From assembly GCA_030524745.1 (NCBI GenBank), contig JAUNGC010000009.1, positions 1 to 64,000 of the forward strand: a stretch of 64,000 bases of DNA. The letters are read 5' to 3'. How positions within the stretch are numbered: the first letter of the stretch is position 1; every line of letters starts with the position of its first letter. The position numbers were made by a program, and so were the translations under genes. This document shows, in pieces, positions 1 through 64,000 of this stretch. Below the pieces are notes generated by a model. The model ran no database searches. It saw only the letters and a program-made list of their open reading frames with translations, and had not been told where the DNA came from. Source of the DNA: Eubacteriales bacterium (GTDB lineage Bacteria; Bacillota; Clostridia; Lachnospirales; Lachnospiraceae).

Positions 1-61
1 AATGGCTAAAATACAGGCTCTTTTGTGCAAAATAAATAAGAAAGTATAGAGAGAATCAAAA

Positions 62-349
62 ATGACGAATCAGCAACCTGCACCATCCTGGATGGAAGAG
101 CCTTCCGTCCGGGATATCCCAAAAGAAAAGCTGGATTTTTTACAGAAACTGGTCTTTGAGAGCAAAACGCTCTCCCAGAAGGAACTTCTTCCCTTTCTGA
201 TGGCGCTGGCCCAGCGAAGTAAGGAAGAAAAAATATCGTTTTCCCAGGAAGAAATGAACGCGATTATCGAAGCCATCAAAAAATACAGCACGCCGGATGA
301 AATAGCCAAGATAAACCAACTCATGAAGCTGCTGGCGCAAAAACATTGA
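62..349 (+). CDS. Small conserved-type protein of unknown function
   Basis: This 95-residue cytoplasmic protein has no signal peptide or membrane segment. It is rich in Lys, Glu, Gln and Leu and appears almost entirely helical; the middle reads like two amphipathic helices. I do not recognise the family. An ATG follows an AGAGAGAA-type ribosome site. A weak promoter-like pair (TTGTGC at 23-28, TATAGA at 45-50, 16-base spacing) lies just upstream, which would leave a very short leader. The next gene is convergent, so this is probably a single-gene unit. The reading frame is clean, codon use matches its neighbours, and overlapping frames look like shadows. Confidence 0.6.
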   Translation: MTNQQPAPSWMEEPSVRDIPKEKLDFLQKLVFESKTLSQKELLPFLMALAQRSKEEKISFSQEEMNAIIEAIKKYSTPDEIAKINQLMKLLAQKH

Positions 350-380
350 ACGTCAAAAAAACAGACTCATTCCATGAAGA

Positions 381-409
381 GAAGGCGGACTTCAAGCAAG
401 CCCGCCTTC
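381..409. terminator. Stem-loop between convergent genes
   Basis: GAAGGCGG (381-388) pairs with CCGCCTTC (402-409) around a 13-base loop, between the 3' ends of two convergent genes. Neither side has a strong T-tract immediately after the stem, so termination is plausible but not certain. Confidence 0.4.
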
Positions 410-486
410 TGCCATGATTTCCTGAATTTACCGGAGCAGTTTCATATCCTGTCCGGTCACTTATTTTGTAAACAACGAAGTCCGCG

Positions 487-1104
487 TCATTCTTCCGCTG
501 TCTCCTCCGCCTTCGCTGCAGTTTCCGGTTCTTCCGGCTCTGTCTCTTCTGATACTGCTTCTTCTGTATTTGTCTCCGTCTCTTCTTCGACGAATTCCTC
601 CGCCGTCTTATCAAACTCTGTGACGATATAGCTGGAAACCAGATATACGTTGTCGTCGCCCTCTACCCGAATATAATACTTGGAAAGCAGGCTGCTCTCG
701 TTTCCGGCATATATGGTGATCACCGAACCGTCGCTCAATGTGGCGCTGATGGTTCGGTATGGCTCTTCAAGACCGTATTCGGACAGATTATCCGGCGCCT
801 CTATAACCGTTTCTGACGTCGTAATGTTATCGATCAGAGTCAGCAGATAATTGATGCTGCTCTGCGTGATATTTTCACCCGGCAAAGACTGTTCCGTCCA
901 GACATCGTTTTCCTTTACAAAGTGCAGTTCATGATCTCCTGTTACCGTCAGTTCTGTCGCATCGTCTTTTGAAAAACCAGTGACTGTCGTTTCCGTTGTT
1001 TCTTCATCCTGAGAGAATTCCGCATTTTTCAATCCAAAATAGCCGCCGATACAGACAATACAAATCACTGCCAAAATGATAAACTGAATTTTTTGTTTTC
1101 TCAT
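487..1104 (-). CDS. DUF4340-type membrane-anchored protein
   Basis: The 205-residue product has an N-terminal membrane anchor (about residues 8-25). A domain of the DUF4340 type follows: 'ELTVTGDHEL', a predicted beta-rich core, and the 'YGLEEPYRTI' segment typical of the family. The last 35 residues are an acidic Glu/Thr tail of low complexity. DUF4340 proteins are commonly encoded beside GldG-like ABC transporters, and here the gene starts 2 bases after the end of the permease gene, so it is the third gene of that operon. Its biochemical role is unknown; I infer an extracytoplasmic accessory of the exporter. Confidence 0.75.
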   Translation of the reverse strand: MRKQKIQFIILAVICIVCIGGYFGLKNAEFSQDEETTETTVTGFSKDDATELTVTGDHELHFVKENDVWTEQSLPGENITQSSINYLLTLIDNITTSETVIEAPDNLSEYGLEEPYRTISATLSDGSVITIYAGNESSLLSKYYIRVEGDDNVYLVSSYIVTEFDKTAEEFVEEETETNTEEAVSEETEPEEPETAAKAEETAEE

Positions 1105-1106
1105 AC

Positions 1107-3224
1107 TTATCTCTTTCTCCTTCTGATCCAGATTACAATACCGGTCACAAGCATCCCTACGGGCAAAACCGCCATGAATAAAATGCCGTATCGGATCGCG
1201 GATGCGGAAGGCACCGTGAGATAGGATATGTCATAGGATTTTACAGGAACCGACACGCTCTCGGTTTCGCCCGTCATGGAACTGACCGCATTGGTGAACA
1301 GTCTTAAGTTGTTGTCCATTGTATACTGGTTTGTTCCGTCGGTAAACAGCATCGGAGAAGAATATAAAATAAGCTGTGCAGAGCCGGATTCCTGTTCTTT
1401 TACAGCGTGAATGCCAACTGCAAAAGGGCCGGCAGGATCATCCGCATTCTGTTCAATATCATCCGATTCGTTCAGACCCGATTTTGCATAAGAGTCTTCC
1501 GAGGTGGAAAGCAGCGTATTTACTTCCACATTTTCGTCTTCTTCCACAAAGATCGGCTGCGCATAGGGCATCATGACATAATCATAATCGCTTCCATAGA
1601 CTCCGCTGGTCAGCGTATCAGAAGAAACCTCGGGCAACAGATAAATGGGACTCTGATACATTCTTTCCCGGTTCTGCTCCACAATCAGTCCATCTCCGAC
1701 AGATACCCCGAAATAAGCGAGCACTTTGGACAGATTTGGCATATCCTCCGAAAACCGGTCAACGTAGGAAGTCGCAATGAAAAGACTGCCTCCCTGTTCC
1801 AGATAAGCGATCAGCTTATCCGCATCATCTTCTGTCAGATCGTTTTCCGGCGCAAAAAGAATCACGCCGTCGGCGTCCTCGGGCACAGCGTCCGAAGTCA
1901 AAAGGGTCAGATCCGCCAGATCCGCATTTTCCTTTTTCAGCCCGGCCACGAAAGTGCTGGAAATCGTTCCTTCATTGTGTCCGTTCAGTTCATAGATCAC
2001 AGGAGCGGAATCGCCTGCCACATAAGCGATCGCGCTGGTCAGAAGTCCTTCCGCATCATATCCTGTCACGCTGCTTTGATAGGTGGTATAATCAAAACTC
2101 GTCTCATAAATATCCGAATAGTCGATCGTTTTAAACCGCTTATCAGATTCCACAATCAGGGAATTGATCGTAATGCTGTCCGCATAGCTTTTATAAAATT
2201 CCGGAGAAATCACAGGATCCTTATTCACCACCTGCACATGATCCGACAAAGCGGCATAACTCGCAAGCGTTTTACACAGCGTAGGGTCCTGTCCGTCCTC
2301 CGATTCCAGAACATAAATGGTCACATCTTCCGTCAGATTTTTTACCAGATTTTTCGTTGTATCCGTCAGAGAATATAGCTTCTGACTCGTCACGTCCAGC
2401 GTTGTGTAACGCTCAGGCAGCGCAGACGCCGCCAGATTTACAAATACGGCGATCGCCACCACCAGCGCGGTCATTCCCGTACTGTATGCGCCAAACTGCA
2501 GCGTTTTTACTGAAATCTGATAACGGCGTTTCTGAATCGACTGTACGGTCAGAAACAAAAATACTGCGATCAGCGTCAGAAAGTATAAAACAGCCTTTAA
2601 ATCCAGCGTCCCGCCCAGCAGATCGCTGAGTCTGGTATAAAAATCAAAGGCGCTCAGAATCTTCTTTAAAACGGTCGCGGACGCCGGCAGCAGCGACATG
2701 ATGGAAGACATCATATAGCCCACAAAAAGAACGGCAAAACTCAAGACTGCCGCAATTACCTGACTTTCCGTAAGGGAGGAAATAAACAGGCCGACCGCAA
2801 GGCAGGTCAGACCGAACAGATAATAAACCAGTATCGCCGTATAGCTTTCACCAAGCTGCACCGTTCCATATCCGGTCAGAATCATCGGAAACAGCGCCAT
2901 GACCGCAACCGGTACGGTAAATACGGTCGCCATCGCCAGATATTTCCCCGCCACAATTTGGGAAACCGACACCGGCGCCGTCAAAATCAACTGATCCGTC
3001 TTCTGCTTTCTTTCCTCCGCCAGAATGCGCATGGAAAGGACCGGCGTAGAAAGCAACAGCAAAAATAGAATGCTGGACACAGTATCCGCCACATTTCCAT
3101 AGCCGGAAAGAAGATTGATTACAAAGAAATACAATCCTGCCAGACAGACGTGAGCCGCAATGAAAAGCCATCCTGTCACTGTGGTAAAATAGGTTTTTAA
3201 CTCTCTTTTATAAATTGCTGTCAT
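1107..3224 (-). CDS. GldF-GldG-like ABC transporter permease fusion
   Basis: This 705-residue protein joins two units usually encoded separately. Residues 1 to about 235 are an ABC-2 type permease with six hydrophobic segments. From about 245 there is another membrane segment, a large extracytoplasmic GldG-like domain (ABC_transp_aux), and a final membrane helix near 680 followed by a basic tail. The start is an ATG with a GGAGGAG site 7 bases upstream. It overlaps the upstream ATPase gene by 17 bases, indicating translational coupling. Family knowledge supports an ABC exporter. The gliding function known for Bacteroidetes relatives should not be assumed here, and the substrate is unknown. 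Confidence 0.8.
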   Translation of the reverse strand: MTAIYKRELKTYFTTVTGWLFIAAHVCLAGLYFFVINLLSGYGNVADTVSSILFLLLLSTPVLSMRILAEERKQKTDQLILTAPVSVSQIVAGKYLAMATVFTVPVAVMALFPMILTGYGTVQLGESYTAILVYYLFGLTCLAVGLFISSLTESQVIAAVLSFAVLFVGYMMSSIMSLLPASATVLKKILSAFDFYTRLSDLLGGTLDLKAVLYFLTLIAVFLFLTVQSIQKRRYQISVKTLQFGAYSTGMTALVVAIAVFVNLAASALPERYTTLDVTSQKLYSLTDTTKNLVKNLTEDVTIYVLESEDGQDPTLCKTLASYAALSDHVQVVNKDPVISPEFYKSYADSITINSLIVESDKRFKTIDYSDIYETSFDYTTYQSSVTGYDAEGLLTSAIAYVAGDSAPVIYELNGHNEGTISSTFVAGLKKENADLADLTLLTSDAVPEDADGVILFAPENDLTEDDADKLIAYLEQGGSLFIATSYVDRFSEDMPNLSKVLAYFGVSVGDGLIVEQNRERMYQSPIYLLPEVSSDTLTSGVYGSDYDYVMMPYAQPIFVEEDENVEVNTLLSTSEDSYAKSGLNESDDIEQNADDPAGPFAVGIHAVKEQESGSAQLILYSSPMLFTDGTNQYTMDNNLRLFTNAVSSMTGETESVSVPVKSYDISYLTVPSASAIRYGILFMAVLPVGMLVTGIVIWIRRRKR

Positions 3225-4278
3225 CGTTTTTCTCCTCCCCTTGTGGCTCCTCTTCCTGACAGGTTTCCGTCCGGCTGTCTCCGGTCTGATTGTCTTCGTC
3301 CAGATTCTCTCCGGTATGACTATCCTCTTCCAGCCGGCCGTCCCCGGTTTGTCCGCTCTCTGTCAACTGCAGGAAAATATCTTCCAGCGTACCCGCATTT
3401 TTCTGCAAAGAGAGAATCGGCATTTTATTTTCCGCCAGTTTGTAAAACAGGGACTGGCGCACGTCGCAGCCCGGCTTTTCCTGAATGACGGCGAAAACCT
3501 CTTCCTCTTCCTGCCGCACTTCAAAGCTTTCCACCCCTTCCAGCCGTTCCAGAATCGTCTCCATTCTTTCTTTCGTACCTTTGACGTTTACTTCCAGCCG
3601 TTCTGCTCCCTGCATTCTCTGCTGCAATCCTTCCGGCGTGTCGCTGGCCACCAGTTCTCCTTTGGAGATAATCAGAATCTGATCGCAGACTGCGCTCACC
3701 TCCGAAAGAATATGGGAACTTAAAATAACGGTATGCTTTTCTTTCAGGCTGCGGATCAGTTCCCGCATTTCTATCATCTGCTTCGGGTCCAATCCTACCG
3801 TCGGCTCATCCAGAATGATGATTTTGGGGTCTCCCAGTACAGCCTGCGCCAGGCCAACCCGCTGCCGGTAACCTTTGGATAAATTTCCGATCATTCGTTT
3901 TCTAACGTCTTCCAGCTTCGCAGTGTCAATCGCTTTTTCCACCGCTTCCGCCCGTTCTGCCCGCGGCACTTTTTTTAACTGAGCGGCAAATTTCAGATAT
4001 TCTTCCACTGTCATTTCCTGATACAAAGGCGGGATCTCCGGCAGATAACCGATTCTTTTTTTCGCCTCCTCCGCATCTTTTACGATATCAAAACCATCAA
4101 TTTTTACCTCGCCCGACGTCGGCGCAAGATATCCTGTGATGATATTCATGGTCGTGGATTTTCCCGCGCCGTTTGGTCCCAAAAATCCATAGATCCGGCC
4201 TTCCGAAATACAGACGTCAAGATCTTTCACCGCATAATGGTTCCCATACTTTTTGACCAGATGCGAAATTTCAATCAT
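3208..4278 (-). CDS. ABC transporter ATP-binding protein (GldA/CcmA-like)
   Basis: A cytoplasmic ATPase of 356 residues. It has Walker A 'GPNGAGKST' near residue 35, a 'LSKGYRQRVGLAQA' signature, Walker B 'IIILDEPTVGLDP' and the switch histidine in 'ILSSHIL'. The C-terminal ~60 residues are an acidic, hydrophilic Glu/Thr/Gly tail (several 'TGD' and 'EDSHTGE' units) that is not part of the ATPase fold. The start is an ATG behind GGGAGG. It is the first gene of a three-gene operon with the fused permease and the DUF4340 protein, and powers that exporter. Upstream lies the leuS terminator, so it has its own promoter, though I could not place one confidently. Confidence 0.85.
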   Translation of the reverse strand: MIEISHLVKKYGNHYAVKDLDVCISEGRIYGFLGPNGAGKSTTMNIITGYLAPTSGEVKIDGFDIVKDAEEAKKRIGYLPEIPPLYQEMTVEEYLKFAAQLKKVPRAERAEAVEKAIDTAKLEDVRKRMIGNLSKGYRQRVGLAQAVLGDPKIIILDEPTVGLDPKQMIEMRELIRSLKEKHTVILSSHILSEVSAVCDQILIISKGELVASDTPEGLQQRMQGAERLEVNVKGTKERMETILERLEGVESFEVRQEEEEVFAVIQEKPGCDVRQSLFYKLAENKMPILSLQKNAGTLEDIFLQLTESGQTGDGRLEEDSHTGENLDEDNQTGDSRTETCQEEEPQGEEKNDDSNL

Positions 4279-4455
4279 GTCGATTGCCTCCCTTATATGA
4301 TTATGCTATGTAAAACAGTTATCCGTATCCGCCTTCCGTTCCCATGGTACAAAGGCGGCTCCCGGACAACTTCCACATTTCACTATATGCAGAAAATGTG
4401 TTTAAAAAGAGAGGAATTTGTGACGATTGCCTGAAAAAAATATGTTCATTGTGTG

Positions 4456-4490
4456 AAAAAACGGCCGGTATACTTTCGCATACCAGCCGT
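4456..4490 (-). terminator. leuS rho-independent terminator
   Basis: On the minus strand a 13-base-pair stem (4478-4490 with 4461-4473, two G-T pairs) closes a GAAA tetraloop and is followed by six T residues. It lies 23 bases past the leuS stop codon. Confidence 0.88.
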
Positions 4491-4512
4491 CTTTACATGA
4501 ATTGCACATGAA

Positions 4513-6930
4513 TTATTTTTGTACGATATTTACCAGTCTTCCCGGCACGTAAATCTCTTTTACAATAGTACCTGTCAGTTTATCTGCAACCGCTTCTTTT
4601 CCTGCCGCAATCGCATCTTCCTTTGCGGCATCCGCAGGAAGCTTCACGGTCGCGCGGACTTTGCCGTTGACCTGCACCGCAATCTCGATGACGGATTCCA
4701 CAGTCTTTGCCTCATCCCATACAGGCCACTTCGCCTGATACAGACGGCCCTCATAGCCCATGAGTTGCCAGAGTTCCTCCGTCATATGAGGCGCTACCGG
4801 ATTCAAAAGGATCAGCAACGTCTGAAACTCATCCTTCGTCACCTTTCCGGCCTTATAGAAATCATTGATTAAAGACATCATGGCCGCAATGCCGGTATTA
4901 TACTTTAAGCTTTCATAATCGCCGGAAACCTTCTTGATGGTCTGGTGCATTCTGGTTTCCAGTTCTTTGGAATAGCCGCTCTCATCGTTTACAAGTTCCT
5001 GCAGCTTCCAGACGCGGTCCAGGAACCTGCGGCAGCCCTTCACGCCTTCCTGACTCCAGGAAGCGCTCAGATCAAAGGCGCCGATGAACATTTCATAGGT
5101 GCGTAGCGTATCCGCGCCAAACTCATTAACAATATCGTCCGGATTGACCACGTTGCCGCGGGATTTGCTCATCTTTTCGCCGTTCTCCCCCAGAATCATG
5201 CCGTGGGAGGTACGCTTCTGATACGGTTCCGGACAGGGAACAACGCCCTGATCGTAAAGGAACTTATGCCAGAAACGGGAATACAGAAGATGCAGCGTGG
5301 TATGCTCCATACCGCCGTTGTACCAGTCCACCGGAAGCCAGTAATTCATGGCTTCTTTGCTCGCCAGCGCTTCTTTGTTGTGCGGATCAATATAACGGAT
5401 GAAGTACCAGGAAGATCCCGCCCACTGAGGCATGGTATCCGTCTCCCGTTCCGCCTTTCCGCCGCAGCAGGGACATGTGGTTTCCACCCAGCTTCTCATA
5501 GCCGCCAGCGGAGATTCCCCGTTATCGGTAGGCATATAGCTTTCCACCTCCGGCAGTTCCAACGGAAGCTGTTCTTCCGGGATCGGAACATAACCGCATT
5601 TTTCACATTTCACAATCGGAATCGGCTCGCCCCAGTAACGCTGTCTGGAGAATACCCAGTCTCTGAGTTTATAGTTGGTTTTGGCAGTGCCGATTCCTTT
5701 TTCCACCAGATAATCCGTAATCGCTTTTTTCGCATCCGCCACGGACAAGCCGTTTAAGAAACCGGAATTTACCAGCTTTCCGGTGGCCACGTCCGTAAAC
5801 ACCGCTTCATTTACATCCACAGGACCCCTGGAACTTTCCACCACCTGAATGATGGGCATGTTGAACTTCTTGGCAAATTCCCAGTCTCTTTCGTCATGAG
5901 CGGGAACCGCCATGATCGCGCCCGTGCCGTAACTCATGAGCACGTAATCGGAAACCCAGACCGGAATCTCCGTGCCGTTTACCGGATTGACCGCCGTCAG
6001 GCCGTCGATCATCACGCCGGTCTTTTCTTTTGCCAGTTCGGAACGCTCAAAGTCGGATTTCTTCGCCGCCATCTCCTGATAGGCTTTGATCTCGTCCATA
6101 TTCCTGATTTCATCCGCAAACTTTGCAATATAAGGATGCTCCGGTGAAATTACCATGTAGGTAACGCCGAAAAGGGTATCCGGTCTTGTGGTATAAATGC
6201 GCAGCTTCTCTTCCTTTCCCTTAATGGGGAAATCCACTTCCGCGCCGTGGGAGCGGCCGATCCAGTTTTTCTGGGAAACCTTAACGCGTTCGATATAGTC
6301 CACGCCGTCCAGACCGTCGATCAGCTTATCCGCATATTCCGTAATTTTCAGCATCCACTGGCTCTTCACCTTGCGGACCACCTCTGCGCCGCAGCGCTCG
6401 CAGTGACCGTTGACCACTTCCTCATTCGCAAGGCCCACCTTACAGGAAGTGCACCAGTTGATCGGCATTTCAGACTTATAAGCCAGTCCCGCCTTGAACA
6501 GCTTTAAGAAAATCCACTGTGTCCAATGGTAGTAATCCGGATCTGTGGTATTGATTTCCCGGTCCCAGTCAAAGGAATAGCCGAGGGACTGTAATTGTCC
6601 TTTGAAGCGCTGTACGTTGTTCTTCGTCACGATTTTGGGATGAATATGATTCTTGATCGCATAGTTCTCCGTCGGAAGTCCGAACGCATCCCATCCCATC
6701 GGATACAGTACGTTATAGCCTTCCATTCTTCTTTTTCTGGCCACGATATCCAGCGCCGTATACGGGCGGGGATGGCCTACATGAAGGCCCTGTCCGGAAG
6801 GATAGGGGAATTCCACCAGCGCATAATATTTCGGCTTGGAATAATCGTCGGATGCGGCGAACGCCTTCTCCTCTTCCCAGACCTTCTGCCACTTCTTCTC
6901 GATCTCTTTGGGGTTATAAACTCTTTCCAT
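4513..6930 (-). CDS. leuS: Leucyl-tRNA synthetase
   Basis: Charges tRNA-Leu with leucine. The 805-residue product has the usual bacterial LeuRS length and layout. The HIGH-type motif is 'HVGHPRPY' at residues 50-57, there is a zinc-ribbon-like 'CTSCKVG...CERCG' insertion, a CP1 editing domain with 'TTRPDTLFG', the 'KMSKS' loop near residue 570, and a C-terminal anticodon-binding domain ending in the small tRNA-contacting module. The start is an ATG behind GGAGGAACGAG. It is a single-gene unit with its own promoter, T-box leader and terminator, so expression should rise when uncharged tRNA-Leu accumulates. Confidence 0.97.
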
Positions 6931-6984
6931 CTCGTTCCTCCTGTCAGCAACAGAAAACTATCCTGCAAATTTCCTGTCGTCATG

Positions 6985-7027
6985 AATAAAGGCCCTTTCG
7001 CTCCATCAACATAGAGACGAAAGGGCC
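6985..7027 (-). terminator. T-box regulated terminator hairpin
   Basis: A perfect 10-base-pair stem (7018-7027 with 6991-7000) with a 17-base loop, followed on the minus strand by TTTATT. It lies directly 3' of the T-box sequence, as expected for the regulated terminator. Confidence 0.88.
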
Positions 7028-7235
7028 TGTTTCTTCGCGGTACCACTCTATTTCACAGGAAATTGCTCCCTGTGCACTCAAACGCCTGTAACGGGGCATC
7101 CGCTCCTTGCTACTTGAAAAAATCGTTGGCAAAGAGAGCTCCAAGGCCAGTTCAAAGGTCTGCCCTGCGCGCTCGCACCAAACGCACGCTCTCTGAAAAA
7201 ACAGGTTCCTCCTACTATTCCTTATCTTCGCTGAT
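6985..7235 (-). promoter_or_regulatory. T-box riboswitch leader of leuS
   Basis: The 408-base stretch between leuS and the next gene is mostly this leader. On the minus strand I see the conserved T-box sequence AGAGTGGTACCGCG (7036-7049), which pairs with the free CCA end of uncharged tRNA, and a long stem I region with a GGTGCGAGC element. A candidate specifier triplet is CTG (minus strand, 7150-7148) in a 'GAA-CTG-GCC' context, a leucine codon matching the downstream gene. A terminator hairpin follows. The family mechanism is that uncharged tRNA-Leu binding switches terminator to antiterminator. The specifier assignment is inference from context. Confidence 0.9.
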
Positions 7236-7286
7236 TTTTCTGACATTTCACGCCTGTATCACAAAACACAGGCAAAACATGATAAT

Positions 7287-7315
7287 ATTGTAGCGTTATG
7301 CCCCTTCTTTGTCAA
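7287..7315 (-). promoter_or_regulatory. leuS sigma-A promoter
   Basis: Minus strand TTGACA (7315-7310), a 17-base spacer, then TACAAT (7292-7287). A near-consensus promoter about 45 bases upstream of the T-box structure. Confidence 0.85.
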
Positions 7316-7338
7316 TCTTTTTTTCTTTCCTGTTTTCT

Positions 7339-8055
7339 TCAGATGTAATGAATCTGCAGGCAGCCGAAGGAAACGTCTCCCGTCACTGTCAGCACTTCCC
7401 TTCCTGCCGGATCACAGCATCCGTTTTCTTCTACTCCGCCGAAATTCGTGTTCACATCAATAATCACCTTCCATGCAGCCGGAACATAAAGCCGGATCAC
7501 CCCAAAGGAAGGTTCGACCCTCACAAGTCCCGCATGATCCTTTAACACAGCATTATCAAAATACACCTCCAGCAATCCGAAAGACGATTCCAGATGCGCT
7601 TGCTCCAACTGCCGGTAACCGAAATATTTGATTGCTGAACCGAAGCTGTTTTGATAATGGACCGCCTCATCCCCGGCCATCTCAACCACATCATCTCCGA
7701 CAATATCTTCCGGTCTTCTTCCTTCGGCGAAATGATGCCTTCCGCTCACACGGCGGCGCGGCAGCAACATATTCAATCCGATCGTTCCCAGCAGGGCGGC
7801 CAGCAGCAATGTCCACGTAACCAACTTTTCGATCCCCAAAAGCCTGGCATTTACAATCCCGATAAATGCCAGCGAAAATAAGATCTGTCCCCAGTTTCTT
7901 TTAAACACGCCGTTTATCAGAAATCCCGCAAGGAATACCGTAATCAGCACGCTCCAAAAGCCAATCCCCTGCAAATATCCGAGTCTGCTGATTATTACTG
8001 CAACCGCACCCAGCAAAAATAAAACGCCCCAGAAAATATTTCTTCCTCTTTTCAT
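7339..8055 (-). CDS. LiaF-like membrane protein (envelope-stress related)
   Basis: The 238-residue protein has an N-terminal domain of four closely spaced membrane helices (residues ~8-100), then a soluble C-terminal domain. The C-terminal part, with 'SSFGLLEVYFDNA' and 'VEPSFGVIRLYVP', is a repetitive beta pattern typical of the cell-wall-active-antibiotic-response (DUF2154/LiaF C-terminal) family. LiaF proteins act at the membrane as modulators of cell-envelope stress signalling. Here the partner is a LytTR regulator rather than LiaRS: the genes overlap by 4 bases (ATGA), so they are translationally coupled. A GAAGGAG site precedes the ATG. The target pathway is not visible. Confidence 0.75.
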   Translation of the reverse strand: MKRGRNIFWGVLFLLGAVAVIISRLGYLQGIGFWSVLITVFLAGFLINGVFKRNWGQILFSLAFIGIVNARLLGIEKLVTWTLLLAALLGTIGLNMLLPRRRVSGRHHFAEGRRPEDIVGDDVVEMAGDEAVHYQNSFGSAIKYFGYRQLEQAHLESSFGLLEVYFDNAVLKDHAGLVRVEPSFGVIRLYVPAAWKVIIDVNTNFGGVEENGCCDPAGREVLTVTGDVSFGCLQIHYI

Positions 8056-8513
8056 ATCCTTCTCCTTCTTTCTCCCAGTCTTTCCGCCAGAACCTTATAA
8101 TAGTTCCGCGATACGTAAACTTTTTTTGCGCTTCCGGTAAACTCCACCACGCTGGACGCCGTCAGATTTCTCGTGATCGAATAGATTCTGTCCATGTTCA
8201 CAATTGTGGATTTGGATATCCGCATAAAATGACCCGGCAGCATTTTTTCCAATTCATAAAGCTTATAACTGGTCTCAAACATCTTATCAGCCGTATGCGC
8301 CCGTACGTTTTTCTCTTCCGTTTCAAAAAAGAGAATCTCATCCAGCGGAATATAATACTCGGTATCCTTCATCCTCAGCGTCATGCACCAATCCTTAGAA
8401 CCGATATCTCTGACAGCTTCCTGCAGCTTTATGATTCCGGAATCCACCTGGCTGCACCGGATGATGAGTTCATCCTCCTGCAGCCGTTCGTCGATTTCAA
8501 TTCTTACTTTCAT
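8052..8513 (-). CDS. LytTR-family DNA-binding regulator
   Basis: A 153-residue transcription regulator whose C-terminal ~95 residues are a LytTR domain: 'YYIPLDEILFFETEEKNVRAHT', then '...LPGHFMRISKSTIVNMDRI' and 'VYVSRNYYKVL'. There is no receiver domain; the N-terminal ~50 residues are a short alpha/beta stretch seen in this stand-alone class. The ATG at 8513 is chosen because AGAGGGG lies just upstream and the longer frame runs back through the promoter. It is co-transcribed with the LiaF-like gene. Stand-alone LytTR regulators paired with small membrane proteins are common in Firmicutes; autoregulation is likely but inferred. Confidence 0.85.
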   Translation of the reverse strand: MKVRIEIDERLQEDELIIRCSQVDSGIIKLQEAVRDIGSKDWCMTLRMKDTEYYIPLDEILFFETEEKNVRAHTADKMFETSYKLYELEKMLPGHFMRISKSTIVNMDRIYSITRNLTASSVVEFTGSAKKVYVSRNYYKVLAERLGERRRRI

Positions 8514-8540
8514 AAGCACCCCTCTGCTGTTGATAAGTCC

Positions 8541-8568
8541 ATTATACTTTTTTTGGCAACGGTGTAAA
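8541..8568 (-). promoter_or_regulatory. Promoter of the LytTR-LiaF-like operon
   Basis: Minus strand TTTACA (8568-8563), a 16-base spacer, then TATAAT (8546-8541), about 28 bases before the chosen ATG. Its position supports the shorter start of the regulator gene. Confidence 0.75.
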
Positions 8569-8622
8569 CCCGTTTGAACCAGGCGGTAAGAAATTACGTC
8601 TGAAAGGTAAAAAAAGCCGCGC

Positions 8623-8669
8623 AAAAAAACAGGACGCCGTGTCCCCCAACACAAATGGCGTCCTGTTTT
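8623..8669 (-). terminator. Terminator of the EF-G-like gene
   Basis: A 13-base-pair stem (8657-8669 with 8626-8638), extended inward by GTGT/ACAC, with seven T residues on the minus strand immediately after. It sits 40 bases past the stop codon. Confidence 0.88.
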
Positions 8670-8708
8670 CCATATGAAACACCCTTTCTAAAAAGAGTAA
8701 AACTGCCT

Positions 8709-10799
8709 TTAATCCTCGCTGCCCTCCGCGACCTTTGCTGCTCTTGCAGCGATTTCCTTTTCCTGTACGTCGCTTGGCGCCTGTTCATACCGGGCAAACG
8801 TATACTCATATACGCCGCGTCCGCCTGTCATGGAACGAAGATCCGTACAATAACCGTACAGCATGGACGTAGGCACATCCGCTTCAATGATCTGCTTTCC
8901 GCCCTGAACCGGCGTCATGCCAAGCACTCTGCCGCGGCGTTTATTCAGATCGCCCATTACATCTCCCGTGTACTGATCCGGCACGGTAACCTTCAGGGAA
9001 GAAATCGGCTCAAGCAGAACCGGTCCCGCATCCATAAAGCCTTTCTTAAACGCCTGGGATGCCGCCATCTTGAAAGCCATTTCGGAAGAATCCACCGGAT
9101 GATAGGAACCGTCGTAGAGAACCGCCTTTACGCCCACTACCGGATAAGCAGCCATAGGTCCCTTCTGAACGGAATCCATGATTCCCTTTTCCACTGCCGG
9201 GAAATAATTCTTCGGCACCGCGCCGCCGACTACAACCTGCTCAAACACATAAGGAACCTGCAGATCGCCGGAGGGCTCAAAGCGCATCTTCACGTGGCCA
9301 TACTGTCCGTGTCCGCCGGACTGTTTCTTATACTTATATTCCACATCGGATTTCTTCTTGATCGTCTCCCGGTAAGCAACCTTGGGCTGGGAAAGTTCGA
9401 TCTTCACTTTATACTCGTTTTCCAGACGGCTCGCCACGATATCCAGGTGCTGATCGCCCATGCCGTAAAGCAGCGTCTGTCTGTTCTCGGAATCATTGAC
9501 AACCTGCAGCGTCTTATCCTCATCCACAAGTTTCTGTAAGGACTGGGAAATCTTATCGATATCAGCCTTGTTGACCGCCTTATAACGCTTTGCAGTATAG
9601 GGCCTGGAAAATTCTGTCCTTGCAAAGGTGACGGGAGTCGCTTTCGTGGAAAGGGTATCTCCGGTCTTAGCCGAAGTCAGCTTCGCCAGCGCGCCCAGAT
9701 CTCCCGCGTGCAGTTCGCTCACTTCCACCGGCTTATTGCCCTGCATCACATAGAGTTTGCCGATCTTACCTTCCACATCTTTATCCTTGTTATAAAGAAG
9801 ATCGTCGCCCTTTAAAACGCCGGAGCATACTTTAATCAGCGAATATTTGCCGATGAAAGGATCCACCATCGTCTTATACACATATGCGGTTTTCGCCTTT
9901 GAAAAATCATAGTCCGCATGATAAATTTCATTTGTCTTGGTATTGATGCCCGCGCACTCCCTGTCTTCCGGACTGGGTATGTACTTCACGATGTCGTCGA
10001 GCAGCGTGTAAACGCCCTGACACAGAACATTGGAACCCATGGATACAGGCACGATAGAGCCGTCAATGACGTTGGTACGAAGCGCCGCGCGGATCTCAGC
10101 CTCAGAGAAAGTCTCACCGCCAAAATAGCGTTCCATAAACTCTTCGCTTGTCTCCGCCACCGCTTCCATCAGCGTCTCACGGCAGATCTCCAGATTCGGC
10201 CGGTTGTAATCGGGCACTTCACAGTCCACAACTTCCTTGCCCTGCCAGCGGTGTCCGGTCTCGGAAATGACATTGACATATCCCACAAAGCGTTCATTCT
10301 CACGGATGGGCAGGTTAAACGGCGCGATCTTCTTGCCGTATTTCTCCTTGAGATCTTCCACAATCTGACGGTAGGAAGCGTTGTCGATATCCATGTTCGT
10401 CACGTAAATAAAACGGGGAATATGATACTTCTCACACAGTTCCCACGCCTTCTCCGTACCAACTTCGATGCCGGACTTGCCGTTGATGACAATGATCGCC
10501 GCGCCTGCAACGCTCACCGCTTCTTCCACCTCTCCCACAAAGTCAAAATAACCGGGCGTATCTAAAACATTAATCTTCACACCGTTCCATTCGATCGGAA
10601 TGACGGATGTGCTGATGGAAATCTGTCTCTTCTGTTCCTCTTTGCCAAAATCGCTGACGGTATTGCCGTCGGATACCTTCCCCATTCTGGATGTGATACC
10701 GGACAAATACGCCATTGCTTCTACCAGGCTGGTCTTGCCTGAACCGCCATGGCCTAACAGAACCACGTTACGGATCTTGTCAGTTGTGTAAATGTTCAT
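8709..10799 (-). CDS. EF-G paralogue (EF-G-II-like translational GTPase)
   Basis: This 696-residue protein has the full EF-G domain order: GTPase, a beta-barrel domain II, and domains III-V with 'GGHGQYGHVKMRFEP'. The G motifs differ from housekeeping EF-G. G1 is 'GHGGSGKT' (16-23). Switch I is 'RQISIS' where most have RGITIT. G3 is 'DTPGY' (80-84) with Tyr at the catalytic His position, a change I recall as typical of EF-G-II. G4 is 'TNMD' (134-137) in place of NKMD. The gene stands alone between its own promoter and terminator, not in a str operon. I infer a paralogue with weakened or altered GTP use; its physiological role is unknown. Confidence 0.85.
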   Translation of the reverse strand: MNIYTTDKIRNVVLLGHGGSGKTSLVEAMAYLSGITSRMGKVSDGNTVSDFGKEEQKRQISISTSVIPIEWNGVKINVLDTPGYFDFVGEVEEAVSVAGAAIIVINGKSGIEVGTEKAWELCEKYHIPRFIYVTNMDIDNASYRQIVEDLKEKYGKKIAPFNLPIRENERFVGYVNVISETGHRWQGKEVVDCEVPDYNRPNLEICRETLMEAVAETSEEFMERYFGGETFSEAEIRAALRTNVIDGSIVPVSMGSNVLCQGVYTLLDDIVKYIPSPEDRECAGINTKTNEIYHADYDFSKAKTAYVYKTMVDPFIGKYSLIKVCSGVLKGDDLLYNKDKDVEGKIGKLYVMQGNKPVEVSELHAGDLGALAKLTSAKTGDTLSTKATPVTFARTEFSRPYTAKRYKAVNKADIDKISQSLQKLVDEDKTLQVVNDSENRQTLLYGMGDQHLDIVASRLENEYKVKIELSQPKVAYRETIKKKSDVEYKYKKQSGGHGQYGHVKMRFEPSGDLQVPYVFEQVVVGGAVPKNYFPAVEKGIMDSVQKGPMAAYPVVGVKAVLYDGSYHPVDSSEMAFKMAASQAFKKGFMDAGPVLLEPISSLKVTVPDQYTGDVMGDLNKRRGRVLGMTPVQGGKQIIEADVPTSMLYGYCTDLRSMTGGRGVYEYTFARYEQAPSDVQEKEIAARAAKVAEGSED

Positions 10800-10887
10800 G
10801 TTGATTCCTCCGTATTATGCAAATTCTGGGTATTTTGTCAAAGATTTAAACGTGAATAAAAATCAGTCCCAATTTCCCCATGTGGAT

Positions 10888-10916
10888 ATTCTACTAAACT
10901 TTCCTTGTTTTAGCAA
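10888..10916 (-). promoter_or_regulatory. Promoter of the EF-G-like gene
   Basis: Minus strand TTGCTA (10916-10911), 17-base spacer, TAGAAT (10893-10888), giving a leader of roughly 80 bases. A GGAGG site precedes the ATG. Confidence 0.65.
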
Positions 10917-10961
10917 GTCTTTTTCGTCAGATTTAACATTTTTATATTCCCGTGTTCTTTG

Positions 10962-10990
10962 TTGATTTTCACACTTTGAAGTGATATATT
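10962..10990 (+). promoter_or_regulatory. tyrA promoter
   Basis: TTGATT (10962-10967), 17-base spacer, TATATT (10985-10990), about 35 bases before the tyrA start. No leader peptide or attenuator is visible in the short leader. Confidence 0.65.
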
Positions 10991-11031
10991 GAATTTAATA
11001 CGTTTAAATTTTTCAGAAAAGGAAGAAAACC

Positions 11032-12123
11032 ATGATTACCTGCGGCTTTATCGGTCTCGGCCTGATCGGCGGTTCCATCGCCAGGGCTTTAAAACACAAC
11101 AGAACGGATATCTCCGTCATCGCCTGCGATCCCAACCGGGAAACAATAAATCTTGCGCGGAAGGAAAAAATTGCGGATGAAGCTTATGAAACGCCCTGCG
11201 AAGCGTTTTCTGCCTGCGACTATATCTTTTTATGCGCGCCGGTATCCCACAATGACGAAAATCTGCTCAAGGTCCTCTCTCTGCGCAAGGAAGGATCCGT
11301 TCTGACCGATGTGGGCAGCGTCAAAACCCCCATTTGCAGGCAGATTGAGAAACTCGGCCTCACCGACTGCTTTATCGGCGGCCATCCCATGGCGGGGAGC
11401 GAACGTTTCGGATTCGCCAATTCCAAAGCTTCCCTGCTGGAAAACGCGTACTACATCCTCGCCCCCGCGCCCGATGTATGTCAGGAAAAAATCGACGCTT
11501 TCCGCAATCTGATTCTTTCCACCGGCGCGATTCCTCTCATCGTGGATTATGAAAAACACGATTATGTCACCGCCGCAGTGAGCCATCTGCCCCATATTAT
11601 CGCTTCGTCTTTGGTCAATCTGGTGCGGGATCACGATGAGAACGGCCTGATGAAAGCGATCGCCGCAGGTGGCTTTAAAGATATCACCAGAATTGCCTCC
11701 TCCTCTCCCGTCATGTGGCAACAGATTTGTCTGACCAATACGGTCAATATTTCAAAGCTGCTGCAGGACTATATCGATTCCCTGCAGGCCGTCCGAAAGG
11801 AACTGGACGCCCAAAACCCCCAAAGCCTTTACGACTTTTTCGACGAGGCAAGAATTTACCGGGATTCCTTCATAGACGCAGGCAGCGGGCCGATCAAAAA
11901 GGCGCCCGTCATCCGGGTGGATATTTCCGATCAGGCCGGCTCTATCGCCAGCGTTGCAACACTGCTTGCACAAAGCAATATCAACATTAAGAATATCGGA
12001 ATCGCCCATAACAGGGAACGGGAAGAGGGCGTTCTCAACATCGAGTTTTATGATGACGCTTCCATTTCCAAAGCGACCGGTGTTCTGGCCGCCAACGGTT
12101 ATACGATCCATCAGCCAAAATAA
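11032..12123 (+). CDS. tyrA: Prephenate dehydrogenase with ACT domain
   Basis: Converts prephenate to 4-hydroxyphenylpyruvate for tyrosine synthesis. The 363-residue product opens with a Rossmann motif 'GFIGLGLIGGS', has the family segments 'TDVGSVKTPI', 'GGHPMAGSE' and 'AAVSHLPHI', and ends with an ACT domain (about residue 295 on) with 'RVDISDQAGSIASVATLLAQ'. The ACT domain is the usual site of feedback by tyrosine. The AAGGAAGAAAACC-type ribosome site supports the ATG. It is a single-gene unit with its own promoter and terminator; no other aromatic pathway genes are nearby in the window. Confidence 0.95.
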   Translation: MITCGFIGLGLIGGSIARALKHNRTDISVIACDPNRETINLARKEKIADEAYETPCEAFSACDYIFLCAPVSHNDENLLKVLSLRKEGSVLTDVGSVKTPICRQIEKLGLTDCFIGGHPMAGSERFGFANSKASLLENAYYILAPAPDVCQEKIDAFRNLILSTGAIPLIVDYEKHDYVTAAVSHLPHIIASSLVNLVRDHDENGLMKAIAAGGFKDITRIASSSPVMWQQICLTNTVNISKLLQDYIDSLQAVRKELDAQNPQSLYDFFDEARIYRDSFIDAGSGPIKKAPVIRVDISDQAGSIASVATLLAQSNINIKNIGIAHNREREEGVLNIEFYDDASISKATGVLAANGYTIHQPK

Positions 12124-12134
12124 ACTTGCAGCCA

Positions 12135-12164
12135 AAAAATACGTGCCGGCCGGCACGTATTTTT
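12135..12164. terminator. Bidirectional terminator (perfect 30-base palindrome)
   Basis: AAAAATACGTGCCGG (12135-12149) is directly followed by its exact reverse complement (12150-12164). It separates the convergent tyrA and 108-residue genes and carries A/T runs on both flanks, so it can act on both strands. Confidence 0.88.
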
Positions 12165-12168
12165 ATGT

Positions 12169-12495
12169 TCATTTTACAATTGTCTGCCAGACATATTCTT
12201 CCGTCAGGCCCCACTCCAGCAGTTGCTTTACCTGCTCGTCATTCGTATCGTCAGGATGATAATACTTCAACATATGAAGTACATTTTTTTCCCGCTCATC
12301 GGCAGGCATATATTGTTCCAGAGCGTTCAGCACACGTTCCTGAAGCTGCCTGGGGCTGTCCCAGTCCGGAACGGGAATCCCGGCCAGCTTACAGAGCAAT
12401 CCGCAGCTATATCCCAGTTCATAATTACCAGTCATAACGGAAGTCTCATGTTGGGATTTGATGACAACCGACATCCTGGCCAGTTCCAATATCAT
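12169..12495 (-). CDS. Unknown 108-residue cytoplasmic protein
   Basis: I do not recognise this family. The product has no signal peptide or membrane segment. It is mostly helical with one 'GIPVPDWDSPRQLQER' turn and an acidic C-terminal half. The start ATG overlaps the stop of the large surface-protein gene by 4 bases (ATGA), so the two are translationally coupled. The gene ends 4 bases before the palindromic terminator. The coupling suggests a shared physiological role with the surface protein, but nothing in the sequence states it. Confidence 0.65.
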   Translation of the reverse strand: MILELARMSVVIKSQHETSVMTGNYELGYSCGLLCKLAGIPVPDWDSPRQLQERVLNALEQYMPADEREKNVLHMLKYYHPDDTNDEQVKQLLEWGLTEEYVWQTIVK

Positions 12496-15002
12496 AATTT
12501 TCTCTCCGTTTCGCTCCTTTTATGTACGACTAACCAGACGGCAATCGCCACAATGATAATCCCACACCCGGCGCACACACACCCCGCTACCAGAAACCAG
12601 TCGATTCCGCCATCTTCTACTTTTTCTGTTAAAATTGTGTTCTCAGGCACAATTCCTTCCGGCTCTTCTTTCGTTTCTTCTTCGGTCACGGGCTCCGTCT
12701 CTTGCGCTTCTTCCGCAATTTCCCCGGTTTCTTCCTGCCGGTTTTCTGTTTCTGCCGTATTTTTATCAGCGTTATGGGAACTCTCCTGCCGCTTTGCGGG
12801 CGCAGTTACTTCAGATGCCTTATTCTGTGAATCCTGCGTAACCGTCGTTTTTGAAACGCCGTATTGCAGGGAAAGTTCCCCCAGCGTCCAGGTCCTGTGC
12901 GCCTTGTCGGGAGCCGGCGCTTTTCCAGCAGGAATCAGAATCATATCTCCCTCCCACACGAGCGCAAGCGTCACTTTTTCGTGTTGGCGCAATGCTTCCA
13001 GAACCTTATCCGGCATACTTCCATGACCTTTTGCATTGATTGTAACGGTGTCGCCAAGCTTCTGCGCATCATATATTCTGAAAATAACATCCTGCCAGAA
13101 CTCCGCTTCCACCTCTTCCGGCGTTTTAATCACCGGCTCAGGATCCGTTTCCTGCCGTTTTGCAGGTTCCTCATTCTTCTTTTTATCATCCGTATGATTT
13201 CCACCGTTTCCGGAAACCTGACCGTTTCCGCTCCCGCCGTCCGCGCTTACGCTGACGTCCACGTAACTTTCCGACTGTTCATAGCAGTCATTCTCGCTTG
13301 TCAGAACACTGCAGCGTATTGTTTCCGTGTTCTTGCCTGCGCGGAAAATGAGCGTATATTTTCCTTCCGCTCCCTGCAGGGGCTGTCTGACCTCCACTTC
13401 TTTATCAAAATGAACCGTCAGATCCGTCGGAAGATTTTCCTTCCATTCCGGGTCTGCAGGATTGCAAATCTCAATGGAAAGCGTGCAATCCTTTTCTCCC
13501 TTCCATTCGGAAGGCGTAGCCGTTACTTTCAGCTTCGGCGCCGCCTTTTTTATCGTAAAATCACAGAACATTTCCTGACCGGCATAGTCGGCGGGCTCCT
13601 CTATCAATGCTTTTACCCGATAGTCTCCCGGCAATACCGGCGGGATTTTACTGCCGTCATACGCCGTTTCGTTCCGCCCTTCAAATGTATAGCTGCATTG
13701 AAAATGCGCTTCAGGCAGTACCTTCATGGATACCGAAACCGTTTCTCCGTACGCGACGTCCCCGCATTTGAGCGAGAAAGTCAGCTTCTCCTCAATTTGT
13801 AAATGAAATTCACGGCTCGCCTTATCTTTTCCTTCCGAAACGGATACTGTGAACACAAATTCTCCGGCTTCTTCCGGCGTTCCTTTGATTGTTCCGTCAT
13901 TTTCCAGCAAAAGTCCTTCCGGTAAAGAACCGTCCTCCAGGGAATATTTCAACGGAAACTTTCCCGACGCATCCGTCAGAAGCGACGCCTGATACTCTTT
14001 TCCCGCTCTTCCTGCCGGAAGATTTTCCGTTGTTATGGCAGAAAGAGGCGTAACAACGCTGTATGCTTTTTCACCGCTTTTTGCCTGCGCCGTACGATCA
14101 TTTTCAGGCATATAAAGCGCATAAACCTTATAGGTTCCCGCTTTCTCCGCGCGCCATGACGCCTTTGCCTGCAGCTTCGATCCGTTATCCGAAAAGCCGC
14201 TTTTTGCCGCTTCCTTCCCATCCACAAAGAAATGAACGTTTCCTTCCAGTTGCTGCAATTTGTCCGATTTTTCCACCGACGCGGTAAAAACAATTTCCTG
14301 GTTCCGCTTGATTGTCGTATCCGATAATTCAAGCTTTAAATCAACCGGCCTGGGATTCACTTCAATTTCCACACGGACCGTTTCCGGTTCATATTTTTCC
14401 GGATCGGAGGGCGTAAACAAAAGTTCCGGACTCTGTTTTCCCGTTCTGAGTTCCCGATCCGGCTCCTTCCATCCAAATTTCCCCGGAACGGTCTCCTCCA
14501 GATCCCCGTCTTTACCGGAAACCACACAAACCGCCAGTCCGTTGCCCCGCAGCTTTAAGACTTCACCGGGCGTATCTTTGTCATAAACATCGCCGCCGGA
14601 AATAATTTCAGGATATTCTTTTATCGTAACGGCGCCTCTTCTCACCGTAACCGAAACATTAATCAGTACGGGTTCCGATTTCCCGTCTTCAGGCGTAAAG
14701 ACCGCGGTCTCCATCACCTCTCCGATTTTTTGCATCGCCTTTTCCGGCTCTTTCCATGTAAAAACGCCGGATACGCTCACACCGTTTTGGTCCGTCGCGG
14801 TTCCCTCCAGCACAGATTCTTTCAACCGCTGCCCGTAACGGACAGGAGAAGCGTTCACAAAACATTGAACGTCTGCGGTCTGATCCGGATCCGATATTCC
14901 GGACGCCAGCGCAGGCAACATACATAAAAACCAACAGCAAACTGCTGCAATCACTATAAATACCGCTCTTGTTCCGGCATTCCTGCCAGCTTTCTTCTTC
15001 AT
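12492..15002 (-). CDS. Large surface protein with Ig-like repeats and C-terminal anchor
   Basis: A secreted, membrane-anchored protein of 836 residues. A signal peptide ends near 'ALASG' (residue ~36). The body is a chain of beta-sandwich domains: repeated 'FTWKEPEKAM', 'FGWKEPDREL' units, and a putative-Ig (He_PIG) domain with 'LPAGRAGKEYQASL' and 'GTIKGTPEEAGEF'. A Gly/Ser/Lys/Glu linker rich in 'AKRQE' follows, then a Thr/Glu stalk and one membrane helix near the end with a short basic tail. There is no LPXTG motif. The ATG at 15002 is preferred because AGGAGGG lies 7 bases upstream. It probably serves in adhesion or as an envelope scaffold; no catalytic motif is seen. Confidence 0.75.
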   Translation of the reverse strand: MKKKAGRNAGTRAVFIVIAAVCCWFLCMLPALASGISDPDQTADVQCFVNASPVRYGQRLKESVLEGTATDQNGVSVSGVFTWKEPEKAMQKIGEVMETAVFTPEDGKSEPVLINVSVTVRRGAVTIKEYPEIISGGDVYDKDTPGEVLKLRGNGLAVCVVSGKDGDLEETVPGKFGWKEPDRELRTGKQSPELLFTPSDPEKYEPETVRVEIEVNPRPVDLKLELSDTTIKRNQEIVFTASVEKSDKLQQLEGNVHFFVDGKEAAKSGFSDNGSKLQAKASWRAEKAGTYKVYALYMPENDRTAQAKSGEKAYSVVTPLSAITTENLPAGRAGKEYQASLLTDASGKFPLKYSLEDGSLPEGLLLENDGTIKGTPEEAGEFVFTVSVSEGKDKASREFHLQIEEKLTFSLKCGDVAYGETVSVSMKVLPEAHFQCSYTFEGRNETAYDGSKIPPVLPGDYRVKALIEEPADYAGQEMFCDFTIKKAAPKLKVTATPSEWKGEKDCTLSIEICNPADPEWKENLPTDLTVHFDKEVEVRQPLQGAEGKYTLIFRAGKNTETIRCSVLTSENDCYEQSESYVDVSVSADGGSGNGQVSGNGGNHTDDKKKNEEPAKRQETDPEPVIKTPEEVEAEFWQDVIFRIYDAQKLGDTVTINAKGHGSMPDKVLEALRQHEKVTLALVWEGDMILIPAGKAPAPDKAHRTWTLGELSLQYGVSKTTVTQDSQNKASEVTAPAKRQESSHNADKNTAETENRQEETGEIAEEAQETEPVTEEETKEEPEGIVPENTILTEKVEDGGIDWFLVAGCVCAGCGIIIVAIAVWLVVHKRSETERKL

Positions 15003-15096
15003 GAACATCCCTCCTTTTCCGTTTATACTTTCATTATACCTGAATCAGCCATAAATTGACAGTCCATTTTCCGCCCGGTCCAATATCCGGTTCTGT

Positions 15097-17166
15097 CTAA
15101 TCCGATATCCGGTTGAGCGTAAAGTCATCCACCGTTCCCCAGCTATTCACATTGCACTTCATGCGCACGCCGATCGTAAGAGCGCCGTCCGTAACCTTTA
15201 TTTCAGGGATAACCGGATTTTTCCAGTCGATCCAGGTGGTCACCATAAAGGAAGCAGTCTGCTCTTCTCCGCCTGCGACCGCATATAATTCCAGCACGGA
15301 GTCTTCCGACATGTCGCCGCCCTGCGCATAAGCGGAAAGCTGATAAGTTCCGGGCTCCAAACCGGTCAATTCCTGTTCGATGGAAAAATCCATATCGGAA
15401 TCTCCAGACCAGAAATGGAAGGCGACTTCGCCGGTATGGGCGTCGTCCGCTTTCACCTGAAAATCGGTGGGATTATTGCCGCCTGCATACGTGACCTTCC
15501 ACATGGACGTATCTGCATCCTCAAAGCCGGGATTTTGCACATAGTTGATCATTTCCACTTCCACATGGCAGGTAACGGTCGCGCCGTCCTCCAGCGTACC
15601 GGTGATCTCGTAAGCGCCGCCTGCATTTGTGTCCACTGCGGCAAGCTGCTCCTCATCCCAGGTAACGGCGCGCTGTTGATTGGCGGAACGGTCATTGTAT
15701 ATCACATCAACCATTTCCGGAAGTTTGATTTCACCTCCCACATTGCAGGAAGCATACACCTCCGGAATATAATCAACCGCCAGAGGCGCGGCGGCGCCGT
15801 ATTTTAAATATTTGAATACCTTTAATGAACCCAGCGGATGACCGTCAAAGTCAAACATGGCCTGATTGTCCCAGGAACAGCCGCCGTAATACAGGCCGGC
15901 GTCTTCCGGGTCATAATCCGCCGCATAACTGCTTGCCCAGCCGCTTCCGAACTCTTCCCATATGGGAGAATTGTCCGCATCCGCTTCCCCCACCGGAATC
16001 CACGTTCCTTCCCAGTAAAATACACCGATCACGCCGGCTTCGTTCGCCGCCGCGCAGATATCCCGGATCATGGAAGCCTGACTCTGTACGGTTGCCGCAT
16101 ACCCGTCCACAAGTCCTTCGATGCCGTCGAAACTGTTTGCGCTGCCGTCTCCGTCTTCGGAAGTATAACAGTAAGAGGTTTCGGCAATCACAACCTTTTT
16201 GCCGTATTTCTCCTGAATATTTTTTGCCACAGTCTGCATATTTTCGTTCGATCCATCCCAGAACGGATAATAGGATAAAGCGAAAATATCATAGTCCACG
16301 CCATAACTTTCCAGATTGGAACCGATGCGGTCTATTTCATCCGTCTGCTCAATATTCGTATAATGTACGGCAATCTGAATCTCTTTTTTGTATGTTTCGG
16401 AAATTTCCCGGACCGCGCGGCTTCCGGCGCGCAAAAGATTCATCACCGCCGTCAGATCCGTTTCGCCGGACATGCCGTTGTTGATTTCATTTCCGATCTG
16501 CACCATTCCCACGTCTACGCCGGCGTCGAGAATCTCCGTGAGACTTTCCTTCGTAAACTCATAGAGCGCGTCGCATTTTTCATCGGCGCTCATGCCTTCC
16601 CACGCCTTCGGCGCATGCTGTCTTTTCGGGTCCGCCCAGAAGTCGGAATAATGAAAATCAATACATACTTTCATTCCATATCCGGTTGCGCGTTTTCCAA
16701 GCGCAACGGCTGTGGTCACATCATTATTTCCGCCGCCGTATCCGTTGCCGTCTTCATCGTAGGGATCATTCCACACCCGCAGACGTATGTAATTGACGCC
16801 GGACTGCGCCAGCGTCATAAAGACATCCTGGACTTCCCCTTCATAGTTATAATACGTGACGCCGCTGTTTTCCAGCACAAGTACGGAGGACGCGTCCATC
16901 CCCCGGATGAAATCGTCGGAAATCCCTGCGACGGGTTCTACATAGATATCGGACTCTTCCGGACCGTCCGGCAGCGAAAATGCGACCGTCTCTCCGACGG
17001 TTTCTGTCTGCGCCTTTTCCTGTGACTGCACGGTTTCCTGTAACTGTGATGTTTCCTGCCCTTCTGCTGTAGTTCCCGTACTTTCCGCCCCGCAGCCTGA
17101 CAAAACGCCAAAACAAAGACCTGCGCTGATACAAACAGCGAGCAGTTTCTGGTGAGAATGCCTCAT
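15097..17166 (-). CDS. GH53 endo-beta-1,4-galactanase lipoprotein
   Basis: An extracellular arabinogalactan endo-1,4-beta-galactosidase of 689 residues. The lipobox 'LSGCG' puts the lipidated Cys at residue 25, followed by a Gln/Thr/Glu linker. The GH53 barrel (about 75-460) has 'FIRGMDASSV', 'NYIRLRVWNDP', the acid/base Glu227 in 'VQIGNEIN' and the nucleophile Glu329 in 'VVIAETSY'. An Ig-like bacterial domain (~467-540) and a C-terminal jelly-roll carbohydrate-binding-like domain starting at 'NPGFED' follow. Length and domains fit Firmicutes galactanases that cut pectic galactan at the cell surface. It sits downstream of a GH3 glycosidase, suggesting joint glycan use. Confidence 0.93.
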   Translation of the reverse strand: MRHSHQKLLAVCISAGLCFGVLSGCGAESTGTTAEGQETSQLQETVQSQEKAQTETVGETVAFSLPDGPEESDIYVEPVAGISDDFIRGMDASSVLVLENSGVTYYNYEGEVQDVFMTLAQSGVNYIRLRVWNDPYDEDGNGYGGGNNDVTTAVALGKRATGYGMKVCIDFHYSDFWADPKRQHAPKAWEGMSADEKCDALYEFTKESLTEILDAGVDVGMVQIGNEINNGMSGETDLTAVMNLLRAGSRAVREISETYKKEIQIAVHYTNIEQTDEIDRIGSNLESYGVDYDIFALSYYPFWDGSNENMQTVAKNIQEKYGKKVVIAETSYCYTSEDGDGSANSFDGIEGLVDGYAATVQSQASMIRDICAAANEAGVIGVFYWEGTWIPVGEADADNSPIWEEFGSGWASSYAADYDPEDAGLYYGGCSWDNQAMFDFDGHPLGSLKVFKYLKYGAAAPLAVDYIPEVYASCNVGGEIKLPEMVDVIYNDRSANQQRAVTWDEEQLAAVDTNAGGAYEITGTLEDGATVTCHVEVEMINYVQNPGFEDADTSMWKVTYAGGNNPTDFQVKADDAHTGEVAFHFWSGDSDMDFSIEQELTGLEPGTYQLSAYAQGGDMSEDSVLELYAVAGGEEQTASFMVTTWIDWKNPVIPEIKVTDGALTIGVRMKCNVNSWGTVDDFTLNRISD

Positions 17167-17200
17167 AAATAAAATCCTCCCGTTTCCCGATAAAATTCCG

Positions 17201-17452
17201 TCAGCCTTTCAGGCCGCGGGACTGTCTGTCCATATCTTCTACGACAATATCGTAAATTTCTCCCAGCGTCGCGCAGTATTCCAGAACCTTCCACGGTTCG
17301 TTTGTGTGAAAGTGAATCTTGATCAGTTCGTCATCGCCGACGGCCAGCAGGCAGTCGCCTTTGAAATTCTTTTCGAAATATTCGCTGATTTCATCCTCAT
17401 CCAGATTCTCCCCTTCAATTAAAAGCTGCGTGTCATACTTAAATTCCAACAT
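17201..17452 (-). CDS. Free-standing FakA/DAK C-terminal-like domain
   Basis: An 83-residue protein matching the last domain of FakA/YloV (fatty-acid kinase, DAK2 family) by recall. The N-terminal 'YDTQLLIEGENLDEDEI' and 'LLAVGDDELIKIHFHTNEP' with 'VLEYCATLGEIYDI' are the hallmark elements. A whole FakA is about 550 residues and carries a DhaL kinase domain; neither is present here, and no upstream frame continues it. AAAGGA precedes the ATG, so it looks like a true small gene rather than a fragment. It lies between the GH3 and GH53 genes on the same strand with short gaps. Binding of an acidic or lipid ligand is possible; function unknown. Confidence 0.75.
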   Translation of the reverse strand: MLEFKYDTQLLIEGENLDEDEISEYFEKNFKGDCLLAVGDDELIKIHFHTNEPWKVLEYCATLGEIYDIVVEDMDRQSRGLKG

Positions 17453-17523
17453 AAATTTTCATCCTTTCTCTGCCATTGGCAATTTTTACCTTGAGATTTT
17501 TTGTTAAACTTTCCGGAAACCGT

Positions 17524-20166
17524 TTAAAGTTTCTTCCCTGCGGAAGCGGCATAGGGAACCGCCCCTTCATAAACCGAGCATTGCAGAATAATATTCAGAA
17601 TACGCTTTGCACAGGCCTGTAGATCGCCCAGCGTGATCGGGCAGCGGACGCTTCCTTCCTCCGCGCCTACGGAACGGATAATCTCTTCCAGATCCGCATA
17701 ACTGCCCGGCATGGTCAGGTCGTTTCCCGCCCTGATGCATCCCGCCGTGCTGGAACTGCCATACGCGAAACTCTTTCCGGGTTCCATCTCAATGCTTCCG
17801 GTCGTTCCCCAGTCGGTCATGACCAGTCCTTCAAACCCCCACTCCTGTCTGGCAATCGCGGTCAGCAGGTCATAGCTGTTGGCCGTATGAACGCCGTTAA
17901 TCAGGTTATAGGAAGTCATAATGGACATGGGCTGGGCTTCTTTCACCGCGATTTCAAAGCCTTTGAGGTAAATCTCCCGCGCCGCCCTTTCTCCTACATG
18001 GGCATTGGTATGCATCCGGTTATCCTCCTGGTTGTTGAAGGCGAAATGCTTGATCGTAGTGCCCACGCCGGGATGCTTCTGCACGCCCAGCGTATCCGCC
18101 GCCGCGCACATGCCCGCCACCAGCGGATCTTCGGAATAATATTCAAAGTTGCGCCCGCAGAGCGGATTTCTGTGAATATTCATGCCGGGAGCCAGCCACA
18201 GACTGACGCCGAACTCCGTCATTTCCTCACCCACAATATCGCCCGCCTCTTCGATCGCTTCCACATCCCAGGTCTGGGCCAGCAGCGTCGCAATCGGGAT
18301 CGCCGTACAATATTGATAATAGGTTACGGCATCTTCCGGAATCTCCGGTTTTTGGGCAGGTCCCGTAAAAATTTCCATGCCCGGAATCGGCGCTTCTCCA
18401 AATCCCGGAATCATATTGCCGTTTTGGTCCGCCATAAAACTTTTACATAAACGCAATCCCGCCGGTCCGTCTGCCAGTACGATATTGCGGATATTACGGT
18501 CCTCGATCATCCGCGAAGTGGTATCTCCCGCCGCTCCGGGACACAGAGCCGAAGCCGAACCGATTACGGATTCCCCGCCGAAGCCGCCTCTTGCGGTGCC
18601 GACGCACAGTTCCGCCATTTCCTCAACCGACAATTGACCGACCAGGTCATCCAGCGAAGCCCGACCCGCTCTGACATCGTCCATTGTAATCACGACATCC
18701 GTCTTCTTTTGCAAAATTTCTTCATTTCCAACCCGGTATTCGGCCACATGGCAGGGGATTTTGGCGGCGTTGACCGACAGCTTTACTGCCGTTTCCTTTT
18801 CCTTTGCTTCGCCTTCGTAAGAATAGGGAACAACGCCTTTTGCGGACAATAATTTCATCTCGCAATCCAAAGTCAGACGGTTGCCAAGCTTCTCCGTCAC
18901 CGCTTCCTGCTCCAGCGCGATTGCCGCCGCAATATGGGTATTGCGGGAACTTGTGCCGACTCTGATATAATAGGTTCCCGCCTCCAGCACATAGGCGGCG
19001 CGTTCTTCATCATAAGACGCCATGCGCTTAAGCGGCCAGGAAATGTGCAGGCTCTGCGCCTCTTTGGGCGCCAGTTCTTTCGTTTTTGCATAAGCGGCCA
19101 GTTCCTGATAAGGCTTTTCCAGACGTCCCTGCGGCGCGGAATAGTAAACCTGTACCACTTCCCGCCCCGCATAGGTATCTCCGGTATTCTTCACGGTCAC
19201 CTTCACGGTTACGTTCTGTTCATCCGCAAAAACGCTCTCCGTTTTCACTTCGAAGTTCGTATAGGAAGAGCCGTAACCGAAGGGATACGCCGGCGTCACA
19301 TTAAAGGTATCAAAATAACGGTATCCGACATAAATGCCCTCTTCATAATACTCGTCATTCACATTTCCGTTCATATGGCCAAACGTCAGCGCGCCCGGAT
19401 AATCGCCGTAACTGCGCGCCCAGGTGGAAGCCAGATGGCCGCTGGGATTTACCTTTCCGGTCAATACATCGGCAAGCGCCAGCCCGGAAATATTTCCCGC
19501 CTGGCTCATCAGCAGTATGGCGTCAATCCCCTTTGTTTCGCGCAGAAATCCTGTATCGATGACACCGCCCACATTCAACACCACAATCACATGCTCATAA
19601 CTTTGAGCAACCGCTGTAATCGCTTCTTTTTCCTCCTCGGAGAGTTCATAATCTCCTGCGACGGGTCTTCTGTCTTTTCCTTCGCCGGAATTACGGGCAA
19701 GCACATAAACAGCGGTGTCCGTATCGGACGCTTCGATATCTTCCTGCGTCACACAAACCACAGGCGGCTCCTGAAAGGGAGAAGAAAAAATGCGCATAAT
19801 GGCACCCCGCCCTTCTTTTTCGAAAGCTTCCTTCAATTCCGCAAAATAAGCGTTCCTTGCCTCTTCCACCGCTTTATCATAGCGGTCCATCCATCCTTTC
19901 GTTGTAATCGCAAATCCGGCGGCCTCCAAGCCCTGTTCTGCGTTGATTACCTGACGGCTGTTGACGTCGCCGGAGCCTGTCCCGCCCTTTACGGTAAGCC
20001 TGGCGCCATTTCCGAACAGCGCGAGATTCCCGCAGGCTTTCAGCGGAAGCGCGCCGTTGTTTTCCAGAAGCACCATCCCCTGTGCGGCAATCTTGCGGGA
20101 GCGCCCCATATTTCTCTTTTCCCGATCGCTGATTTCGGGAGTGGTTGCAGCAAATAATTTTGGCAT
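17524..20166 (-). CDS. GH3 beta-glycosidase with swapped domain order
   Basis: A cytoplasmic glycoside hydrolase of 880 residues with no signal peptide. The order is permuted relative to common GH3 enzymes. The C-terminal-type alpha/beta sandwich comes first (from 'GMVLLENNGALPL'), a fibronectin-III-like domain follows ('VTVKVTVKNTGDTYAGREVVQVYY'), and the TIM barrel is last. The barrel carries the nucleophile Asp near residue 785 in 'LVMTDWG' and the 'GRNFEYYSEDP' and 'KHFAFNNQE' motifs. Such permuted GH3 enzymes are known in Clostridia. I chose the ATG at 20166 with GGAGAG upstream; an ATG at 20181 or a TTG at 20190 is possible. It probably trims oligosaccharides released by the GH53 enzyme. 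Confidence 0.9.
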   Translation of the reverse strand: MPKLFAATTPEISDREKRNMGRSRKIAAQGMVLLENNGALPLKACGNLALFGNGARLTVKGGTGSGDVNSRQVINAEQGLEAAGFAITTKGWMDRYDKAVEEARNAYFAELKEAFEKEGRGAIMRIFSSPFQEPPVVCVTQEDIEASDTDTAVYVLARNSGEGKDRRPVAGDYELSEEEKEAITAVAQSYEHVIVVLNVGGVIDTGFLRETKGIDAILLMSQAGNISGLALADVLTGKVNPSGHLASTWARSYGDYPGALTFGHMNGNVNDEYYEEGIYVGYRYFDTFNVTPAYPFGYGSSYTNFEVKTESVFADEQNVTVKVTVKNTGDTYAGREVVQVYYSAPQGRLEKPYQELAAYAKTKELAPKEAQSLHISWPLKRMASYDEERAAYVLEAGTYYIRVGTSSRNTHIAAAIALEQEAVTEKLGNRLTLDCEMKLLSAKGVVPYSYEGEAKEKETAVKLSVNAAKIPCHVAEYRVGNEEILQKKTDVVITMDDVRAGRASLDDLVGQLSVEEMAELCVGTARGGFGGESVIGSASALCPGAAGDTTSRMIEDRNIRNIVLADGPAGLRLCKSFMADQNGNMIPGFGEAPIPGMEIFTGPAQKPEIPEDAVTYYQYCTAIPIATLLAQTWDVEAIEEAGDIVGEEMTEFGVSLWLAPGMNIHRNPLCGRNFEYYSEDPLVAGMCAAADTLGVQKHPGVGTTIKHFAFNNQEDNRMHTNAHVGERAAREIYLKGFEIAVKEAQPMSIMTSYNLINGVHTANSYDLLTAIARQEWGFEGLVMTDWGTTGSIEMEPGKSFAYGSSSTAGCIRAGNDLTMPGSYADLEEIIRSVGAEEGSVRCPITLGDLQACAKRILNIILQCSVYEGAVPYAASAGKKL

Positions 20167-20272
20167 CTGTTTTCTCTCCATACATATCAAACTACTTTCG
20201 TCCGCCCCGTTCCCCCAAAAGCGGCCTGCGTCAAAACCGGCGCACTGCGCACGGCGGACCGATATCCTCTAC

Positions 20273-20302
20273 AGTATAACACCAATCTCATATCAGCGCC
20301 AA
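20273..20302 (-). promoter_or_regulatory. Possible promoter of the GH3 gene
   Basis: Minus strand TTGGCG (20302-20297), 18-base spacer, TATACT (20278-20273). The -35 falls inside the end of the AEC gene and the leader is about 100 bases. Weak evidence. Confidence 0.4.
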
Positions 20303-21232
20303 CGTTTTCAGAAGAAACAACCACGCCGTCAGCGTAAAAGCGCTCAACAGCGTGGTCAGCATGACCACACTGGAAGTCAGCGTGCCCTCATGTCCCATAT
20401 TTTTCGCCATAATAAAACAACTCACGGTCGTTGCAGAACCCAGCATCACCAGTATTGCGACCAGCTTTTCCTCTCTGAACCCCATATGTACCGCCACAGG
20501 CAGAAAAACAGCCGCCAGAACCACAAGTTTGATCACGGCTGCCGATGTAGCGGGTTTCAAATACCCGGCCGCCTGCTTCCACTCAAAGGATGCGCCCATC
20601 GCCATCAGGCCAAGCGGCGTCGCCAGAACCGCCACATTTTTCACGGTCTTTTCCAGAATGACCGGCATAGGGACTTTTAAGAGCGACCAGATCATGCCCG
20701 CGGCAATCCCTAAAATGATCGGATTCGTGAGAATCCCTTTCAGCGTATCCCGCACGGTCTTTCCATTTAGCCGTTCCCGGTCCGGTTTCATGACGGAGAG
20801 CACCACTACGGCCATCACATTATAAAGCGGCACCGTTCCGATAATCATCAGCGGAGCCATTCCGGAATTCCCGTAAATGTTCTGAATAAACGCGATCCCC
20901 AGAATGGCGGCGCTGCTCCGATAAGACGCCTGAACGAACTCTCCCTGTATGCTTCTGTTTTTCAGCAGACAGGATACAAGCCACACCAGGAGAATACTGA
21001 CCAGCGTCGCCAGAAAGCAAAACAGCACAAAGCGGGTATCCCATACCTCAAAAAAATCCACCGTCGCCAGATCCTCAAACAGCAGAACCGGCAGCGCCGC
21101 CTGAAACACGAATTTATTCATCCTGCTGACGAACCGGTCGTCCATCAGACCAACTTTTTTAAAAAACCACCCCAGAATCATTGTCAGAAAAATGGGGACC
21201 GTGGCGTTCAGACTGAAAATCAGATTCTCCAT
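20288..21232 (-). CDS. AEC-family (auxin efflux carrier type) transporter
   Basis: An inner-membrane protein of 314 residues with about ten hydrophobic segments in two five-helix halves, the pattern of the AEC family. Recognisable elements are 'VPIFLTMILGWFFKKVGLM' at the start, a mid-protein 'TNPIILGIAAGMIWSLL', and the conserved late segment 'LGSATTVSCFIMAKNMG'. Family members carry malate, other organic acids or amino-acid-like solutes; the substrate cannot be read from the sequence. The gene is on the same strand as the GH3 gene with a 120-base gap, so co-transcription is uncertain. Confidence 0.85.
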   Translation of the reverse strand: MENLIFSLNATVPIFLTMILGWFFKKVGLMDDRFVSRMNKFVFQAALPVLLFEDLATVDFFEVWDTRFVLFCFLATLVSILLVWLVSCLLKNRSIQGEFVQASYRSSAAILGIAFIQNIYGNSGMAPLMIIGTVPLYNVMAVVVLSVMKPDRERLNGKTVRDTLKGILTNPIILGIAAGMIWSLLKVPMPVILEKTVKNVAVLATPLGLMAMGASFEWKQAAGYLKPATSAAVIKLVVLAAVFLPVAVHMGFREEKLVAILVMLGSATTVSCFIMAKNMGHEGTLTSSVVMLTTLLSAFTLTAWLFLLKTLALI

Positions 21233-21381
21233 GACGCATTACTCCCTTCAGACCTCCTGCATACGCAAGGTCCTTTCATAATATCTTTACTTTACCACGA
21301 AGCGTTTTTTTCATCAATCTCTATATCGCCTTTTTGAATACTGTCCATCTTCTGGCGCCGCAATGATTTCCATATACTCCC

Positions 21382-21420
21382 AAAAAACCCTCCAGCCTTA
21401 AGAACAGGCAAGAGGGTTTT
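21382..21420 (-). terminator. Terminator beyond the sugar-binding protein remnant
   Basis: GAGGGTTTT (21412-21420) pairs with AAAACCCTC (21384-21392), with an inner GCCT/AGGC pair in the loop and six T residues on the minus strand. It is the surviving terminator of the deleted transporter unit. Confidence 0.75.
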
Positions 21421-21438
21421 CCTTTATTTGCAAAACGC

Positions 21439-21696
21439 TTATTTACTTAAAAATTCATCAACCTGCGCCTGCGCAGCTTCCACGATCCGGTCGAAGCCCG
21501 CCGCTCTCATTTTCTCCATCATAGCGGGAACTTCCGTAACAGGGTCCTTTGTTCCCGTCAGAATTTCGCTCTTATAACGGTTATAAATTTCCGTACAATT
21601 TGCAAGTTCATCTGCGACTTCAGAAGAGTCAAAGGTAAAGCCCAGTAAAACCGAAAGACTTGCATTTTCATTCAGTTCCTTCACTTCCTCCCATTT
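21439..21696 (-). pseudogene. 3' fragment of an ABC sugar-binding protein gene (DUF3502-type)
   Basis: The ~85 translated residues match the extreme C-terminus of LipO-like extracellular solute-binding proteins. They include 'LGFTFDSSEVADELANCT', then 'YKSEILTGTKDPV' and a closing amphipathic helix ending 'QVDEFLSK'. A whole protein would be about 500 residues with a lipoprotein signal. Homology appears to begin near 21696 ('WEEVKELNENA') and upstream the same frame turns into unrelated sequence. The only start available is a GTG at 21684. The fragment keeps its stop codon and terminator. It meets a ROK fragment head to head. Confidence 0.75.
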
Positions 21697-21698
21697 CC

Positions 21699-21959
21699 TA
21701 CGCGCTCTGTAACCTGATCTGTCTGGTCCACCCCAGGGAAATTATCCTCGGCGGCAATGCGTATCAATTAGGCGACGTTTTTTTGACGATCCTGAAAGAA
21801 AAGCTTTCGCAAAGAGGTTTTCGCAGGATGATGGAACCGCTCACTCTGCGTTACAGCGTCCAGGGACCTGACGCCTGCTACATCGGCGCCATGAAATATT
21901 TCTTCGACCAATATTATAATTTTTCTGTCGATGAAAAAGGCAGTTTTCACATCGGATAA
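21699..21959 (+). pseudogene. 3' fragment of a ROK-family regulator/kinase gene
   Basis: About 86 residues match the C-terminus of ROK-family repressors or sugar kinases: 'ALCNLICLVHPREIILGG' followed by a helix and 'GPDACYIGAMKYFFDQY'. An intact ROK repressor is roughly 380-400 residues, so at least three quarters is missing, including HTH, zinc-binding and catalytic parts. Sequence before about 21699 does not fit the family. The fragment retains its stop codon and a strong terminator. With the adjacent sugar-binding protein fragment it marks one deletion that removed both 5' ends and whatever lay between. Confidence 0.75.
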
Positions 21960-21969
21960 CAACAGGGCG

Positions 21970-22017
21970 GGCGGAATCTGAATGATGTCCCATCACTCAT
22001 TCAGATTCCGCCTTTTT
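21970..22017 (+). terminator. Terminator after the ROK remnant and at the atp operon 3' end
   Basis: A perfect 16-base-pair stem (21970-21985 with 21997-22012) and five T residues on the plus strand. The right arm includes the last codons of atpC, so the hairpin may also define the 3' end of the atp transcript, though the minus strand lacks a T-tract. Confidence 0.85.
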
Positions 22018-22405
22018 CTTTCAGCCGCGCTATCGCCCGTGCCAGCGCCGCTTTGGACTGATGATATTCCTGAAGGCTCTGTTTTTGACGAAGCTGCTCC
22101 TGCGCTCTTTCTTTCGCCGCCAGCGCTCTTTTTTCGTCGATCTCCTCCGGCAGTTCGGCAAATTCCGTCAGGACGGTCATGCGGTTATTGATAAACTGCA
22201 TGACGCCCCTTCCGATCACCGCATGCGTCCAGCTTTCATCCTCCTTCTGTATCCGAATCTGTCCGACTTCCACCGCCGCCACAATGTCGCCGTGATTCGC
22301 CATAATGCCGATCTGTCCGTCCTGGGCCGGCAGAATTGCCATGACGCACTTTCCGTCATAAAACACTTTATCGCTGGCAAGTACCAGCAGATGAAAAGAT
22401 TTCAT
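22001..22405 (-). CDS. atpC: ATP synthase F1 epsilon subunit
   Basis: Part of the central stalk of F1, and able to inhibit rotation in the hydrolysis direction. The 134-residue product has the N-terminal beta-sandwich ('FHLLVLASDKVFYDG', 'LPAQDGQIGIMANHGD') and a C-terminal two-helix hairpin rich in Ala, Glu, Arg and Lys ('AKERAQEQLRQK'), both of normal size. It is the last gene of the atp operon, 14 bases after atpD. Its final codons form one arm of a strong hairpin. Confidence 0.95.
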   Translation of the reverse strand: MKSFHLLVLASDKVFYDGKCVMAILPAQDGQIGIMANHGDIVAAVEVGQIRIQKEDESWTHAVIGRGVMQFINNRMTVLTEFAELPEEIDEKRALAAKERAQEQLRQKQSLQEYHQSKAALARAIARLKEKGGI

Positions 22406-22419
22406 ATGCCTGCCGCCTC

Positions 22420-24716
<2,297 letters not shown>

Positions 24717-24743
24717 TTTTCATTCCCCGCTTTCTGTTTTCCT

Positions 24744-26777
24744 TTATTCCCGGGAACCTTTTCCCTGCCAGCTTTCGTAAAATTCCGACGCCGCGCGCGC
24801 AATCCGCTCCTGCGTCTCTTCGGTCAACCGCTTTGTCTCCGCAATCTCCCGCAAGATTTCAGGATATCTGTCCGCAAACCATGCAAGCAACGCGCCCTGA
24901 TATTCCTTGATGCGTCCGCACTCCACCGGCAGAAAATGTTTTTTTACCGCCAGCGTCAGGGTCACCACCTGCTCCGCCATGCTCATGGGATGTTCCAGCG
25001 GCTGCTTTAACAGTTCCATCAGCCCGCCGCCGTAAGCTAACTGCTCTTTGGTAGCTTCGTCCAGATCGGAGGAAAACTGTGTGAAAACCTGCATTTCCCG
25101 GTACTGCGCCAGATCGATACGAATGCTCCCGGCCGCCTTTTTCATCGCCTTCGTCTGAGCCGCGCCTCCCACACGGGACACGGACAGTCCGACGTTTACG
25201 GCAGGACGCATTCCGGCAAAGAACAGATCGCTTTCCAGAAAAATCTGCCCGTCGGTAATGGAAATCACATTCGTCGGAATATAAGCCGACACGTCGCCCG
25301 CCTGGGTTTCTATGATCGGCAGCGCCGTGATGGAGCCGCCGCCGTTTTCCTCATTCAGGCGGCAGGAACGCTCCAGAAGTCTGGAATGCAGATAAAAAAC
25401 GTCGCCCGGATAAGCCTCGCGGCCAGGAGAACGTTCCAGCAAAAGCGACAGCGCCCGATAGGCCACCGCATGCTTGGATAAATCATCGTAAACGATCAGC
25501 ACATCCTTCCCCTGATACATAAAATACTCCGCTATCGCGGTTCCCGCATAAGGCGCAATGTACTGCAATGACGCCGGTTCGCTGGCGGTCGCGCACAAAA
25601 CGCAGGTATAGGAAAGGGCATCGTTTTTTTTGAGCGTGTTGACCAGTTTGGCAACGGTGGATTCCTTCTGTCCGATCGCCACATAAATGCAGATCACGCC
25701 TTTTCCCTTCTGATTCAGAATGGTGTCAAGGGCAATGGAGGTCTTACCCGTCTGTCTGTCCCCGATGATTAATTCTCTCTGTCCGCGTCCTATGGGGAAC
25801 ATGGAATCGATGGCCAGAATACCGGTTTCAAGAGGCTCGCTGACCGACTTTCGCGCCACAATTCCCGGCGCTTTTTCCTCAATCGGCCGGTAGTCCGCCG
25901 CAATGATCTCGCCCATCCCGTCGATCGGCTCGCCCAGCGCATTCACCACTCTGCCCAGATATCCTTCGCCCACGCCGATTCCGGCCCTTTTTCCGGTGCG
26001 CATCACGCGGCTGCCTTCTTTTAATTCGCCCTCGCGTCCGAACAAAATACAGCCCACTTCGTCCCGCCTGATATCCTGCACCATGCCCTTCAGTCCCGTA
26101 TCGAACAAAAGAATTTCTCCATATTCCGCATGATCCACGCCGTCAATGTTGGCGATTCCGTCGCCCACATAATTGACAAAGCCCACTTCTCTGCCCGCCG
26201 CGCTCGCATCGAAGTCCTCAATTTCCTCTTTCAGAATCGAAATGATCTCTCCGGAACTGTCTGCCGCTTTCTTCGCAGCCGCTTTCAGGCGGTCATCTAA
26301 CTGACGCAGCTTCTCCTTCGTGCTCCAGTCATATTCCGTTGTTCCGACCTGCAGCTTAAAACCGCCGCCCAGCGATAAGTCCTGTTTTTGCACAAGACTG
26401 ATTTTCTCCGCATGACAGTTGTTCTGTATAAAAGTACGGATTCCCGCCAGTTGTTCTTCATCCGGAGGGGTGACATACGTCAGGACGGCCTCCAAAACAT
26501 CCGCCTTTTTCGGTTCCCGTCTGCGCAGGCAGTCCACGATCAGGTTCCATTTTTCCACGTCCTGATTGTCGCACAAAATCTTTAAAAAATCCCGGATTTC
26601 TCCCGGAAACACTTTTTCTATGATGGTATGCTTGCGGGAAAGGGAAACGGACGGATCCGCAAATGTCCCTGTAAGCTGCGGGACCGCTTCAAAGATATCG
26701 CCGCTTTGTTCTACGGCCTCTTTGGAAACGCCCATTCCCAAAAGCATTTCTGCATATTTTTCCGCTGTCTCTCTCAC
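24744..26777 (-). CDS. Fused ATP synthase delta-alpha subunit
   Basis: One uninterrupted 677-residue frame carries two subunits normally made separately. Residues 1 to ~166 are a delta/OSCP subunit: '[10 protein letters not shown]' helix bundle and the terminal beta domain '[25 protein letters not shown]'. From ~175 comes a complete alpha subunit: '[15 protein letters not shown]', '[11 protein letters not shown]', Walker A 'GDRQTGKT' (339-346) and the arginine-finger segment 'VSRVGGAAQ'. The linker is only about ten residues (AAAKKAADS). There is no in-frame Met between residue 15 and the alpha start, and the only GTG (Val129) has a poorly spaced GGAG. Alpha is normally present three times and delta once per F1, so the fusion raises a stoichiometry question. 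It lies in the correct operon place for atpH-atpA. Confidence 0.93.
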
Positions 26778-26793
26778 TTATTTCACCTGCTTT

Positions 26794-27309
26794 TCATACA
26801 TGATAGCCGTTTTTATTCCCTTCTTCGGGCGTCGAAACTTTCTTCAGAAACGCATCATAGGCAGCTTTATCAGACGCTTCTCCCTGCGCTTCCGTCACGA
26901 TTCTGGCAGCAGCCGCCACGGCAAGGCCGGCGATCTGGGCCTGCGCCTGCCGCAGCGTCTTTTCATATTCCTCCTGTCCCGCTTTTTTCGCTTCCGCAAC
27001 GATCTTTTGAGCCTTTGCATCCGCTTCCGACAGGATTTTGTCATATTCATTCCGCGCCTGGGCCTGCGCCTCTAGGATTTTCTCCTGTTGCAGCTTTTTC
27101 GCGTCCGCCAGACAGCCTTCATATTCCGTTTTTAACTGCTCCGCTTCTTTTTGGGCCGTATCCGCCTTGGAAAACTGCTGTTCAATCAACTGCCGGCGTT
27201 TTTCGATCACATTCAGCATCGGTTTATAGAGAAATATTTTCATCAGGAACAGCAAAACCAACAGGTTGAGCACAGTGAGAAGCAGATTCACAGGACTTAA
27301 ATTCAGCAC
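26794..27309 (-). CDS. atpF: ATP synthase Fo b subunit
   Basis: The peripheral-stalk subunit, 171 residues. It has one N-terminal membrane helix ('LLLTVLNLLVLLFLMKIFLY', residues ~9-28) and a long charged coiled coil rich in Ala, Glu, Lys and Gln. The C-terminal ~45 residues, normally the delta-binding part, are intact ('AQIAGLAVAAAARIV'). It is followed after 16 bases by the delta-alpha gene. A dimer of b would contact one delta domain; how it deals with up to three tethered delta domains is not answered by the sequence. Confidence 0.94.
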   Translation of the reverse strand: MLNLSPVNLLLTVLNLLVLLFLMKIFLYKPMLNVIEKRRQLIEQQFSKADTAQKEAEQLKTEYEGCLADAKKLQQEKILEAQAQARNEYDKILSEADAKAQKIVAEAKKAGQEEYEKTLRQAQAQIAGLAVAAAARIVTEAQGEASDKAAYDAFLKKVSTPEEGNKNGYHV

Positions 27310-27331
27310 CTTATTTCCCCTGCCTTTCCTC

Positions 27332-27556
27332 TTATTTGAGCAAAATGATGACCAACAGAGCGATTACAAAACCGTAGATGGCCGTCGCCTCTGCCAGCGC
27401 GCACCCCAGCATCAGCGACTTTACAATTTTTCCTTCCGCTTCCGGCTGTCTTGCGATCGCCTCCACCGCTTTGGAAGTGGCGATACCGATGCCGATACCC
27501 GCTCCCACGCCTGTTAATACTGCGATTCCTGCTCCTATTGCGATTAATGTTGACAT
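27332..27556 (-). CDS. atpE: ATP synthase Fo c subunit (predicted H+ type)
   Basis: The rotor-ring proteolipid, 74 residues, two membrane helices joined by the 'ARQPEA' loop. The ion-carrying Glu is in 'LAEATAIYG'. Compared with the Na+-binding c subunit of Ilyobacter, the Gln of helix 1 is Ile (within '[10 protein letters not shown]') and the Ser after the Glu is Ala, so the Na+ ligands are missing and H+ coupling is predicted. I chose the ATG at 27556, 7 bases after AAAGGAG; a GTG at 27577 that overlaps atpB, or an ATG at 27562, are less likely. Confidence 0.95.
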
Positions 27557-27573
27557 ATCCATTCTCCTTTCTT

Positions 27574-28236
27574 TCACTCCACCGCCTCTTTGATGAACAA
27601 AGAGGTCAGAAATACAAATACATAAGCCTGAATCAGCCCGTCAAAAAGATCGAAGTACAGGCTGAAGGGAACCGGAACGACCGCCGGAACCACCTGCTTA
27701 ATCAGTTCCATGATGACAAAGGCTCCCAGCACATTTCCAAAAAGCCGCATGCACAGCGACAAAGGCCTGATCACCAGTTCCAGAATATTAAACGGCGTCA
27801 TGATTGCCACCGGCTGCGCAAAGCTTTTGAGCCATCCCTTCACGCCTTTTTCCCGGATGCCGGCAAATTCTATCAGCAGGATGCTCATGACCGCCAGCGC
27901 CACAGTGACCGTCAGATCCTTTGTTGGCGGTTTAAATCCGAACAGTCCGATAATATTTGCCACGCCGATGTACAAAAGAACCGTCATCAGATAAGGCACA
28001 TACCTGCCGCCCTTTTCGCCGACCATATCCTGCACCATGTTATGCAGGCCGCTCACGCCCGTTTCCAAAAGCAACTGTCCTTTTCCCGGATTTTCCACCT
28101 TCAGATTTTTGCTCACCAGAATGCTTATGAGCGTCAGCGCCAGCATAATGACCCATGTCACCGCCACGGATTCGGCAATTCCGATACTGCCGAAAACCGG
28201 AATGGTAAAAGCGGTTTCACAGTTGAGTTCCTCCAT
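27574..28236 (-). CDS. atpB: ATP synthase Fo a subunit
   Basis: The ion-channel stator subunit, 220 residues with about five to six membrane helices. The essential arginine is in '[15 protein letters not shown]', and the late helix '[16 protein letters not shown]' carries the conserved Gln and aromatic residues. The N-terminus begins directly with a membrane-proximal segment, as in other Firmicutes. It is the first gene of the operon; no atpI precedes it. Its promoter is shared in space with that of a divergent LysR gene. Confidence 0.95.
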
Positions 28237-28333
28237 AAGCGCTTCTGTCAGTTTTTCCGTAAAATCACACCCTTTCCTGCGTATTCTGCCGCATCAGTCT
28301 ACGCTTTTTCTCTTGCTTTCTGAACCACAACCT

Positions 28334-28364
28334 ATTATACTCAAAGCATATTCATTTGTATAAT
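28334..28364. promoter_or_regulatory. Symmetric divergent promoter (atp operon / LysR gene)
   Basis: ATTATAC (28334-28340) and GTATAAT (28358-28364) form an inverted repeat with a 17-base centre. On each strand this reads TTATAC, 18-base spacer, TATAAT, so each -10 overlaps the -35 of the opposite promoter. Minus drives atpBEF...; plus drives the LysR gene. The same repeat could be a LysR-type operator. Confidence 0.65.
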
Positions 28365-28400
28365 TTATTTTATCGATGAAAATATAGAAAATTTGAATGG

Positions 28401-29297
28401 ATGAATCCCATGAATATCAGCTATGACTCTTATAAGATTTTTTATCACGTAGCCCGTTATCAGAACATCACCCTGGCCGCAAAAGCGCTTTATCTCACCC
28501 AGCCCACCGTCAGCCACTATATTCTGGAACTGGAAAAGGAACTGGGCTGCAAGCTTTTCACCCGCTATAAAAAAGGCGTGCGCCTGACGCCGGAAGGTTC
28601 TATTCTCTATGGGCATATCGCAAAGGCCTGCGGGGAAATCGGCCGCGGAGAAGAAGATTTAAAAGCCTATCTGGAACTGGGACAAAGCGTCATAAAAATA
28701 GGAGCGTCAGAAACGACGCTCCGCAATTATCTGATGCCCATTTTGGGCCGTTATAAAATAAAACATCCCCAGACCAGATTCCAGATCCGCAACACGGTCG
28801 GAAAGCTGGTGGAAAGCCAACTGCAGGAAGGCTCCATCGATCTGGCGGTCATGGCGACTCCCTATCCCTATCACGACCTGTCCATAACAAAACTGGCAGA
28901 ATTTTCCATGTCCATCATCACCGGACCTGCCGCAAAAATTCCGGCAGACGTCCCCATGACCCTGGAAGAACTGGCCGCTTTTCCGTTGATCGCTCTCGAA
29001 CTGGGCACTTCCGGACGCTACTATATGGACACGCTGTTCGCTTCCTGCGGCATTCCGCTGCGCCCTGACATTGAATTGTCCACCGCAGACCTCATCACTC
29101 CCATAGCGATGCAAAATATCGGCATCGGTTTTGTGCCCCGCCGGTTTTGCCACAACGCACTGTCGGAAGGAAGGGTTGTGGAATTGACGCCCGCCCGGCC
29201 CCTTCCGCAGCGTTCCATCTGTCTGCTGACCGATCCCTCCCGGAACCCCTCCGGGGCCTGCCAACAATTCATGGAAGAACTGACCGCCAGCGGCTGA
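28401..29297 (+). CDS. LysR-family transcription regulator
   Basis: A 298-residue regulator with an N-terminal winged HTH (residues ~8-66: 'ARYQNITLAAKALYLTQPTV', 'LEKELGCKLFTRYKKGVRLT') and a two-lobe periplasmic-binding-like effector domain from ~92. The effector domain resembles those sensing small metabolites, but the ligand is unknown. The gene diverges from the ATP synthase operon with overlapping promoters, so control of that operon is a natural proposal. Start is the first ATG; an ATG three codons later is equally possible, and both have weak ribosome sites. Confidence 0.9.
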   Translation: MNPMNISYDSYKIFYHVARYQNITLAAKALYLTQPTVSHYILELEKELGCKLFTRYKKGVRLTPEGSILYGHIAKACGEIGRGEEDLKAYLELGQSVIKIGASETTLRNYLMPILGRYKIKHPQTRFQIRNTVGKLVESQLQEGSIDLAVMATPYPYHDLSITKLAEFSMSIITGPAAKIPADVPMTLEELAAFPLIALELGTSGRYYMDTLFASCGIPLRPDIELSTADLITPIAMQNIGIGFVPRRFCHNALSEGRVVELTPARPLPQRSICLLTDPSRNPSGACQQFMEELTASG

Positions 29298-29317
29298 CCG
29301 GCAGTCCCAATGCCGGC

Positions 29318-30250
29318 TCAGATCTCCCAGCTTTCACCGATTTCCCGGATATCGTACGGCGTGGTCTGGTACACGTAATAATTGATCCAGTTGGTATAAA
29401 GGTTGTTGCAATGCGCCCGCCAGGACAACAGCGGCCTTTTCGTGGGATCGTCGTCGGGATAATAATTCTCCGGCACATGAATCGGCAGTCCCTTATTCAC
29501 ATCCCGCATATACTCGTTATGTAAGGTCAGACGGTCATATTCGGGATGCCCCATGACAAAAATCTGATGGCCGCCCTCTGTCATGCAAAGGAGCACGCCG
29601 GCCTTCTCCGATTCCGCCATAATCGTCAACTCGCTGCAGCTATGAATCGCTTCCGCAGGCGTGGCGGTATGCCGGCTGTGGGGAATGCAGAATACGTCGT
29701 CAAAGCCCCTGACCAGCGGCACCTTTCTGTTAAGCACCCGATGCTTGTAAACGCCGAAGAGTTTCTCGTCCAGCAGCACCTTATCCAGACCGAAATGATA
29801 ATAAAGCCCGGCCTGCGCGCCCCAGCAGATGTGAAAGGTGGAATGCACATGAGTTTTTGACCATTTCATGATCTCGCACAGTTCCGGCCAGTAGTCCACC
29901 TCTTCAAAAGGAATCTGCTCCACCGGCGCGCCCGTGATAATCAGACCGTCATATTTGTTTTCCTTCAATTCATCAAACGTATTATAAAATTTATTCAGAT
30001 GCGTGGCGGATGTGTTCAGTGATACGTGGCTGTTCATCTTCATGAAAGTCACGTCCACCTGCAGCGGCGTGTTGGAAAGGGAACGCAGAAGATGCAGTTC
30101 CGTATCCTGCTTCACCGGCATCAGATTCAAAATGCAGATCTGCAGGGGACGGATATTCTGATGCATCGCGCGATACTCGTCCATGACAAAAATATTTTCG
30201 TTATCCAGTATTTCTCTTACAGGCAGATCGCTCTGTATTTTAATCGGCAT
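29318..30250 (-). CDS. metA: Homoserine O-acetyltransferase (MetA family)
   Basis: Activates homoserine for methionine synthesis. With the ATG at 30250 (GGAGGGG upstream) the residue numbers match the characterised family: nucleophile Cys142 in 'HICWGAQAG', and the His-x-Glu pair in 'GHPEYDRL'. Residue 111 is Glu ('GAPVEQ'); in Bacillus cereus MetA a Glu here gives acetyl-CoA preference, whereas Escherichia coli has Gly and uses succinyl-CoA. I therefore infer acetylation despite the usual 'succinyltransferase' family label. The start lies inside the last codons of ligA (11-base overlap), so it is co-transcribed with ligA, the pseudouridine synthase and perhaps the MATE gene. Confidence 0.93.
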
Positions 30251-32216
30251 TGGAATCCCCTCCATTCATATACAATTCCAGAAACGCATCCTCCGTAATC
30301 ACTTCCACGCCCAGTTCTTTCGCTTTCTTATTTTTAGACGAATTGGAAGTGTTATCGTTGTTGATCAGGCAGGTCGTCTTCTTCGTCACGCTCCCCGTCA
30401 CCTTGCCGCCCAGCGATTCAATCCGCTCCTTTAACACGTTGCGGTTCTCAAAATGGTTCAGACTTCCGGTGATGACGAACACCTTCCCGGAAAGGGGCTG
30501 TTCGCCTTCCATGAAATCTTCCTTCGCAATCTCCACTTCTGCCAGCAGCGCTTCCAGGGCCGCCCGGTTTTTTTCCGTCTCCCAGAAATCGTGGAAAGCT
30601 GCCGCAATCACAGGACCTACTCCGTCGATGGCGCTCAGATCTTCCACAGGCGCTTTCAGCATTTTGGACAGGTCGTTTTTATATTCCCGGCAGATCATTT
30701 TCGCATTGGCGATGCCGATGTTGGGAATGCCCAGGCTGTAAATCAGCCGCGGCAGCGTGGTATGGCGCGCTTTTTCCAGACTGTCGGTCAGATTCTGATA
30801 GGATTTCTCCCCGAAGCCGTCCATTTCCACAATTTCTTCCCGGTGCCGGTCCAGGTGAAACAGATCGGCATAGGTATGCAGAAAGCCCTTTGCCAGAAAT
30901 TTTTCCAGGGTCGCTTCCGACAACCCGTCAATATTCATCGCATCCCGGCTCACAAACAGGGTGAAGGATTTGATTTTCTTCGCGTCGCAGTCGGGATTGG
31001 TGCAGATCAGCGTTTCCGTATCGTTTTCCTTCTGAAGCTTTGTGGGCGCGCCGCACACCGGACACTGCTCCGGTATGTCCAGACTGCCGCTCTGCGTCAG
31101 ATTCTGTGCGATCTGGGGAATAATCATATTCGCCTTATAGACGGTAATCCTGTCGCCGATTCCCAGCTTCAGTTCCCTGACGATGCTCACGTTATGAACG
31201 CTGGCGCGGCTGACCGTGGTGCCTTCCAGTTCCACAGGATCAAAAATCGCCACCGGATTGATCAGACCGGTGCGGCTGGCGCTCCATTCCATTTCCCGAA
31301 GCGTCGTTTCCGCCAGTTCATCCGCCCATTTAAACGCGATGGAATTGCGGGGAAACTTCGCCGTCATGCCCAGCGATTCGCCGTAAGCGATATCATCCAG
31401 AATCAGCACCAGTCCGTCCGAAGGCACCGGATAGTCCTTTACCCGCTCTTCAAATTCTCCAACGCTCTCCACCACATTCCGCGCCGTCACCGCTTTATAT
31501 TCCACCACTTCAAAGCCCTGTTCCTTCAAAAAGACAAACTGCTTTTCCCGGGAGTTCTCAAAATCTGCGCCTTCCGCTTTCACCAGCGCAAAAGCATAAA
31601 AACGGACGTTTCGTTCTGCCGTGATCTCATTGTTGAGTTGGCGCACGGAACCGGAACAGAGATTTCTGGGATTTTTATAGCGGGCGCTCACATCCTCTAT
31701 CTTTTCATTGATTTTCTCAAAGTCTGCATAAGTGATGACCGCCTCTCCGCGCAGAATCAGTTCCCCGTGAAAAGGAATCTGATACGGAAGATTGACAAAC
31801 GTGCGCGCATTGCCCGTAATGACCTCGCCCACTTCCCCGTTTCCCCGGGTAACCGCCTTAAAAAGCTTTCCCTCCCGGTAAGTCAGCACGATGGTCAGAC
31901 CGTCCAGTTTCCAGGACAAAAGCCCCTTTTGCGTTCCCAGCCACTCTGCCAGTTCTTCCCTGCTTTTGGTTTTTCCCAGGGAGAGCATGGGGCTTTCGTG
32001 CCGTTCTTTGGGCAGTTCCTCCACCGCCTCATAGCCCACCGACACGGTAGGGCTTCCCGCCAGCACAACGCCCGTCTTTTTCTCCAGTTCCACCAGTTCG
32101 TCATAGAGTTTATCATATTCAAAGTTGCTCATGATCTCCCGGTCCTCGGCGTAATACGCCTTCGACGCCTGATGCAAGAGCGCGGCCAGTTCTTTCATTC
32201 TCTGTGTTTCGTTCAT
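30240..32216 (-). CDS. ligA: NAD-dependent DNA ligase
   Basis: Seals nicks in DNA using NAD. The 658-residue product has the adenylation domain with Lys103 in the 'WKLDG' motif, 'RGEAVI', an OB fold, a four-Cys zinc finger ('CPVCG...[10 protein letters not shown]'), helix-hairpin-helix repeats ('FGEKSYQNL', '[15 protein letters not shown]') and a C-terminal BRCT domain ('[16 protein letters not shown]'). The segment around the active Lys ([11 protein letters not shown]) departs from the commonest LigA form (K-x-DG-A-x-S-L). It may be a diverged main ligase or a second copy; the rest of the genome would tell. It overlaps the pseudouridine synthase gene by 4 bases. Confidence 0.9.
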
Positions 32217-33067
32217 GCCTGTCTATCCTGCCTTCTTGATCTCATATCCGTTCTGCGGCCTGCCGTCTGTCCGGCGCTTTTCTTTGCCGCTGCAGGCGCG
32301 GCGCTTTGCTTCGCCTCAGCGTTCTTGCGGGCGGCTCCCGTCTTCATGCTCTTTTCCACCTGCTCGTACAATTCCCTGCGCTCTGTGCCGGTCACCGGCC
32401 GGATTTTTCCCGGCTCCAAATCGCCCAGCAAAATATTGGCCACCCGCACCCGCCTGATGCTTTTCACATCATAGCCAAGGGTTTTGCACATGCGGCGGAT
32501 CTGGCGGTTTAAGCCCTGCGTCAGAATGATGCGGAACACAAATTTTCCTTCTTCCTTTACGAAGCAGGGCCGCGTTTTCACATCCAGTTCTTTCAGCATG
32601 ACGCCCTCGGACATTTTTTTCAAAAACTCCCGGCTGATGGGCTTATTCACCCGCACCAGATATTCCTTTTCATGGAAATTGGCCGCCCGCATCAGGCCGT
32701 TGATCAGATCCCCGTCATTGGTCATCAAAAGCAGCCCTTCCGAATCCTTGTCCAGCCTTCCCGCATAGGTCACCCGCACCGGATAATCCAGCACATCTTT
32801 AATTGTCACCTGCGCGTGCCGGTCCCGCTCCGTGCAGACCACGCCGACCGGCTTATAGTATGCCAGCACCACTTTCTTTTCCCTGCTGAGGACCTCTTTG
32901 CCATCCGCTATAATTTTATCCAGATCATTGACTTTCATGCCCGGCTCCGCGGACTTTCCGTTGACAAAAACCTTTCCTTCTTCGATCAGCCTGTCCGCTT
33001 CCCGCCTGGAACAGACGCCCGCTTCCGACAGATATTTATTCAAACGCACTTTTTCCGTATTTTTCAT
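32213..33067 (-). CDS. 23S rRNA pseudouridine synthase (RluF/RluB type)
   Basis: Isomerises a uridine in 23S rRNA. The 284-residue protein starts with an S4 RNA-binding domain ('RLNKYLSEAGVCSRREADRLI') and continues with the RsuA-type catalytic domain holding the Asp of 'GRLDKDSEGLLL'. The late segment 'TQGLNRQIRRMCKTLGYDV' is most like RluF. A basic Ala/Lys/Arg tail of ~45 residues follows, probably disordered and RNA-binding. It precedes ligA with a 4-base overlap and follows the MATE gene after 12 bases. Confidence 0.88.
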   Translation of the reverse strand: MKNTEKVRLNKYLSEAGVCSRREADRLIEEGKVFVNGKSAEPGMKVNDLDKIIADGKEVLSREKKVVLAYYKPVGVVCTERDRHAQVTIKDVLDYPVRVTYAGRLDKDSEGLLLMTNDGDLINGLMRAANFHEKEYLVRVNKPISREFLKKMSEGVMLKELDVKTRPCFVKEEGKFVFRIILTQGLNRQIRRMCKTLGYDVKSIRRVRVANILLGDLEPGKIRPVTGTERRELYEQVEKSMKTGAARKNAEAKQSAAPAAAKKSAGQTAGRRTDMRSRRQDRQA

Positions 33068-33079
33068 AGGTTCCTCCGC

Positions 33080-34462
33080 TCAAACGCCGCTTTCGTCCAT
33101 TTTCTTTAATGAACGCAAAAAATATACCAAAAAAGGCAGCGAAGCGACCAGCGTGCATACGTCCGCCAAAGGCTGCGCAAGCTGTACGCCAGCCACGCCG
33201 ATCAGAGGAGGAAGCAGCATGATGAGCGGCAGAAAGAAAATGCCCTGCCTGCATAGCGCAAGAAACGTAGCGCTTCCCGCTTTTCCCGTGCTCTGCAGCG
33301 CCATGTTGGTCGTTGTGGTTATGCCGAAAAGGGGCATGACGACACACTGCGCCCGCAGGGCAAAAACCCCCAAAGCGATGACTTCGGCGTCGTCTTTCCT
33401 GAAAAGCCGCAGAATCTGCGGGGAAAGCAGATAAATCACCGCGCCAAAGGCCGCCATGACCACAACGCCCACCAAAGCGGCGAAGCGGGTCGCGTCATAA
33501 ACTCTCCGGTATTTTTTCGCGCCGAAGTTAAAACCGGCCACAGGCTGAAGCCCCTGCCCGAATCCCAGCATAGCGGAAAACATGAAGAACATGATTCTGT
33601 TCACAATGCTCATCGCCGCCACCGCCGCATCCCCATAGACGGCGGCGTTGACATTCAAAGCCACGCTGGCAAGACTGGCAAGCCCCTGCCTGCACAGCGT
33701 CGGAAGACCCTTCCACAAAATATTGACGTACATACCGGCGCTTCTGGAAACTTTGGAAATCCGGAGCCGCACGTCGCTTTTCCCTTTCAAAAACAGGATC
33801 AGAAGGATGAGAAAGCTGACTGTCTGGCTCAGCGCAGTGGCGATCGCCGCCCCCGCGGTCCCCAGATTCAGACCGAATATGAAAACCGGATCCAGAATGA
33901 TATTCAAAATACCGCCGGTTCCGATGCCCAGCATTCCCATCGTCGCCTTCCCTTCATAACGGAATATATTATTCATGACAAAAGAAGCGCACATGACCGG
34001 CGCCGCCAGCAAAATATACTGTCCGTAAGCCTTCGCGTACGGAAGAATGGTGGCCGTCGCCCCCAGCGCGCGCATCATGGGCTCCACAAACAAAGACCCG
34101 AATACGGTCAAAAGGATTCCCAGAAATATCGCCGAAAAAAAACCGGTGCTCGCCGCACAGGTCGCTTCCTCCTCCTGCTTTGCGCCCAGATGCAGGGTGA
34201 CCAGCGTGCCGGAGCCCATCCCCAGCGTAAAACCGATCGCCTGAATAATCGCCATCAGGGAAAATACGATTCCCACCGCTCCCACTGCGCTGGTGCCAAG
34301 CTGGGACACAAAAAAAGTATCCGCCATATTATACAGCGCCGACACCATCATGCTGATAATGGTAGGAATCGCCAGCGTTGTCACAAGCCGCGGCACCGGC
34401 GTCTGCGTCATTTTTTCATAATGCGCCTGACGGCGCTCTTCTTCCTGCGTCAATACTGCCAT
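33080..34462 (-). CDS. MATE-family efflux transporter
   Basis: An integral membrane protein of 460 residues with twelve hydrophobic segments in two similar halves. Typical features are 'LVTTLAIPTIISMMVSALYNMADTFFV' at the start and 'GFGQGLQPVAGFNFGAKKY' in the second half. MATE pumps export cationic drugs or metabolites using Na+ or H+ gradients; the substrate is unknown. It heads the run of genes through rluF-like, ligA and metA, all on the minus strand with gaps of 12 bases or overlaps. The start is an ATG behind GAAAGGAAATGAG. Confidence 0.9.
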   Translation of the reverse strand: MAVLTQEEERRQAHYEKMTQTPVPRLVTTLAIPTIISMMVSALYNMADTFFVSQLGTSAVGAVGIVFSLMAIIQAIGFTLGMGSGTLVTLHLGAKQEEEATCAASTGFFSAIFLGILLTVFGSLFVEPMMRALGATATILPYAKAYGQYILLAAPVMCASFVMNNIFRYEGKATMGMLGIGTGGILNIILDPVFIFGLNLGTAGAAIATALSQTVSFLILLILFLKGKSDVRLRISKVSRSAGMYVNILWKGLPTLCRQGLASLASVALNVNAAVYGDAAVAAMSIVNRIMFFMFSAMLGFGQGLQPVAGFNFGAKKYRRVYDATRFAALVGVVVMAAFGAVIYLLSPQILRLFRKDDAEVIALGVFALRAQCVVMPLFGITTTTNMALQSTGKAGSATFLALCRQGIFFLPLIMLLPPLIGVAGVQLAQPLADVCTLVASLPFLVYFLRSLKKMDESGV

Positions 34463-34515
34463 ATCTCATTTCCTTTCTTCTTGTATCCCTGTGCATGAAG
34501 GGTAACAAAACGCAA

Positions 34516-34578
34516 TAAATACGGACAACACCAGCCGGCAAAGAAACTGTGTTCTCTGCCGGTCTTTGTCCGTATTTA
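34516..34578. terminator. Long nested hairpin, candidate terminator or RNA element
   Basis: TAAATACGGACAA (34516-34528) pairs with its exact complement (34566-34578). Inside, CCGGCA (34535-34540) pairs with TGCCGG (34557-34562). It lies downstream of the secreted-protein gene and upstream of the MATE gene. T-tracts are poor on both sides, so it may be a terminator, a leader element or an RNA-stability structure. Confidence 0.5.
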
Positions 34579-34679
34579 TAAATTGTAGCATATTGTGAGG
34601 AATTTTTCCACAAGAATTGGCCAAGACTTAGAACTGTATATTTTCCGATAGGATAACCGGCCCTTTACTGCTCTGCGCT

Positions 34680-35678
34680 TTACTCGGACCTTTCCGTTCC
34701 GCCCAGAATCAGATCCAGATAACGGAACCCGCAAAATCCGTTTTCATCCAAAAGGCTCATCACATCATACCCCGCCGGAACCGTCACCGTATAATTCCTG
34801 TGCTGATAACGATAATTCACCGTAACAGCCACATCCGGTCTGGACGCGATCGCTTCCATCACCGCCCGGTCAAAGCAAAGCCAGCGGTCGGTTTCCACGG
34901 TGACAGCCGCTCCCTGCGGCGCGCTTTTCACTGCCTTTTCCGCATTTTTCAGAAAAGCGGCAATGGCGGAAATCGGCTGATACCCGACAACAGCGCCGCA
35001 CTTTTCGCACTGCCTTGCCATAATCCCGTCTTCTTTTTCCGAAGGTTCTTTCACAATTACATATTCATAAACATGGCTGCAGCCCGCCTTCTGCACAAAA
35101 GCCCCAGCCGCGCCTTCTTCCCCTTCCGCATCCTGATACCAGGGTTCCAGTTCAATATAATAGCATGGCTGTTCTTCTTCTCCGGACATATAATAATCCT
35201 GCGTTTCACAGGAAACCACCTGCCAGCCGTCCGCATCTCCCAATGCCGCCCAGATTTCATTTTGATGAGCGAATCTCCTGCTATAGCCCGATTCGGCGGC
35301 GCTTACACCGTACTCCAAATCCGCTCCGATCACTAAAACATTCACGCTCTGCACGCCCTGCGGTTCCATAACGCCATAGATTTTACTCTGCGCGTCCACC
35401 GCGCTATAGTCCTGATATCCCTGCGACTGCGCATAAGAATGAATGGCCTCGCACAGCGCATCCATCCCCTCCTGCGTTTTGTCCGGATTTTCAAACCGGT
35501 AAGATAACATGACCGCGCACTCCTGTGCACAAATCACATCGCCGCCTGTCCATACTGTACCGGTCAGATCATCCATCTGATCCGGCTGATATGCAGTTTC
35601 GGCTGCAGCGGCAACCAGACTGCCGCTCATCCCCAGAACCAGTAACAGCGCCGCAAAAGCTTTCCCCATTTTTTTCAT
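34680..35678 (-). CDS. Secreted protein with zinc-ribbon-like Cys pair, unknown role
   Basis: A 332-residue exported protein with a signal peptide cut near 'VAAAAET' (residue ~27). The middle holds a 'CSHVYEYVIVKEPS' segment and a 'CEKCG' pair (~230), like the short Cys/His modules seen in Firmicutes cell-surface proteins. The C-terminal ~80 residues ('VTVETDRWLCFDRAVMEAI', 'GFCGFRYLDLILGG') form a domain I have seen at the ends of Lachnospiraceae secreted repeat proteins, but without a known function. It stands alone, divergent from the HTH/kinase pair across a 185-base gap. A role at the surface is inferred only from export. Confidence 0.65.
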   Translation of the reverse strand: MKKMGKAFAALLLVLGMSGSLVAAAAETAYQPDQMDDLTGTVWTGGDVICAQECAVMLSYRFENPDKTQEGMDALCEAIHSYAQSQGYQDYSAVDAQSKIYGVMEPQGVQSVNVLVIGADLEYGVSAAESGYSRRFAHQNEIWAALGDADGWQVVSCETQDYYMSGEEEQPCYYIELEPWYQDAEGEEGAAGAFVQKAGCSHVYEYVIVKEPSEKEDGIMARQCEKCGAVVGYQPISAIAAFLKNAEKAVKSAPQGAAVTVETDRWLCFDRAVMEAIASRPDVAVTVNYRYQHRNYTVTVPAGYDVMSLLDENGFCGFRYLDLILGGTERSE

Positions 35679-35784
35679 ATTTTAATCATTCTCCTTTCCG
35701 CTGTTCTCCTGCTTCATTGTACTCCCGCCCCCTGTGCTTTTGGTGTTCTGACAGAAGACTTTTTTGGAAAAATATTCCTGCAAA

Positions 35785-35813
35785 TTGTCTTTTTGAAAAC
35801 AATGAGCTATACT
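35785..35813 (+). promoter_or_regulatory. Promoter of the HTH-kinase operon
   Basis: TTGTCT (35785-35790), 17-base spacer, TATACT (35808-35813), followed at 35850-35855 by AGGAGG and a TTG start at 35864. The same hexamers recur upstream of the M32 carboxypeptidase gene. Confidence 0.7.
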
Positions 35814-35863
35814 TATCTCAATGCGGATCAGATCCTGACTTACGAAACGAGGAGGTAATCTTT

Positions 35864-36316
35864 TTGGCAAAAGAAAAAGATCAGCGCCGCTTAAGCACAT
35901 CCCAACTTCTGACCTTCATCAAAAAATCCGGCTCCTTCGCTCAGGTTTCGGAAACCCTTCCTGACATAACGGAACAGCCGATCTTTTGTCACTATCTCTA
36001 CGAGGTCATGAACCAGCATCAAAAGCTGCCGAAAAACATCATTCAGGACAGCGGCCTGGAACGTTCTTATTTTTATCATATATTGAACGGGCAAAAGGTT
36101 CCGTCCCGAAACGTAATCATCAGAATCTGCCTGTGCATGTCCGCCTCTTTAAACGAGACCAATCAACTGCTGCGGCTGGCCAACCAGGGTGTGCTTTACC
36201 CCAGAATCCGCCGGGACGCGGCCATTATTTTCTGTATCGAAAATCATTACACCATGCACAAAACCAATGAACTGCTTATCGAATACCATGAGTTGCCGCT
36301 GTATCGTGAGGATTAA
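35864..36316 (+). CDS. Small XRE-like helix-turn-helix protein paired with a kinase
   Basis: A 150-residue protein. The start is a TTG, 8 bases after a perfect AGGAGG; the longer frame that runs back to 35525 would cover the promoter, so it is not used. Residues ~53-120 form an XRE-like HTH: 'LPKNIIQDSGLERSYFYHILNG', 'PSRNVIIRICLCMS', and a last helix 'NETNQLLRLANQG'. The N-terminal ~45 residues are short and hydrophilic; the C-terminal ~35 residues may form a dimer helix. The gene ends 2 bases before the kinase gene. I infer that this is the regulator or substrate of that kinase; no target operator was identified. Confidence 0.75.
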   Translation: MAKEKDQRRLSTSQLLTFIKKSGSFAQVSETLPDITEQPIFCHYLYEVMNQHQKLPKNIIQDSGLERSYFYHILNGQKVPSRNVIIRICLCMSASLNETNQLLRLANQGVLYPRIRRDAAIIFCIENHYTMHKTNELLIEYHELPLYRED

Positions 36317-36318
36317 GA

Positions 36319-38238
36319 ATGGATGACATTTTCACCATAGAACTGCCGGATCTTCCAAAACCGCTTTCCGATCGTTTTGAAGTGATTTCCTGTATCAAAC
36401 ATTCCGGGGAATGTTCCGTTTATCTGTTAAAAGAAATACAAAACCGCCGTCAGGTACTTTTGAAGGTTTCCTCCGATCCTGTCACGATACGGACGCTGGA
36501 GAACGAAAAACAAATTCTGGACGCCATTCACGCAGACAGCCATTCCGCTCTGGAAGCTTCTTTCCCAAAAGCGCTGTGGCTGGAACAATTTTCCGGCGCC
36601 GTTTACTATATCCGCACTTATATCAACGGAAAAACGCTGGAAGATCTGTGTGAGACCAATCCGGGAGAACCGGGACTTTCGGAAGATCAGGCTTTGGACT
36701 ATGTGATTCATCTGGCAGAACTGCTCCACTTTCTTCACTCCATGACGCCGCCGGTGATTCACCGGGACATCAAGCCCCAGAATGTCATCGTAGACAACGA
36801 CGGCAACTGCCATTTCATTGATATGGGAATTTCCCGCTTTTTTGACCGCACCCAAAGCCACGATACGCTGATTATGGGTACCAAACAAATGGCGCCGCCG
36901 GAGCAATTCGGCTTTCGTCAGACGGATAAGCGCAGCGACATCTATTCGCTGGGCGTTCTGATGTACTATTGCGTCACAGGAGAATATACCATAACCGAAA
37001 ATGGTTTAAAAAAGCTGCGGCGGCCTGCCCGTCAGATCATCCGGAAGGCCACCATGTTCGACCCGGACCAGCGGTATACGGATGCCAAAGAGATGATGGG
37101 CGAACTTCTGAACGCCCGTTTTCACCCCTATCTGGGAAAAAACAGACATCGTAACAGGAAAAGGCTGGCAATCGGCGCCGCTGCTGCGCTTCTGCTTTTC
37201 GCCGGATGGCTCTTTTTGCATTTTGTGAGTAAAGAAAAATCCTATTCCTTCACGGAACCATTGATTGAGGAAGCCGTACGCATGCAGTTGGATAAACCGC
37301 AGGGAACCGTCACCGCAGCGGATCTGGAGCAGATCCGGGAACTGCATATTTTCGGCCGGCAGATTTACGATGACGAAAGCGAAGTATGGCTGCACGGCTC
37401 CTATCCCTGGTTCTACGACGACGCCGTACGGGAAGCGGGACTATACCGGATGACCGGCTCCATCCGTTCTTTAGAGGATATCCGCAATATGCCGAATCTG
37501 GACGTCCTGTGCCTGTATCAGCAGCAGATCACGGATCTTTCCCCGTTAAAGGATACGGAAATATCCTGTCTGGGACTGGGCTATAATCCGATCACCGGCC
37601 TGGATGCGCTTGCAGACAACTCCGCCGTCCGTTCGCTGCTGATTCCCGGCGTTTCCTTAGCCGATCCCGAATCGCTGGGCGCCCTTTCTTCCCTGGAAGA
37701 ATTGAATATCAGCAATACGAATATTGTTTCTCTTTCTTTTCTCGATGACAGCCCCATAGAAAAGCTGAATTTGTTTCAGGTTTCTCCGGATGATTACCGG
37801 GAATTGAAAAACGCGCCCTCTCTGACATGCCTTTATCTGGATCACATGGACCAGACGGTCATGGAACAACTCTACGGTCTTGCGCTCACCGATCTTACCT
37901 TTTACTATTCCAGCGACTTCGCCCTGTCCGATATCCAGGGGCTTACGCAACTGGAGCAGCTTACCTTTTTCGGGGATCAGGGACCGCTTTGCATAAAGGA
38001 ACAGGAAATTTCGCTTCCCGCGCTCAGGCAACTGACGCTCTCCTATACGACGATAGAGAATTTTCATTTTCTTTCTACGCTTTCCGGACTGACCTCGCTC
38101 AACATTTATCATGCGGATTGCAAAAGCTATGAAGGGCTGGATGCGCTTCCCGCTCTGGAAACGATCATTTGTACCCAGGAGCAGGAAGATCAAATACTCT
38201 CTGCCTATCCCGAGTTTGGCGTTCTTTTGCACAGGTAA
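36319..38238 (+). CDS. Membrane Ser/Thr protein kinase with extracytoplasmic leucine-rich repeats
   Basis: The 639-residue protein has a Hanks-type kinase at the N-terminus (~20-265): Lys49 in 'VLLKVS', Glu63 as the helix-C partner, 'HRDIKPQN' (148-155) and Asp168 in 'IDMG' where DFG is usual. 'GTKQMAPPEQF' marks the P+1 loop. The glycine loop is weak ('IKHSGECSVYL'). One membrane helix at ~283-303 follows. The outer ~335 residues hold leucine-rich repeats ('LDVLCLYQQQITDLSPL', 'LEELNISNTNIVSL'). There are no PASTA repeats, so it is not PrkC. It is probably a receptor-like kinase that senses a ligand or surface through the repeats and signals to the HTH protein encoded just upstream. Confidence 0.85.
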   Translation: MDDIFTIELPDLPKPLSDRFEVISCIKHSGECSVYLLKEIQNRRQVLLKVSSDPVTIRTLENEKQILDAIHADSHSALEASFPKALWLEQFSGAVYYIRTYINGKTLEDLCETNPGEPGLSEDQALDYVIHLAELLHFLHSMTPPVIHRDIKPQNVIVDNDGNCHFIDMGISRFFDRTQSHDTLIMGTKQMAPPEQFGFRQTDKRSDIYSLGVLMYYCVTGEYTITENGLKKLRRPARQIIRKATMFDPDQRYTDAKEMMGELLNARFHPYLGKNRHRNRKRLAIGAAAALLLFAGWLFLHFVSKEKSYSFTEPLIEEAVRMQLDKPQGTVTAADLEQIRELHIFGRQIYDDESEVWLHGSYPWFYDDAVREAGLYRMTGSIRSLEDIRNMPNLDVLCLYQQQITDLSPLKDTEISCLGLGYNPITGLDALADNSAVRSLLIPGVSLADPESLGALSSLEELNISNTNIVSLSFLDDSPIEKLNLFQVSPDDYRELKNAPSLTCLYLDHMDQTVMEQLYGLALTDLTFYYSSDFALSDIQGLTQLEQLTFFGDQGPLCIKEQEISLPALRQLTLSYTTIENFHFLSTLSGLTSLNIYHADCKSYEGLDALPALETIICTQEQEDQILSAYPEFGVLLHR

Positions 38239-38247
38239 GCATTCCGC

Positions 38248-40278
38248 TTACTTGTGCACGATCCTGTAATAGACCCGCGAAGTCAGCTTATAGATGATGA
38301 AATATACCAGTCCGAACACCAGACAGCAGATAAAAATACAGGTCCAGAACAGCCGCTGGTCATAAAGTCCCAGAAGCGCCAGAAACAGACGCAGCACCCG
38401 CGCCGCTACACAGATATGGAGCACGGCGGTGACAAGCGGAAGGAAGAAAACGATCAGCACCTGTTTGCCGATAGCCCGTTTGATCTCCGTGTCCCTCATG
38501 CCTACTTTTTCCATAATGACGAACCGTTCTCTGTCGTCATAGCCCTCCGTCACCTGCTTATAATAAATAATCAGCGCCGTCGCCAGCAAAAACAGACAGG
38601 CAAAAAGAATGCCGATGAAGAGAATGCTTCCGTAAACAAGGTAAAAACTGTCCCTTTGGTCGTCTTTACACAGCAGACTCTTCGCTCCGGATACCGAAAG
38701 GCAATAAGGCGCCTGTGCGAGAAAGCTTTCGACCGCTTCTTTTTCTCCCTGCAGATCAAAAAGGTAATACCAGTCAAAGGTATCCCAGGCAGTGTCTTCG
38801 CCCCTTAAGTTCATCATGGTCAGTCTGTCCGGCACCACCACCACATAATTTCCAAACATTCTTTCGTTTATGCTGTCCAAAGGAATCCCTTCCAATTCGC
38901 TCCCCTGCTTCTTCACCAGAAATTCCTGTCCTCTTAACCGGACCGTTTCCGTCTTTTCCTGTTCATCGGAAAAATAGATCACTTCATTCGGCGAAAGAAC
39001 TTCTGCGCTGTCCGTCATTTGATTATAATCTTCCAAAGTCAGCAGGGTAAGGGATACCATTTTTCCCAGTTCCATATCCCTCACGCGGTCTTCTCCCTCC
39101 GCATCCAGAAAGCTGTTTCCGCTTTTCTTTGCCATCCACCAGATACAGGAAATTCCGTAATCATGGACGATAGCCACGTTCGTCTCCTGCGCCAGCCTAT
39201 GCAGCGCTTCTGTCGCTTCCTCCTCACAGGAGGTATCCGCCGCCCGCTGCCATGCCAAAGTTCCCGCCGTATTCTGGCTGTCCGGCTTTATCCACAGCTT
39301 GTAATCCCTGGGAAACATCCCTGCCAGCATGCCTTCCTCTCCGCTGTAGAGCGAGACGGCGGAAGACAATACCACCAGAAGCGCCGTGGACAAAATCGCA
39401 ATGGTGGAAAGTCCCGCCGCATTTTGCTTCATCCGGTAAAGCATGCCTGATACGGCGATGAAGTTCTCCGGCCGGTAATAAAAGTTCTTTCTTTTCCGTA
39501 AAAATTTTAAAAACACGATACTGCCCGCCAAAAACAGACACCAGGTACCGATCATCACCAATAATGCCGCCGGAAAAAAGAAAAACAGTCCCTCGGAAGC
39601 CGTCTGCACTTCAAATGCGATCCAATAACCGCCAGCGAGCGCTATCGCGCCGGTCAATGCGGTCAGCCATTTCGTTTTCGGCTCCCGTTCGCCTTCCTGG
39701 CGGCTTTTCAGCAGTTCGATCGGCTTTGTTCTCAAAATGATGATCCAGTCATAAACCAGCGTGATCAGATAGCCGCAGATATAGACGACCGCCGTCTTTT
39801 GCACGGACAATAACGGAATCGTAAAGGTGAGTTTCGCCGGAATTTTTATCAGATTCAGCAGCACCAGAAACAGAAGCTGGGAAAACAGCGCCCCGAACAC
39901 AATCCCTCCGACAATGCTGATTGCCGCGGCTCCCATCACTTCCCAGAAAAGCAGCCTGCACAAATGCCGCTTCTCCATGCCTAAGATACAATATAACCCC
40001 AGCTCCTTCTTGCGCCGCTTCATCACAAAGCTGTTAATGTAAAAAAGGATCAGAAACATGATGACAACGCACAATGCGGCGCACATTTCCAGAATGAACA
40101 TCATTTCTTCGCCGCCGGTCATGCCGCTGCCCGCCACCATCTCTCCCACCGCCAGAATCATATAGTAAAGCCCTGTGAGCAAAATTCCCGCCAGCAGATA
40201 CGGAAAATAAATGTTGGCGTTCTTTCGCATATTGGAGACGGCCAGCCTCGGATAAAAGACGCTCCTTTCATTTTTCAT
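38248..40278 (-). CDS. BceB-type ABC transporter permease
   Basis: A 676-residue FtsX-family permease with about ten membrane helices and one large extracytoplasmic domain between helices 7 and 8 (roughly 320-520). This is the architecture of BceB proteins that detach or sense peptide antibiotics such as bacitracin. The opening 'YFPYLLAGILLTGLYYMILAVGEM' and the 'MKRRKKELGLYCILGMEKRHLCRLL' loop are typical. It overlaps the ATPase gene by 11 bases and forms an operon with it. The cognate two-component pair lies just upstream. Which antibiotic it recognises cannot be told from the sequence. Confidence 0.88.
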   Translation of the reverse strand: MKNERSVFYPRLAVSNMRKNANIYFPYLLAGILLTGLYYMILAVGEMVAGSGMTGGEEMMFILEMCAALCVVIMFLILFYINSFVMKRRKKELGLYCILGMEKRHLCRLLFWEVMGAAAISIVGGIVFGALFSQLLFLVLLNLIKIPAKLTFTIPLLSVQKTAVVYICGYLITLVYDWIIILRTKPIELLKSRQEGEREPKTKWLTALTGAIALAGGYWIAFEVQTASEGLFFFFPAALLVMIGTWCLFLAGSIVFLKFLRKRKNFYYRPENFIAVSGMLYRMKQNAAGLSTIAILSTALLVVLSSAVSLYSGEEGMLAGMFPRDYKLWIKPDSQNTAGTLAWQRAADTSCEEEATEALHRLAQETNVAIVHDYGISCIWWMAKKSGNSFLDAEGEDRVRDMELGKMVSLTLLTLEDYNQMTDSAEVLSPNEVIYFSDEQEKTETVRLRGQEFLVKKQGSELEGIPLDSINERMFGNYVVVVPDRLTMMNLRGEDTAWDTFDWYYLFDLQGEKEAVESFLAQAPYCLSVSGAKSLLCKDDQRDSFYLVYGSILFIGILFACLFLLATALIIYYKQVTEGYDDRERFVIMEKVGMRDTEIKRAIGKQVLIVFFLPLVTAVLHICVAARVLRLFLALLGLYDQRLFWTCIFICCLVFGLVYFIIYKLTSRVYYRIVHK

Positions 40279-41035
40279 GACGCTTTCCTCCCTCCAGTAC
40301 CTTCAAGGTATCCGCAATTTTTAAGAACATTTCATCCTGATTGCAGGCTCCCCGGTAAATCTGATGATATGCCGTGCCGTCCTTGATAAAAAAAACCCTG
40401 CCCGCATGGCTCGCCGCTCTGGTGGAATGGGTCACCATCAGAATCGTCTGCCCCTTTTGATTGATCGTTTCAAACAGCGACATCAAAGAATCGCTGGCCC
40501 TGGAATCCAGCGCTCCCGTGGGCTCGTCCGCCAGAAGAATCTGCGGATTTGTAATCAGGGCTCTGGCCACCGCCACACGCTGTTTCTGGCCTCCGGAAAC
40601 CTCATAGGGATATTTGTTCAAAAGCGCCTCTAAGCCCAGCGTCCGGGCCAGCGGGCAAAGCCTGCTTTCCATTTCTTTCACGCTTTTCTTCGACAGTACC
40701 AGCGGCAGAAAAATATTGTCCTTTAAAGAAAAGGTGTCCAGCAAATTGAAGTCCTGGAACACAAAGCCCAGATTGTCCCGGCGGTACGCCGCCATCTGAT
40801 TTTCCGGAATCTTCGTCATATCATGCCCTTTCAATTTCACCGCGCCCGCCGTCGGCTTATCCAGCCCCGCCAGAATGTTTAAAAGCGTGGTTTTCCCGGA
40901 CCCGGACTCTCCCATAATCGCCACAAATTCGCCTTCCTCCACCGAAAAATTCACGTCGGCAAGCGCCAGAACCTTCGAGCCTCCAAGCCTCGTCGTATAT
41001 ACTTTTTTCAAATGTTCCACTTCCAGAATCGTCAT
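40268..41035 (-). CDS. BceA-type ABC transporter ATPase
   Basis: The 255-residue ATPase has Walker A 'GESGSGKTT', Q-loop 'VFQDFNLLD', signature 'VSGGQKQRVAVARAL', Walker B 'ILLADEPTGALD' and the switch His in 'MVTHSTRAA'. It belongs to the MacB/LolD/BceA group and powers the BceB-like permease that follows. A GGAG-type site precedes the ATG. A 204-base gap to the histidine kinase gene contains a candidate response-regulator operator and promoter, so the transporter operon is probably induced separately from bceRS. Confidence 0.93.
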   Translation of the reverse strand: MTILEVEHLKKVYTTRLGGSKVLALADVNFSVEEGEFVAIMGESGSGKTTLLNILAGLDKPTAGAVKLKGHDMTKIPENQMAAYRRDNLGFVFQDFNLLDTFSLKDNIFLPLVLSKKSVKEMESRLCPLARTLGLEALLNKYPYEVSGGQKQRVAVARALITNPQILLADEPTGALDSRASDSLMSLFETINQKGQTILMVTHSTRAASHAGRVFFIKDGTAYHQIYRGACNQDEMFLKIADTLKVLEGGKRHEK

Positions 41036-41116
41036 GCCTCTCTCCTCCTTATGCCATTTGTCCGTCTATCCGCCGCGCCTGCGATAAGGCAGAACCGCAG
41101 CGTCCTGACAGTATTC

Positions 41117-41190
41117 AGTATAAAGAAAAGAGAAACGGCCAGCCATAATTTCAGCTTACGTTTCCCTTCCCAAACTTACATTTTCGTAAG
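41117..41190 (-). promoter_or_regulatory. Promoter and repeat operator upstream of bceAB-like genes
   Basis: CTTAC-N6-GTAAG is an inverted repeat at 41175-41190. Another CTTACG lies at 41155-41160, exactly 20 bases from the first CTTAC, about two helix turns. On the minus strand a TATACT (41122-41117) follows with no good -35, as expected of a promoter that needs an activator. Likely bound by the adjacent OmpR-type regulator (inference). Confidence 0.55.
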
Positions 41191-41239
41191 GTTTTCAGTT
41201 CTGACAGAGCAATACCGCACCCGCGCAAAAGGCTTTTCC

Positions 41240-42217
41240 TTACTCTATTACAAGGCTTTTCCGCTCCAGATCCAGATACACCCTGGTTCCCTCCTGCGGT
41301 TTGGATTCCAGGCGGATTTGATGATCCAGCCGTTCTGCCATCTGTCTGCACAGGGACAGTCCGATTCCGGTGGAATGCTTATCCGCCCGTCCGTTAAAAC
41401 CCGTATATCCCCATTCAAATACCCTGGGCAGATCTTCCGGCAGAATGCCGATTCCCGTATCCGCGATCACCAGCTTTCCGCCTTCCTGAAAAATGGAAAC
41501 AGAGCCTTCCTTCGTATATTTGACCGTATTGGTCAAAAACTGCTCCAGTATAAAGACCAGCCATTTTTCATCCGTGACCGCAGTACCGCTTATTTCTCCC
41601 AGATTCAGCCGCAGTTTTTTATAAATGAAAAGCGGCGCAGTCCTTTTCACCGCCTGCTTCACAATGCCGTCAAGTTCATACTCCTTCAGCACCAGATCCT
41701 GCGTGCCGCCCGCCATCCGCTGATACTGCAGCGCCATCTCCACGTACTGCTCCGCCTTTAACACTTCCAGTTCCATCCCATGACGGTCAGGCCCCTCTTC
41801 CTGTAACAACAGCTTCAGCGCCGCCAGCGGCGTCTTGATCTGATGCGACCAGAGCGCATAATAGCGCTTTGCATCCTCCCATTCTTTCTGCAGCCTGTTC
41901 CGGGCACACTCCCTTTCCCTCTGCACTGCCGTAAGCGCCTGTGCGTAAAGCGCTTCCTCCAAAGAGCCGGCGCGCGGCAGGTCTAAAAAACCCTCCTCCG
42001 CCATCTGCGCCATCTCTTCTATTTCCTTTATATGCTTCCTGTATCCGCTATATCCTGCGGCAAGCCAGCACAAAAGCAGCGCGCCCGTCAGAACCAGTCC
42101 GTACGCAAAGGGACCGGCGGGAAGCCCGTATAACCCGTAAACCACGCCGAACAACGCCCAGAAAAATGCGGCGCCAATCAGCACTTCTCTCTTCTTTCTC
42201 AGATAATGTTTCATCAT
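41240..42217 (-). CDS. BceS-type intramembrane-sensing histidine kinase
   Basis: A 325-residue sensor kinase with two N-terminal membrane helices (~14-32 and ~38-57) joined by a very short loop and no extracytoplasmic sensor. Such kinases do not detect the antibiotic themselves but read the state of the partner BceAB transporter. The phospho-acceptor is His125 in 'WSHQIKTPLAALK'. ATP-binding boxes are 'EQFLTNTVKYT', 'DTGIGILPEDLPRVFEWGYTG' and 'STGIGLSLCR'. It overlaps the response regulator gene by 4 bases. Confidence 0.92.
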   Translation of the reverse strand: MMKHYLRKKREVLIGAAFFWALFGVVYGLYGLPAGPFAYGLVLTGALLLCWLAAGYSGYRKHIKEIEEMAQMAEEGFLDLPRAGSLEEALYAQALTAVQRERECARNRLQKEWEDAKRYYALWSHQIKTPLAALKLLLQEEGPDRHGMELEVLKAEQYVEMALQYQRMAGGTQDLVLKEYELDGIVKQAVKRTAPLFIYKKLRLNLGEISGTAVTDEKWLVFILEQFLTNTVKYTKEGSVSIFQEGGKLVIADTGIGILPEDLPRVFEWGYTGFNGRADKHSTGIGLSLCRQMAERLDHQIRLESKPQEGTRVYLDLERKSLVIE

Positions 42218-42888
42218 TCCTCCACCAGATACCCCATTCCCTTTTTCGTGCGGATGAAATCACCGCAGTCCAGTTCTTCCAGCTTTTTCCGGATGCGGGT
42301 CATATTGACCGTCAGCGTATTATCATCGATAAAGGCTTCATCCTCCCACAAGCTTCTCATGATCGCATCCCTGGACACCACCCTCCCCTTCTGTTCCATC
42401 AAAAGCTTCAAAATGCGGAACTCGTTTTTGGTCAGTTCGCAGCTTTTTCCTCCGCATTCCACCGTCGTATCGTCCAGATGCAAAATCACATCCCGACAGG
42501 AAAGAACGCTTCTTTCCGCCGTAAAATCATAGGTTCTGCGCAGAAGCGCCTGCACCTTCGCGGTCAGCACTTCCAGCATAAAGGGCTTTGCGATAAAATC
42601 ATCCGCTCCCAGATTGATCGCCATGACCAGATTCATATTATCGTCCGCCGATGAAATAAAAATGATGGGAACGCGGCTCACTTTTCGGATCTGGCTGCAC
42701 CAGTAAAAGCCGTCGTAAAAGGGCAGGGAAATGTCCATGAGCACAAGCTGCGGCTTCTCCTTCAAAAATGCCGCCAGCACCGCCGAAAAATCCTCAATAC
42801 ATATGGCTGTGTATCCCCACTTTCCCAGATGTCTGGACACCGCGCCTGCGATGGCCGGATCATCCTCTACGATCATAATTTTATACAT
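42214..42888 (-). CDS. BceR-type OmpR-family response regulator
   Basis: A 224-residue regulator. The receiver domain has the acidic pocket 'EDD' at 8-10, the phospho-acceptor Asp52 in 'LVLMDISLP' and Lys near 'DFIAKPF'. The C-terminal winged helix (~125-224) has 'LTKNEFRILKLLMEQKGRVVS' and ends 'FIRTKKGMGYLVEE', normal for the OmpR/PhoB family. It is the first gene of the two-component unit, driven by its own strong promoter. Predicted to activate the bceAB-like operon downstream. Confidence 0.93.
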   Translation of the reverse strand: MYKIMIVEDDPAIAGAVSRHLGKWGYTAICIEDFSAVLAAFLKEKPQLVLMDISLPFYDGFYWCSQIRKVSRVPIIFISSADDNMNLVMAINLGADDFIAKPFMLEVLTAKVQALLRRTYDFTAERSVLSCRDVILHLDDTTVECGGKSCELTKNEFRILKLLMEQKGRVVSRDAIMRSLWEDEAFIDDNTLTVNMTRIRKKLEELDCGDFIRTKKGMGYLVEE

Positions 42889-42921
42889 TGCCTGCCTCCC
42901 ATTGTCCCGTTTCTGTTTCCC

Positions 42922-42950
42922 ATTATATAATCGATCTTACTCCGGGTCAA
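42922..42950 (-). promoter_or_regulatory. Promoter of the bceRS-like operon
   Basis: Minus strand TTGACC (42950-42945), 17-base spacer, TATAAT (42927-42922), about 35 bases before the response regulator ATG. Confidence 0.8.
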
Positions 42951-42974
42951 TTCGCTCTCACAGTCTGGTTTTCT

Positions 42975-44081
42975 TTATCCTTCATACCCCTTCCATTTTT
43001 TCTGCATCATGTACAGGCTCGCTAAAGTCCCGGCTGCCACCAGCACAAGCCGCCATAGAACAGGCAGCACGCTTCCGCCGGATACTGCCGTCAACAGTCC
43101 GAACGGATTACAATCCCCCCAAATCCGGCACAACAGGCGCAAAATCAGGAAAGGCATAATCTGTGACAACACGCGGGGCACGAAATAACCGCTGGCAAAA
43201 AATACGAGCGATCCTGCAAGAGCCAGAAATGTCCGGCGGCTTCCTGCGGAAAAAAGCAGCACTGCCACTGTCATCAGAAAAACGCCCAGCATCCCCCACA
43301 GAAAACCGATCAGATAGACCTGCCAGAACGCCAACTCCTGATACCTGCGCACGCTCACCCAGCCGATGAGGCTGACGCCCGCGCCAAGGCCGTCCGTTCC
43401 ATAAATGGAAAGGAAAGCGGCAAGTAAAAGAGAATCCGCCAGGATATACAGCCCTTCCGCAAAAACAAGCGCTGCCGCCAGCTTTGCCCGCAGAATTTCC
43501 TTTTTTCCTTTCTCACAGGTCAGAAACAGGGCCGCCGTTTTGTACTGATATTCCTCGGTAAAGGCAGAGGAAAGAACAAGAATCATGATAAGAACCAGTA
43601 CAAGATTAAGTGTACTGTTCATTTCCAGAAAGAAATCCTGGTTTTCCATATAGGTAAAATAAGGCCTGAATTGTTCCAGTTTATAAGCCAGACCGGAAAG
43701 TTCTTCCTGCGTCAGAAATGCTGCCGTCGAATGATCCTCCCGCTGCAGAAAATCGGTCAGCATATCCGTCGCATACCGGCTCACCCAGTTTCCGGTTCTG
43801 GGTGCTTCCCAGTCGGCCCCTTCATTCACCGCCATCCCATAGGTATCGATGATATCGTAAAGCTTCCCAATTGTCAGAGTTCCCTGCCACTCTTCTGCAA
43901 TTTCCCGGTCTTTGGCAATGGCTTCCAGTCCGGTGTAGCGCACGCCGTCCACCACGGTCTCCTTCTCGCCCACCATCACGCCCCAGAACCAAAGTCCCGC
44001 AAAAACAATAAGAACTCCCAGGCATCCCCACAGAAAACGTCTGTGCAGGATCTTATATAATTCCATCCGAAACAGATCCAT
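42975..44081 (-). CDS. ABC-2 type permease
   Basis: A membrane protein of 368 residues. There is one N-terminal helix ('FLWGCLGVLIVFAGLWFWGVMV'), an extracytoplasmic stretch of ~120 residues, and then five helices. The block 'LVLVLIMILVLSSAFTEEYQYKTAALFLTC' is typical of ABC-2 exporters that handle lipids or peptides. The ATG at 44081, behind GGGAGAGCGC, is used because the longer frame lies wholly within the ATPase gene. It overlaps the end of that gene by 29 bases. It is the last gene of the ECF sigma operon. The substrate is unknown. Confidence 0.78.
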   Translation of the reverse strand: MDLFRMELYKILHRRFLWGCLGVLIVFAGLWFWGVMVGEKETVVDGVRYTGLEAIAKDREIAEEWQGTLTIGKLYDIIDTYGMAVNEGADWEAPRTGNWVSRYATDMLTDFLQREDHSTAAFLTQEELSGLAYKLEQFRPYFTYMENQDFFLEMNSTLNLVLVLIMILVLSSAFTEEYQYKTAALFLTCEKGKKEILRAKLAAALVFAEGLYILADSLLLAAFLSIYGTDGLGAGVSLIGWVSVRRYQELAFWQVYLIGFLWGMLGVFLMTVAVLLFSAGSRRTFLALAGSLVFFASGYFVPRVLSQIMPFLILRLLCRIWGDCNPFGLLTAVSGGSVLPVLWRLVLVAAGTLASLYMMQKKWKGYEG

Positions 44082-44952
44082 GCGCTCTCCCTTCCCCTGC
44101 ATAATACAGGTAAACATCCTCCAGATTCGGTTCGCAGGCTTTCGCATCCGGCACCGGCTTTTCATTGGAAACGATGCGCAGGCGGACCTGTCCGTTTTCG
44201 TATTTCAGATTGCTCACCAAAAAACGCGCGTTTAAACGTTTCTCCCATTCTTCATCCACAAGACACTCCCACACCTGCCCGCGCGCCTTCTGCATAAGCG
44301 CCTGCAGCGTTCCTGTCTCCGCCAGCCTTCCGCCTTTCATGAATAAAATTTCATCCGCAATAAATTCCACGTCCTGTACGATATGGGTGGAAAGAAGAAC
44401 AATCCTGCCCTTTCCCAGCGAACTGATGATGTTTCGGAAGCGAATGCGCTCCTTCGGGTCCAGGCCGGAAGTCGGCTCATCCAATATCAGCACCAAAGGA
44501 TTGTTTAATAACGCCTGTCCGATGCCCAGCCTTCTGAGCATGCCGCCTGAAAATCCTTTCAATTTCTGCCTTTTTGCATCCTTAAGGCCGGTCAGTTCCC
44601 ATATTTCATCCAGCTTTTCGGGAATGATTTGGGGAGGCAGCGCTTTTAATTGCGCCAGGTGTTTTAAATACCGTTCCGCCGTAAAATCCGGATAATACCC
44701 GAACTCCTGCGGCAAATATCCCAGAATCCGGCGATATTCGGCTCCCATCCGCCGGATCTCTTCTCCGCAAAAGCTGATTTCTCCGCTGTCAGGCATAAGC
44801 AGCGCGCACATCATACGCATTAGCGTCGTCTTCCCCGCCCCGTTTTCTCCCAACAGTCCATAGACTCCATTGGTCAATATAAAGTCCATTTCGTCCACCG
44901 CTATCTTCGTCCCGAACCGTTTCGTCACCCGGTCCAGCTTCAATTCCAGCAT
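44053..44952 (-). CDS. ABC transporter ATP-binding protein
   Basis: A 299-residue ATPase with Walker A 'GENGAGKTT', signature 'FSGGMLRRLGIGQAL', Walker B 'VLILDEPTSGLDP' and switch His in 'LLSTHIVQD'. The C-terminal ~80 residues ending 'EPNLEDVYLYYAGE' match the tail of DRA-type ABC-2 ATPases. The ATG at 44952 is taken because GAAGGGGT precedes it and the conserved fold begins at 'LELKLDRVTKRFG'. The start overlaps the preceding membrane protein gene by 13 bases. Works with the ABC-2 permease gene that follows. Confidence 0.9.
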   Translation of the reverse strand: MLELKLDRVTKRFGTKIAVDEMDFILTNGVYGLLGENGAGKTTLMRMMCALLMPDSGEISFCGEEIRRMGAEYRRILGYLPQEFGYYPDFTAERYLKHLAQLKALPPQIIPEKLDEIWELTGLKDAKRQKLKGFSGGMLRRLGIGQALLNNPLVLILDEPTSGLDPKERIRFRNIISSLGKGRIVLLSTHIVQDVEFIADEILFMKGGRLAETGTLQALMQKARGQVWECLVDEEWEKRLNARFLVSNLKYENGQVRLRIVSNEKPVPDAKACEPNLEDVYLYYAGEGRAHGSVSDGII

Positions 44953-45710
44953 ACCCCTTCTCCTTCCATTTTCCTTCCGATTCCGGCCGCCTGCACCGCA
45001 CACAGAAGTACCGCGGCCGCCAACAGCACGGCCCATACCGGCAGCCAGACTTTTTCATAGATCCATCCGCAGAAAAATTCCACCCACAGCCCAACTCCTG
45101 CCAGCAGAAGGATTCCCGCACATTTCAGTTTTTTTCCGCTTCTGCCCAACGAAAAGAAGGCCAAAAGGGCTGCATTGGTCAGGAAAAACGGCGTGAGCAC
45201 ATAGGCGGCAAAGGCAAATGGGCCATATCCATAATGTCCTGCCCCCTTTGCTCCCAAAGCTATGACCGCCAGCACATCCGCGCCGCTGACACAGCAGGCG
45301 CGCATCAGCCATAGCTGGGACAGGTTCAAATAGCAGCTCTGTTCCAGTTCCGCCGTTTTATGAGAAAAATGCCCGGCCAGTTCGCTCACAAGCGCTGCGC
45401 TGCCCAACGCCATACAGATTGACAGGGCCGGAAAAATCTGCCAGCCGTATATACCTGCTTTTTCTCTCAGAACGCCTTCCGCCAAAGGAAGCAGAAGAAA
45501 AAATACCGCCTGCATTGCCCAGATGCTTCGGGGAACCGAAGTAAACTGTATTTTCAGAACATCCCGCCATCCGGGACGATACCGGCTTTCCTTTTTTCGT
45601 GCCAGAACCGCGATCTGATCCAGAGCCGCTTTTTTTCTTTCGCCCTCCGGAACCATAGCCTGTGCACACACATACATTTTTTCTTTCCAATATGCGCTTT
45701 CCGGTTTCAT
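44940..45710 (-). CDS. Membrane protein coupled to ECF sigma factor (possible anti-sigma or exporter part)
   Basis: A 256-residue protein with a ~60-residue cytoplasmic N-terminal segment and six hydrophobic segments. It has no ZAS zinc motif or other recognised anti-sigma signature. The start ATG overlaps the sigma factor stop (TGATG), so translation is coupled, the usual position for an anti-sigma factor. Equally, the six helices could be a second permease for the ABC ATPase encoded next. I cannot separate these from sequence. An in-frame GTG one codon earlier (45713) is a possible start. Confidence 0.6.
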   Translation of the reverse strand: MKPESAYWKEKMYVCAQAMVPEGERKKAALDQIAVLARKKESRYRPGWRDVLKIQFTSVPRSIWAMQAVFFLLLPLAEGVLREKAGIYGWQIFPALSICMALGSAALVSELAGHFSHKTAELEQSCYLNLSQLWLMRACCVSGADVLAVIALGAKGAGHYGYGPFAFAAYVLTPFFLTNAALLAFFSLGRSGKKLKCAGILLLAGVGLWVEFFCGWIYEKVWLPVWAVLLAAAVLLCAVQAAGIGRKMEGEGVCWN

Positions 45711-46237
45711 CACTTTGCTCCTTCTCCCAATATTTCTCTTAGTTTCCGGCAGCCCTGCCGGATTCTGGATTTTACCGTCGAAGTGCCTGTTCCCGTCATT
45801 TTGGCTATCTCCCGGTATTTCAAATCATAATAAAAATGAAGCACAATCGCTTCCCGCTGGAAATCCGGCAACATAAGCAGAGCCTCCTGTATCATAAGCC
45901 GCTCTTCTGTTCCGGCGTCCGTCTGCGCCGGGACAGTCTCCGCAATGCCCTTTTCCCAGCCGGTCTCAACATTTCGCCGCTTTTTCTCCTTCCAGCAGTC
46001 CCGGCAGACATTCATGGCAATCGTCAAAAGATACCCTTTCAGATTGCCCTCCTTCCTGCCATCCACATAGCGGATAAAGCGAAGAAAGGTCTCCTGCGCC
46101 AGATCATATGCCTCCTCCCGGTTCCCGGTCTGAAAACAGCAAAAACGGTAAATATCGTCATAGTAGAGCCGGGCGGCGTCATTGATGTATTCAGTTTTTC
46201 CCTGTCCGATCAGACGGATCATTTTTCTGTCGTCCAC
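45710..46237 (-). CDS. ECF-family RNA polymerase sigma factor
   Basis: A 175-residue group-4 sigma factor with only regions 2 and 4. Region 2 contains 'DIYRFCCFQTGNREEAYDLAQETFLRFIRYVD' elements (-10 recognition), and region 4 'LPDFQREAIVLHFYYDLKYREIAKMTGTGTSTVKSRIRQG' (-35 recognition HTH). The start is a GTG behind GGAG. It heads a four-gene operon with a membrane protein and an ABC-2 exporter, a layout usually linked to envelope stress or antimicrobial resistance. A 12-base palindrome lies just upstream of the start. Confidence 0.92.
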   Translation of the reverse strand: MDDRKMIRLIGQGKTEYINDAARLYYDDIYRFCCFQTGNREEAYDLAQETFLRFIRYVDGRKEGNLKGYLLTIAMNVCRDCWKEKKRRNVETGWEKGIAETVPAQTDAGTEERLMIQEALLMLPDFQREAIVLHFYYDLKYREIAKMTGTGTSTVKSRIRQGCRKLREILGEGAK

Positions 46238-46252
46238 CGCTTTATCTCCGTT

Positions 46253-46264
46253 TGTAACGTTACA
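46253..46264. promoter_or_regulatory. Perfect 12-base palindrome upstream of the ECF sigma gene
   Basis: TGTAACGTTACA lies 16 bases upstream of the sigma factor GTG start, in the transcribed leader or at the promoter edge. A TTGTAA element sits further upstream on the minus strand. Candidate operator for an unidentified repressor; no matching repressor gene is adjacent. Confidence 0.45.
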
Positions 46265-46463
46265 TCTAATATAACCTATACAGAGCGAAAAAGGTTTTAC
46301 AATATTTTAAAATAATGGAATGAAAACGCAGATTTTTTATCCGGCTGCGTTCCTTTGGTTACCCGGCAGCAAACGTAAAAAATGCCGGCAGGGACGCGGA
46401 TCGAAAAGTTTGTCCCTGACGACATTTTCTATTTTTACTATTTGCCCGATAATTGGACCAACC

Positions 46464-46931
46464 TTATTCTGCTGGTTCATCCAGATCCGCAAGCATCTGC
46501 AGCGCATTCTGCTCCGGCTTCACCTTCGCATGTGCCTTCACGATTTTTCCCTCTTCATCGATCAGATAGGAGGAACGCACCGTTCCCATCACCTGTTTCC
46601 CGTACATGTTTTTCATCGCCCAAACGTCATACTTCTGCAAAACCTGCGTCTCCGGATCTGCAAGCAGAATAAAGGGAAGATTGAACTTGTCCGCGAATTT
46701 CCGGTGAGACGCGCTGGTATCCTTGCTGACTCCGATCACCACCGCATCCTTTTGCACAAAAGCCGGATAGTTTTCCGCATAGGCGCACGCCTGCTTGTTG
46801 CATCCTGCGGTATTGTCCTTGCTGTAAAAATACAGCACCACCTTTTTTCCTTTAAAATCTGATAAACTCACGTTCTTTCCATCCTGATCCTGCAAAGTGA
46901 AATCAGGAGCCATCGTTCCGATCTCCAGCAT
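46464..46931 (-). CDS. Peroxiredoxin, BCP/PrxQ type
   Basis: A thiol peroxidase of 155 residues that reduces hydroperoxides with thioredoxin. The peroxidatic Cys44 and resolving Cys49 are spaced as in BCP ('TAGCNKQACA'). The usual P-x-x-x-T-P-x-C active-site form is changed: both prolines are missing (Ser37 and Ala42), while Thr41 is kept. The remaining core ('APDFTLQDQDG', 'LADPETQV', 'RSSYLIDEEGKI') is normal. The region between this gene and the sigma operon (226 bases) holds the palindrome but no other gene I can support. Confidence 0.9.
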   Translation of the reverse strand: MLEIGTMAPDFTLQDQDGKNVSLSDFKGKKVVLYFYSKDNTAGCNKQACAYAENYPAFVQKDAVVIGVSKDTSASHRKFADKFNLPFILLADPETQVLQKYDVWAMKNMYGKQVMGTVRSSYLIDEEGKIVKAHAKVKPEQNALQMLADLDEPAE

Positions 46932-47016
46932 ACTGATTTTTTCCTCCGTCTCTTTTTATTTGCAAGCTTTTATTCTGCATCTTTCTTTCAGCGGTTATAT
47001 TCCGATCACGCCGAAA

Positions 47017-47616
47017 TCATCCTTCCACATATTCCGTAGTTTCCCCTTCTGTCAGCTTCGGATACATCCAGCAGTCATATTCATGATCGTTTATGATACC
47101 TGCCGCCTGCAAATGGGAATACACCGTGATAGACCCCAGATACTTAAAACCGTACTTTTTCAAATCCGCCGCAATCCGGTCGGACAACTCATTCTTTGCT
47201 TCCCAGAAACCTTCTCTGTGCTTTCTGTAAACAAGGGATTTTCCCTGTGTATAACCCCAGAGCCAGGAATCGAAGCTGCCGTGTTCTTCGATAATCTGCA
47301 AAAAACACCGGGCATTATGAATGACCGCTCTGATCTTTCTTTCGGAGCGGATCATTCCTTCCGTTTCCATGATGCTGCGAATTTCTTCTTCCCCGTATTC
47401 CGCAATTTTCCGGAAATCAAACCCGTCAAAGCATTGCCGGAAAATCTCCCTCTTTTTCAGCATCAGGTTCCAACTCAGCCCGCACTGCATCACTTCCATC
47501 ATCAGAAATTCAAACTGCTTTTGATCGTCATGAAGCGGGATTCCCCATTCCCCGTCATGGTATTTTTGCATCATACCGCCGTCGCAGCACCACCTGCACC
47601 GGATTTTTTCCGCCAT
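47017..47616 (-). CDS. tag: DNA-3-methyladenine glycosylase I
   Basis: Removes 3-methyladenine from alkylated DNA. The 199-residue product has 'KYHDGEWGIPLHDD', the 'QFEFLMMEVMQCGLSW' segment, and the C-terminal 'DHEYDCW'. Zinc-binding Cys and His pairs at both ends are kept ('CRWC', 'YHD', 'DHEYDC'). Length is normal for the family. It lies 32 bases after the TOPRIM-like gene on the same strand, but a link with that system is not implied by family knowledge. Confidence 0.93.
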   Translation of the reverse strand: MAEKIRCRWCCDGGMMQKYHDGEWGIPLHDDQKQFEFLMMEVMQCGLSWNLMLKKREIFRQCFDGFDFRKIAEYGEEEIRSIMETEGMIRSERKIRAVIHNARCFLQIIEEHGSFDSWLWGYTQGKSLVYRKHREGFWEAKNELSDRIAADLKKYGFKYLGSITVYSHLQAAGIINDHEYDCWMYPKLTEGETTEYVEG

Positions 47617-47648
47617 ATGGCTTGTCCTCCTGCCCTGATAAGCTTAAA

Positions 47649-48299
47649 TCAGGCAATTCTCTCCTGAATTGCCCCTATAAATTTTTGAAAACTTGGAGAG
47701 CAGTTATCTTCCAAATGAAAATAGAGTCCGATTTTATCTGCCCACTCCGACTTATACCTTCCAACTTCCCTGTATGTCGGACAATCTTTTTTAAACTTTT
47801 TTATTCCGCCTTTATATAAAGCATTTGCCAAAACTTCCCAGGTTCCGCAGATACTGTCCTGCACATAGTCCTTTAACGCAGACTCACGCGCGTTCGGATA
47901 CGCCTGAAACAATGCCTTTCGATCTCCCAAAAGCCACGCTTCCATTTCCTCAACGGCTATGCAGAAGACATGATCGATCACAATATGAGCGTTATCTGCA
48001 ACATTTTTCAACTGCCGTTCAAATTCCTGCGTCTCCCTTTTATCATTATCCAGGACAATGATAATCGCCGCATCAATCCCTCTTAGACTTTTATCAAATC
48101 CTCTTAAATATTGAGGCAAATCATTCAAAAGCTTATCCGTTTTTACCTGTGCTGCATTAGCGTTAACCTTTAATCCTCCGATTCCTTTGAAAGATTTACA
48201 ATCGTATCTGACATCCGATGATGCCTTCTGAATTTTATCCATCACCCGGCGAATCAGTTTTTCGCTGGACATGTCTTCCACCAAAAATTGAAAGTACAC
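47649..48299 (-). CDS. TOPRIM-like protein of DUF4276/RloB type, partner of an AAA ATPase
   Basis: A 216-residue protein. The start is a GTG at 48299, 6 bases after an AAGGAG that overlaps the stop of the ATPase gene; the longer frame from 48359 would overlap that gene by 50 bases and is unlikely. The N-terminal 'YFQFLVEDMSSEKLI' matches the opening strand and acidic residue of TOPRIM-like DUF4276 proteins. The second acidic cluster is 'IIIVLDNDKRE', and 'AVEEMEAWLLGD' is a typical DUF4276 feature. These suggest a metal-dependent nuclease fold. Gene pairs of this form occur in OLD-, PARIS- and AbiL-like phage defence. The specific assignment is inference. Confidence 0.72.
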   Translation of the reverse strand: MYFQFLVEDMSSEKLIRRVMDKIQKASSDVRYDCKSFKGIGGLKVNANAAQVKTDKLLNDLPQYLRGFDKSLRGIDAAIIIVLDNDKRETQEFERQLKNVADNAHIVIDHVFCIAVEEMEAWLLGDRKALFQAYPNARESALKDYVQDSICGTWEVLANALYKGGIKKFKKDCPTYREVGRYKSEWADKIGLYFHLEDNCSPSFQKFIGAIQERIA

Positions 48300-48309
48300 T
48301 CGATTCTCC

Positions 48310-49530
48310 TTATCCAAAATACCTGCTGTACCATAAATCGCCCACTGCGACACCTTCATCCGTCAGATCTTTCACAAAGTCATAATCCGAAACTCTCATT
48401 GCCGTTGAAAATCCGTCTTTTCCTTTTTTTAATACCCATACCTCTTCAGGCGGAAGTGAGTTTACAAAGAAAGGACTATGGGTTGTAATAAATAACTGCT
48501 TATTATACCCGGTTCCAACATTTTTTCGCATTTCCGCGGCAAGATTCTCCAGATACTGATGATACAGACCATTTTCCGGTTCTTCAATGAACACCAATTG
48601 TCTTGGATTTTTTTCATGCAGCAGCAAATAGTAAGCAAATAATTTTAAGGTACCGTCCGACATTTTCTGTGAAAAGAACGGAGCGTCAAATCCCTTTTCC
48701 CAAAACTGCAAAACCATTTGACCATTTGGCATTTTCATCGGTTCAATTTTTTGTATCCCCGGAATCTTCGTTTGAATCTCGCTCAGAATTTTCGTAAACT
48801 CATTTTTGCTCTCACGATACATATACTGCGCCACATTATTTAAATTACTTCCGGTTCTGTCCAAATACGGCTGTGGCGCGGCACTCTGAATTTTTCTGGC
48901 AGCATCAGGCGTAAAATAACATAAATACCAGCTTTTTAAAAAATTCAGAAATTTTTCAATTCTGGTATACTGCTTCATAGCCCCCAATGTGACAATGCCC
49001 AGTTTTCGATTATCCGAAAGGGATACATCTATTTTTATTCCATCAATATTTCCAGTTTCATCCTCCTGACCGCCTTTATCCCCTTCAAAGGCATATCCCA
49101 CGCCGTTTTGCAGAAACAAAAGTGATCGGGGCCTGCCAATATTTCTCACCCGGTATCTCAGCCTTTCCTCTTTTACATAAGGACGCTCGGTCCGATCCAG
49201 CGCAATTGTCAATTCATAGGTAATCGGAGATGTATTCGGCGCTTCCCGGTAATAAATTTCAAAATTTATAGGAGAATCTGCTCCCTGGGAAACAATTTGC
49301 TCATAGCCGCCTCTGTTTCCCGCATCACAGGCAGCTTCCACGCCCAAGTCCAGACAATCCGCCAGAAAGCCAAAGGCATCCGCCACAGTGCTCTTTCCAT
49401 TTCCACTCGGTCCGATAATTGTGGTCATATTTGTTAACGGTTTCAGCTTCTGATGGGAAAGCGTTCTACCCAGCACAATTTCCTTCAACGAACCAAAATT
49501 TTTGATTGCAATTCCTTCGATCTTTCCCAT
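48310..49530 (-). CDS. AAA-family (OLD/AAA_21-like) ATPase, putative defence protein
   Basis: A 406-residue ABC-ATPase-like protein. Walker A is 'GPSGNGKST' (near residue 40), a signature-like 'SQKMSDGTLKLFAYYLLL' follows at ~285, then Walker B 'QLVFIEEPENGLYH' and the switch His in 'FITTHSPFFVNS'. This is the AAA_21 arrangement in OLD-family and AriA-like proteins. The ATG at 49530 is used because AGGAGGGG lies upstream. Neighbours are yaaA on one side and the TOPRIM-like gene on the other. The two genes read more A/T-rich than their flanks, compatible with transfer. Probably an ATP-dependent sensor or regulator of the nuclease-like partner. Confidence 0.8.
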   Translation of the reverse strand: MGKIEGIAIKNFGSLKEIVLGRTLSHQKLKPLTNMTTIIGPSGNGKSTVADAFGFLADCLDLGVEAACDAGNRGGYEQIVSQGADSPINFEIYYREAPNTSPITYELTIALDRTERPYVKEERLRYRVRNIGRPRSLLFLQNGVGYAFEGDKGGQEDETGNIDGIKIDVSLSDNRKLGIVTLGAMKQYTRIEKFLNFLKSWYLCYFTPDAARKIQSAAPQPYLDRTGSNLNNVAQYMYRESKNEFTKILSEIQTKIPGIQKIEPMKMPNGQMVLQFWEKGFDAPFFSQKMSDGTLKLFAYYLLLHEKNPRQLVFIEEPENGLYHQYLENLAAEMRKNVGTGYNKQLFITTHSPFFVNSLPPEEVWVLKKGKDGFSTAMRVSDYDFVKDLTDEGVAVGDLWYSRYFG

Positions 49531-49590
49531 ATACCCCTCCTGCCAGGTCAATAGAACTTTTCTTCATTTTACTCCACACATATATACAAG

Positions 49591-50361
49591 TCAAATATTA
49601 CTGTCTTTCAGAAAAACAAACTCCCTCTCCCGTGAACGTTCCTCGCAAAACCGATATCCCAGCCTGTCAAATTCTTTGATCCGCCCGATCTCCTCAATAT
49701 CGTATTCCGCCAGATACCGCACCATCTCGCCCCGCGCCATTTTCGCCATCGTGCCCTTCTGTACCACTCTGCCGTCAATCAATTCGCCGAATATACAGGT
49801 GATAAAACATGCGGGCGGCTGCACATATGCTTCGATACAACGGCTGTATTCCTTCGACGCAAGATTCAGGATAAAGGGCTCGCAGCCTTCCTGCGCCTCT
49901 TCCGAAAGCAGACTGTCATAGAGTGCGCTTCCCCAGAATTCATACAAATCCTTATAGCCTTGGGGCGCGCCCTTCGCCTGCATTTCCAACCGGTATGGCG
50001 TCACGCCGTCAAAGGGCTTCAGCACGCCGTAAAAGCCGGACAAAATGCGCAGATGCTTCTGCACATAATCCCATTGTCCTCTCTCAAAAACCTTCGGCGC
50101 CATGTACTGATATTGGATTCCTTCATAAGAAAGCAACGCAGGAGTCAGGTTTTTGTGCAGATCCATGGAAAAAAAGCGGTCAAAGTTCAGCGACGCAATT
50201 TTCTCATTGCAGGCCCACAGCTTTTTCGCCTCCGCAAAGGAAAGGCCTTTGATCCATTCCATCAGCTTCTGCGTTTCTTCCAGGAACGCAGGAAGTTCCT
50301 GCACTTCCATGGTATCCGTGTCAATATTCATCTTTTTTGCAGGAGAAATGATAATCTTCAT
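49591..50361 (-). CDS. yaaA: Peroxide stress protein YaaA (DUF328)
   Basis: A 256-residue protein of the UPF0246/YaaA family. Hallmarks are the opening 'MKIIISPAKKM', 'LSGFYGVLKPFDGVTPYRLEM', and a late acidic/aromatic 'AEYDIEEIGRIKEFDRLGY'. In Escherichia coli YaaA lowers free iron and protects DNA from peroxide damage and binds DNA. It overlaps the NA37 gene by 4 bases, so a role at DNA fits both. Length is normal. Confidence 0.92.
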   Translation of the reverse strand: MKIIISPAKKMNIDTDTMEVQELPAFLEETQKLMEWIKGLSFAEAKKLWACNEKIASLNFDRFFSMDLHKNLTPALLSYEGIQYQYMAPKVFERGQWDYVQKHLRILSGFYGVLKPFDGVTPYRLEMQAKGAPQGYKDLYEFWGSALYDSLLSEEAQEGCEPFILNLASKEYSRCIEAYVQPPACFITCIFGELIDGRVVQKGTMAKMARGEMVRYLAEYDIEEIGRIKEFDRLGYRFCEERSREREFVFLKDSNI

Positions 50362-51371
50362 TTTGCGCTCAGCCGTCCGATATTTTTTATCAGCACGGAA
50401 ATCGTGCCGTCTTCATTGGTGATAAATTCCACCTTGTCAGGATCGCCGTATTCCTCCATGGGAATGGTGATCTCGATTCCGGTGTCTGTCGTCAAATGCT
50501 GTTTCCTAAACTTTTTGATCGTCACTTCGCTTTTGGGCTCTACGACCTCTGTGGCCATATTGTATTTTTCCAGCTTTTCTTCCAGATCGGCCTGCATTTC
50601 GGGGCTGTCCTTAAAGACTTTCTCCTTTACCTCTTCCACGGCAAGGCTTCCCTTTTCCTCCAGTTCCTCATAAATCGCCTTCTTGATTTCCATTTTCCGT
50701 TCTGTATCATCGTCGCCGTAATATTTCTTATTGACCTGCTCTACAGCGCGGGTTACGATATCCAGTTTGGTTTTCTGGGACATGGGCGCATGGCATTCTA
50801 AAAACAATTCCGAAAAATAAAGCTTCTTTTCCCCGTTGATATCATACTTCTTTTCGGTCAGAATGATTTCTCCGTTTGACAAGTTGACAAGAAACGCTTC
50901 CGTCAGTTTCTGTCCCGCCGATGGCAGGATCGCTTTCTGCAAAATGATATCGTTTAAATTGCCGCCTTCTTCCGTAGGACGCGTCGCGTGGGTATAAGAA
51001 GTCTTATAATTGAGTTTTAAAAAGCCGAAATAGTCAACGCCCTCCGAAGCAAACACCACGATCGCCGCATCGGCCGCGGGGATGTCAATATTCGCATTCA
51101 TAATGCCGTACAGCTTTTCGCACAGCTTCTTGCTGGTATCCACAAAATTTTCCGCATTGCAGTTTTTGATCCATTCCATCACTTCGGACGCTTCCGAAAA
51201 CTGACACCGCTTCACATCGTCGCTTTCCGTAAACTTCTCAATATGCGCCTTCAGAAAATCGCACAGATTAGACCCCATGTCGATGGGCTGGTCCGAAAAT
51301 ACCGGCATCCCCACCATGGAATCCAGAATATGGACGATGCCGAGTTTCATAATCATATCGTCTTTTAACAT
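50358..51371 (-). CDS. Nucleoid-associated protein of the NA37/YejK family
   Basis: A 337-residue cytoplasmic protein with the NA37 pattern: 'KLGIVHILDSMVGMPVFSD' at the start, 'FGFLKLNYKTSYTH' and 'NDIILQKAILPSAGQKLTEAF' in the centre. The C-terminal third contains charged helices and a beta segment 'GIEITIPMEEYGDPDKVEF'. NA37 proteins bind DNA or the nucleoid; exact function is unsettled. It lies between the LysM protein gene (22-base gap) and yaaA (4-base overlap). Confidence 0.85.
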   Translation of the reverse strand: MLKDDMIMKLGIVHILDSMVGMPVFSDQPIDMGSNLCDFLKAHIEKFTESDDVKRCQFSEASEVMEWIKNCNAENFVDTSKKLCEKLYGIMNANIDIPAADAAIVVFASEGVDYFGFLKLNYKTSYTHATRPTEEGGNLNDIILQKAILPSAGQKLTEAFLVNLSNGEIILTEKKYDINGEKKLYFSELFLECHAPMSQKTKLDIVTRAVEQVNKKYYGDDDTERKMEIKKAIYEELEEKGSLAVEEVKEKVFKDSPEMQADLEEKLEKYNMATEVVEPKSEVTIKKFRKQHLTTDTGIEITIPMEEYGDPDKVEFITNEDGTISVLIKNIGRLSAK

Positions 51372-51393
51372 TCAGATAAAACTCCTTTCTTTC

Positions 51394-52770
51394 CTAAGGC
51401 AAAACCAACGGCGTTCCTTCATAAATCAGAGCCGGATCGGAACCGATGATCTCCCTGTTTTTCTCATAAATTTCCGGATAGCGGCAACCGTCTCCCAAAT
51501 ACCGCCGCGCAATCTTCCACAGAGAATCCCCTTTCTGAACAATGATCGTTTCGCCGCTGTATGCCGCCGAAACACGATTCCCGCCTTCGCTCTGCCGGGC
51601 GGCAAGTTCACTTTCCTTCCCTTTTTCAAACTTCTGTTTCTCCACATTCCATAACCACCAGGCATAGGTGATCCCCCAGTCTCCCATTTCGTAACGGGGA
51701 TAGGCGATTTCCATATCTGAAAAGCCGTCCCCATCCAGATCTTCGAAACTGACCGTATCCGTCCGGTCAATGCACAGATTCACTTCCTCTGATTGTATCA
51801 GTTCTCCATGAGCATCGCGCACTTCCATCCGGTATGGCTCGTCTGCCGGATAACCGCTAAACATATATTCAGAATATCCGTCTTCCGGGATTTCCTGCGC
51901 AAACGCAAAGCGAACGGTAAAAACCGGCTCTTCCGGTACAATCTGCACCCGATACTCCGCTTCTTTTAGCATGCCGAACAATCCCATAATGCGGTCCTCC
52001 CAGGTCGTATCCCTGGCACGGCATTCGACAATTGTCCGGTCCGGATTTACCGACTGCGTCACCCGCTCCTCATGGTCCACCCAATACAATTCTTCCTCTC
52101 CCATCTGCCAGCCGCCGGGATAGAGCGCGTTTGTTTTCATGGCGCAGTCATACTCAAAATAAAGAAGGCAGTCTCTGACCTCCTCCGCATTTTTTTCATT
52201 TACCGTATCACAGGTAAAATCATACAGATAGCCGTCTCTGACTGCCACCAGCCTTTTTGCCTGAAGGATTCCCTGTTCCTCCAGAGCCGCTTCCCAAAGC
52301 ATGGAGAAGCCGTAACTGCTTCCCCGCCCGTCAGTATATGCTTCGTATCTGTAGCCCTCTTCCGACAGGTTCTCTTCCAGCCAATCCCGAATATCCAGCG
52401 CATGAATGTTTTCATCCAGCTTCATCCGCACAAAAAACCACTGTTTCTCTGCGCCCGAAGCCTCCCTTTTCTTTTCCCGCTCCTGCATGAGCGCATCCAG
52501 AAAGGATTCCTGATTTTCAAACCTGTGCCAGGAAACCGCAGCCTCTTTGCCGTTGTCCGCAATTTCCGCAAATACATACGCATCCTGCATGGAAGCTTCA
52601 TACAGCGATGCAATCCATTCATATTTCTGTTGTTCTTCCAATTCTTCGTCATGTGCCGGAACATATTTCTTCAATCCCTGCGTCTGGCTCTTTTGGGCAT
52701 AAACCGCACATATGAACAAAAAAAGCAGGACCAGTATGACGCCCGTCAACCTTTTGACCGGATTCTGCAT
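51394..52770 (-). CDS. Secreted protein with C-terminal LysM domain
   Basis: A 458-residue protein with an uncleaved-type N-terminal membrane anchor (~7-25). A long extracytoplasmic region follows, containing a calcium-binding-like '[13 protein letters not shown]' motif (FG-GAP/EF-hand style) near residue 345. It ends with one LysM domain ('[18 protein letters not shown]...[12 protein letters not shown]'), which binds peptidoglycan. The middle is not a family I recognise. It is encoded 18 bases after a small lipoprotein, both probably acting at the cell wall. Confidence 0.82.
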
Positions 52771-52788
52771 GGAGCCTTCCTTTCTTCA

Positions 52789-53385
52789 TCAGATACCTTT
52801 TACAAGATCCATACTGACTGTCCCTTCTATTTCATATAAGGTAATCACGCAGTCTTCCATCTGCCACTGCCAGCTTTTTTCCTCATCAACGGTTTCTTCA
52901 TCCGGCGCTTGTCCCAGCGCCGTTTCTATTTGTTTGAATAGCTGCCCGGCGTCGCCGTCCGGCATCTCCACAAAAATCATCCCGACTGTTTGGTTTTCAT
53001 CATAACTGGTATAAATGCAAGCCTCTGTTTCAAACAGCCTGGCCTCATAATTTCGCCCCACCAATATGCTTTTGTCGGCAGTCCAATTCTCTTCTCCGCC
53101 GCCAAACAACGCAGCGGCATCTTCATCCGTTTTTCCAAGCATTTCCCGCAGTTCCTTCAACTGCTGCGCTGTTTCAGACAGATCCTGACCGCTTCTCTGA
53201 TCCGTCTCTGTCTCCAACCGCTCCGGCCCTTCGTCTGCGGCTTCCGCCTTTCCGGCGCCTTTTACGGAAATAACAGCATCATAATGCTCGCCGTCCTCCA
53301 TACCTTTGGTCACATTGTGCACGCTGCAGGCGTTCAAAACAAGCAGCATTGCGCAGACACAGCATCCTATCGTAATCTTCTTCAT
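52789..53385 (-). CDS. Small lipoprotein, unknown role
   Basis: A 198-residue lipoprotein. The lipobox 'LVLNAC' puts the lipidated Cys at about residue 20. The mature part is acidic with a Glu/Thr-rich linker and a folded C-terminal ~120 residues carrying 'EMLGKTDEDAAALFGGGEENW'. I do not recognise the domain. The ATG at 53385 is chosen for AAAGGA upstream and for the overlap of 4 bases with the threonine aldolase stop. It may assist the LysM protein encoded next. Confidence 0.65.
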   Translation of the reverse strand: MKKITIGCCVCAMLLVLNACSVHNVTKGMEDGEHYDAVISVKGAGKAEAADEGPERLETETDQRSGQDLSETAQQLKELREMLGKTDEDAAALFGGGEENWTADKSILVGRNYEARLFETEACIYTSYDENQTVGMIFVEMPDGDAGQLFKQIETALGQAPDEETVDEEKSWQWQMEDCVITLYEIEGTVSMDLVKGI

Positions 53386-54407
53386 TCCAGAATCCTTTTC
53401 AGCTTCCAAATATCCTCTTCTTTTGTCGCCCAGCTTGTTGCAAACCTGACCACAGCGCCGCCGTCTTCCAATTCCTGCCAGACTTCATAACTCACTTCAT
53501 CCGCAAGCGCCTTTTTCCTGTCGGCATCCAGCACCACAAACTGCTGATTGGTGGGCGAATCTATATATAACGGGCAGCCGGATTCCACCAGAATCCGCTT
53601 CAGCTTCATCGCAATCTCAATGGCATACCGGGAAATTTCATAATACAGTCCGTCCGTAAACAACGTATCAAACTGCAGCCCCAGAAGCCGTCCTTTTGCC
53701 AGCACTGCCCCCTGCTGTTTCATCAGGGTAAAAAATCCTTTCGGCGCTCCGTGCGGAAAAACAGCCGCTTCTCCAAACAACGCTCCCACTTTGGTTCCGC
53801 CGATATAAAACGCGTCACAGCATTTCGCAATGGTCTCCATGGTCACGTCTGTATTCTGTGCCATCAGCCCATATCCCAGCCGCGCGCCGTCCAGAAACAG
53901 GGGAAGTTCATAAGCACAGCAAACCGCTTTTAAATCGCGCAGTTCCTCTGCAGTGTATAGCGTTCCGTACTCCGTAGGATGAGAGATATATACCATCCCA
54001 GGCTGTACCATATGGCTATTGCTTTCATCCTTCCTGAAGCTTTCCAGATATTCCCGCAGTTGATGCGCGTTTATTTTTCCCTCTTTATGAGGCAGGGCCA
54101 GCACCTTATGCCCTCCGGCTTCGATCGCACCCGCCTCATGCACGTTAATGTGGCCTGTCTGCGCGGCGATCACGCCCTCGAAAGGCTTCAGATAAGACCG
54201 GATCACCGTCGCATTGGTCTGCGTGCCGCCCACCATGAAAAAGATATCCGCTTCCGGGCAATTACATTCCCTGCGGATTTTCTCCTTTGCAGATTCGCAG
54301 TAGGAATCGCTTCCGTATCCTAACATATGTTCCATATTGGTTTCCATCAGCCGTTTTAAAATGGCAGGATGGGCGCCTTCCATATAATCGCAGTTAAAAT
54401 ATAACAT
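53382..54407 (-). CDS. L-threonine aldolase (PLP-dependent, beta-eliminating lyase family)
   Basis: Cleaves threonine or allo-threonine to glycine and acetaldehyde. The 341-residue product has the family motifs: 'YGSDSYCESAKEKI' at the N-terminus, 'FFMVGGTQTNATVI', 'ALPHKEGKI', 'YISHPTEYGTLYTAEEL', 'LFLDGARLGYGL', and the PLP lysine in 'FYIGGTKVGALF'. The ATG at 54407, 6 bases after GAAGGAG, is used because the longer frame reads through the promoter. It heads a likely operon with the lipoprotein and LysM genes, although no metabolic link is evident. Confidence 0.92.
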   Translation of the reverse strand: MLYFNCDYMEGAHPAILKRLMETNMEHMLGYGSDSYCESAKEKIRRECNCPEADIFFMVGGTQTNATVIRSYLKPFEGVIAAQTGHINVHEAGAIEAGGHKVLALPHKEGKINAHQLREYLESFRKDESNSHMVQPGMVYISHPTEYGTLYTAEELRDLKAVCCAYELPLFLDGARLGYGLMAQNTDVTMETIAKCCDAFYIGGTKVGALFGEAAVFPHGAPKGFFTLMKQQGAVLAKGRLLGLQFDTLFTDGLYYEISRYAIEIAMKLKRILVESGCPLYIDSPTNQQFVVLDADRKKALADEVSYEVWQELEDGGAVVRFATSWATKEEDIWKLKRILE

Positions 54408-54425
54408 CTTTTTCTCCTTCGCTTC

Positions 54426-54454
54426 ATTATAGCATTTGGCCTGTCTGTCCGTAA
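54426..54454 (-). promoter_or_regulatory. Promoter of the threonine aldolase operon
   Basis: Minus strand TTACGG (54454-54449), 17-base spacer, TATAAT (54431-54426), leaving a leader of only about 10-12 bases before the ATG. Confidence 0.6.
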
Positions 54455-54464
54455 AGAGAAAATC

Positions 54465-54493
54465 TTGTCTGCAAAAGGCACGTGTAGTATACT
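54465..54493 (+). promoter_or_regulatory. Promoter of the M32 carboxypeptidase gene
   Basis: TTGTCT (54465-54470), 17-base spacer, TATACT (54488-54493), with a leader of about 90 bases and a GGAGG before the ATG. Confidence 0.72.
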
Positions 54494-54589
54494 GGTGACA
54501 GTTCAAACAGGTCTGCATTTTGCCGTGCAAGCCGTACAAAGCTAAGGGCTTTCCGGCATATACTGCAGGAAAAATAAGGAGGTAGCCCT

Positions 54590-56089
54590 ATGAATCAGAC
54601 ATTGGAAAAATTCAAAGAATATTTAAAGGAAGTCAGGCAATACGATCTGGCTTCCACATTGCTCACCTGGGACTTACAGACCATGACGCCGCCCAAAGGG
54701 CTGGAAAGCAAAATGGACGCGATCGGTTTTTTCTCCACAAAGTCCTTCCGTCTTCTTACCGCTGCAGAATACGGCGCCATGCTGGAAGAATTGTCCGCCC
54801 CTGAACAGTTTAACGAACTGGATACTGCCATGCAGATTACAGTGAAGCGGTATCTGCGGGAATATCGCCGTTTTAAGCGCGTTCCGGAAGACTTTTATAC
54901 GGAAATGGTGACCACATCCGCCCGCTCTGAAAAGGCCTGGGAGAAAGCCAGAGAGGAAAAAGACTTTTCCCTTTTTCTGCCTTATCTGGACAAAATGATT
55001 TCTCTGAAAAAACAGTATATAAATTATATGGAACCGGATGAAGATCCTTACGAAGTGCTTTTAGATACCTATGAAGAAGGAATGGATTCCGTCACCATTG
55101 AGAAGCTTTTTACGGAACTTAAAGAAGGGCTGGTCCCACTGCTTGCCAAAATCCAGGCTTCTCCTCAGCCGGATCTTTCTGCGCTGGCAGGCAGCTATGA
55201 TATCGACGCACAGAAGAAAGTGCAGAATATGTTGCTTGACTATATCGGTTTTGACTTTGAAGCCGGCGCAGTCGCACAGAGCGCCCATCCGTTTACCATG
55301 GACCTGTGCCCCGGCGACACACGGGTGACGAATCACTATTACGAAACTCAGCCGATCAGTTCCATTTTCAGCGCTATTCATGAAGGCGGACACGCCATCT
55401 TTGGTCAGAATATCGATCCCGTCTATGAGGGAACCGCAGTGGAACAGGTGAATCTGATGGGTCTGCATGAGAGTCAGTCCCGTTTCTACGAAAACATTCT
55501 GGGCCGGAATAAAAACTTCTGGGTTCCCATTTATGCAAAGCTTGGGGAATTGCTGCCCCAGTTTCAGACAATTCCGCTGGATGTTTTTTACCGCGCCATT
55601 AACGACGTGCATCCCAGCTTTATCCGCACTGAAGCGGACGAAGTAACCTACTGCCTGCATATTATCCTGCGTTTTGAGATGGAGAAGGCGATATTTAAAG
55701 ACCATGTGCCAACGGAAAAACTGCCTGCGCTCTGGAACGATAAGATGGAAGAACTGCTCGGCATCCGCCCTTCCAACGACGCAGAAGGCATTTTACAGGA
55801 TATGCACTGGTCTGACGGCTCTTTCGGTTACTTCCCCTCTTATCTGCTGGGGAACATCTATGACGGCATGTTCCTGGAACAGATTGAAAAAGAACTTGGC
55901 AGTCTGGACACCATTCTGGCGGAAGGACGCATCAGGGAAATCACCGCATGGCTGAATGAAAAAATTCATAAGCACGGCAGTCTTTACAATTCCCGCGAAG
56001 TGCTGCAAAGAGTCTGCGGACGCGAAATTTCCGCGAAACCGCTGTTAGATTATTTCAATAAAAAATATTCTGAAATTTACGGTTTTTAA
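54590..56089 (+). CDS. Metallocarboxypeptidase Taq, family M32
   Basis: A cytoplasmic zinc carboxypeptidase of 499 residues, the usual M32 length. The zinc site is His264-Glu265-x-x-His268 in 'SAIHEGGHAIFG', with the following Glu in 'GLHESQSRFYEN'. Other M32 hallmarks are 'LTWDLQTMTPP' at residue 25, 'HPFTMDLCPGDTRVT' and 'RTEADEVTYCLHIILRFEME'. It trims amino acids from peptides. It is a single-gene unit with its own promoter and a clear terminator. Confidence 0.95.
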   Translation: MNQTLEKFKEYLKEVRQYDLASTLLTWDLQTMTPPKGLESKMDAIGFFSTKSFRLLTAAEYGAMLEELSAPEQFNELDTAMQITVKRYLREYRRFKRVPEDFYTEMVTTSARSEKAWEKAREEKDFSLFLPYLDKMISLKKQYINYMEPDEDPYEVLLDTYEEGMDSVTIEKLFTELKEGLVPLLAKIQASPQPDLSALAGSYDIDAQKKVQNMLLDYIGFDFEAGAVAQSAHPFTMDLCPGDTRVTNHYYETQPISSIFSAIHEGGHAIFGQNIDPVYEGTAVEQVNLMGLHESQSRFYENILGRNKNFWVPIYAKLGELLPQFQTIPLDVFYRAINDVHPSFIRTEADEVTYCLHIILRFEMEKAIFKDHVPTEKLPALWNDKMEELLGIRPSNDAEGILQDMHWSDGSFGYFPSYLLGNIYDGMFLEQIEKELGSLDTILAEGRIREITAWLNEKIHKHGSLYNSREVLQRVCGREISAKPLLDYFNKKYSEIYGF

Positions 56090-56149
56090 AAAATGCACGA
56101 AGGGGCTGTCGGTTAACACCCTTTTCCCCCCTGATACTTAAAAACAAGA

Positions 56150-56211
56150 CAGTCCTGTGAAATTCGGGCTTCTCCATAGTGCTGAATTTCACAGGATTGT
56201 TTTTCTTTTCT
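56150..56211 (+). terminator. Terminator of the M32 gene
   Basis: CCTGTGAAATTC (56154-56165) pairs perfectly with GAATTTCACAGG (56184-56195), followed on the plus strand by a run rich in T ending near 56211. Confidence 0.85.
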
Positions 56212-56286
56212 GATATCTTTTGTTTTTGAGCGCAAAATCCTCCTGAACATGCCCGCAATGATCACACAATATCCCCTAAATTTTGA

Positions 56287-56925
56287 TTACCGCTCAATCA
56301 AATCTTCCATTGTGCAACCTAAAACCTTAGCAAGACTATATACTGTATCTGCACCTGCTTTGTTGATGTTTTTGTTTCGCTGTTCATACATCTGAATCGA
56401 ACGAAGGCTGACACCGGAACGTTTCGCCAACTCTGCCTGAGTAAAGCCATACGCTATACGAATACGCTTTAAATTAGTTTCAGGGAAATACTCCTTTATT
56501 TTTGAATCCACAATGTCAACAAACTTTGTTATATCCGCTTCGTGGAGAGTGTAGTACATTTTTTGCAAATCCTCAAAAGAGAGAACCTTGAAAATGTCGC
56601 TATACTTCCTGCCCGAATACCATTGATAATAGGCTACGGCCCACCCAATCCAATATTCCCTGGAGCGTCCAAAGTGATCCTTCGGTTCTATTTGAAGCGC
56701 TTGCCCTTTTGTTTCTTCAACAATTTCCCGGACGATTTCAATACCGCTTTTACCTGCGAGATAAACAGGTTCACCGTTTTCCATTCGCTTGCTTACAGAA
56801 CTTGCAATAAACAGTTTCACAAAGTCATTTCCGAGAATATCGCAAGTATTGACTGCATAATCAAAGGCATCACCAAGCACTGACTGTGCCTTACTCAGAT
56901 ATATTTCCTGGTATGCGCGGGTCAT
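56287..56925 (-). CDS. XRE-type HTH protein, probable antitoxin of the DUF3990 pair
   Basis: A 212-residue protein. The C-terminal ~65 residues are an XRE HTH ('KRIRIAYGFTQAELAKRSGVSLRSIQMYEQ', 'YSLAKVLGCTMEDLI'). The N-terminal ~145 residues are a separate domain with 'DYAVNTCDILGNDFVKLFIASSV', possibly the toxin-neutralising part, and a short helical linker. It overlaps the DUF3990 gene by 35 bases; an 11-base gap from GAGGAGG to the ATG is on the long side. The order, toxin first and HTH second, is the reverse of most type II loci. It likely represses the shared promoter. Confidence 0.75.
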   Translation of the reverse strand: MTRAYQEIYLSKAQSVLGDAFDYAVNTCDILGNDFVKLFIASSVSKRMENGEPVYLAGKSGIEIVREIVEETKGQALQIEPKDHFGRSREYWIGWAVAYYQWYSGRKYSDIFKVLSFEDLQKMYYTLHEADITKFVDIVDSKIKEYFPETNLKRIRIAYGFTQAELAKRSGVSLRSIQMYEQRNKNINKAGADTVYSLAKVLGCTMEDLIER

Positions 56926-57583
56926 TGTTTGTAATGCCTCCTCTCATGATATCCTGAATATACAGTCCATCACTCTCTTCTTCAAGCATTTCCAGATAAA
57001 GCTGATTGGCTTCATCATTTCTGGCTTTGCGAAGAACATAGTATTGGTCTTTCCCGGCAACTTCAAAGCCTTCGTATTTCAGTCTGGAAAAGGCAAACTT
57101 TGATTTAATAACAATTTGTTCCCCCAGCTTTCCAAGTCGCATAGCACGTGCAAGCTGTTCTACCGAAATACCGTTGTTAAGAAATGACTCTGCGTAATCA
57201 AAATAAGAATCGTCCGCACGGTAACCTGTAATCAAGTCAAAGGCATTTACATTGACGCTGAAGTTATCGATCAAATATCGTTTTGCTCGTCTTGCCACAG
57301 GAGTTTTTATAGAAAACAGGCGATGCTCCACCAAAACGGCTATCCAGTTGAGGATAGTATAATCAGGACTATTCAAATTCAAAATGTTCAGGTATTCGGT
57401 ATCCAGCGTATAGCGGTTGGAAAAGCCGTCACGCAAGGAAGATACCGCCCATTCTTTTGCAAGTTCCTCACTTGCAGTACAATAAAATCCAAGACCAAAA
57501 TCGTTATTCTTCCTGCCTTCTCCAAAAACCGGCTGTTCCACGTTTTTTTCCGAACCGTGATATATTGTAATCAGTTTATCCAT
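56891..57583 (-). CDS. DUF3990 protein, probable ADP-ribosyltransferase-like toxin
   Basis: A 230-residue protein opening 'LITIYHGSEKNVEQPVFGEG' and 'DFGLGFYCTASEELAKEWA', the pattern of DUF3990 proteins. These share the H-Y-E-like layout of ADP-ribosyltransferase folds: His in 'YHGS', Tyr in 'GFYCT', and a candidate Glu in 'LGEQIVIKS'. I infer toxin activity from the fold and from the linked HTH gene, not from any test. The ATG at 57583 is taken because a purine-rich site precedes it and it leaves room for the promoter at 57612-57640. The pair is A/T-richer than its neighbours, which hints at mobility. Confidence 0.78.
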   Translation of the reverse strand: MDKLITIYHGSEKNVEQPVFGEGRKNNDFGLGFYCTASEELAKEWAVSSLRDGFSNRYTLDTEYLNILNLNSPDYTILNWIAVLVEHRLFSIKTPVARRAKRYLIDNFSVNVNAFDLITGYRADDSYFDYAESFLNNGISVEQLARAMRLGKLGEQIVIKSKFAFSRLKYEGFEVAGKDQYYVLRKARNDEANQLYLEMLEEESDGLYIQDIMRGGITNNDPRIPGNISE

Positions 57584-57611
57584 TTTTCCGACCTTCCTTC
57601 TCTCCACTGTT

Positions 57612-57640
57612 ATTATATCACCAAAGTGATAGCAATTCAA
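57612..57640 (-). promoter_or_regulatory. Promoter with operator-like palindrome of the DUF3990-XRE operon
   Basis: Minus strand TTGAAT (57640-57635), 17-base spacer, TATAAT (57617-57612). The spacer and -10 edge contain the inverted repeat TATCAC-CAAA-GTGATA (57616-57631), a natural operator for the XRE partner. Confidence 0.75.
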
Positions 57641-57708
57641 TAAGTTTCAAGAAGGTTTAACCATCACATCCGCTCTTTCCTGCGCCGCAGGTGTCAGACC
57701 ATTTCCTT

Positions 57709-59082
57709 TTACATGGAAATCAGTCCAAACACACTGGCCACAGAACTGAGCAGAATGATCACCACAAAAAACGGACAAAGATACTTCATCATAAATTCAA
57801 AAATCTTTCTGCGCTTAAAACAGGCTCCATTCTTTTCCACTTCCTCCGCTATTTTATTCAGCTTCACAACCCGGACCACAAACAGGCAGGTTGCCAGCGC
57901 CGCAACCGGCATCATCACGGAATTGGTCAGAAAGTCGAAGAAATCCAGAAACTGCATGCCGATGATCTTCACAAAGGACAACGGTCCGTAACCCAGAGAA
58001 GACAGGGTTCCCAAAACGATTATGACTCCGCCGATGCAGACGGTCGCCTTCTTCCGGCTCCAGCCCAGTTCGTCCTCAATGGTGGAAACCGCGCTTTCCG
58101 TCAGCGCGATCGCGCTGGTGAGCGCAGCAAAAAGTACCAGAAGAAAGAACAAAATTCCTGCCGGGGTTGCAAAACCCATGCTTGCCAGCACCTTCGGGAT
58201 CGTAATAAACATCAGGGACGGCCCGGCCTGCAGCGCTTCCGGATCTCCGCCGGAAAAGGCAAATACCGCCGGAATAATCATCAAGCCAGCCATAATCGCA
58301 ATGACGGTATCAAAAATTTCCACGTTCCGCGTCGCTCCCTCAATGGACACATCCGCTTTCATATAAGAGCCAAAAGTGATCAGAATCCCCATCGCAATCG
58401 AAAGCGAATAAAACATCTGTCCCATTGCAGATACAACAGTCATCCAGGAAAAATTATCCAGATTGGGAATCAGGAAATATTTCACACCTGCCATGGCGCC
58501 TTCTCTCGTCATCGAAAATATGGCGATAATGACTGCCAGAACAACCAGAACCGGCATCATGAGTTTTGAAACCCGCTCTATGCCGTTTCTGACCCCTGCA
58601 AAAATGATAATCAGCGTAGCCGCCGCAAATACCAGAAACCAGAATTCCGGGGAAAATCCGCCGGATATAAAAGTCGTGAAATAACCGTCCGCCGCCAGTT
58701 CATTCGCATTTCCCCGCAGATACTCAAACAGATATTTGACAACCCATCCGCCTATCGTGGAATAATAGGGAACGATCAGCATCGGAATGACCGCATTGAT
58801 CCATCCGCCGAACCGATACTTCCAATTACTGCCATATGCGCCAAAAGCACCCACCGGGCTTTTTTTCGTCATGCGCCCAAGAGCGGTCTCCGCGATAATC
58901 ATCGCATAACCAAAAGTCAGCGCCAGCAAAATATATACCAGCAGAAAAATCCCGCCGCCGTACTTTGCCGCAAGATATGGAAAGCGCCAGATATTCCCAA
59001 GTCCCACCGAAGCGCCTGCAGCCGCTAATACAAATCCTATTTTTCCGGAAAAACTGCTTCTTTTCCTGTTGTGTCCCTTCAT
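57709..59082 (-). CDS. NSS-family sodium-dependent amino-acid transporter
   Basis: A Na+-coupled symporter of 457 residues with about eleven to twelve membrane helices. The first helix 'GFVLAAAGASVGLGNIWRFPYLAAKYGGG' carries the Na+ and substrate-site residues of the family (N-x-W-R-F-P). The unwound helix 6 region is 'MFYSLSIAMGILITFGSY'. Substrates in this family are amino acids or related amines; the specific one is not visible. The ATG at 59082 follows GAGGAG. It is a single-gene unit with a consensus promoter that contains a nested palindrome. Confidence 0.93.
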   Translation of the reverse strand: MKGHNRKRSSFSGKIGFVLAAAGASVGLGNIWRFPYLAAKYGGGIFLLVYILLALTFGYAMIIAETALGRMTKKSPVGAFGAYGSNWKYRFGGWINAVIPMLIVPYYSTIGGWVVKYLFEYLRGNANELAADGYFTTFISGGFSPEFWFLVFAAATLIIIFAGVRNGIERVSKLMMPVLVVLAVIIAIFSMTREGAMAGVKYFLIPNLDNFSWMTVVSAMGQMFYSLSIAMGILITFGSYMKADVSIEGATRNVEIFDTVIAIMAGLMIIPAVFAFSGGDPEALQAGPSLMFITIPKVLASMGFATPAGILFFLLVLFAALTSAIALTESAVSTIEDELGWSRKKATVCIGGVIIVLGTLSSLGYGPLSFVKIIGMQFLDFFDFLTNSVMMPVAALATCLFVVRVVKLNKIAEEVEKNGACFKRRKIFEFMMKYLCPFFVVIILLSSVASVFGLISM

Positions 59083-59199
59083 ATTCAAACTCCTCAACTT
59101 CCCTTTGCAGTATTATTCCCGTTTTCACGGAATTTTTTATCCGGAAACAATTCCAAAAAGCCCAGCGGCTAATCGTGAATTCGTTTCGAGATTAGTCGC

Positions 59200-59228
59200 A
59201 TTATACTTTCTAAAGTATAAAATGTCAA
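59200..59228 (-). promoter_or_regulatory. Consensus promoter with nested palindrome for the NSS transporter
   Basis: Minus strand TTGACA (59228-59223), exactly 17 bases, TATAAT (59205-59200): full consensus. TTATACTTT (59201-59209) and AAAGTATAA (59212-59220) form an inverted repeat across the spacer and -10, so a bound repressor would block polymerase. About 120 bases of leader follow. Confidence 0.82.
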
Positions 59229-59390
59229 TTAATGAAGGCCGTAATGCCGGGGTAATTATCAGGTATAATACTGGCCGTTTTATCCCGGATCAGCGTATCA
59301 AAAGCGGCGATCCGCTTATCGATCATTTTGGAAAAAAAGAAACTTTCCGCATTTTCAAAGGCGCTGATGCGGATCATATGATTATGCCGT

Positions 59391-60395
59391 CTATTTCATG
59401 ATATATATGTTTTTTCCGTTTTCCTGCTTCTTTTCCAGAAGTCCCTTTTTCACCAGGCCTTCCATCGAGACATAAGCGCTGTCTGCGGAAGTCTTCAAAA
59501 TTCCGGCCGCTTTATTCACGGTAAGTTCTGCCCTGCCGGAACTGTTATATTGCTTTCCCATCCGCTCCAGAATCAGTTTTTGATTTTTTCCGAGTCTGGT
59601 GTGCAGATTGGTATATTGCGCAAGCGCCTGTTTAATGACCGACAGCATATATCTCAGAAATGGCGTCACGTCGAGCGTCCGTTCTTCCTCAAACAGCCTG
59701 ACTTTTTCTGCTCTTTTCAGGCTTCCATAGTACGCACGCAACCTTTTGCTGATATATTGGGAAATCATGATATCCTTCATTTTGGGATATCCGTGCCGGT
59801 ATAAATAATAAACCTGCAACAGCCGCGCGGTACGGCCGTTACCGTCGCAAAACGGATGTACATATACGAAATAAAAATGGATCAGGATGGATTTCAGCAT
59901 AATATCCCTTTCCCCATCCTCTTCCATAAAAGCGAAAAGGCCTTCCATCAGTTCCTCTATCTGCTCCGGTTTTGCCGGCGTATGAATCACTTCGCTCGCA
60001 CTCGCAACATATACCATTCCGGAACGGTATTTCATACCGATTTGTCCGATATTCTCACAAACGCCATCCACTACCATTTCCCACAGCTTTCGTATGTTTT
60101 CTTCTGTGATGGTATTCTCAAGCGCATAGCCGGTCGCCCGAAAGGTATTGATAACCATTTTATCATCTCTGGTTTTGGGTTCCAGCATATTCTTTTTGAC
60201 CTGTTCTACCGTTGTCCTGGCTCCCTCTATGGTTGCGGAATAATAGGCATCCAAAACCAGCGTGTCTTTATGAATATTAAAATCCGGAAGCTGACAATAC
60301 AGTTTTTTTATCTCTTCCAGCGTGCTCTGTATTTCCGCACTTCTGGAAAACCGGATTTTCTCTCCGTGAATTCCCTTTAAAAAAACGGTTTCCAT
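59391..60395 (-). CDS. Fic-domain protein with N-terminal inhibitory helix
   Basis: A 334-residue Fic protein, expected to AMP-modify or otherwise nucleotidylate target proteins. The active motif 'HPFCDGNGRTAR' at 180-191 is complete. An inhibitory motif 'SATIEG' at 53-58 lies N-terminal to the Fic core, as in class II Fic proteins where the Glu blocks ATP. A winged-helix-like C-terminal domain ('LTVNKAAGILKTSADSAYVSMEGLVKKGLL') follows, as in many stand-alone regulators. The ATG at 60395 has AGGAGGAGAAGGA just upstream; 18 further residues in the longer frame are not needed. Target unknown. No antitoxin gene is adjacent. Confidence 0.88.
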   Translation of the reverse strand: METVFLKGIHGEKIRFSRSAEIQSTLEEIKKLYCQLPDFNIHKDTLVLDAYYSATIEGARTTVEQVKKNMLEPKTRDDKMVINTFRATGYALENTITEENIRKLWEMVVDGVCENIGQIGMKYRSGMVYVASASEVIHTPAKPEQIEELMEGLFAFMEEDGERDIMLKSILIHFYFVYVHPFCDGNGRTARLLQVYYLYRHGYPKMKDIMISQYISKRLRAYYGSLKRAEKVRLFEEERTLDVTPFLRYMLSVIKQALAQYTNLHTRLGKNQKLILERMGKQYNSSGRAELTVNKAAGILKTSADSAYVSMEGLVKKGLLEKKQENGKNIYIMK

Positions 60396-60522
60396 TCCTT
60401 CTCCTCCTGATCCATGCAGGCCGTTTGCCGTCTGTCGAACGAATTTCATGCTTTCTTATTCTTTCTTATTGTAGCAGTTTATCACGGAGAATGCCACTAT
60501 GAATCTGTTTGCCACAGCACGA

Positions 60523-61301
60523 TTACTTTTCCGGATACGCATCCGTTACCTTCCAGTTTTCCTGTATTTTCATCAATTCCAGCCCCAGATAGGTATAACT
60601 GTCGTCTCCGGCGATCCGAAACTCATACTGAACATGAACGGGACTATTTTCCTTCAAATCCTGAGGATTCCATTTCAGCACAAAATGATCCAGATCATCC
60701 CACACATCCTTTTCCCATACTTCCAGATTTTCTTCCCCGATCACGGCATATTCTCCGGCCAGTTCTTTGTCCGCCTGAAAATACGCTTTTGCAAAGTCCT
60801 GTGCGGTCTGCTGCAGCGCCACGCCATCGGGACTGTTCAAATAATCGGGCTGCGCCATCGTCCCTTCCTGCGAAATTGCTTCTTTTTCCGTTTCTGTCTC
60901 CGTCGAAATATCCGTCTGCGCCTCTGTTAATGCAGACGTTTCCTGCGGGACAGTTCCGGAGGAATCATCGGTTCTTACCGCCGCAAAAGACAAAATCATC
61001 ACGAACAGTATCCCTGCCATCATTGCCGCTAAAAAATGGATGAGTTTGCCCGATCCGCCTTTTTTTTCCGCAACCGTTTTATTTTCCGCTTCCTTTTCTT
61101 TTTGATTGCTTTCATCCTGTGTCCATTCTTTTACAGAAACCCCAAAAATGCTGAAAGTTTCAAAAGGTTCTCCATGTCCGGCACGGAAAGATCGTTTTCC
61201 CATTTTGACACCGCCTGTCTGGTAACTTCCATTTTTTCCGCCAGCGCTTCCTGTGACAATCCCGCCTCTTCTCTCAGCTTCCTTATTTTCTTTCCGACCA
61301 T
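60523..61301 (-). pseudogene. Frameshifted XRE-HTH membrane protein gene
   Basis: Two overlapping frames together give one typical protein. From the ATG at 61301 (GAGGAGG upstream) residues 1-50 are an XRE HTH ('KIRKLREEAGLSQEALAEKM', 'AVSKWENDLSVPDMENLLKLSA'), then the frame stops at 61131. The continuation ('IFGVSVKEWTQDE') is in another frame. After it come a Glu/Lys linker, one membrane helix ('LIHFLAAMMAGILFVMIL'), a Thr/Glu-rich stalk and an extracytoplasmic ~120-residue domain ending at 60523. The shift lies at the A5/C4 run 61140-61148: one more T on the coding strand restores the frame. It may be a real mutation, a slippage site or a sequence error. Confidence 0.75.
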
Positions 61302-61363
61302 ATTTTCTCCTCCTCGTTCACCAATAATACCCTCCGTGTACAAGAGTATGGGCACAGTATAGC

Positions 61364-61415
61364 AAAAAATCCCGCAACCGGCCACCAACTTGTGGGGCAA
61401 CAATCGGTTGCGGGA
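61364..61415 (-). terminator. Terminator of the yesN-like operon
   Basis: An 11-base-pair stem (61405-61415 with 61370-61380) followed by six T residues on the minus strand, 18 bases past the yesN-like stop. Confidence 0.9.
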
Positions 61416-61432
61416 GACTTTATGGATTTTTT

Positions 61433-63007
61433 TCATTGGTGTTCCTGATTGCGGTACTGCAAAGTGGAACACCCTTCATATTTCTTAAATATCTGGGCAA
61501 AATGCTTATATTCATGAAAGCCTACCTTCTGCGCGATTTCATAGGCCTTATCATTCGTATTTTCCAGATACCATTTTGCCCTGCCGATACGATACTGGTT
61601 TAAATATTCCCGAAAACTCATTTTCATTTCCCTGTTAAAAAGATGGCTCAGATAATTAGGCGTCACGCCCATGCTTTCCGCAATTTTTTCAATGGACAGG
61701 TTTTCCGCATAATGCAGTTTCACACAGGCGAGCGCCTCCTGCACCGCCTTATTCTGCGTCGGATACCGCTGTTTTTTGATCTGCTCATGAAACTCTTCAT
61801 ACAGTTGGCAGATATAACCGCAAAATTCCTCAATCGTATCGCAGGTATCTTCCATTTCCTCCACGGCCAGTTCCCTGGATTTTAATTGACCGGAAGGATA
61901 TTCCTGGCATATCCGGTACAAAAGATTAATCAGATCCACAGAAAAGTCGTACAGAGTGGTATAGGTATAGGAACGCAGCTTTTGAATTTCGCCAAACCTG
62001 CTTTGCAGCGTTTCCTGTACCGTCTGTAAATCATCATTCAGATACTCTCTCTGAATGTTCTCATACATCTTTTTATCTACCAGATAGTGGCTGCTGATCT
62101 CTTTGTTATTCTTCTCGTCACTGTAATAAATCAGGGAGACGCGTCCCGTATAAATCTTGTTCCGCACCGCTGTCTTGCTCTGGATAAAAAGGCGGTAAAA
62201 ATCCTTCATGCAGCCATCCTCTGAAACGCCCATGGAAAAAGAAAGATCAAAAAATTCTTTCGTCATTTCATTCATCTCTAAAAACATCCGGGGAATCTTC
62301 TTTTTTCCGCCGGTATTGTTTTTCATTAAAATGAAGGCGGAATCTGACGCAAGCCTTATCAGAAAAAACTGCTCCCCTCCCAGCCACTTTTCGCAAAGTC
62401 CCCTCATTCTTTCCATATAATCCTTATGATCGAAGAGCAGTTTTCTTCTGTGACGGTATCGGTCCAACTGGATATACAGGCAGCATACCGCGTCCGTTTC
62501 CCCTATCTTCAGGCTTCTCAATCCCTCTTCGAATTCCTCTTTTTCTGAAATTCCCTTTTCCTGTACCAGCTTTTTGATAAAATATTGACTGTCCGAATAA
62601 GCGTTCAGCTTTAACGCGTTTTTCTCCTGTTCTTTTGTCTCTATCTGTTCTTTTAAACTTTTCACCAGTTCGATCAGCCGGGATACCTTAATGGGCTTTA
62701 GTTCATAAGATATCACGCCCAGACGGATCGCTTTCTGCGCATACGCGAAATCCGAATAACCGCTCAGTAAAATGCATCTGGTATTTTCGTTTATTTCCTG
62801 AATTTTTTCAATCAGTTCAATGCCCGACATGCGGGGCATGCTGATATCCGTAATCACGATCTGGGGCTGTTCCGCTTTATAGATCCTGAGCGCCTCCTGG
62901 GCTGTCCCCGCCGCAAAAACTCTGGTAATTCCGATCTTTGCCCAGTCAATTCCTTCCTTTATTCCGTTTCGGATATCCGGCTCATCATCCACGATCATCA
63001 ATTTCAT
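61433..63007 (-). CDS. YesN-type response regulator with AraC HTH
   Basis: A 524-residue regulator. The receiver domain has 'VDDEPDI' at 6-12, phospho-acceptor Asp54 in 'IVITDISMPRMSG' and the Lys in 'YELKPIKVS'. A ~270-residue linker region with coiled coil follows. The C-terminal ~100 residues are an AraC-type double HTH ('NLSIEKIAESMGVTPNYLSHLFNREM', 'YEIAQKVGFHEYKHFAQIFKKYEG'). Relatives regulate sugar transport and carbohydrate enzymes. The final 'STLQYRNQ' is a slightly altered form of the usual P-x-x-Y-R tail. It overlaps the histidine kinase gene by 23 bases. Confidence 0.93.
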   Translation of the reverse strand: MKLMIVDDEPDIRNGIKEGIDWAKIGITRVFAAGTAQEALRIYKAEQPQIVITDISMPRMSGIELIEKIQEINENTRCILLSGYSDFAYAQKAIRLGVISYELKPIKVSRLIELVKSLKEQIETKEQEKNALKLNAYSDSQYFIKKLVQEKGISEKEEFEEGLRSLKIGETDAVCCLYIQLDRYRHRRKLLFDHKDYMERMRGLCEKWLGGEQFFLIRLASDSAFILMKNNTGGKKKIPRMFLEMNEMTKEFFDLSFSMGVSEDGCMKDFYRLFIQSKTAVRNKIYTGRVSLIYYSDEKNNKEISSHYLVDKKMYENIQREYLNDDLQTVQETLQSRFGEIQKLRSYTYTTLYDFSVDLINLLYRICQEYPSGQLKSRELAVEEMEDTCDTIEEFCGYICQLYEEFHEQIKKQRYPTQNKAVQEALACVKLHYAENLSIEKIAESMGVTPNYLSHLFNREMKMSFREYLNQYRIGRAKWYLENTNDKAYEIAQKVGFHEYKHFAQIFKKYEGCSTLQYRNQEHQ

Positions 63008-64000
63008 CCGCCTGCTCTCCTTCTGTTCTGTAAGGAATTTTTACCGTTACAACCGTTCCCACATTCACCATGCTTTCAAATGTCAGTCCGTATTCCCTGC
63101 CAAACTGCATCTGAATGCGGTCGTGAATATTTTTCAAGGCAAATGCGCCTTCTTTGCCGCTTTCCCGGTCATATATCATATGCCGGATCTTTTCCTCATC
63201 CGCTCCAACTCCATCGTCTTCCACATGCAGGTAGAGATCCTTTTCCTTTCGCTGGGCCCATACGCTGATATTTCCCGTTCCGTCCTTTTCGCTCAGGCCG
63301 TGCTGAATTGCATTCTCCACCAGCGGCTGCAAAACAAGTTTCACGATCCTGCAATTCAGGTATGCTTCCTCCACATCCACGCAGATCTGAATTCTTCCTG
63401 CAAATTTATTTTTTAAGAGGTACAGATAATTTTGCAGATACCGCAGTTCCGCGGCAACCGTCGTAATGGAATCTCCCTGATTGAGCACATGGCGAAACAG
63501 TCCGGAAAGGGCTTCAATCCGGTCGCTGACTTCCCAATCCTTCTGTTTTACGGCCGCCCAGTGGATGGAATCCAGCACATTATACAGAAAATGCGGATTG
63601 ATCTGCGCCTCAAGCGCCTTATATGCGGATTCCTTTTCCCGGATCTGACTGACATAAACCTTATCGATCAGTTCCTTGATCCGCCGCAGCATCTCTTCAC
63701 AGTTTTCTGTCAAATATCCGATTTCATCCCGTGAAACGGCGGAAAAATGGATATCAAAATTGCCGTCTCTGACTTTGGACAGTTCCCTGGAGAGCTGGTA
63801 AACGGGCTGGATGATCGTGCGGTTTTCGATTTTTGAGAAAATGATGCTGAAAATAATCAGAAGCAAGATTGCCAGCAGCATAAATAAAAACAGGGATTTT
63901 GACGATGCCAGTATGACCCGGTTCGGTATCATCTGTATCAGTTTCCACCGGGTTCCTTCAATATTCTGATAAACGACCAGCAGGTCGGAGGGATCTCCTT
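62985..64000 (-). CDS. YesM-type sensor histidine kinase (partial, runs off the window)
   Basis: The frame stays open to the window edge ('GDPSDLLVVYQNIEG' before 'TRWKLIQM'), so only the C-terminal part is here and the Met at 63932 is internal. Seen are the end of an extracytoplasmic sensor domain, a membrane helix ('SLFLFMLLAILLLIIFSII'), a HAMP linker, and a His-kinase domain of the YesM/LytS class with 'QINPHFLYNVLDSIHWAAVKQ' (phospho-acceptor His) and ATP-binding 'DDGVGADEEKIRHMI'. It overlaps the YesN-like gene and would phosphorylate it. Confidence 0.93.
   Translation of the reverse strand, partial: GDPSDLLVVYQNIEGTRWKLIQMIPNRVILASSKSLFLFMLLAILLLIIFSIIFSKIENRTIIQPVYQLSRELSKVRDGNFDIHFSAVSRDEIGYLTENCEEMLRRIKELIDKVYVSQIREKESAYKALEAQINPHFLYNVLDSIHWAAVKQKDWEVSDRIEALSGLFRHVLNQGDSITTVAAELRYLQNYLYLLKNKFAGRIQICVDVEEAYLNCRIVKLVLQPLVENAIQHGLSEKDGTGNISVWAQRKEKDLYLHVEDDGVGADEEKIRHMIYDRESGKEGAFALKNIHDRIQMQFGREYGLTFESMVNVGTVVTVKIPYRTEGEQADEIDDRG

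Follow-up and report, generated by a model that had tools for sequence, protein, structure and literature searches.

The 64,000-nucleotide stretch of Lachnospiraceae DNA analyzed here (the window) carries an F1Fo-ATP synthase operon in which a complete delta (OSCP) subunit and a complete alpha subunit are encoded by one open reading frame. This frame is a genuine fusion and not an assembly error and, judging from the genomes scanned, the delta-alpha fusion is conserved across Lachnospiraceae and beyond. The evidence as a whole leans, modestly, towards a reading in which the fusion is made intact, tethers C-terminal delta domains (deltaC) to F1 as docking sites for peripheral stalks, and preceded the loss of the N-terminal delta domain (deltaN) in relatives.

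The fusion gene (24744..26777, minus strand) starts with a GTG at 26777, directly behind a stop codon and 16 bases after atpF, ends with its stop at 24744 and encodes 677 aa. As originally predicted, a full delta and a full alpha were found in this single frame: Pfam OSCP (PF00213) matches residues 5-164 (70.8 bits with a gathering threshold of 22.3; positions 2-172 of the 172 in the profile), and TIGR00962 (atpA) matches residues 175-668 (745 bits, cut-off 484), so that both an OSCP/delta and an F-type alpha are recognized over their whole length. The Pfam N, nucleotide-binding and C domains of alpha are matched within residues 197-666. With 588.8 bits for TIGR03324, below the cut-off of 750.5, the alpha part falls outside the alternate (N-type) F1F0 ATPases. 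Delimited by Pfam, an AF2 model and an N-domain profile, deltaN covers approximately residues 5-90 (26508..26765, minus strand). It is followed by deltaC at approximately residues 97-168 (26274..26489, minus strand), which contains a YDWS stretch common among relatives, and by the alpha domain, assigned with TIGR00962 to approximately residues 177-668 (24774..26249, minus strand), in which the Walker A region is G339-T346. The template-free AF2 model of the whole protein has a mean pLDDT of 79.5. Six helices are predicted for deltaN, with block pLDDT values of 84-93 through residue 80 and 73 at residues 81-90, and the nucleotide-binding domain of alpha is partly poor (below 50 at residues 503-546), so that little can be read from the model about the crown.

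Relatives were collected by scanning genome contigs with the window protein, and at least 594 were confirmed. The best 80 of these, a choice biased towards near kin, comprised 28 full fusions (669-698 aa), 30 fusions without deltaN (578-639 aa, hereafter deltaN-less) and 22 loci with separate genes, which answers affirmatively the question, raised in the original prediction, of whether the join is conserved across Lachnospiraceae. Full fusions are held by Pseudobutyrivibrio xylanivorans (DSM 14809), Agathobacter ruminis, Oribacterium parvum and several Ruminococcus, and deltaN-less fusions by Butyrivibrio hungatei (DSM 14810), Shuttleworthella satelles and Absicoccus porci; Mediterraneibacter catenae, from the window's clade, has delta and alpha as separate genes. 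When 120 genomes of the family were sampled evenly, alpha was found in 107 and lay within an open frame of at least 575 aa in 26, with one further alpha, cut by a contig end (G074), counted as separate although it may be fused. Together, the window and 25 fetched family fusion loci include 9 full fusions, 16 deltaN-less fusions and one b-deltaC-alpha gene. In a phylum sample of 149 genomes, confirmed fusion frames of at least 575 aa were read in nine genomes other than that of the window, one of these nine being from the same family; a tenth frame of fused length (G325) was dropped after reading. The loci numbered L123-L182 were chosen for frames of at least 575 aa, as partners, or as outgroups.

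This distribution also bears on the possibility that the join is an assembly or sequencing artefact, or that a second, conventional atp operon on contig C52 of the same assembly is contamination and the fusion the only enzyme. The window's genome (G000) is indeed incomplete, consisting of 63 contigs with 93.25% completeness and 4.98% contamination. However, the same join was read in many independent genomes, among them a complete one (L015), which excludes a sequencing slip, and with it the hidden stop that the original prediction had allowed for. As to contamination, 17 of the 26 family genomes with a fusion also have a separate-gene F-type enzyme, and most of these partner alphas fall together with the C52 alpha. 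We find an artefact of either sort scarcely credible.

The fusion is very likely present in the cell as one intact polypeptide. In the window, ATG, GTG and TTG are all absent in frame from -25 to +10 codons around alpha residue 1, in agreement with the predicted lack of an alternative start near the beginning of alpha. GTG129 is not the sole internal candidate that it had been taken for: after its first codon, the delta part has nine in-frame start codons, two of which (TTG95 and GTG129) show a 4-base Shine-Dalgarno match. Such codons would suit an explanation in which processing or an alternative start yields a separate alpha and one delta, the fusion being only a device for translational coupling. 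In the 35 full fusions, however, a start codon with a Shine-Dalgarno match is enriched in none of the 16-residue stretches of delta (3-8 loci of 35 in each, with the maximum at the gene start), start codons are absent from residues 85-103, around the start of deltaC, in 17 of the 35, and the delta part of one (L032) is wholly devoid of them. An internal translation start as a conserved device was rejected on these grounds. The linker (approximately residues 169-176; 26250..26273, minus strand) speaks against processing as well. The distance from the YDW-like motif to alpha residue 1 has a median of 25 residues and a 5th-95th percentile range of 21-30 (69 of 78 fusions, those showing the motif), while linker sequence, for which the original prediction had proposed a conservation check, is not conserved among fusions. 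A variable sequence of near-constant length points to a tether rather than to a conserved cleavage site. Moreover, 52 loci are deltaN-less, and a deltaC set free from alpha would need deltaN, without which it lacks its main anchor on F1. Production of a separate alpha is, for these reasons, improbable. F1 holds three alpha subunits and an intact fusion would therefore bring three delta per complex, a stoichiometry that had been predicted and that this reasoning supports.

The earlier statement that no delta-alpha fusion had been studied is outdated. Ueno et al. (2025; PMC12229609) describe a Bacillus PS3 FoF1 engineered by fusing deltaC to alpha (deltaDeltaN-alpha; PDB 9JC1), which carries up to three stalks and a-subunits, two on average, and has an H+/ATP ratio of 5.8; deltaN, according to these authors, restricts the number of stalks to one. 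In the Discussion of the same paper, Acidaminococcus fermentans is named as having a natural fusion without deltaN, and UniProt entries G4Q3K6 and A0A1I2C5T3 as showing similar features; the main text never mentions 'lachnospir' (PMC12229609). By that published description, A. fermentans and the window both have natural delta-alpha fusions, the former without and the latter with deltaN. The window protein resembles the engineered one in that deltaC is joined to the N-terminus of alpha and alpha is homologous throughout; by our count, the distance from the Tyr of delta to the Glu preceding the Ile of alpha is 29 residues in the window protein against 28 in 9JC1. In contrast, deltaN is kept in the window and was removed from the PS3 enzyme, and the window enzyme is natural and known from its sequence only. 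When the template-free model was compared with the PDB, the top three hits were the fused chains of 9JC1 (574-582 columns), the other 47 listed reaching at most 515, and 9JC1 aligns with the natural deltaN-less protein of locus L037 over 6-579. As the window has the fusion and linker features of the engineered design together with a deltaN, it was not filed as a member of that kind.

In mycobacteria, delta is fused to b, and NCBIfam holds a B/delta model (NF009961). There, as in the window, delta is covalently bound to a stator neighbour, but it sits on b, whereas the window's delta sits on alpha, which would give three per F1, and the window's b is a separate 171-aa frame, so that the window does not have a b-delta of the mycobacterial type. 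Natural full-length fusions, repeated loss of deltaN and a genome with a b-deltaC-alpha gene were not found in the open-licence papers, as judged from listings. Although the kind was first described in 2025, the full-length form and the evolutionary series thus appear to be new within the open-licence literature searched.

We then considered how deltaN is distributed and constrained. In deltaN-less fusions the delta profile is matched only from about position 82-97 onward, and the deltaN profile exceeds 10 bits in none of the 54 fusions classed in this way. Across 137 distinct loci, deltaN is absent from 52 deltaN-less fusions and from the b-deltaC-alpha gene, and present in 45 of 46 free-standing deltas; the one exception (L177) is cut, since the contig begins 71 bases upstream and the frame stays open up to that point. 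Hence, among the loci read, absence of deltaN is confined to proteins in which deltaC is covalently joined to another subunit.

The deltaN-less forms occur in several branches. In a tree of alpha, beta and gamma, built after removal of five duplicate loci, the window's clade (101 rows) shows 8 changes of the deltaN-less label, of which starred branches force at least 6, when L143, the locus of the b-deltaC-alpha gene, is counted as deltaN-less and outgroup rows are left out. Fused versus separate changes 4 times over the same rows, and all such changes are counted without direction. The same tree as first labelled, with outgroups included and L143 still labelled 'full', gave 10 changes (7 forced). 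The alpha-only tree, also with outgroups, gave 16 (4 forced) with both L143 and L152 as 'full', before these were relabelled as b-deltaC-alpha and deltaN-less, respectively. The tree program warned that the long rows L143 and L145 had been joined, and joins of that sort are often false. Separate-gene members, one large group among them, nest within the fusion clade, which indicates that the fusion is not essential to this type of enzyme; some of these separate genes may be re-splits.

If fusion had made deltaN useless, relaxed selection on this domain would be expected in full fusions. It was not found: the ratio of deltaN to alpha distances (medians over pairs that are not independent, with kinship ignored) was 4.6 in full fusions, 5.0 in separate relatives and 6.8 in enzymes of the C52 type. 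The corresponding deltaC to alpha ratio, subject to the same limits, was 3.2 in full fusions, 2.8 in deltaN-less fusions, 4.4 in the clade's separate relatives and 5.2 in C52-type enzymes. These values suggest that deltaN still matters in the window enzyme and, in full fusions, probably keeps its normal axial job; that it is not decaying counts against a simple three-stalk reading of the window enzyme. They also lend weight to an account in which the fusion is translated intact and the enzyme has a single stalk, one delta being axial and binding b2, the other two idle or displaced, and the fusion keeping delta from becoming limiting. Indeed, the domain that limits the stalks to one according to Ueno et al. 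(PMC12229609) is kept here under about the same constraint as in separate relatives, and the window operon has one b gene. This account leaves unexplained why deltaN was lost repeatedly while every alpha kept its deltaC, why deltaC is under tighter constraint in fusions, and why a b-deltaC-alpha gene, with one b per alpha, exists. We regard it as a real, if lesser, possibility.

The b-deltaC-alpha gene was found on contig C33 of a family genome that is 96% complete (G054). At L143:1956-4292 (equivalent to L212:3156-5492), a 778-aa frame comprises b (residues 1-165), deltaC (182-251) and alpha, within an operon ordered a, c, b-deltaC-alpha, gamma, beta and an epsilon-like frame. The N-domain profile is silent on this protein, although the Pfam OSCP match extends back to profile position 54. 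Separate F-type b, delta and alpha genes were all not found in the G054 genome, where PF00430 gives two other matches, both weak (E 0.004 and 0.009) and both on C23, which also carries a V/A-type A gene. A stop-free frame of this kind occurs in G054 only, among the matches listed in 397 family genomes, and a frameshift error in the assembly is a possible cause; a TTG close to the deltaC part has a ribosome site that is weak at most. Given three alpha per F1, the G054 enzyme would, if translated whole, be forced to have three membrane-anchored b per F1, and this gene is the strongest hint of several stalks.

Fusions of b to deltaC were also read elsewhere. In G052 (L148:2005-2688), a 227-aa b-deltaC fusion recognized by Pfam lacks a deltaN match and alpha is separate; downstream, gamma and a beta-like start share one open frame from 4217 to the end of the locus. 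In G346 (L162, minus strand), a 267-aa b-deltaC protein (b at 3-159, weak deltaC at 178-247 with E 4e-5), also without a deltaN match, lies alongside a divergent alpha. No delta match was found at locus L161, which has a separate alpha. In G057 (L123:1484-2443 and 2449-4194), a 319-aa b-like protein terminates in a tandem pair of repeats similar to the deltaC of the neighbouring alpha (repeat 1 versus repeat 2, E 8e-14; repeat 1 versus the alpha-borne deltaC, E 4e-7). The deltaC profile barely matches these repeats, and there are possibly three deltaC-like units in all.

The window operon runs a, c, b, delta-alpha, gamma, beta, epsilon on the minus strand, with single a and b genes: atpB (27574..28236; PF00119), atpE (27332..27577), atpF (26794..27309; 171 aa, PF00430), the fusion gene, atpG (23811..24716; PF00231), atpD (22420..23814; TIGR01039) and atpC (22001..22405; PF02823 and PF00401). 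Each gene has its Pfam domains and is free of stops. The claim that the other subunits are present once each therefore holds within the operon but not genome-wide. A second complete atp operon (a, c, b, delta, alpha, gamma, beta, epsilon) with the same subunit types lies on contig C52, and its delta and alpha are separate genes of 183 and 500 aa. With this complete F1Fo in the genome, the view that the fusion enzyme is the cell's working complex was not sustained. The second atpH and atpA, a finding that the original prediction would have held against the fusion, do not refute it, because 9 of the 26 family genomes with a fusion yielded no F-type alpha other than the fused one. The complete conventional enzyme on C52 would also fit an explanation in which the window operon is a decaying or silent paralogue and C52 does all the work. 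Against this stand the intact, stop-free set of expected subunit domains, the nine genomes just mentioned, and the invariance of 163 of the 492 alpha positions, Walker A residues included, across the window and 58 other fusions. We consider a silent paralogue very improbable.

Several observations concern the surroundings of this operon and its counterparts. A LysR-type regulator (28401-29297, plus strand) is directed away from the atp operon; it was rejected as a conserved atp regulator, having a homologue in the fetched stretches of just 4 of the 80 related loci. An 81-aa frame (21439-21684, minus strand) has DUF3502, which normally forms the end of a larger protein, as its sole match and is a possible remnant of a solute-binding protein gene. 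At 30240-30265 (minus strand), the end of a DNA ligase gene and the start of a homoserine O-succinyltransferase gene, taken from its first start codon, share 26 bases. In the Ruminococcus full-fusion operons L069, L073 and L075, two tandem c genes, identical or near-identical, lie near 4000-4500. A subgroup of deltaN-less relatives (L072, L078, L079, L081-L084, L087, L089, L091 and L092) has a-subunits of approximately 280-300 aa and c-subunits of 119-167 aa. In the latter, a duplicated hairpin was rejected by eye in favour of a single hairpin preceded by an N-terminal extension.

The two enzymes of the window's genome appear to differ in their coupling ion. The Na+ ligand set of the c-subunit is given as Gln/Glu32, Glu65 and Ser/Thr66, plus a stabilizing Tyr70 (PMC2359735). 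In an alignment made by eye, the ion site reads GIGIG and AEATAIY in the window and GVGQG and AETTGLY on C52. At positions 32 and 66 (the latter within EAT), the window c thus shows Ile and Ala in place of these ligands, whereas C52 has the Na+ set. Set against the published ligands, these residues make the window enzyme look H+-type and the C52 enzyme Na+-type. The same genome contains rnfC. An Ech hydrogenase was rejected as a partner, with zero PF00346 matches, as was a V/A-type ATPase, TIGR01043 having no match at 1e-60; the fifth PF00006 match is a 521-aa frame on C32 whose start we take, by eye, to resemble transcription factor Rho.

A second rotary ATPase accompanies the fusion throughout the family sample. 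All 26 fusion-bearing genomes have one, a separate-gene F-type in 17 and a V/A-type in 9, and none of the 17 is among the 64 family genomes that have a V/A-type A subunit. A single rotary ATPase was found in 0 of 26 fusion-bearing genomes versus 32 of 81 with separate alpha only (Fisher p 3e-5, with kinship ignored and counts tallied by hand). Of the nine other fusion genomes in the phylum sample, eight have a V/A-type enzyme and the ninth a separate F-type. The C52 alpha clusters in the tree with most of the separate F-type partners, and the Na+ ligand places of the c-subunit hold Gln and Thr in 15 and Glu and Thr in 1 of the 16 partners read out of 17 (L177 left out). Where a second F-type alpha is lacking (9 genomes of the family and 5 of the phylum sample), each of the 14 V/A-type K subunits read shows L/I-P-G-T-Q-G-x-Y (Ile first in 3), although they were selected by a motif fixing P and T with Q free, and the comparison covers the K subunits of these fusion genomes only. 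This stretch is the place of three Enterococcus Na+ ligands and the stabilizing Tyr (PMC2359735). For the fusion-bearing genomes of the window's clade, to which 25 of the 26 belong, the regular picture in what was read thus seems to be a fusion enzyme of proton-like type accompanied by a rotary ATPase of sodium-like type. Outside the clade, the fusion c-subunit is not always proton-like, with Gln at that site in L123, L149 and L150.

The reading we favour brings these results together as follows. One intact delta-alpha subunit would belong to an H+-type F1Fo that the cell has in addition to a rotary ATPase of the Na+ type, and three deltaC, one per alpha, would be tethered to the crown, each a potential docking site for a b dimer. 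Fusion would render deltaN dispensable, and many relatives would subsequently have lost it, thereby arriving at the design with which the engineered enzyme attains as many as three stalks and an increased H+/ATP. The window enzyme, with its deltaN, may be an intermediate that has at least one stalk and can probably hold more, and more than one stalk would be expected at the least in deltaN-less forms. A higher number of a-subunits would raise H+/ATP and permit ATP synthesis at low proton-motive force beside the sodium circuit; alternatively, many protons could be pumped per ATP at low gradient. That the enzyme of the window itself has several stalks is a tentative proposal, somewhat short of an even call; its deltaN is kept and, in the account of Ueno et al. 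(PMC12229609), this domain limits the enzyme to one. That some member of this group of gut and rumen bacteria has a multi-stalk F1Fo seems, by comparison, reasonably likely.

The textbook F1Fo has one stator stalk and one ion channel, and its ion/ATP ratio is fixed by the size of the c-ring. Ueno et al. demonstrated with their engineered enzyme that the number of stalks can set this ratio too, and suggested that nature may do so (PMC12229609). The natural fusions hint at rotary motors with more than one stalk, which so far have only been built in the laboratory. Within the window's clade, each step (full, deltaN-less and separate) is represented by a named species, and there is a b-deltaC-alpha gene as well, which makes the question of stalk number directly testable. 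For rumen butyrivibrios, an estimate of ATP yield names the F0F1 stoichiometry as uncertain (PMC4478896), and the number of stalks would bear on the ATP yields of these bacteria.
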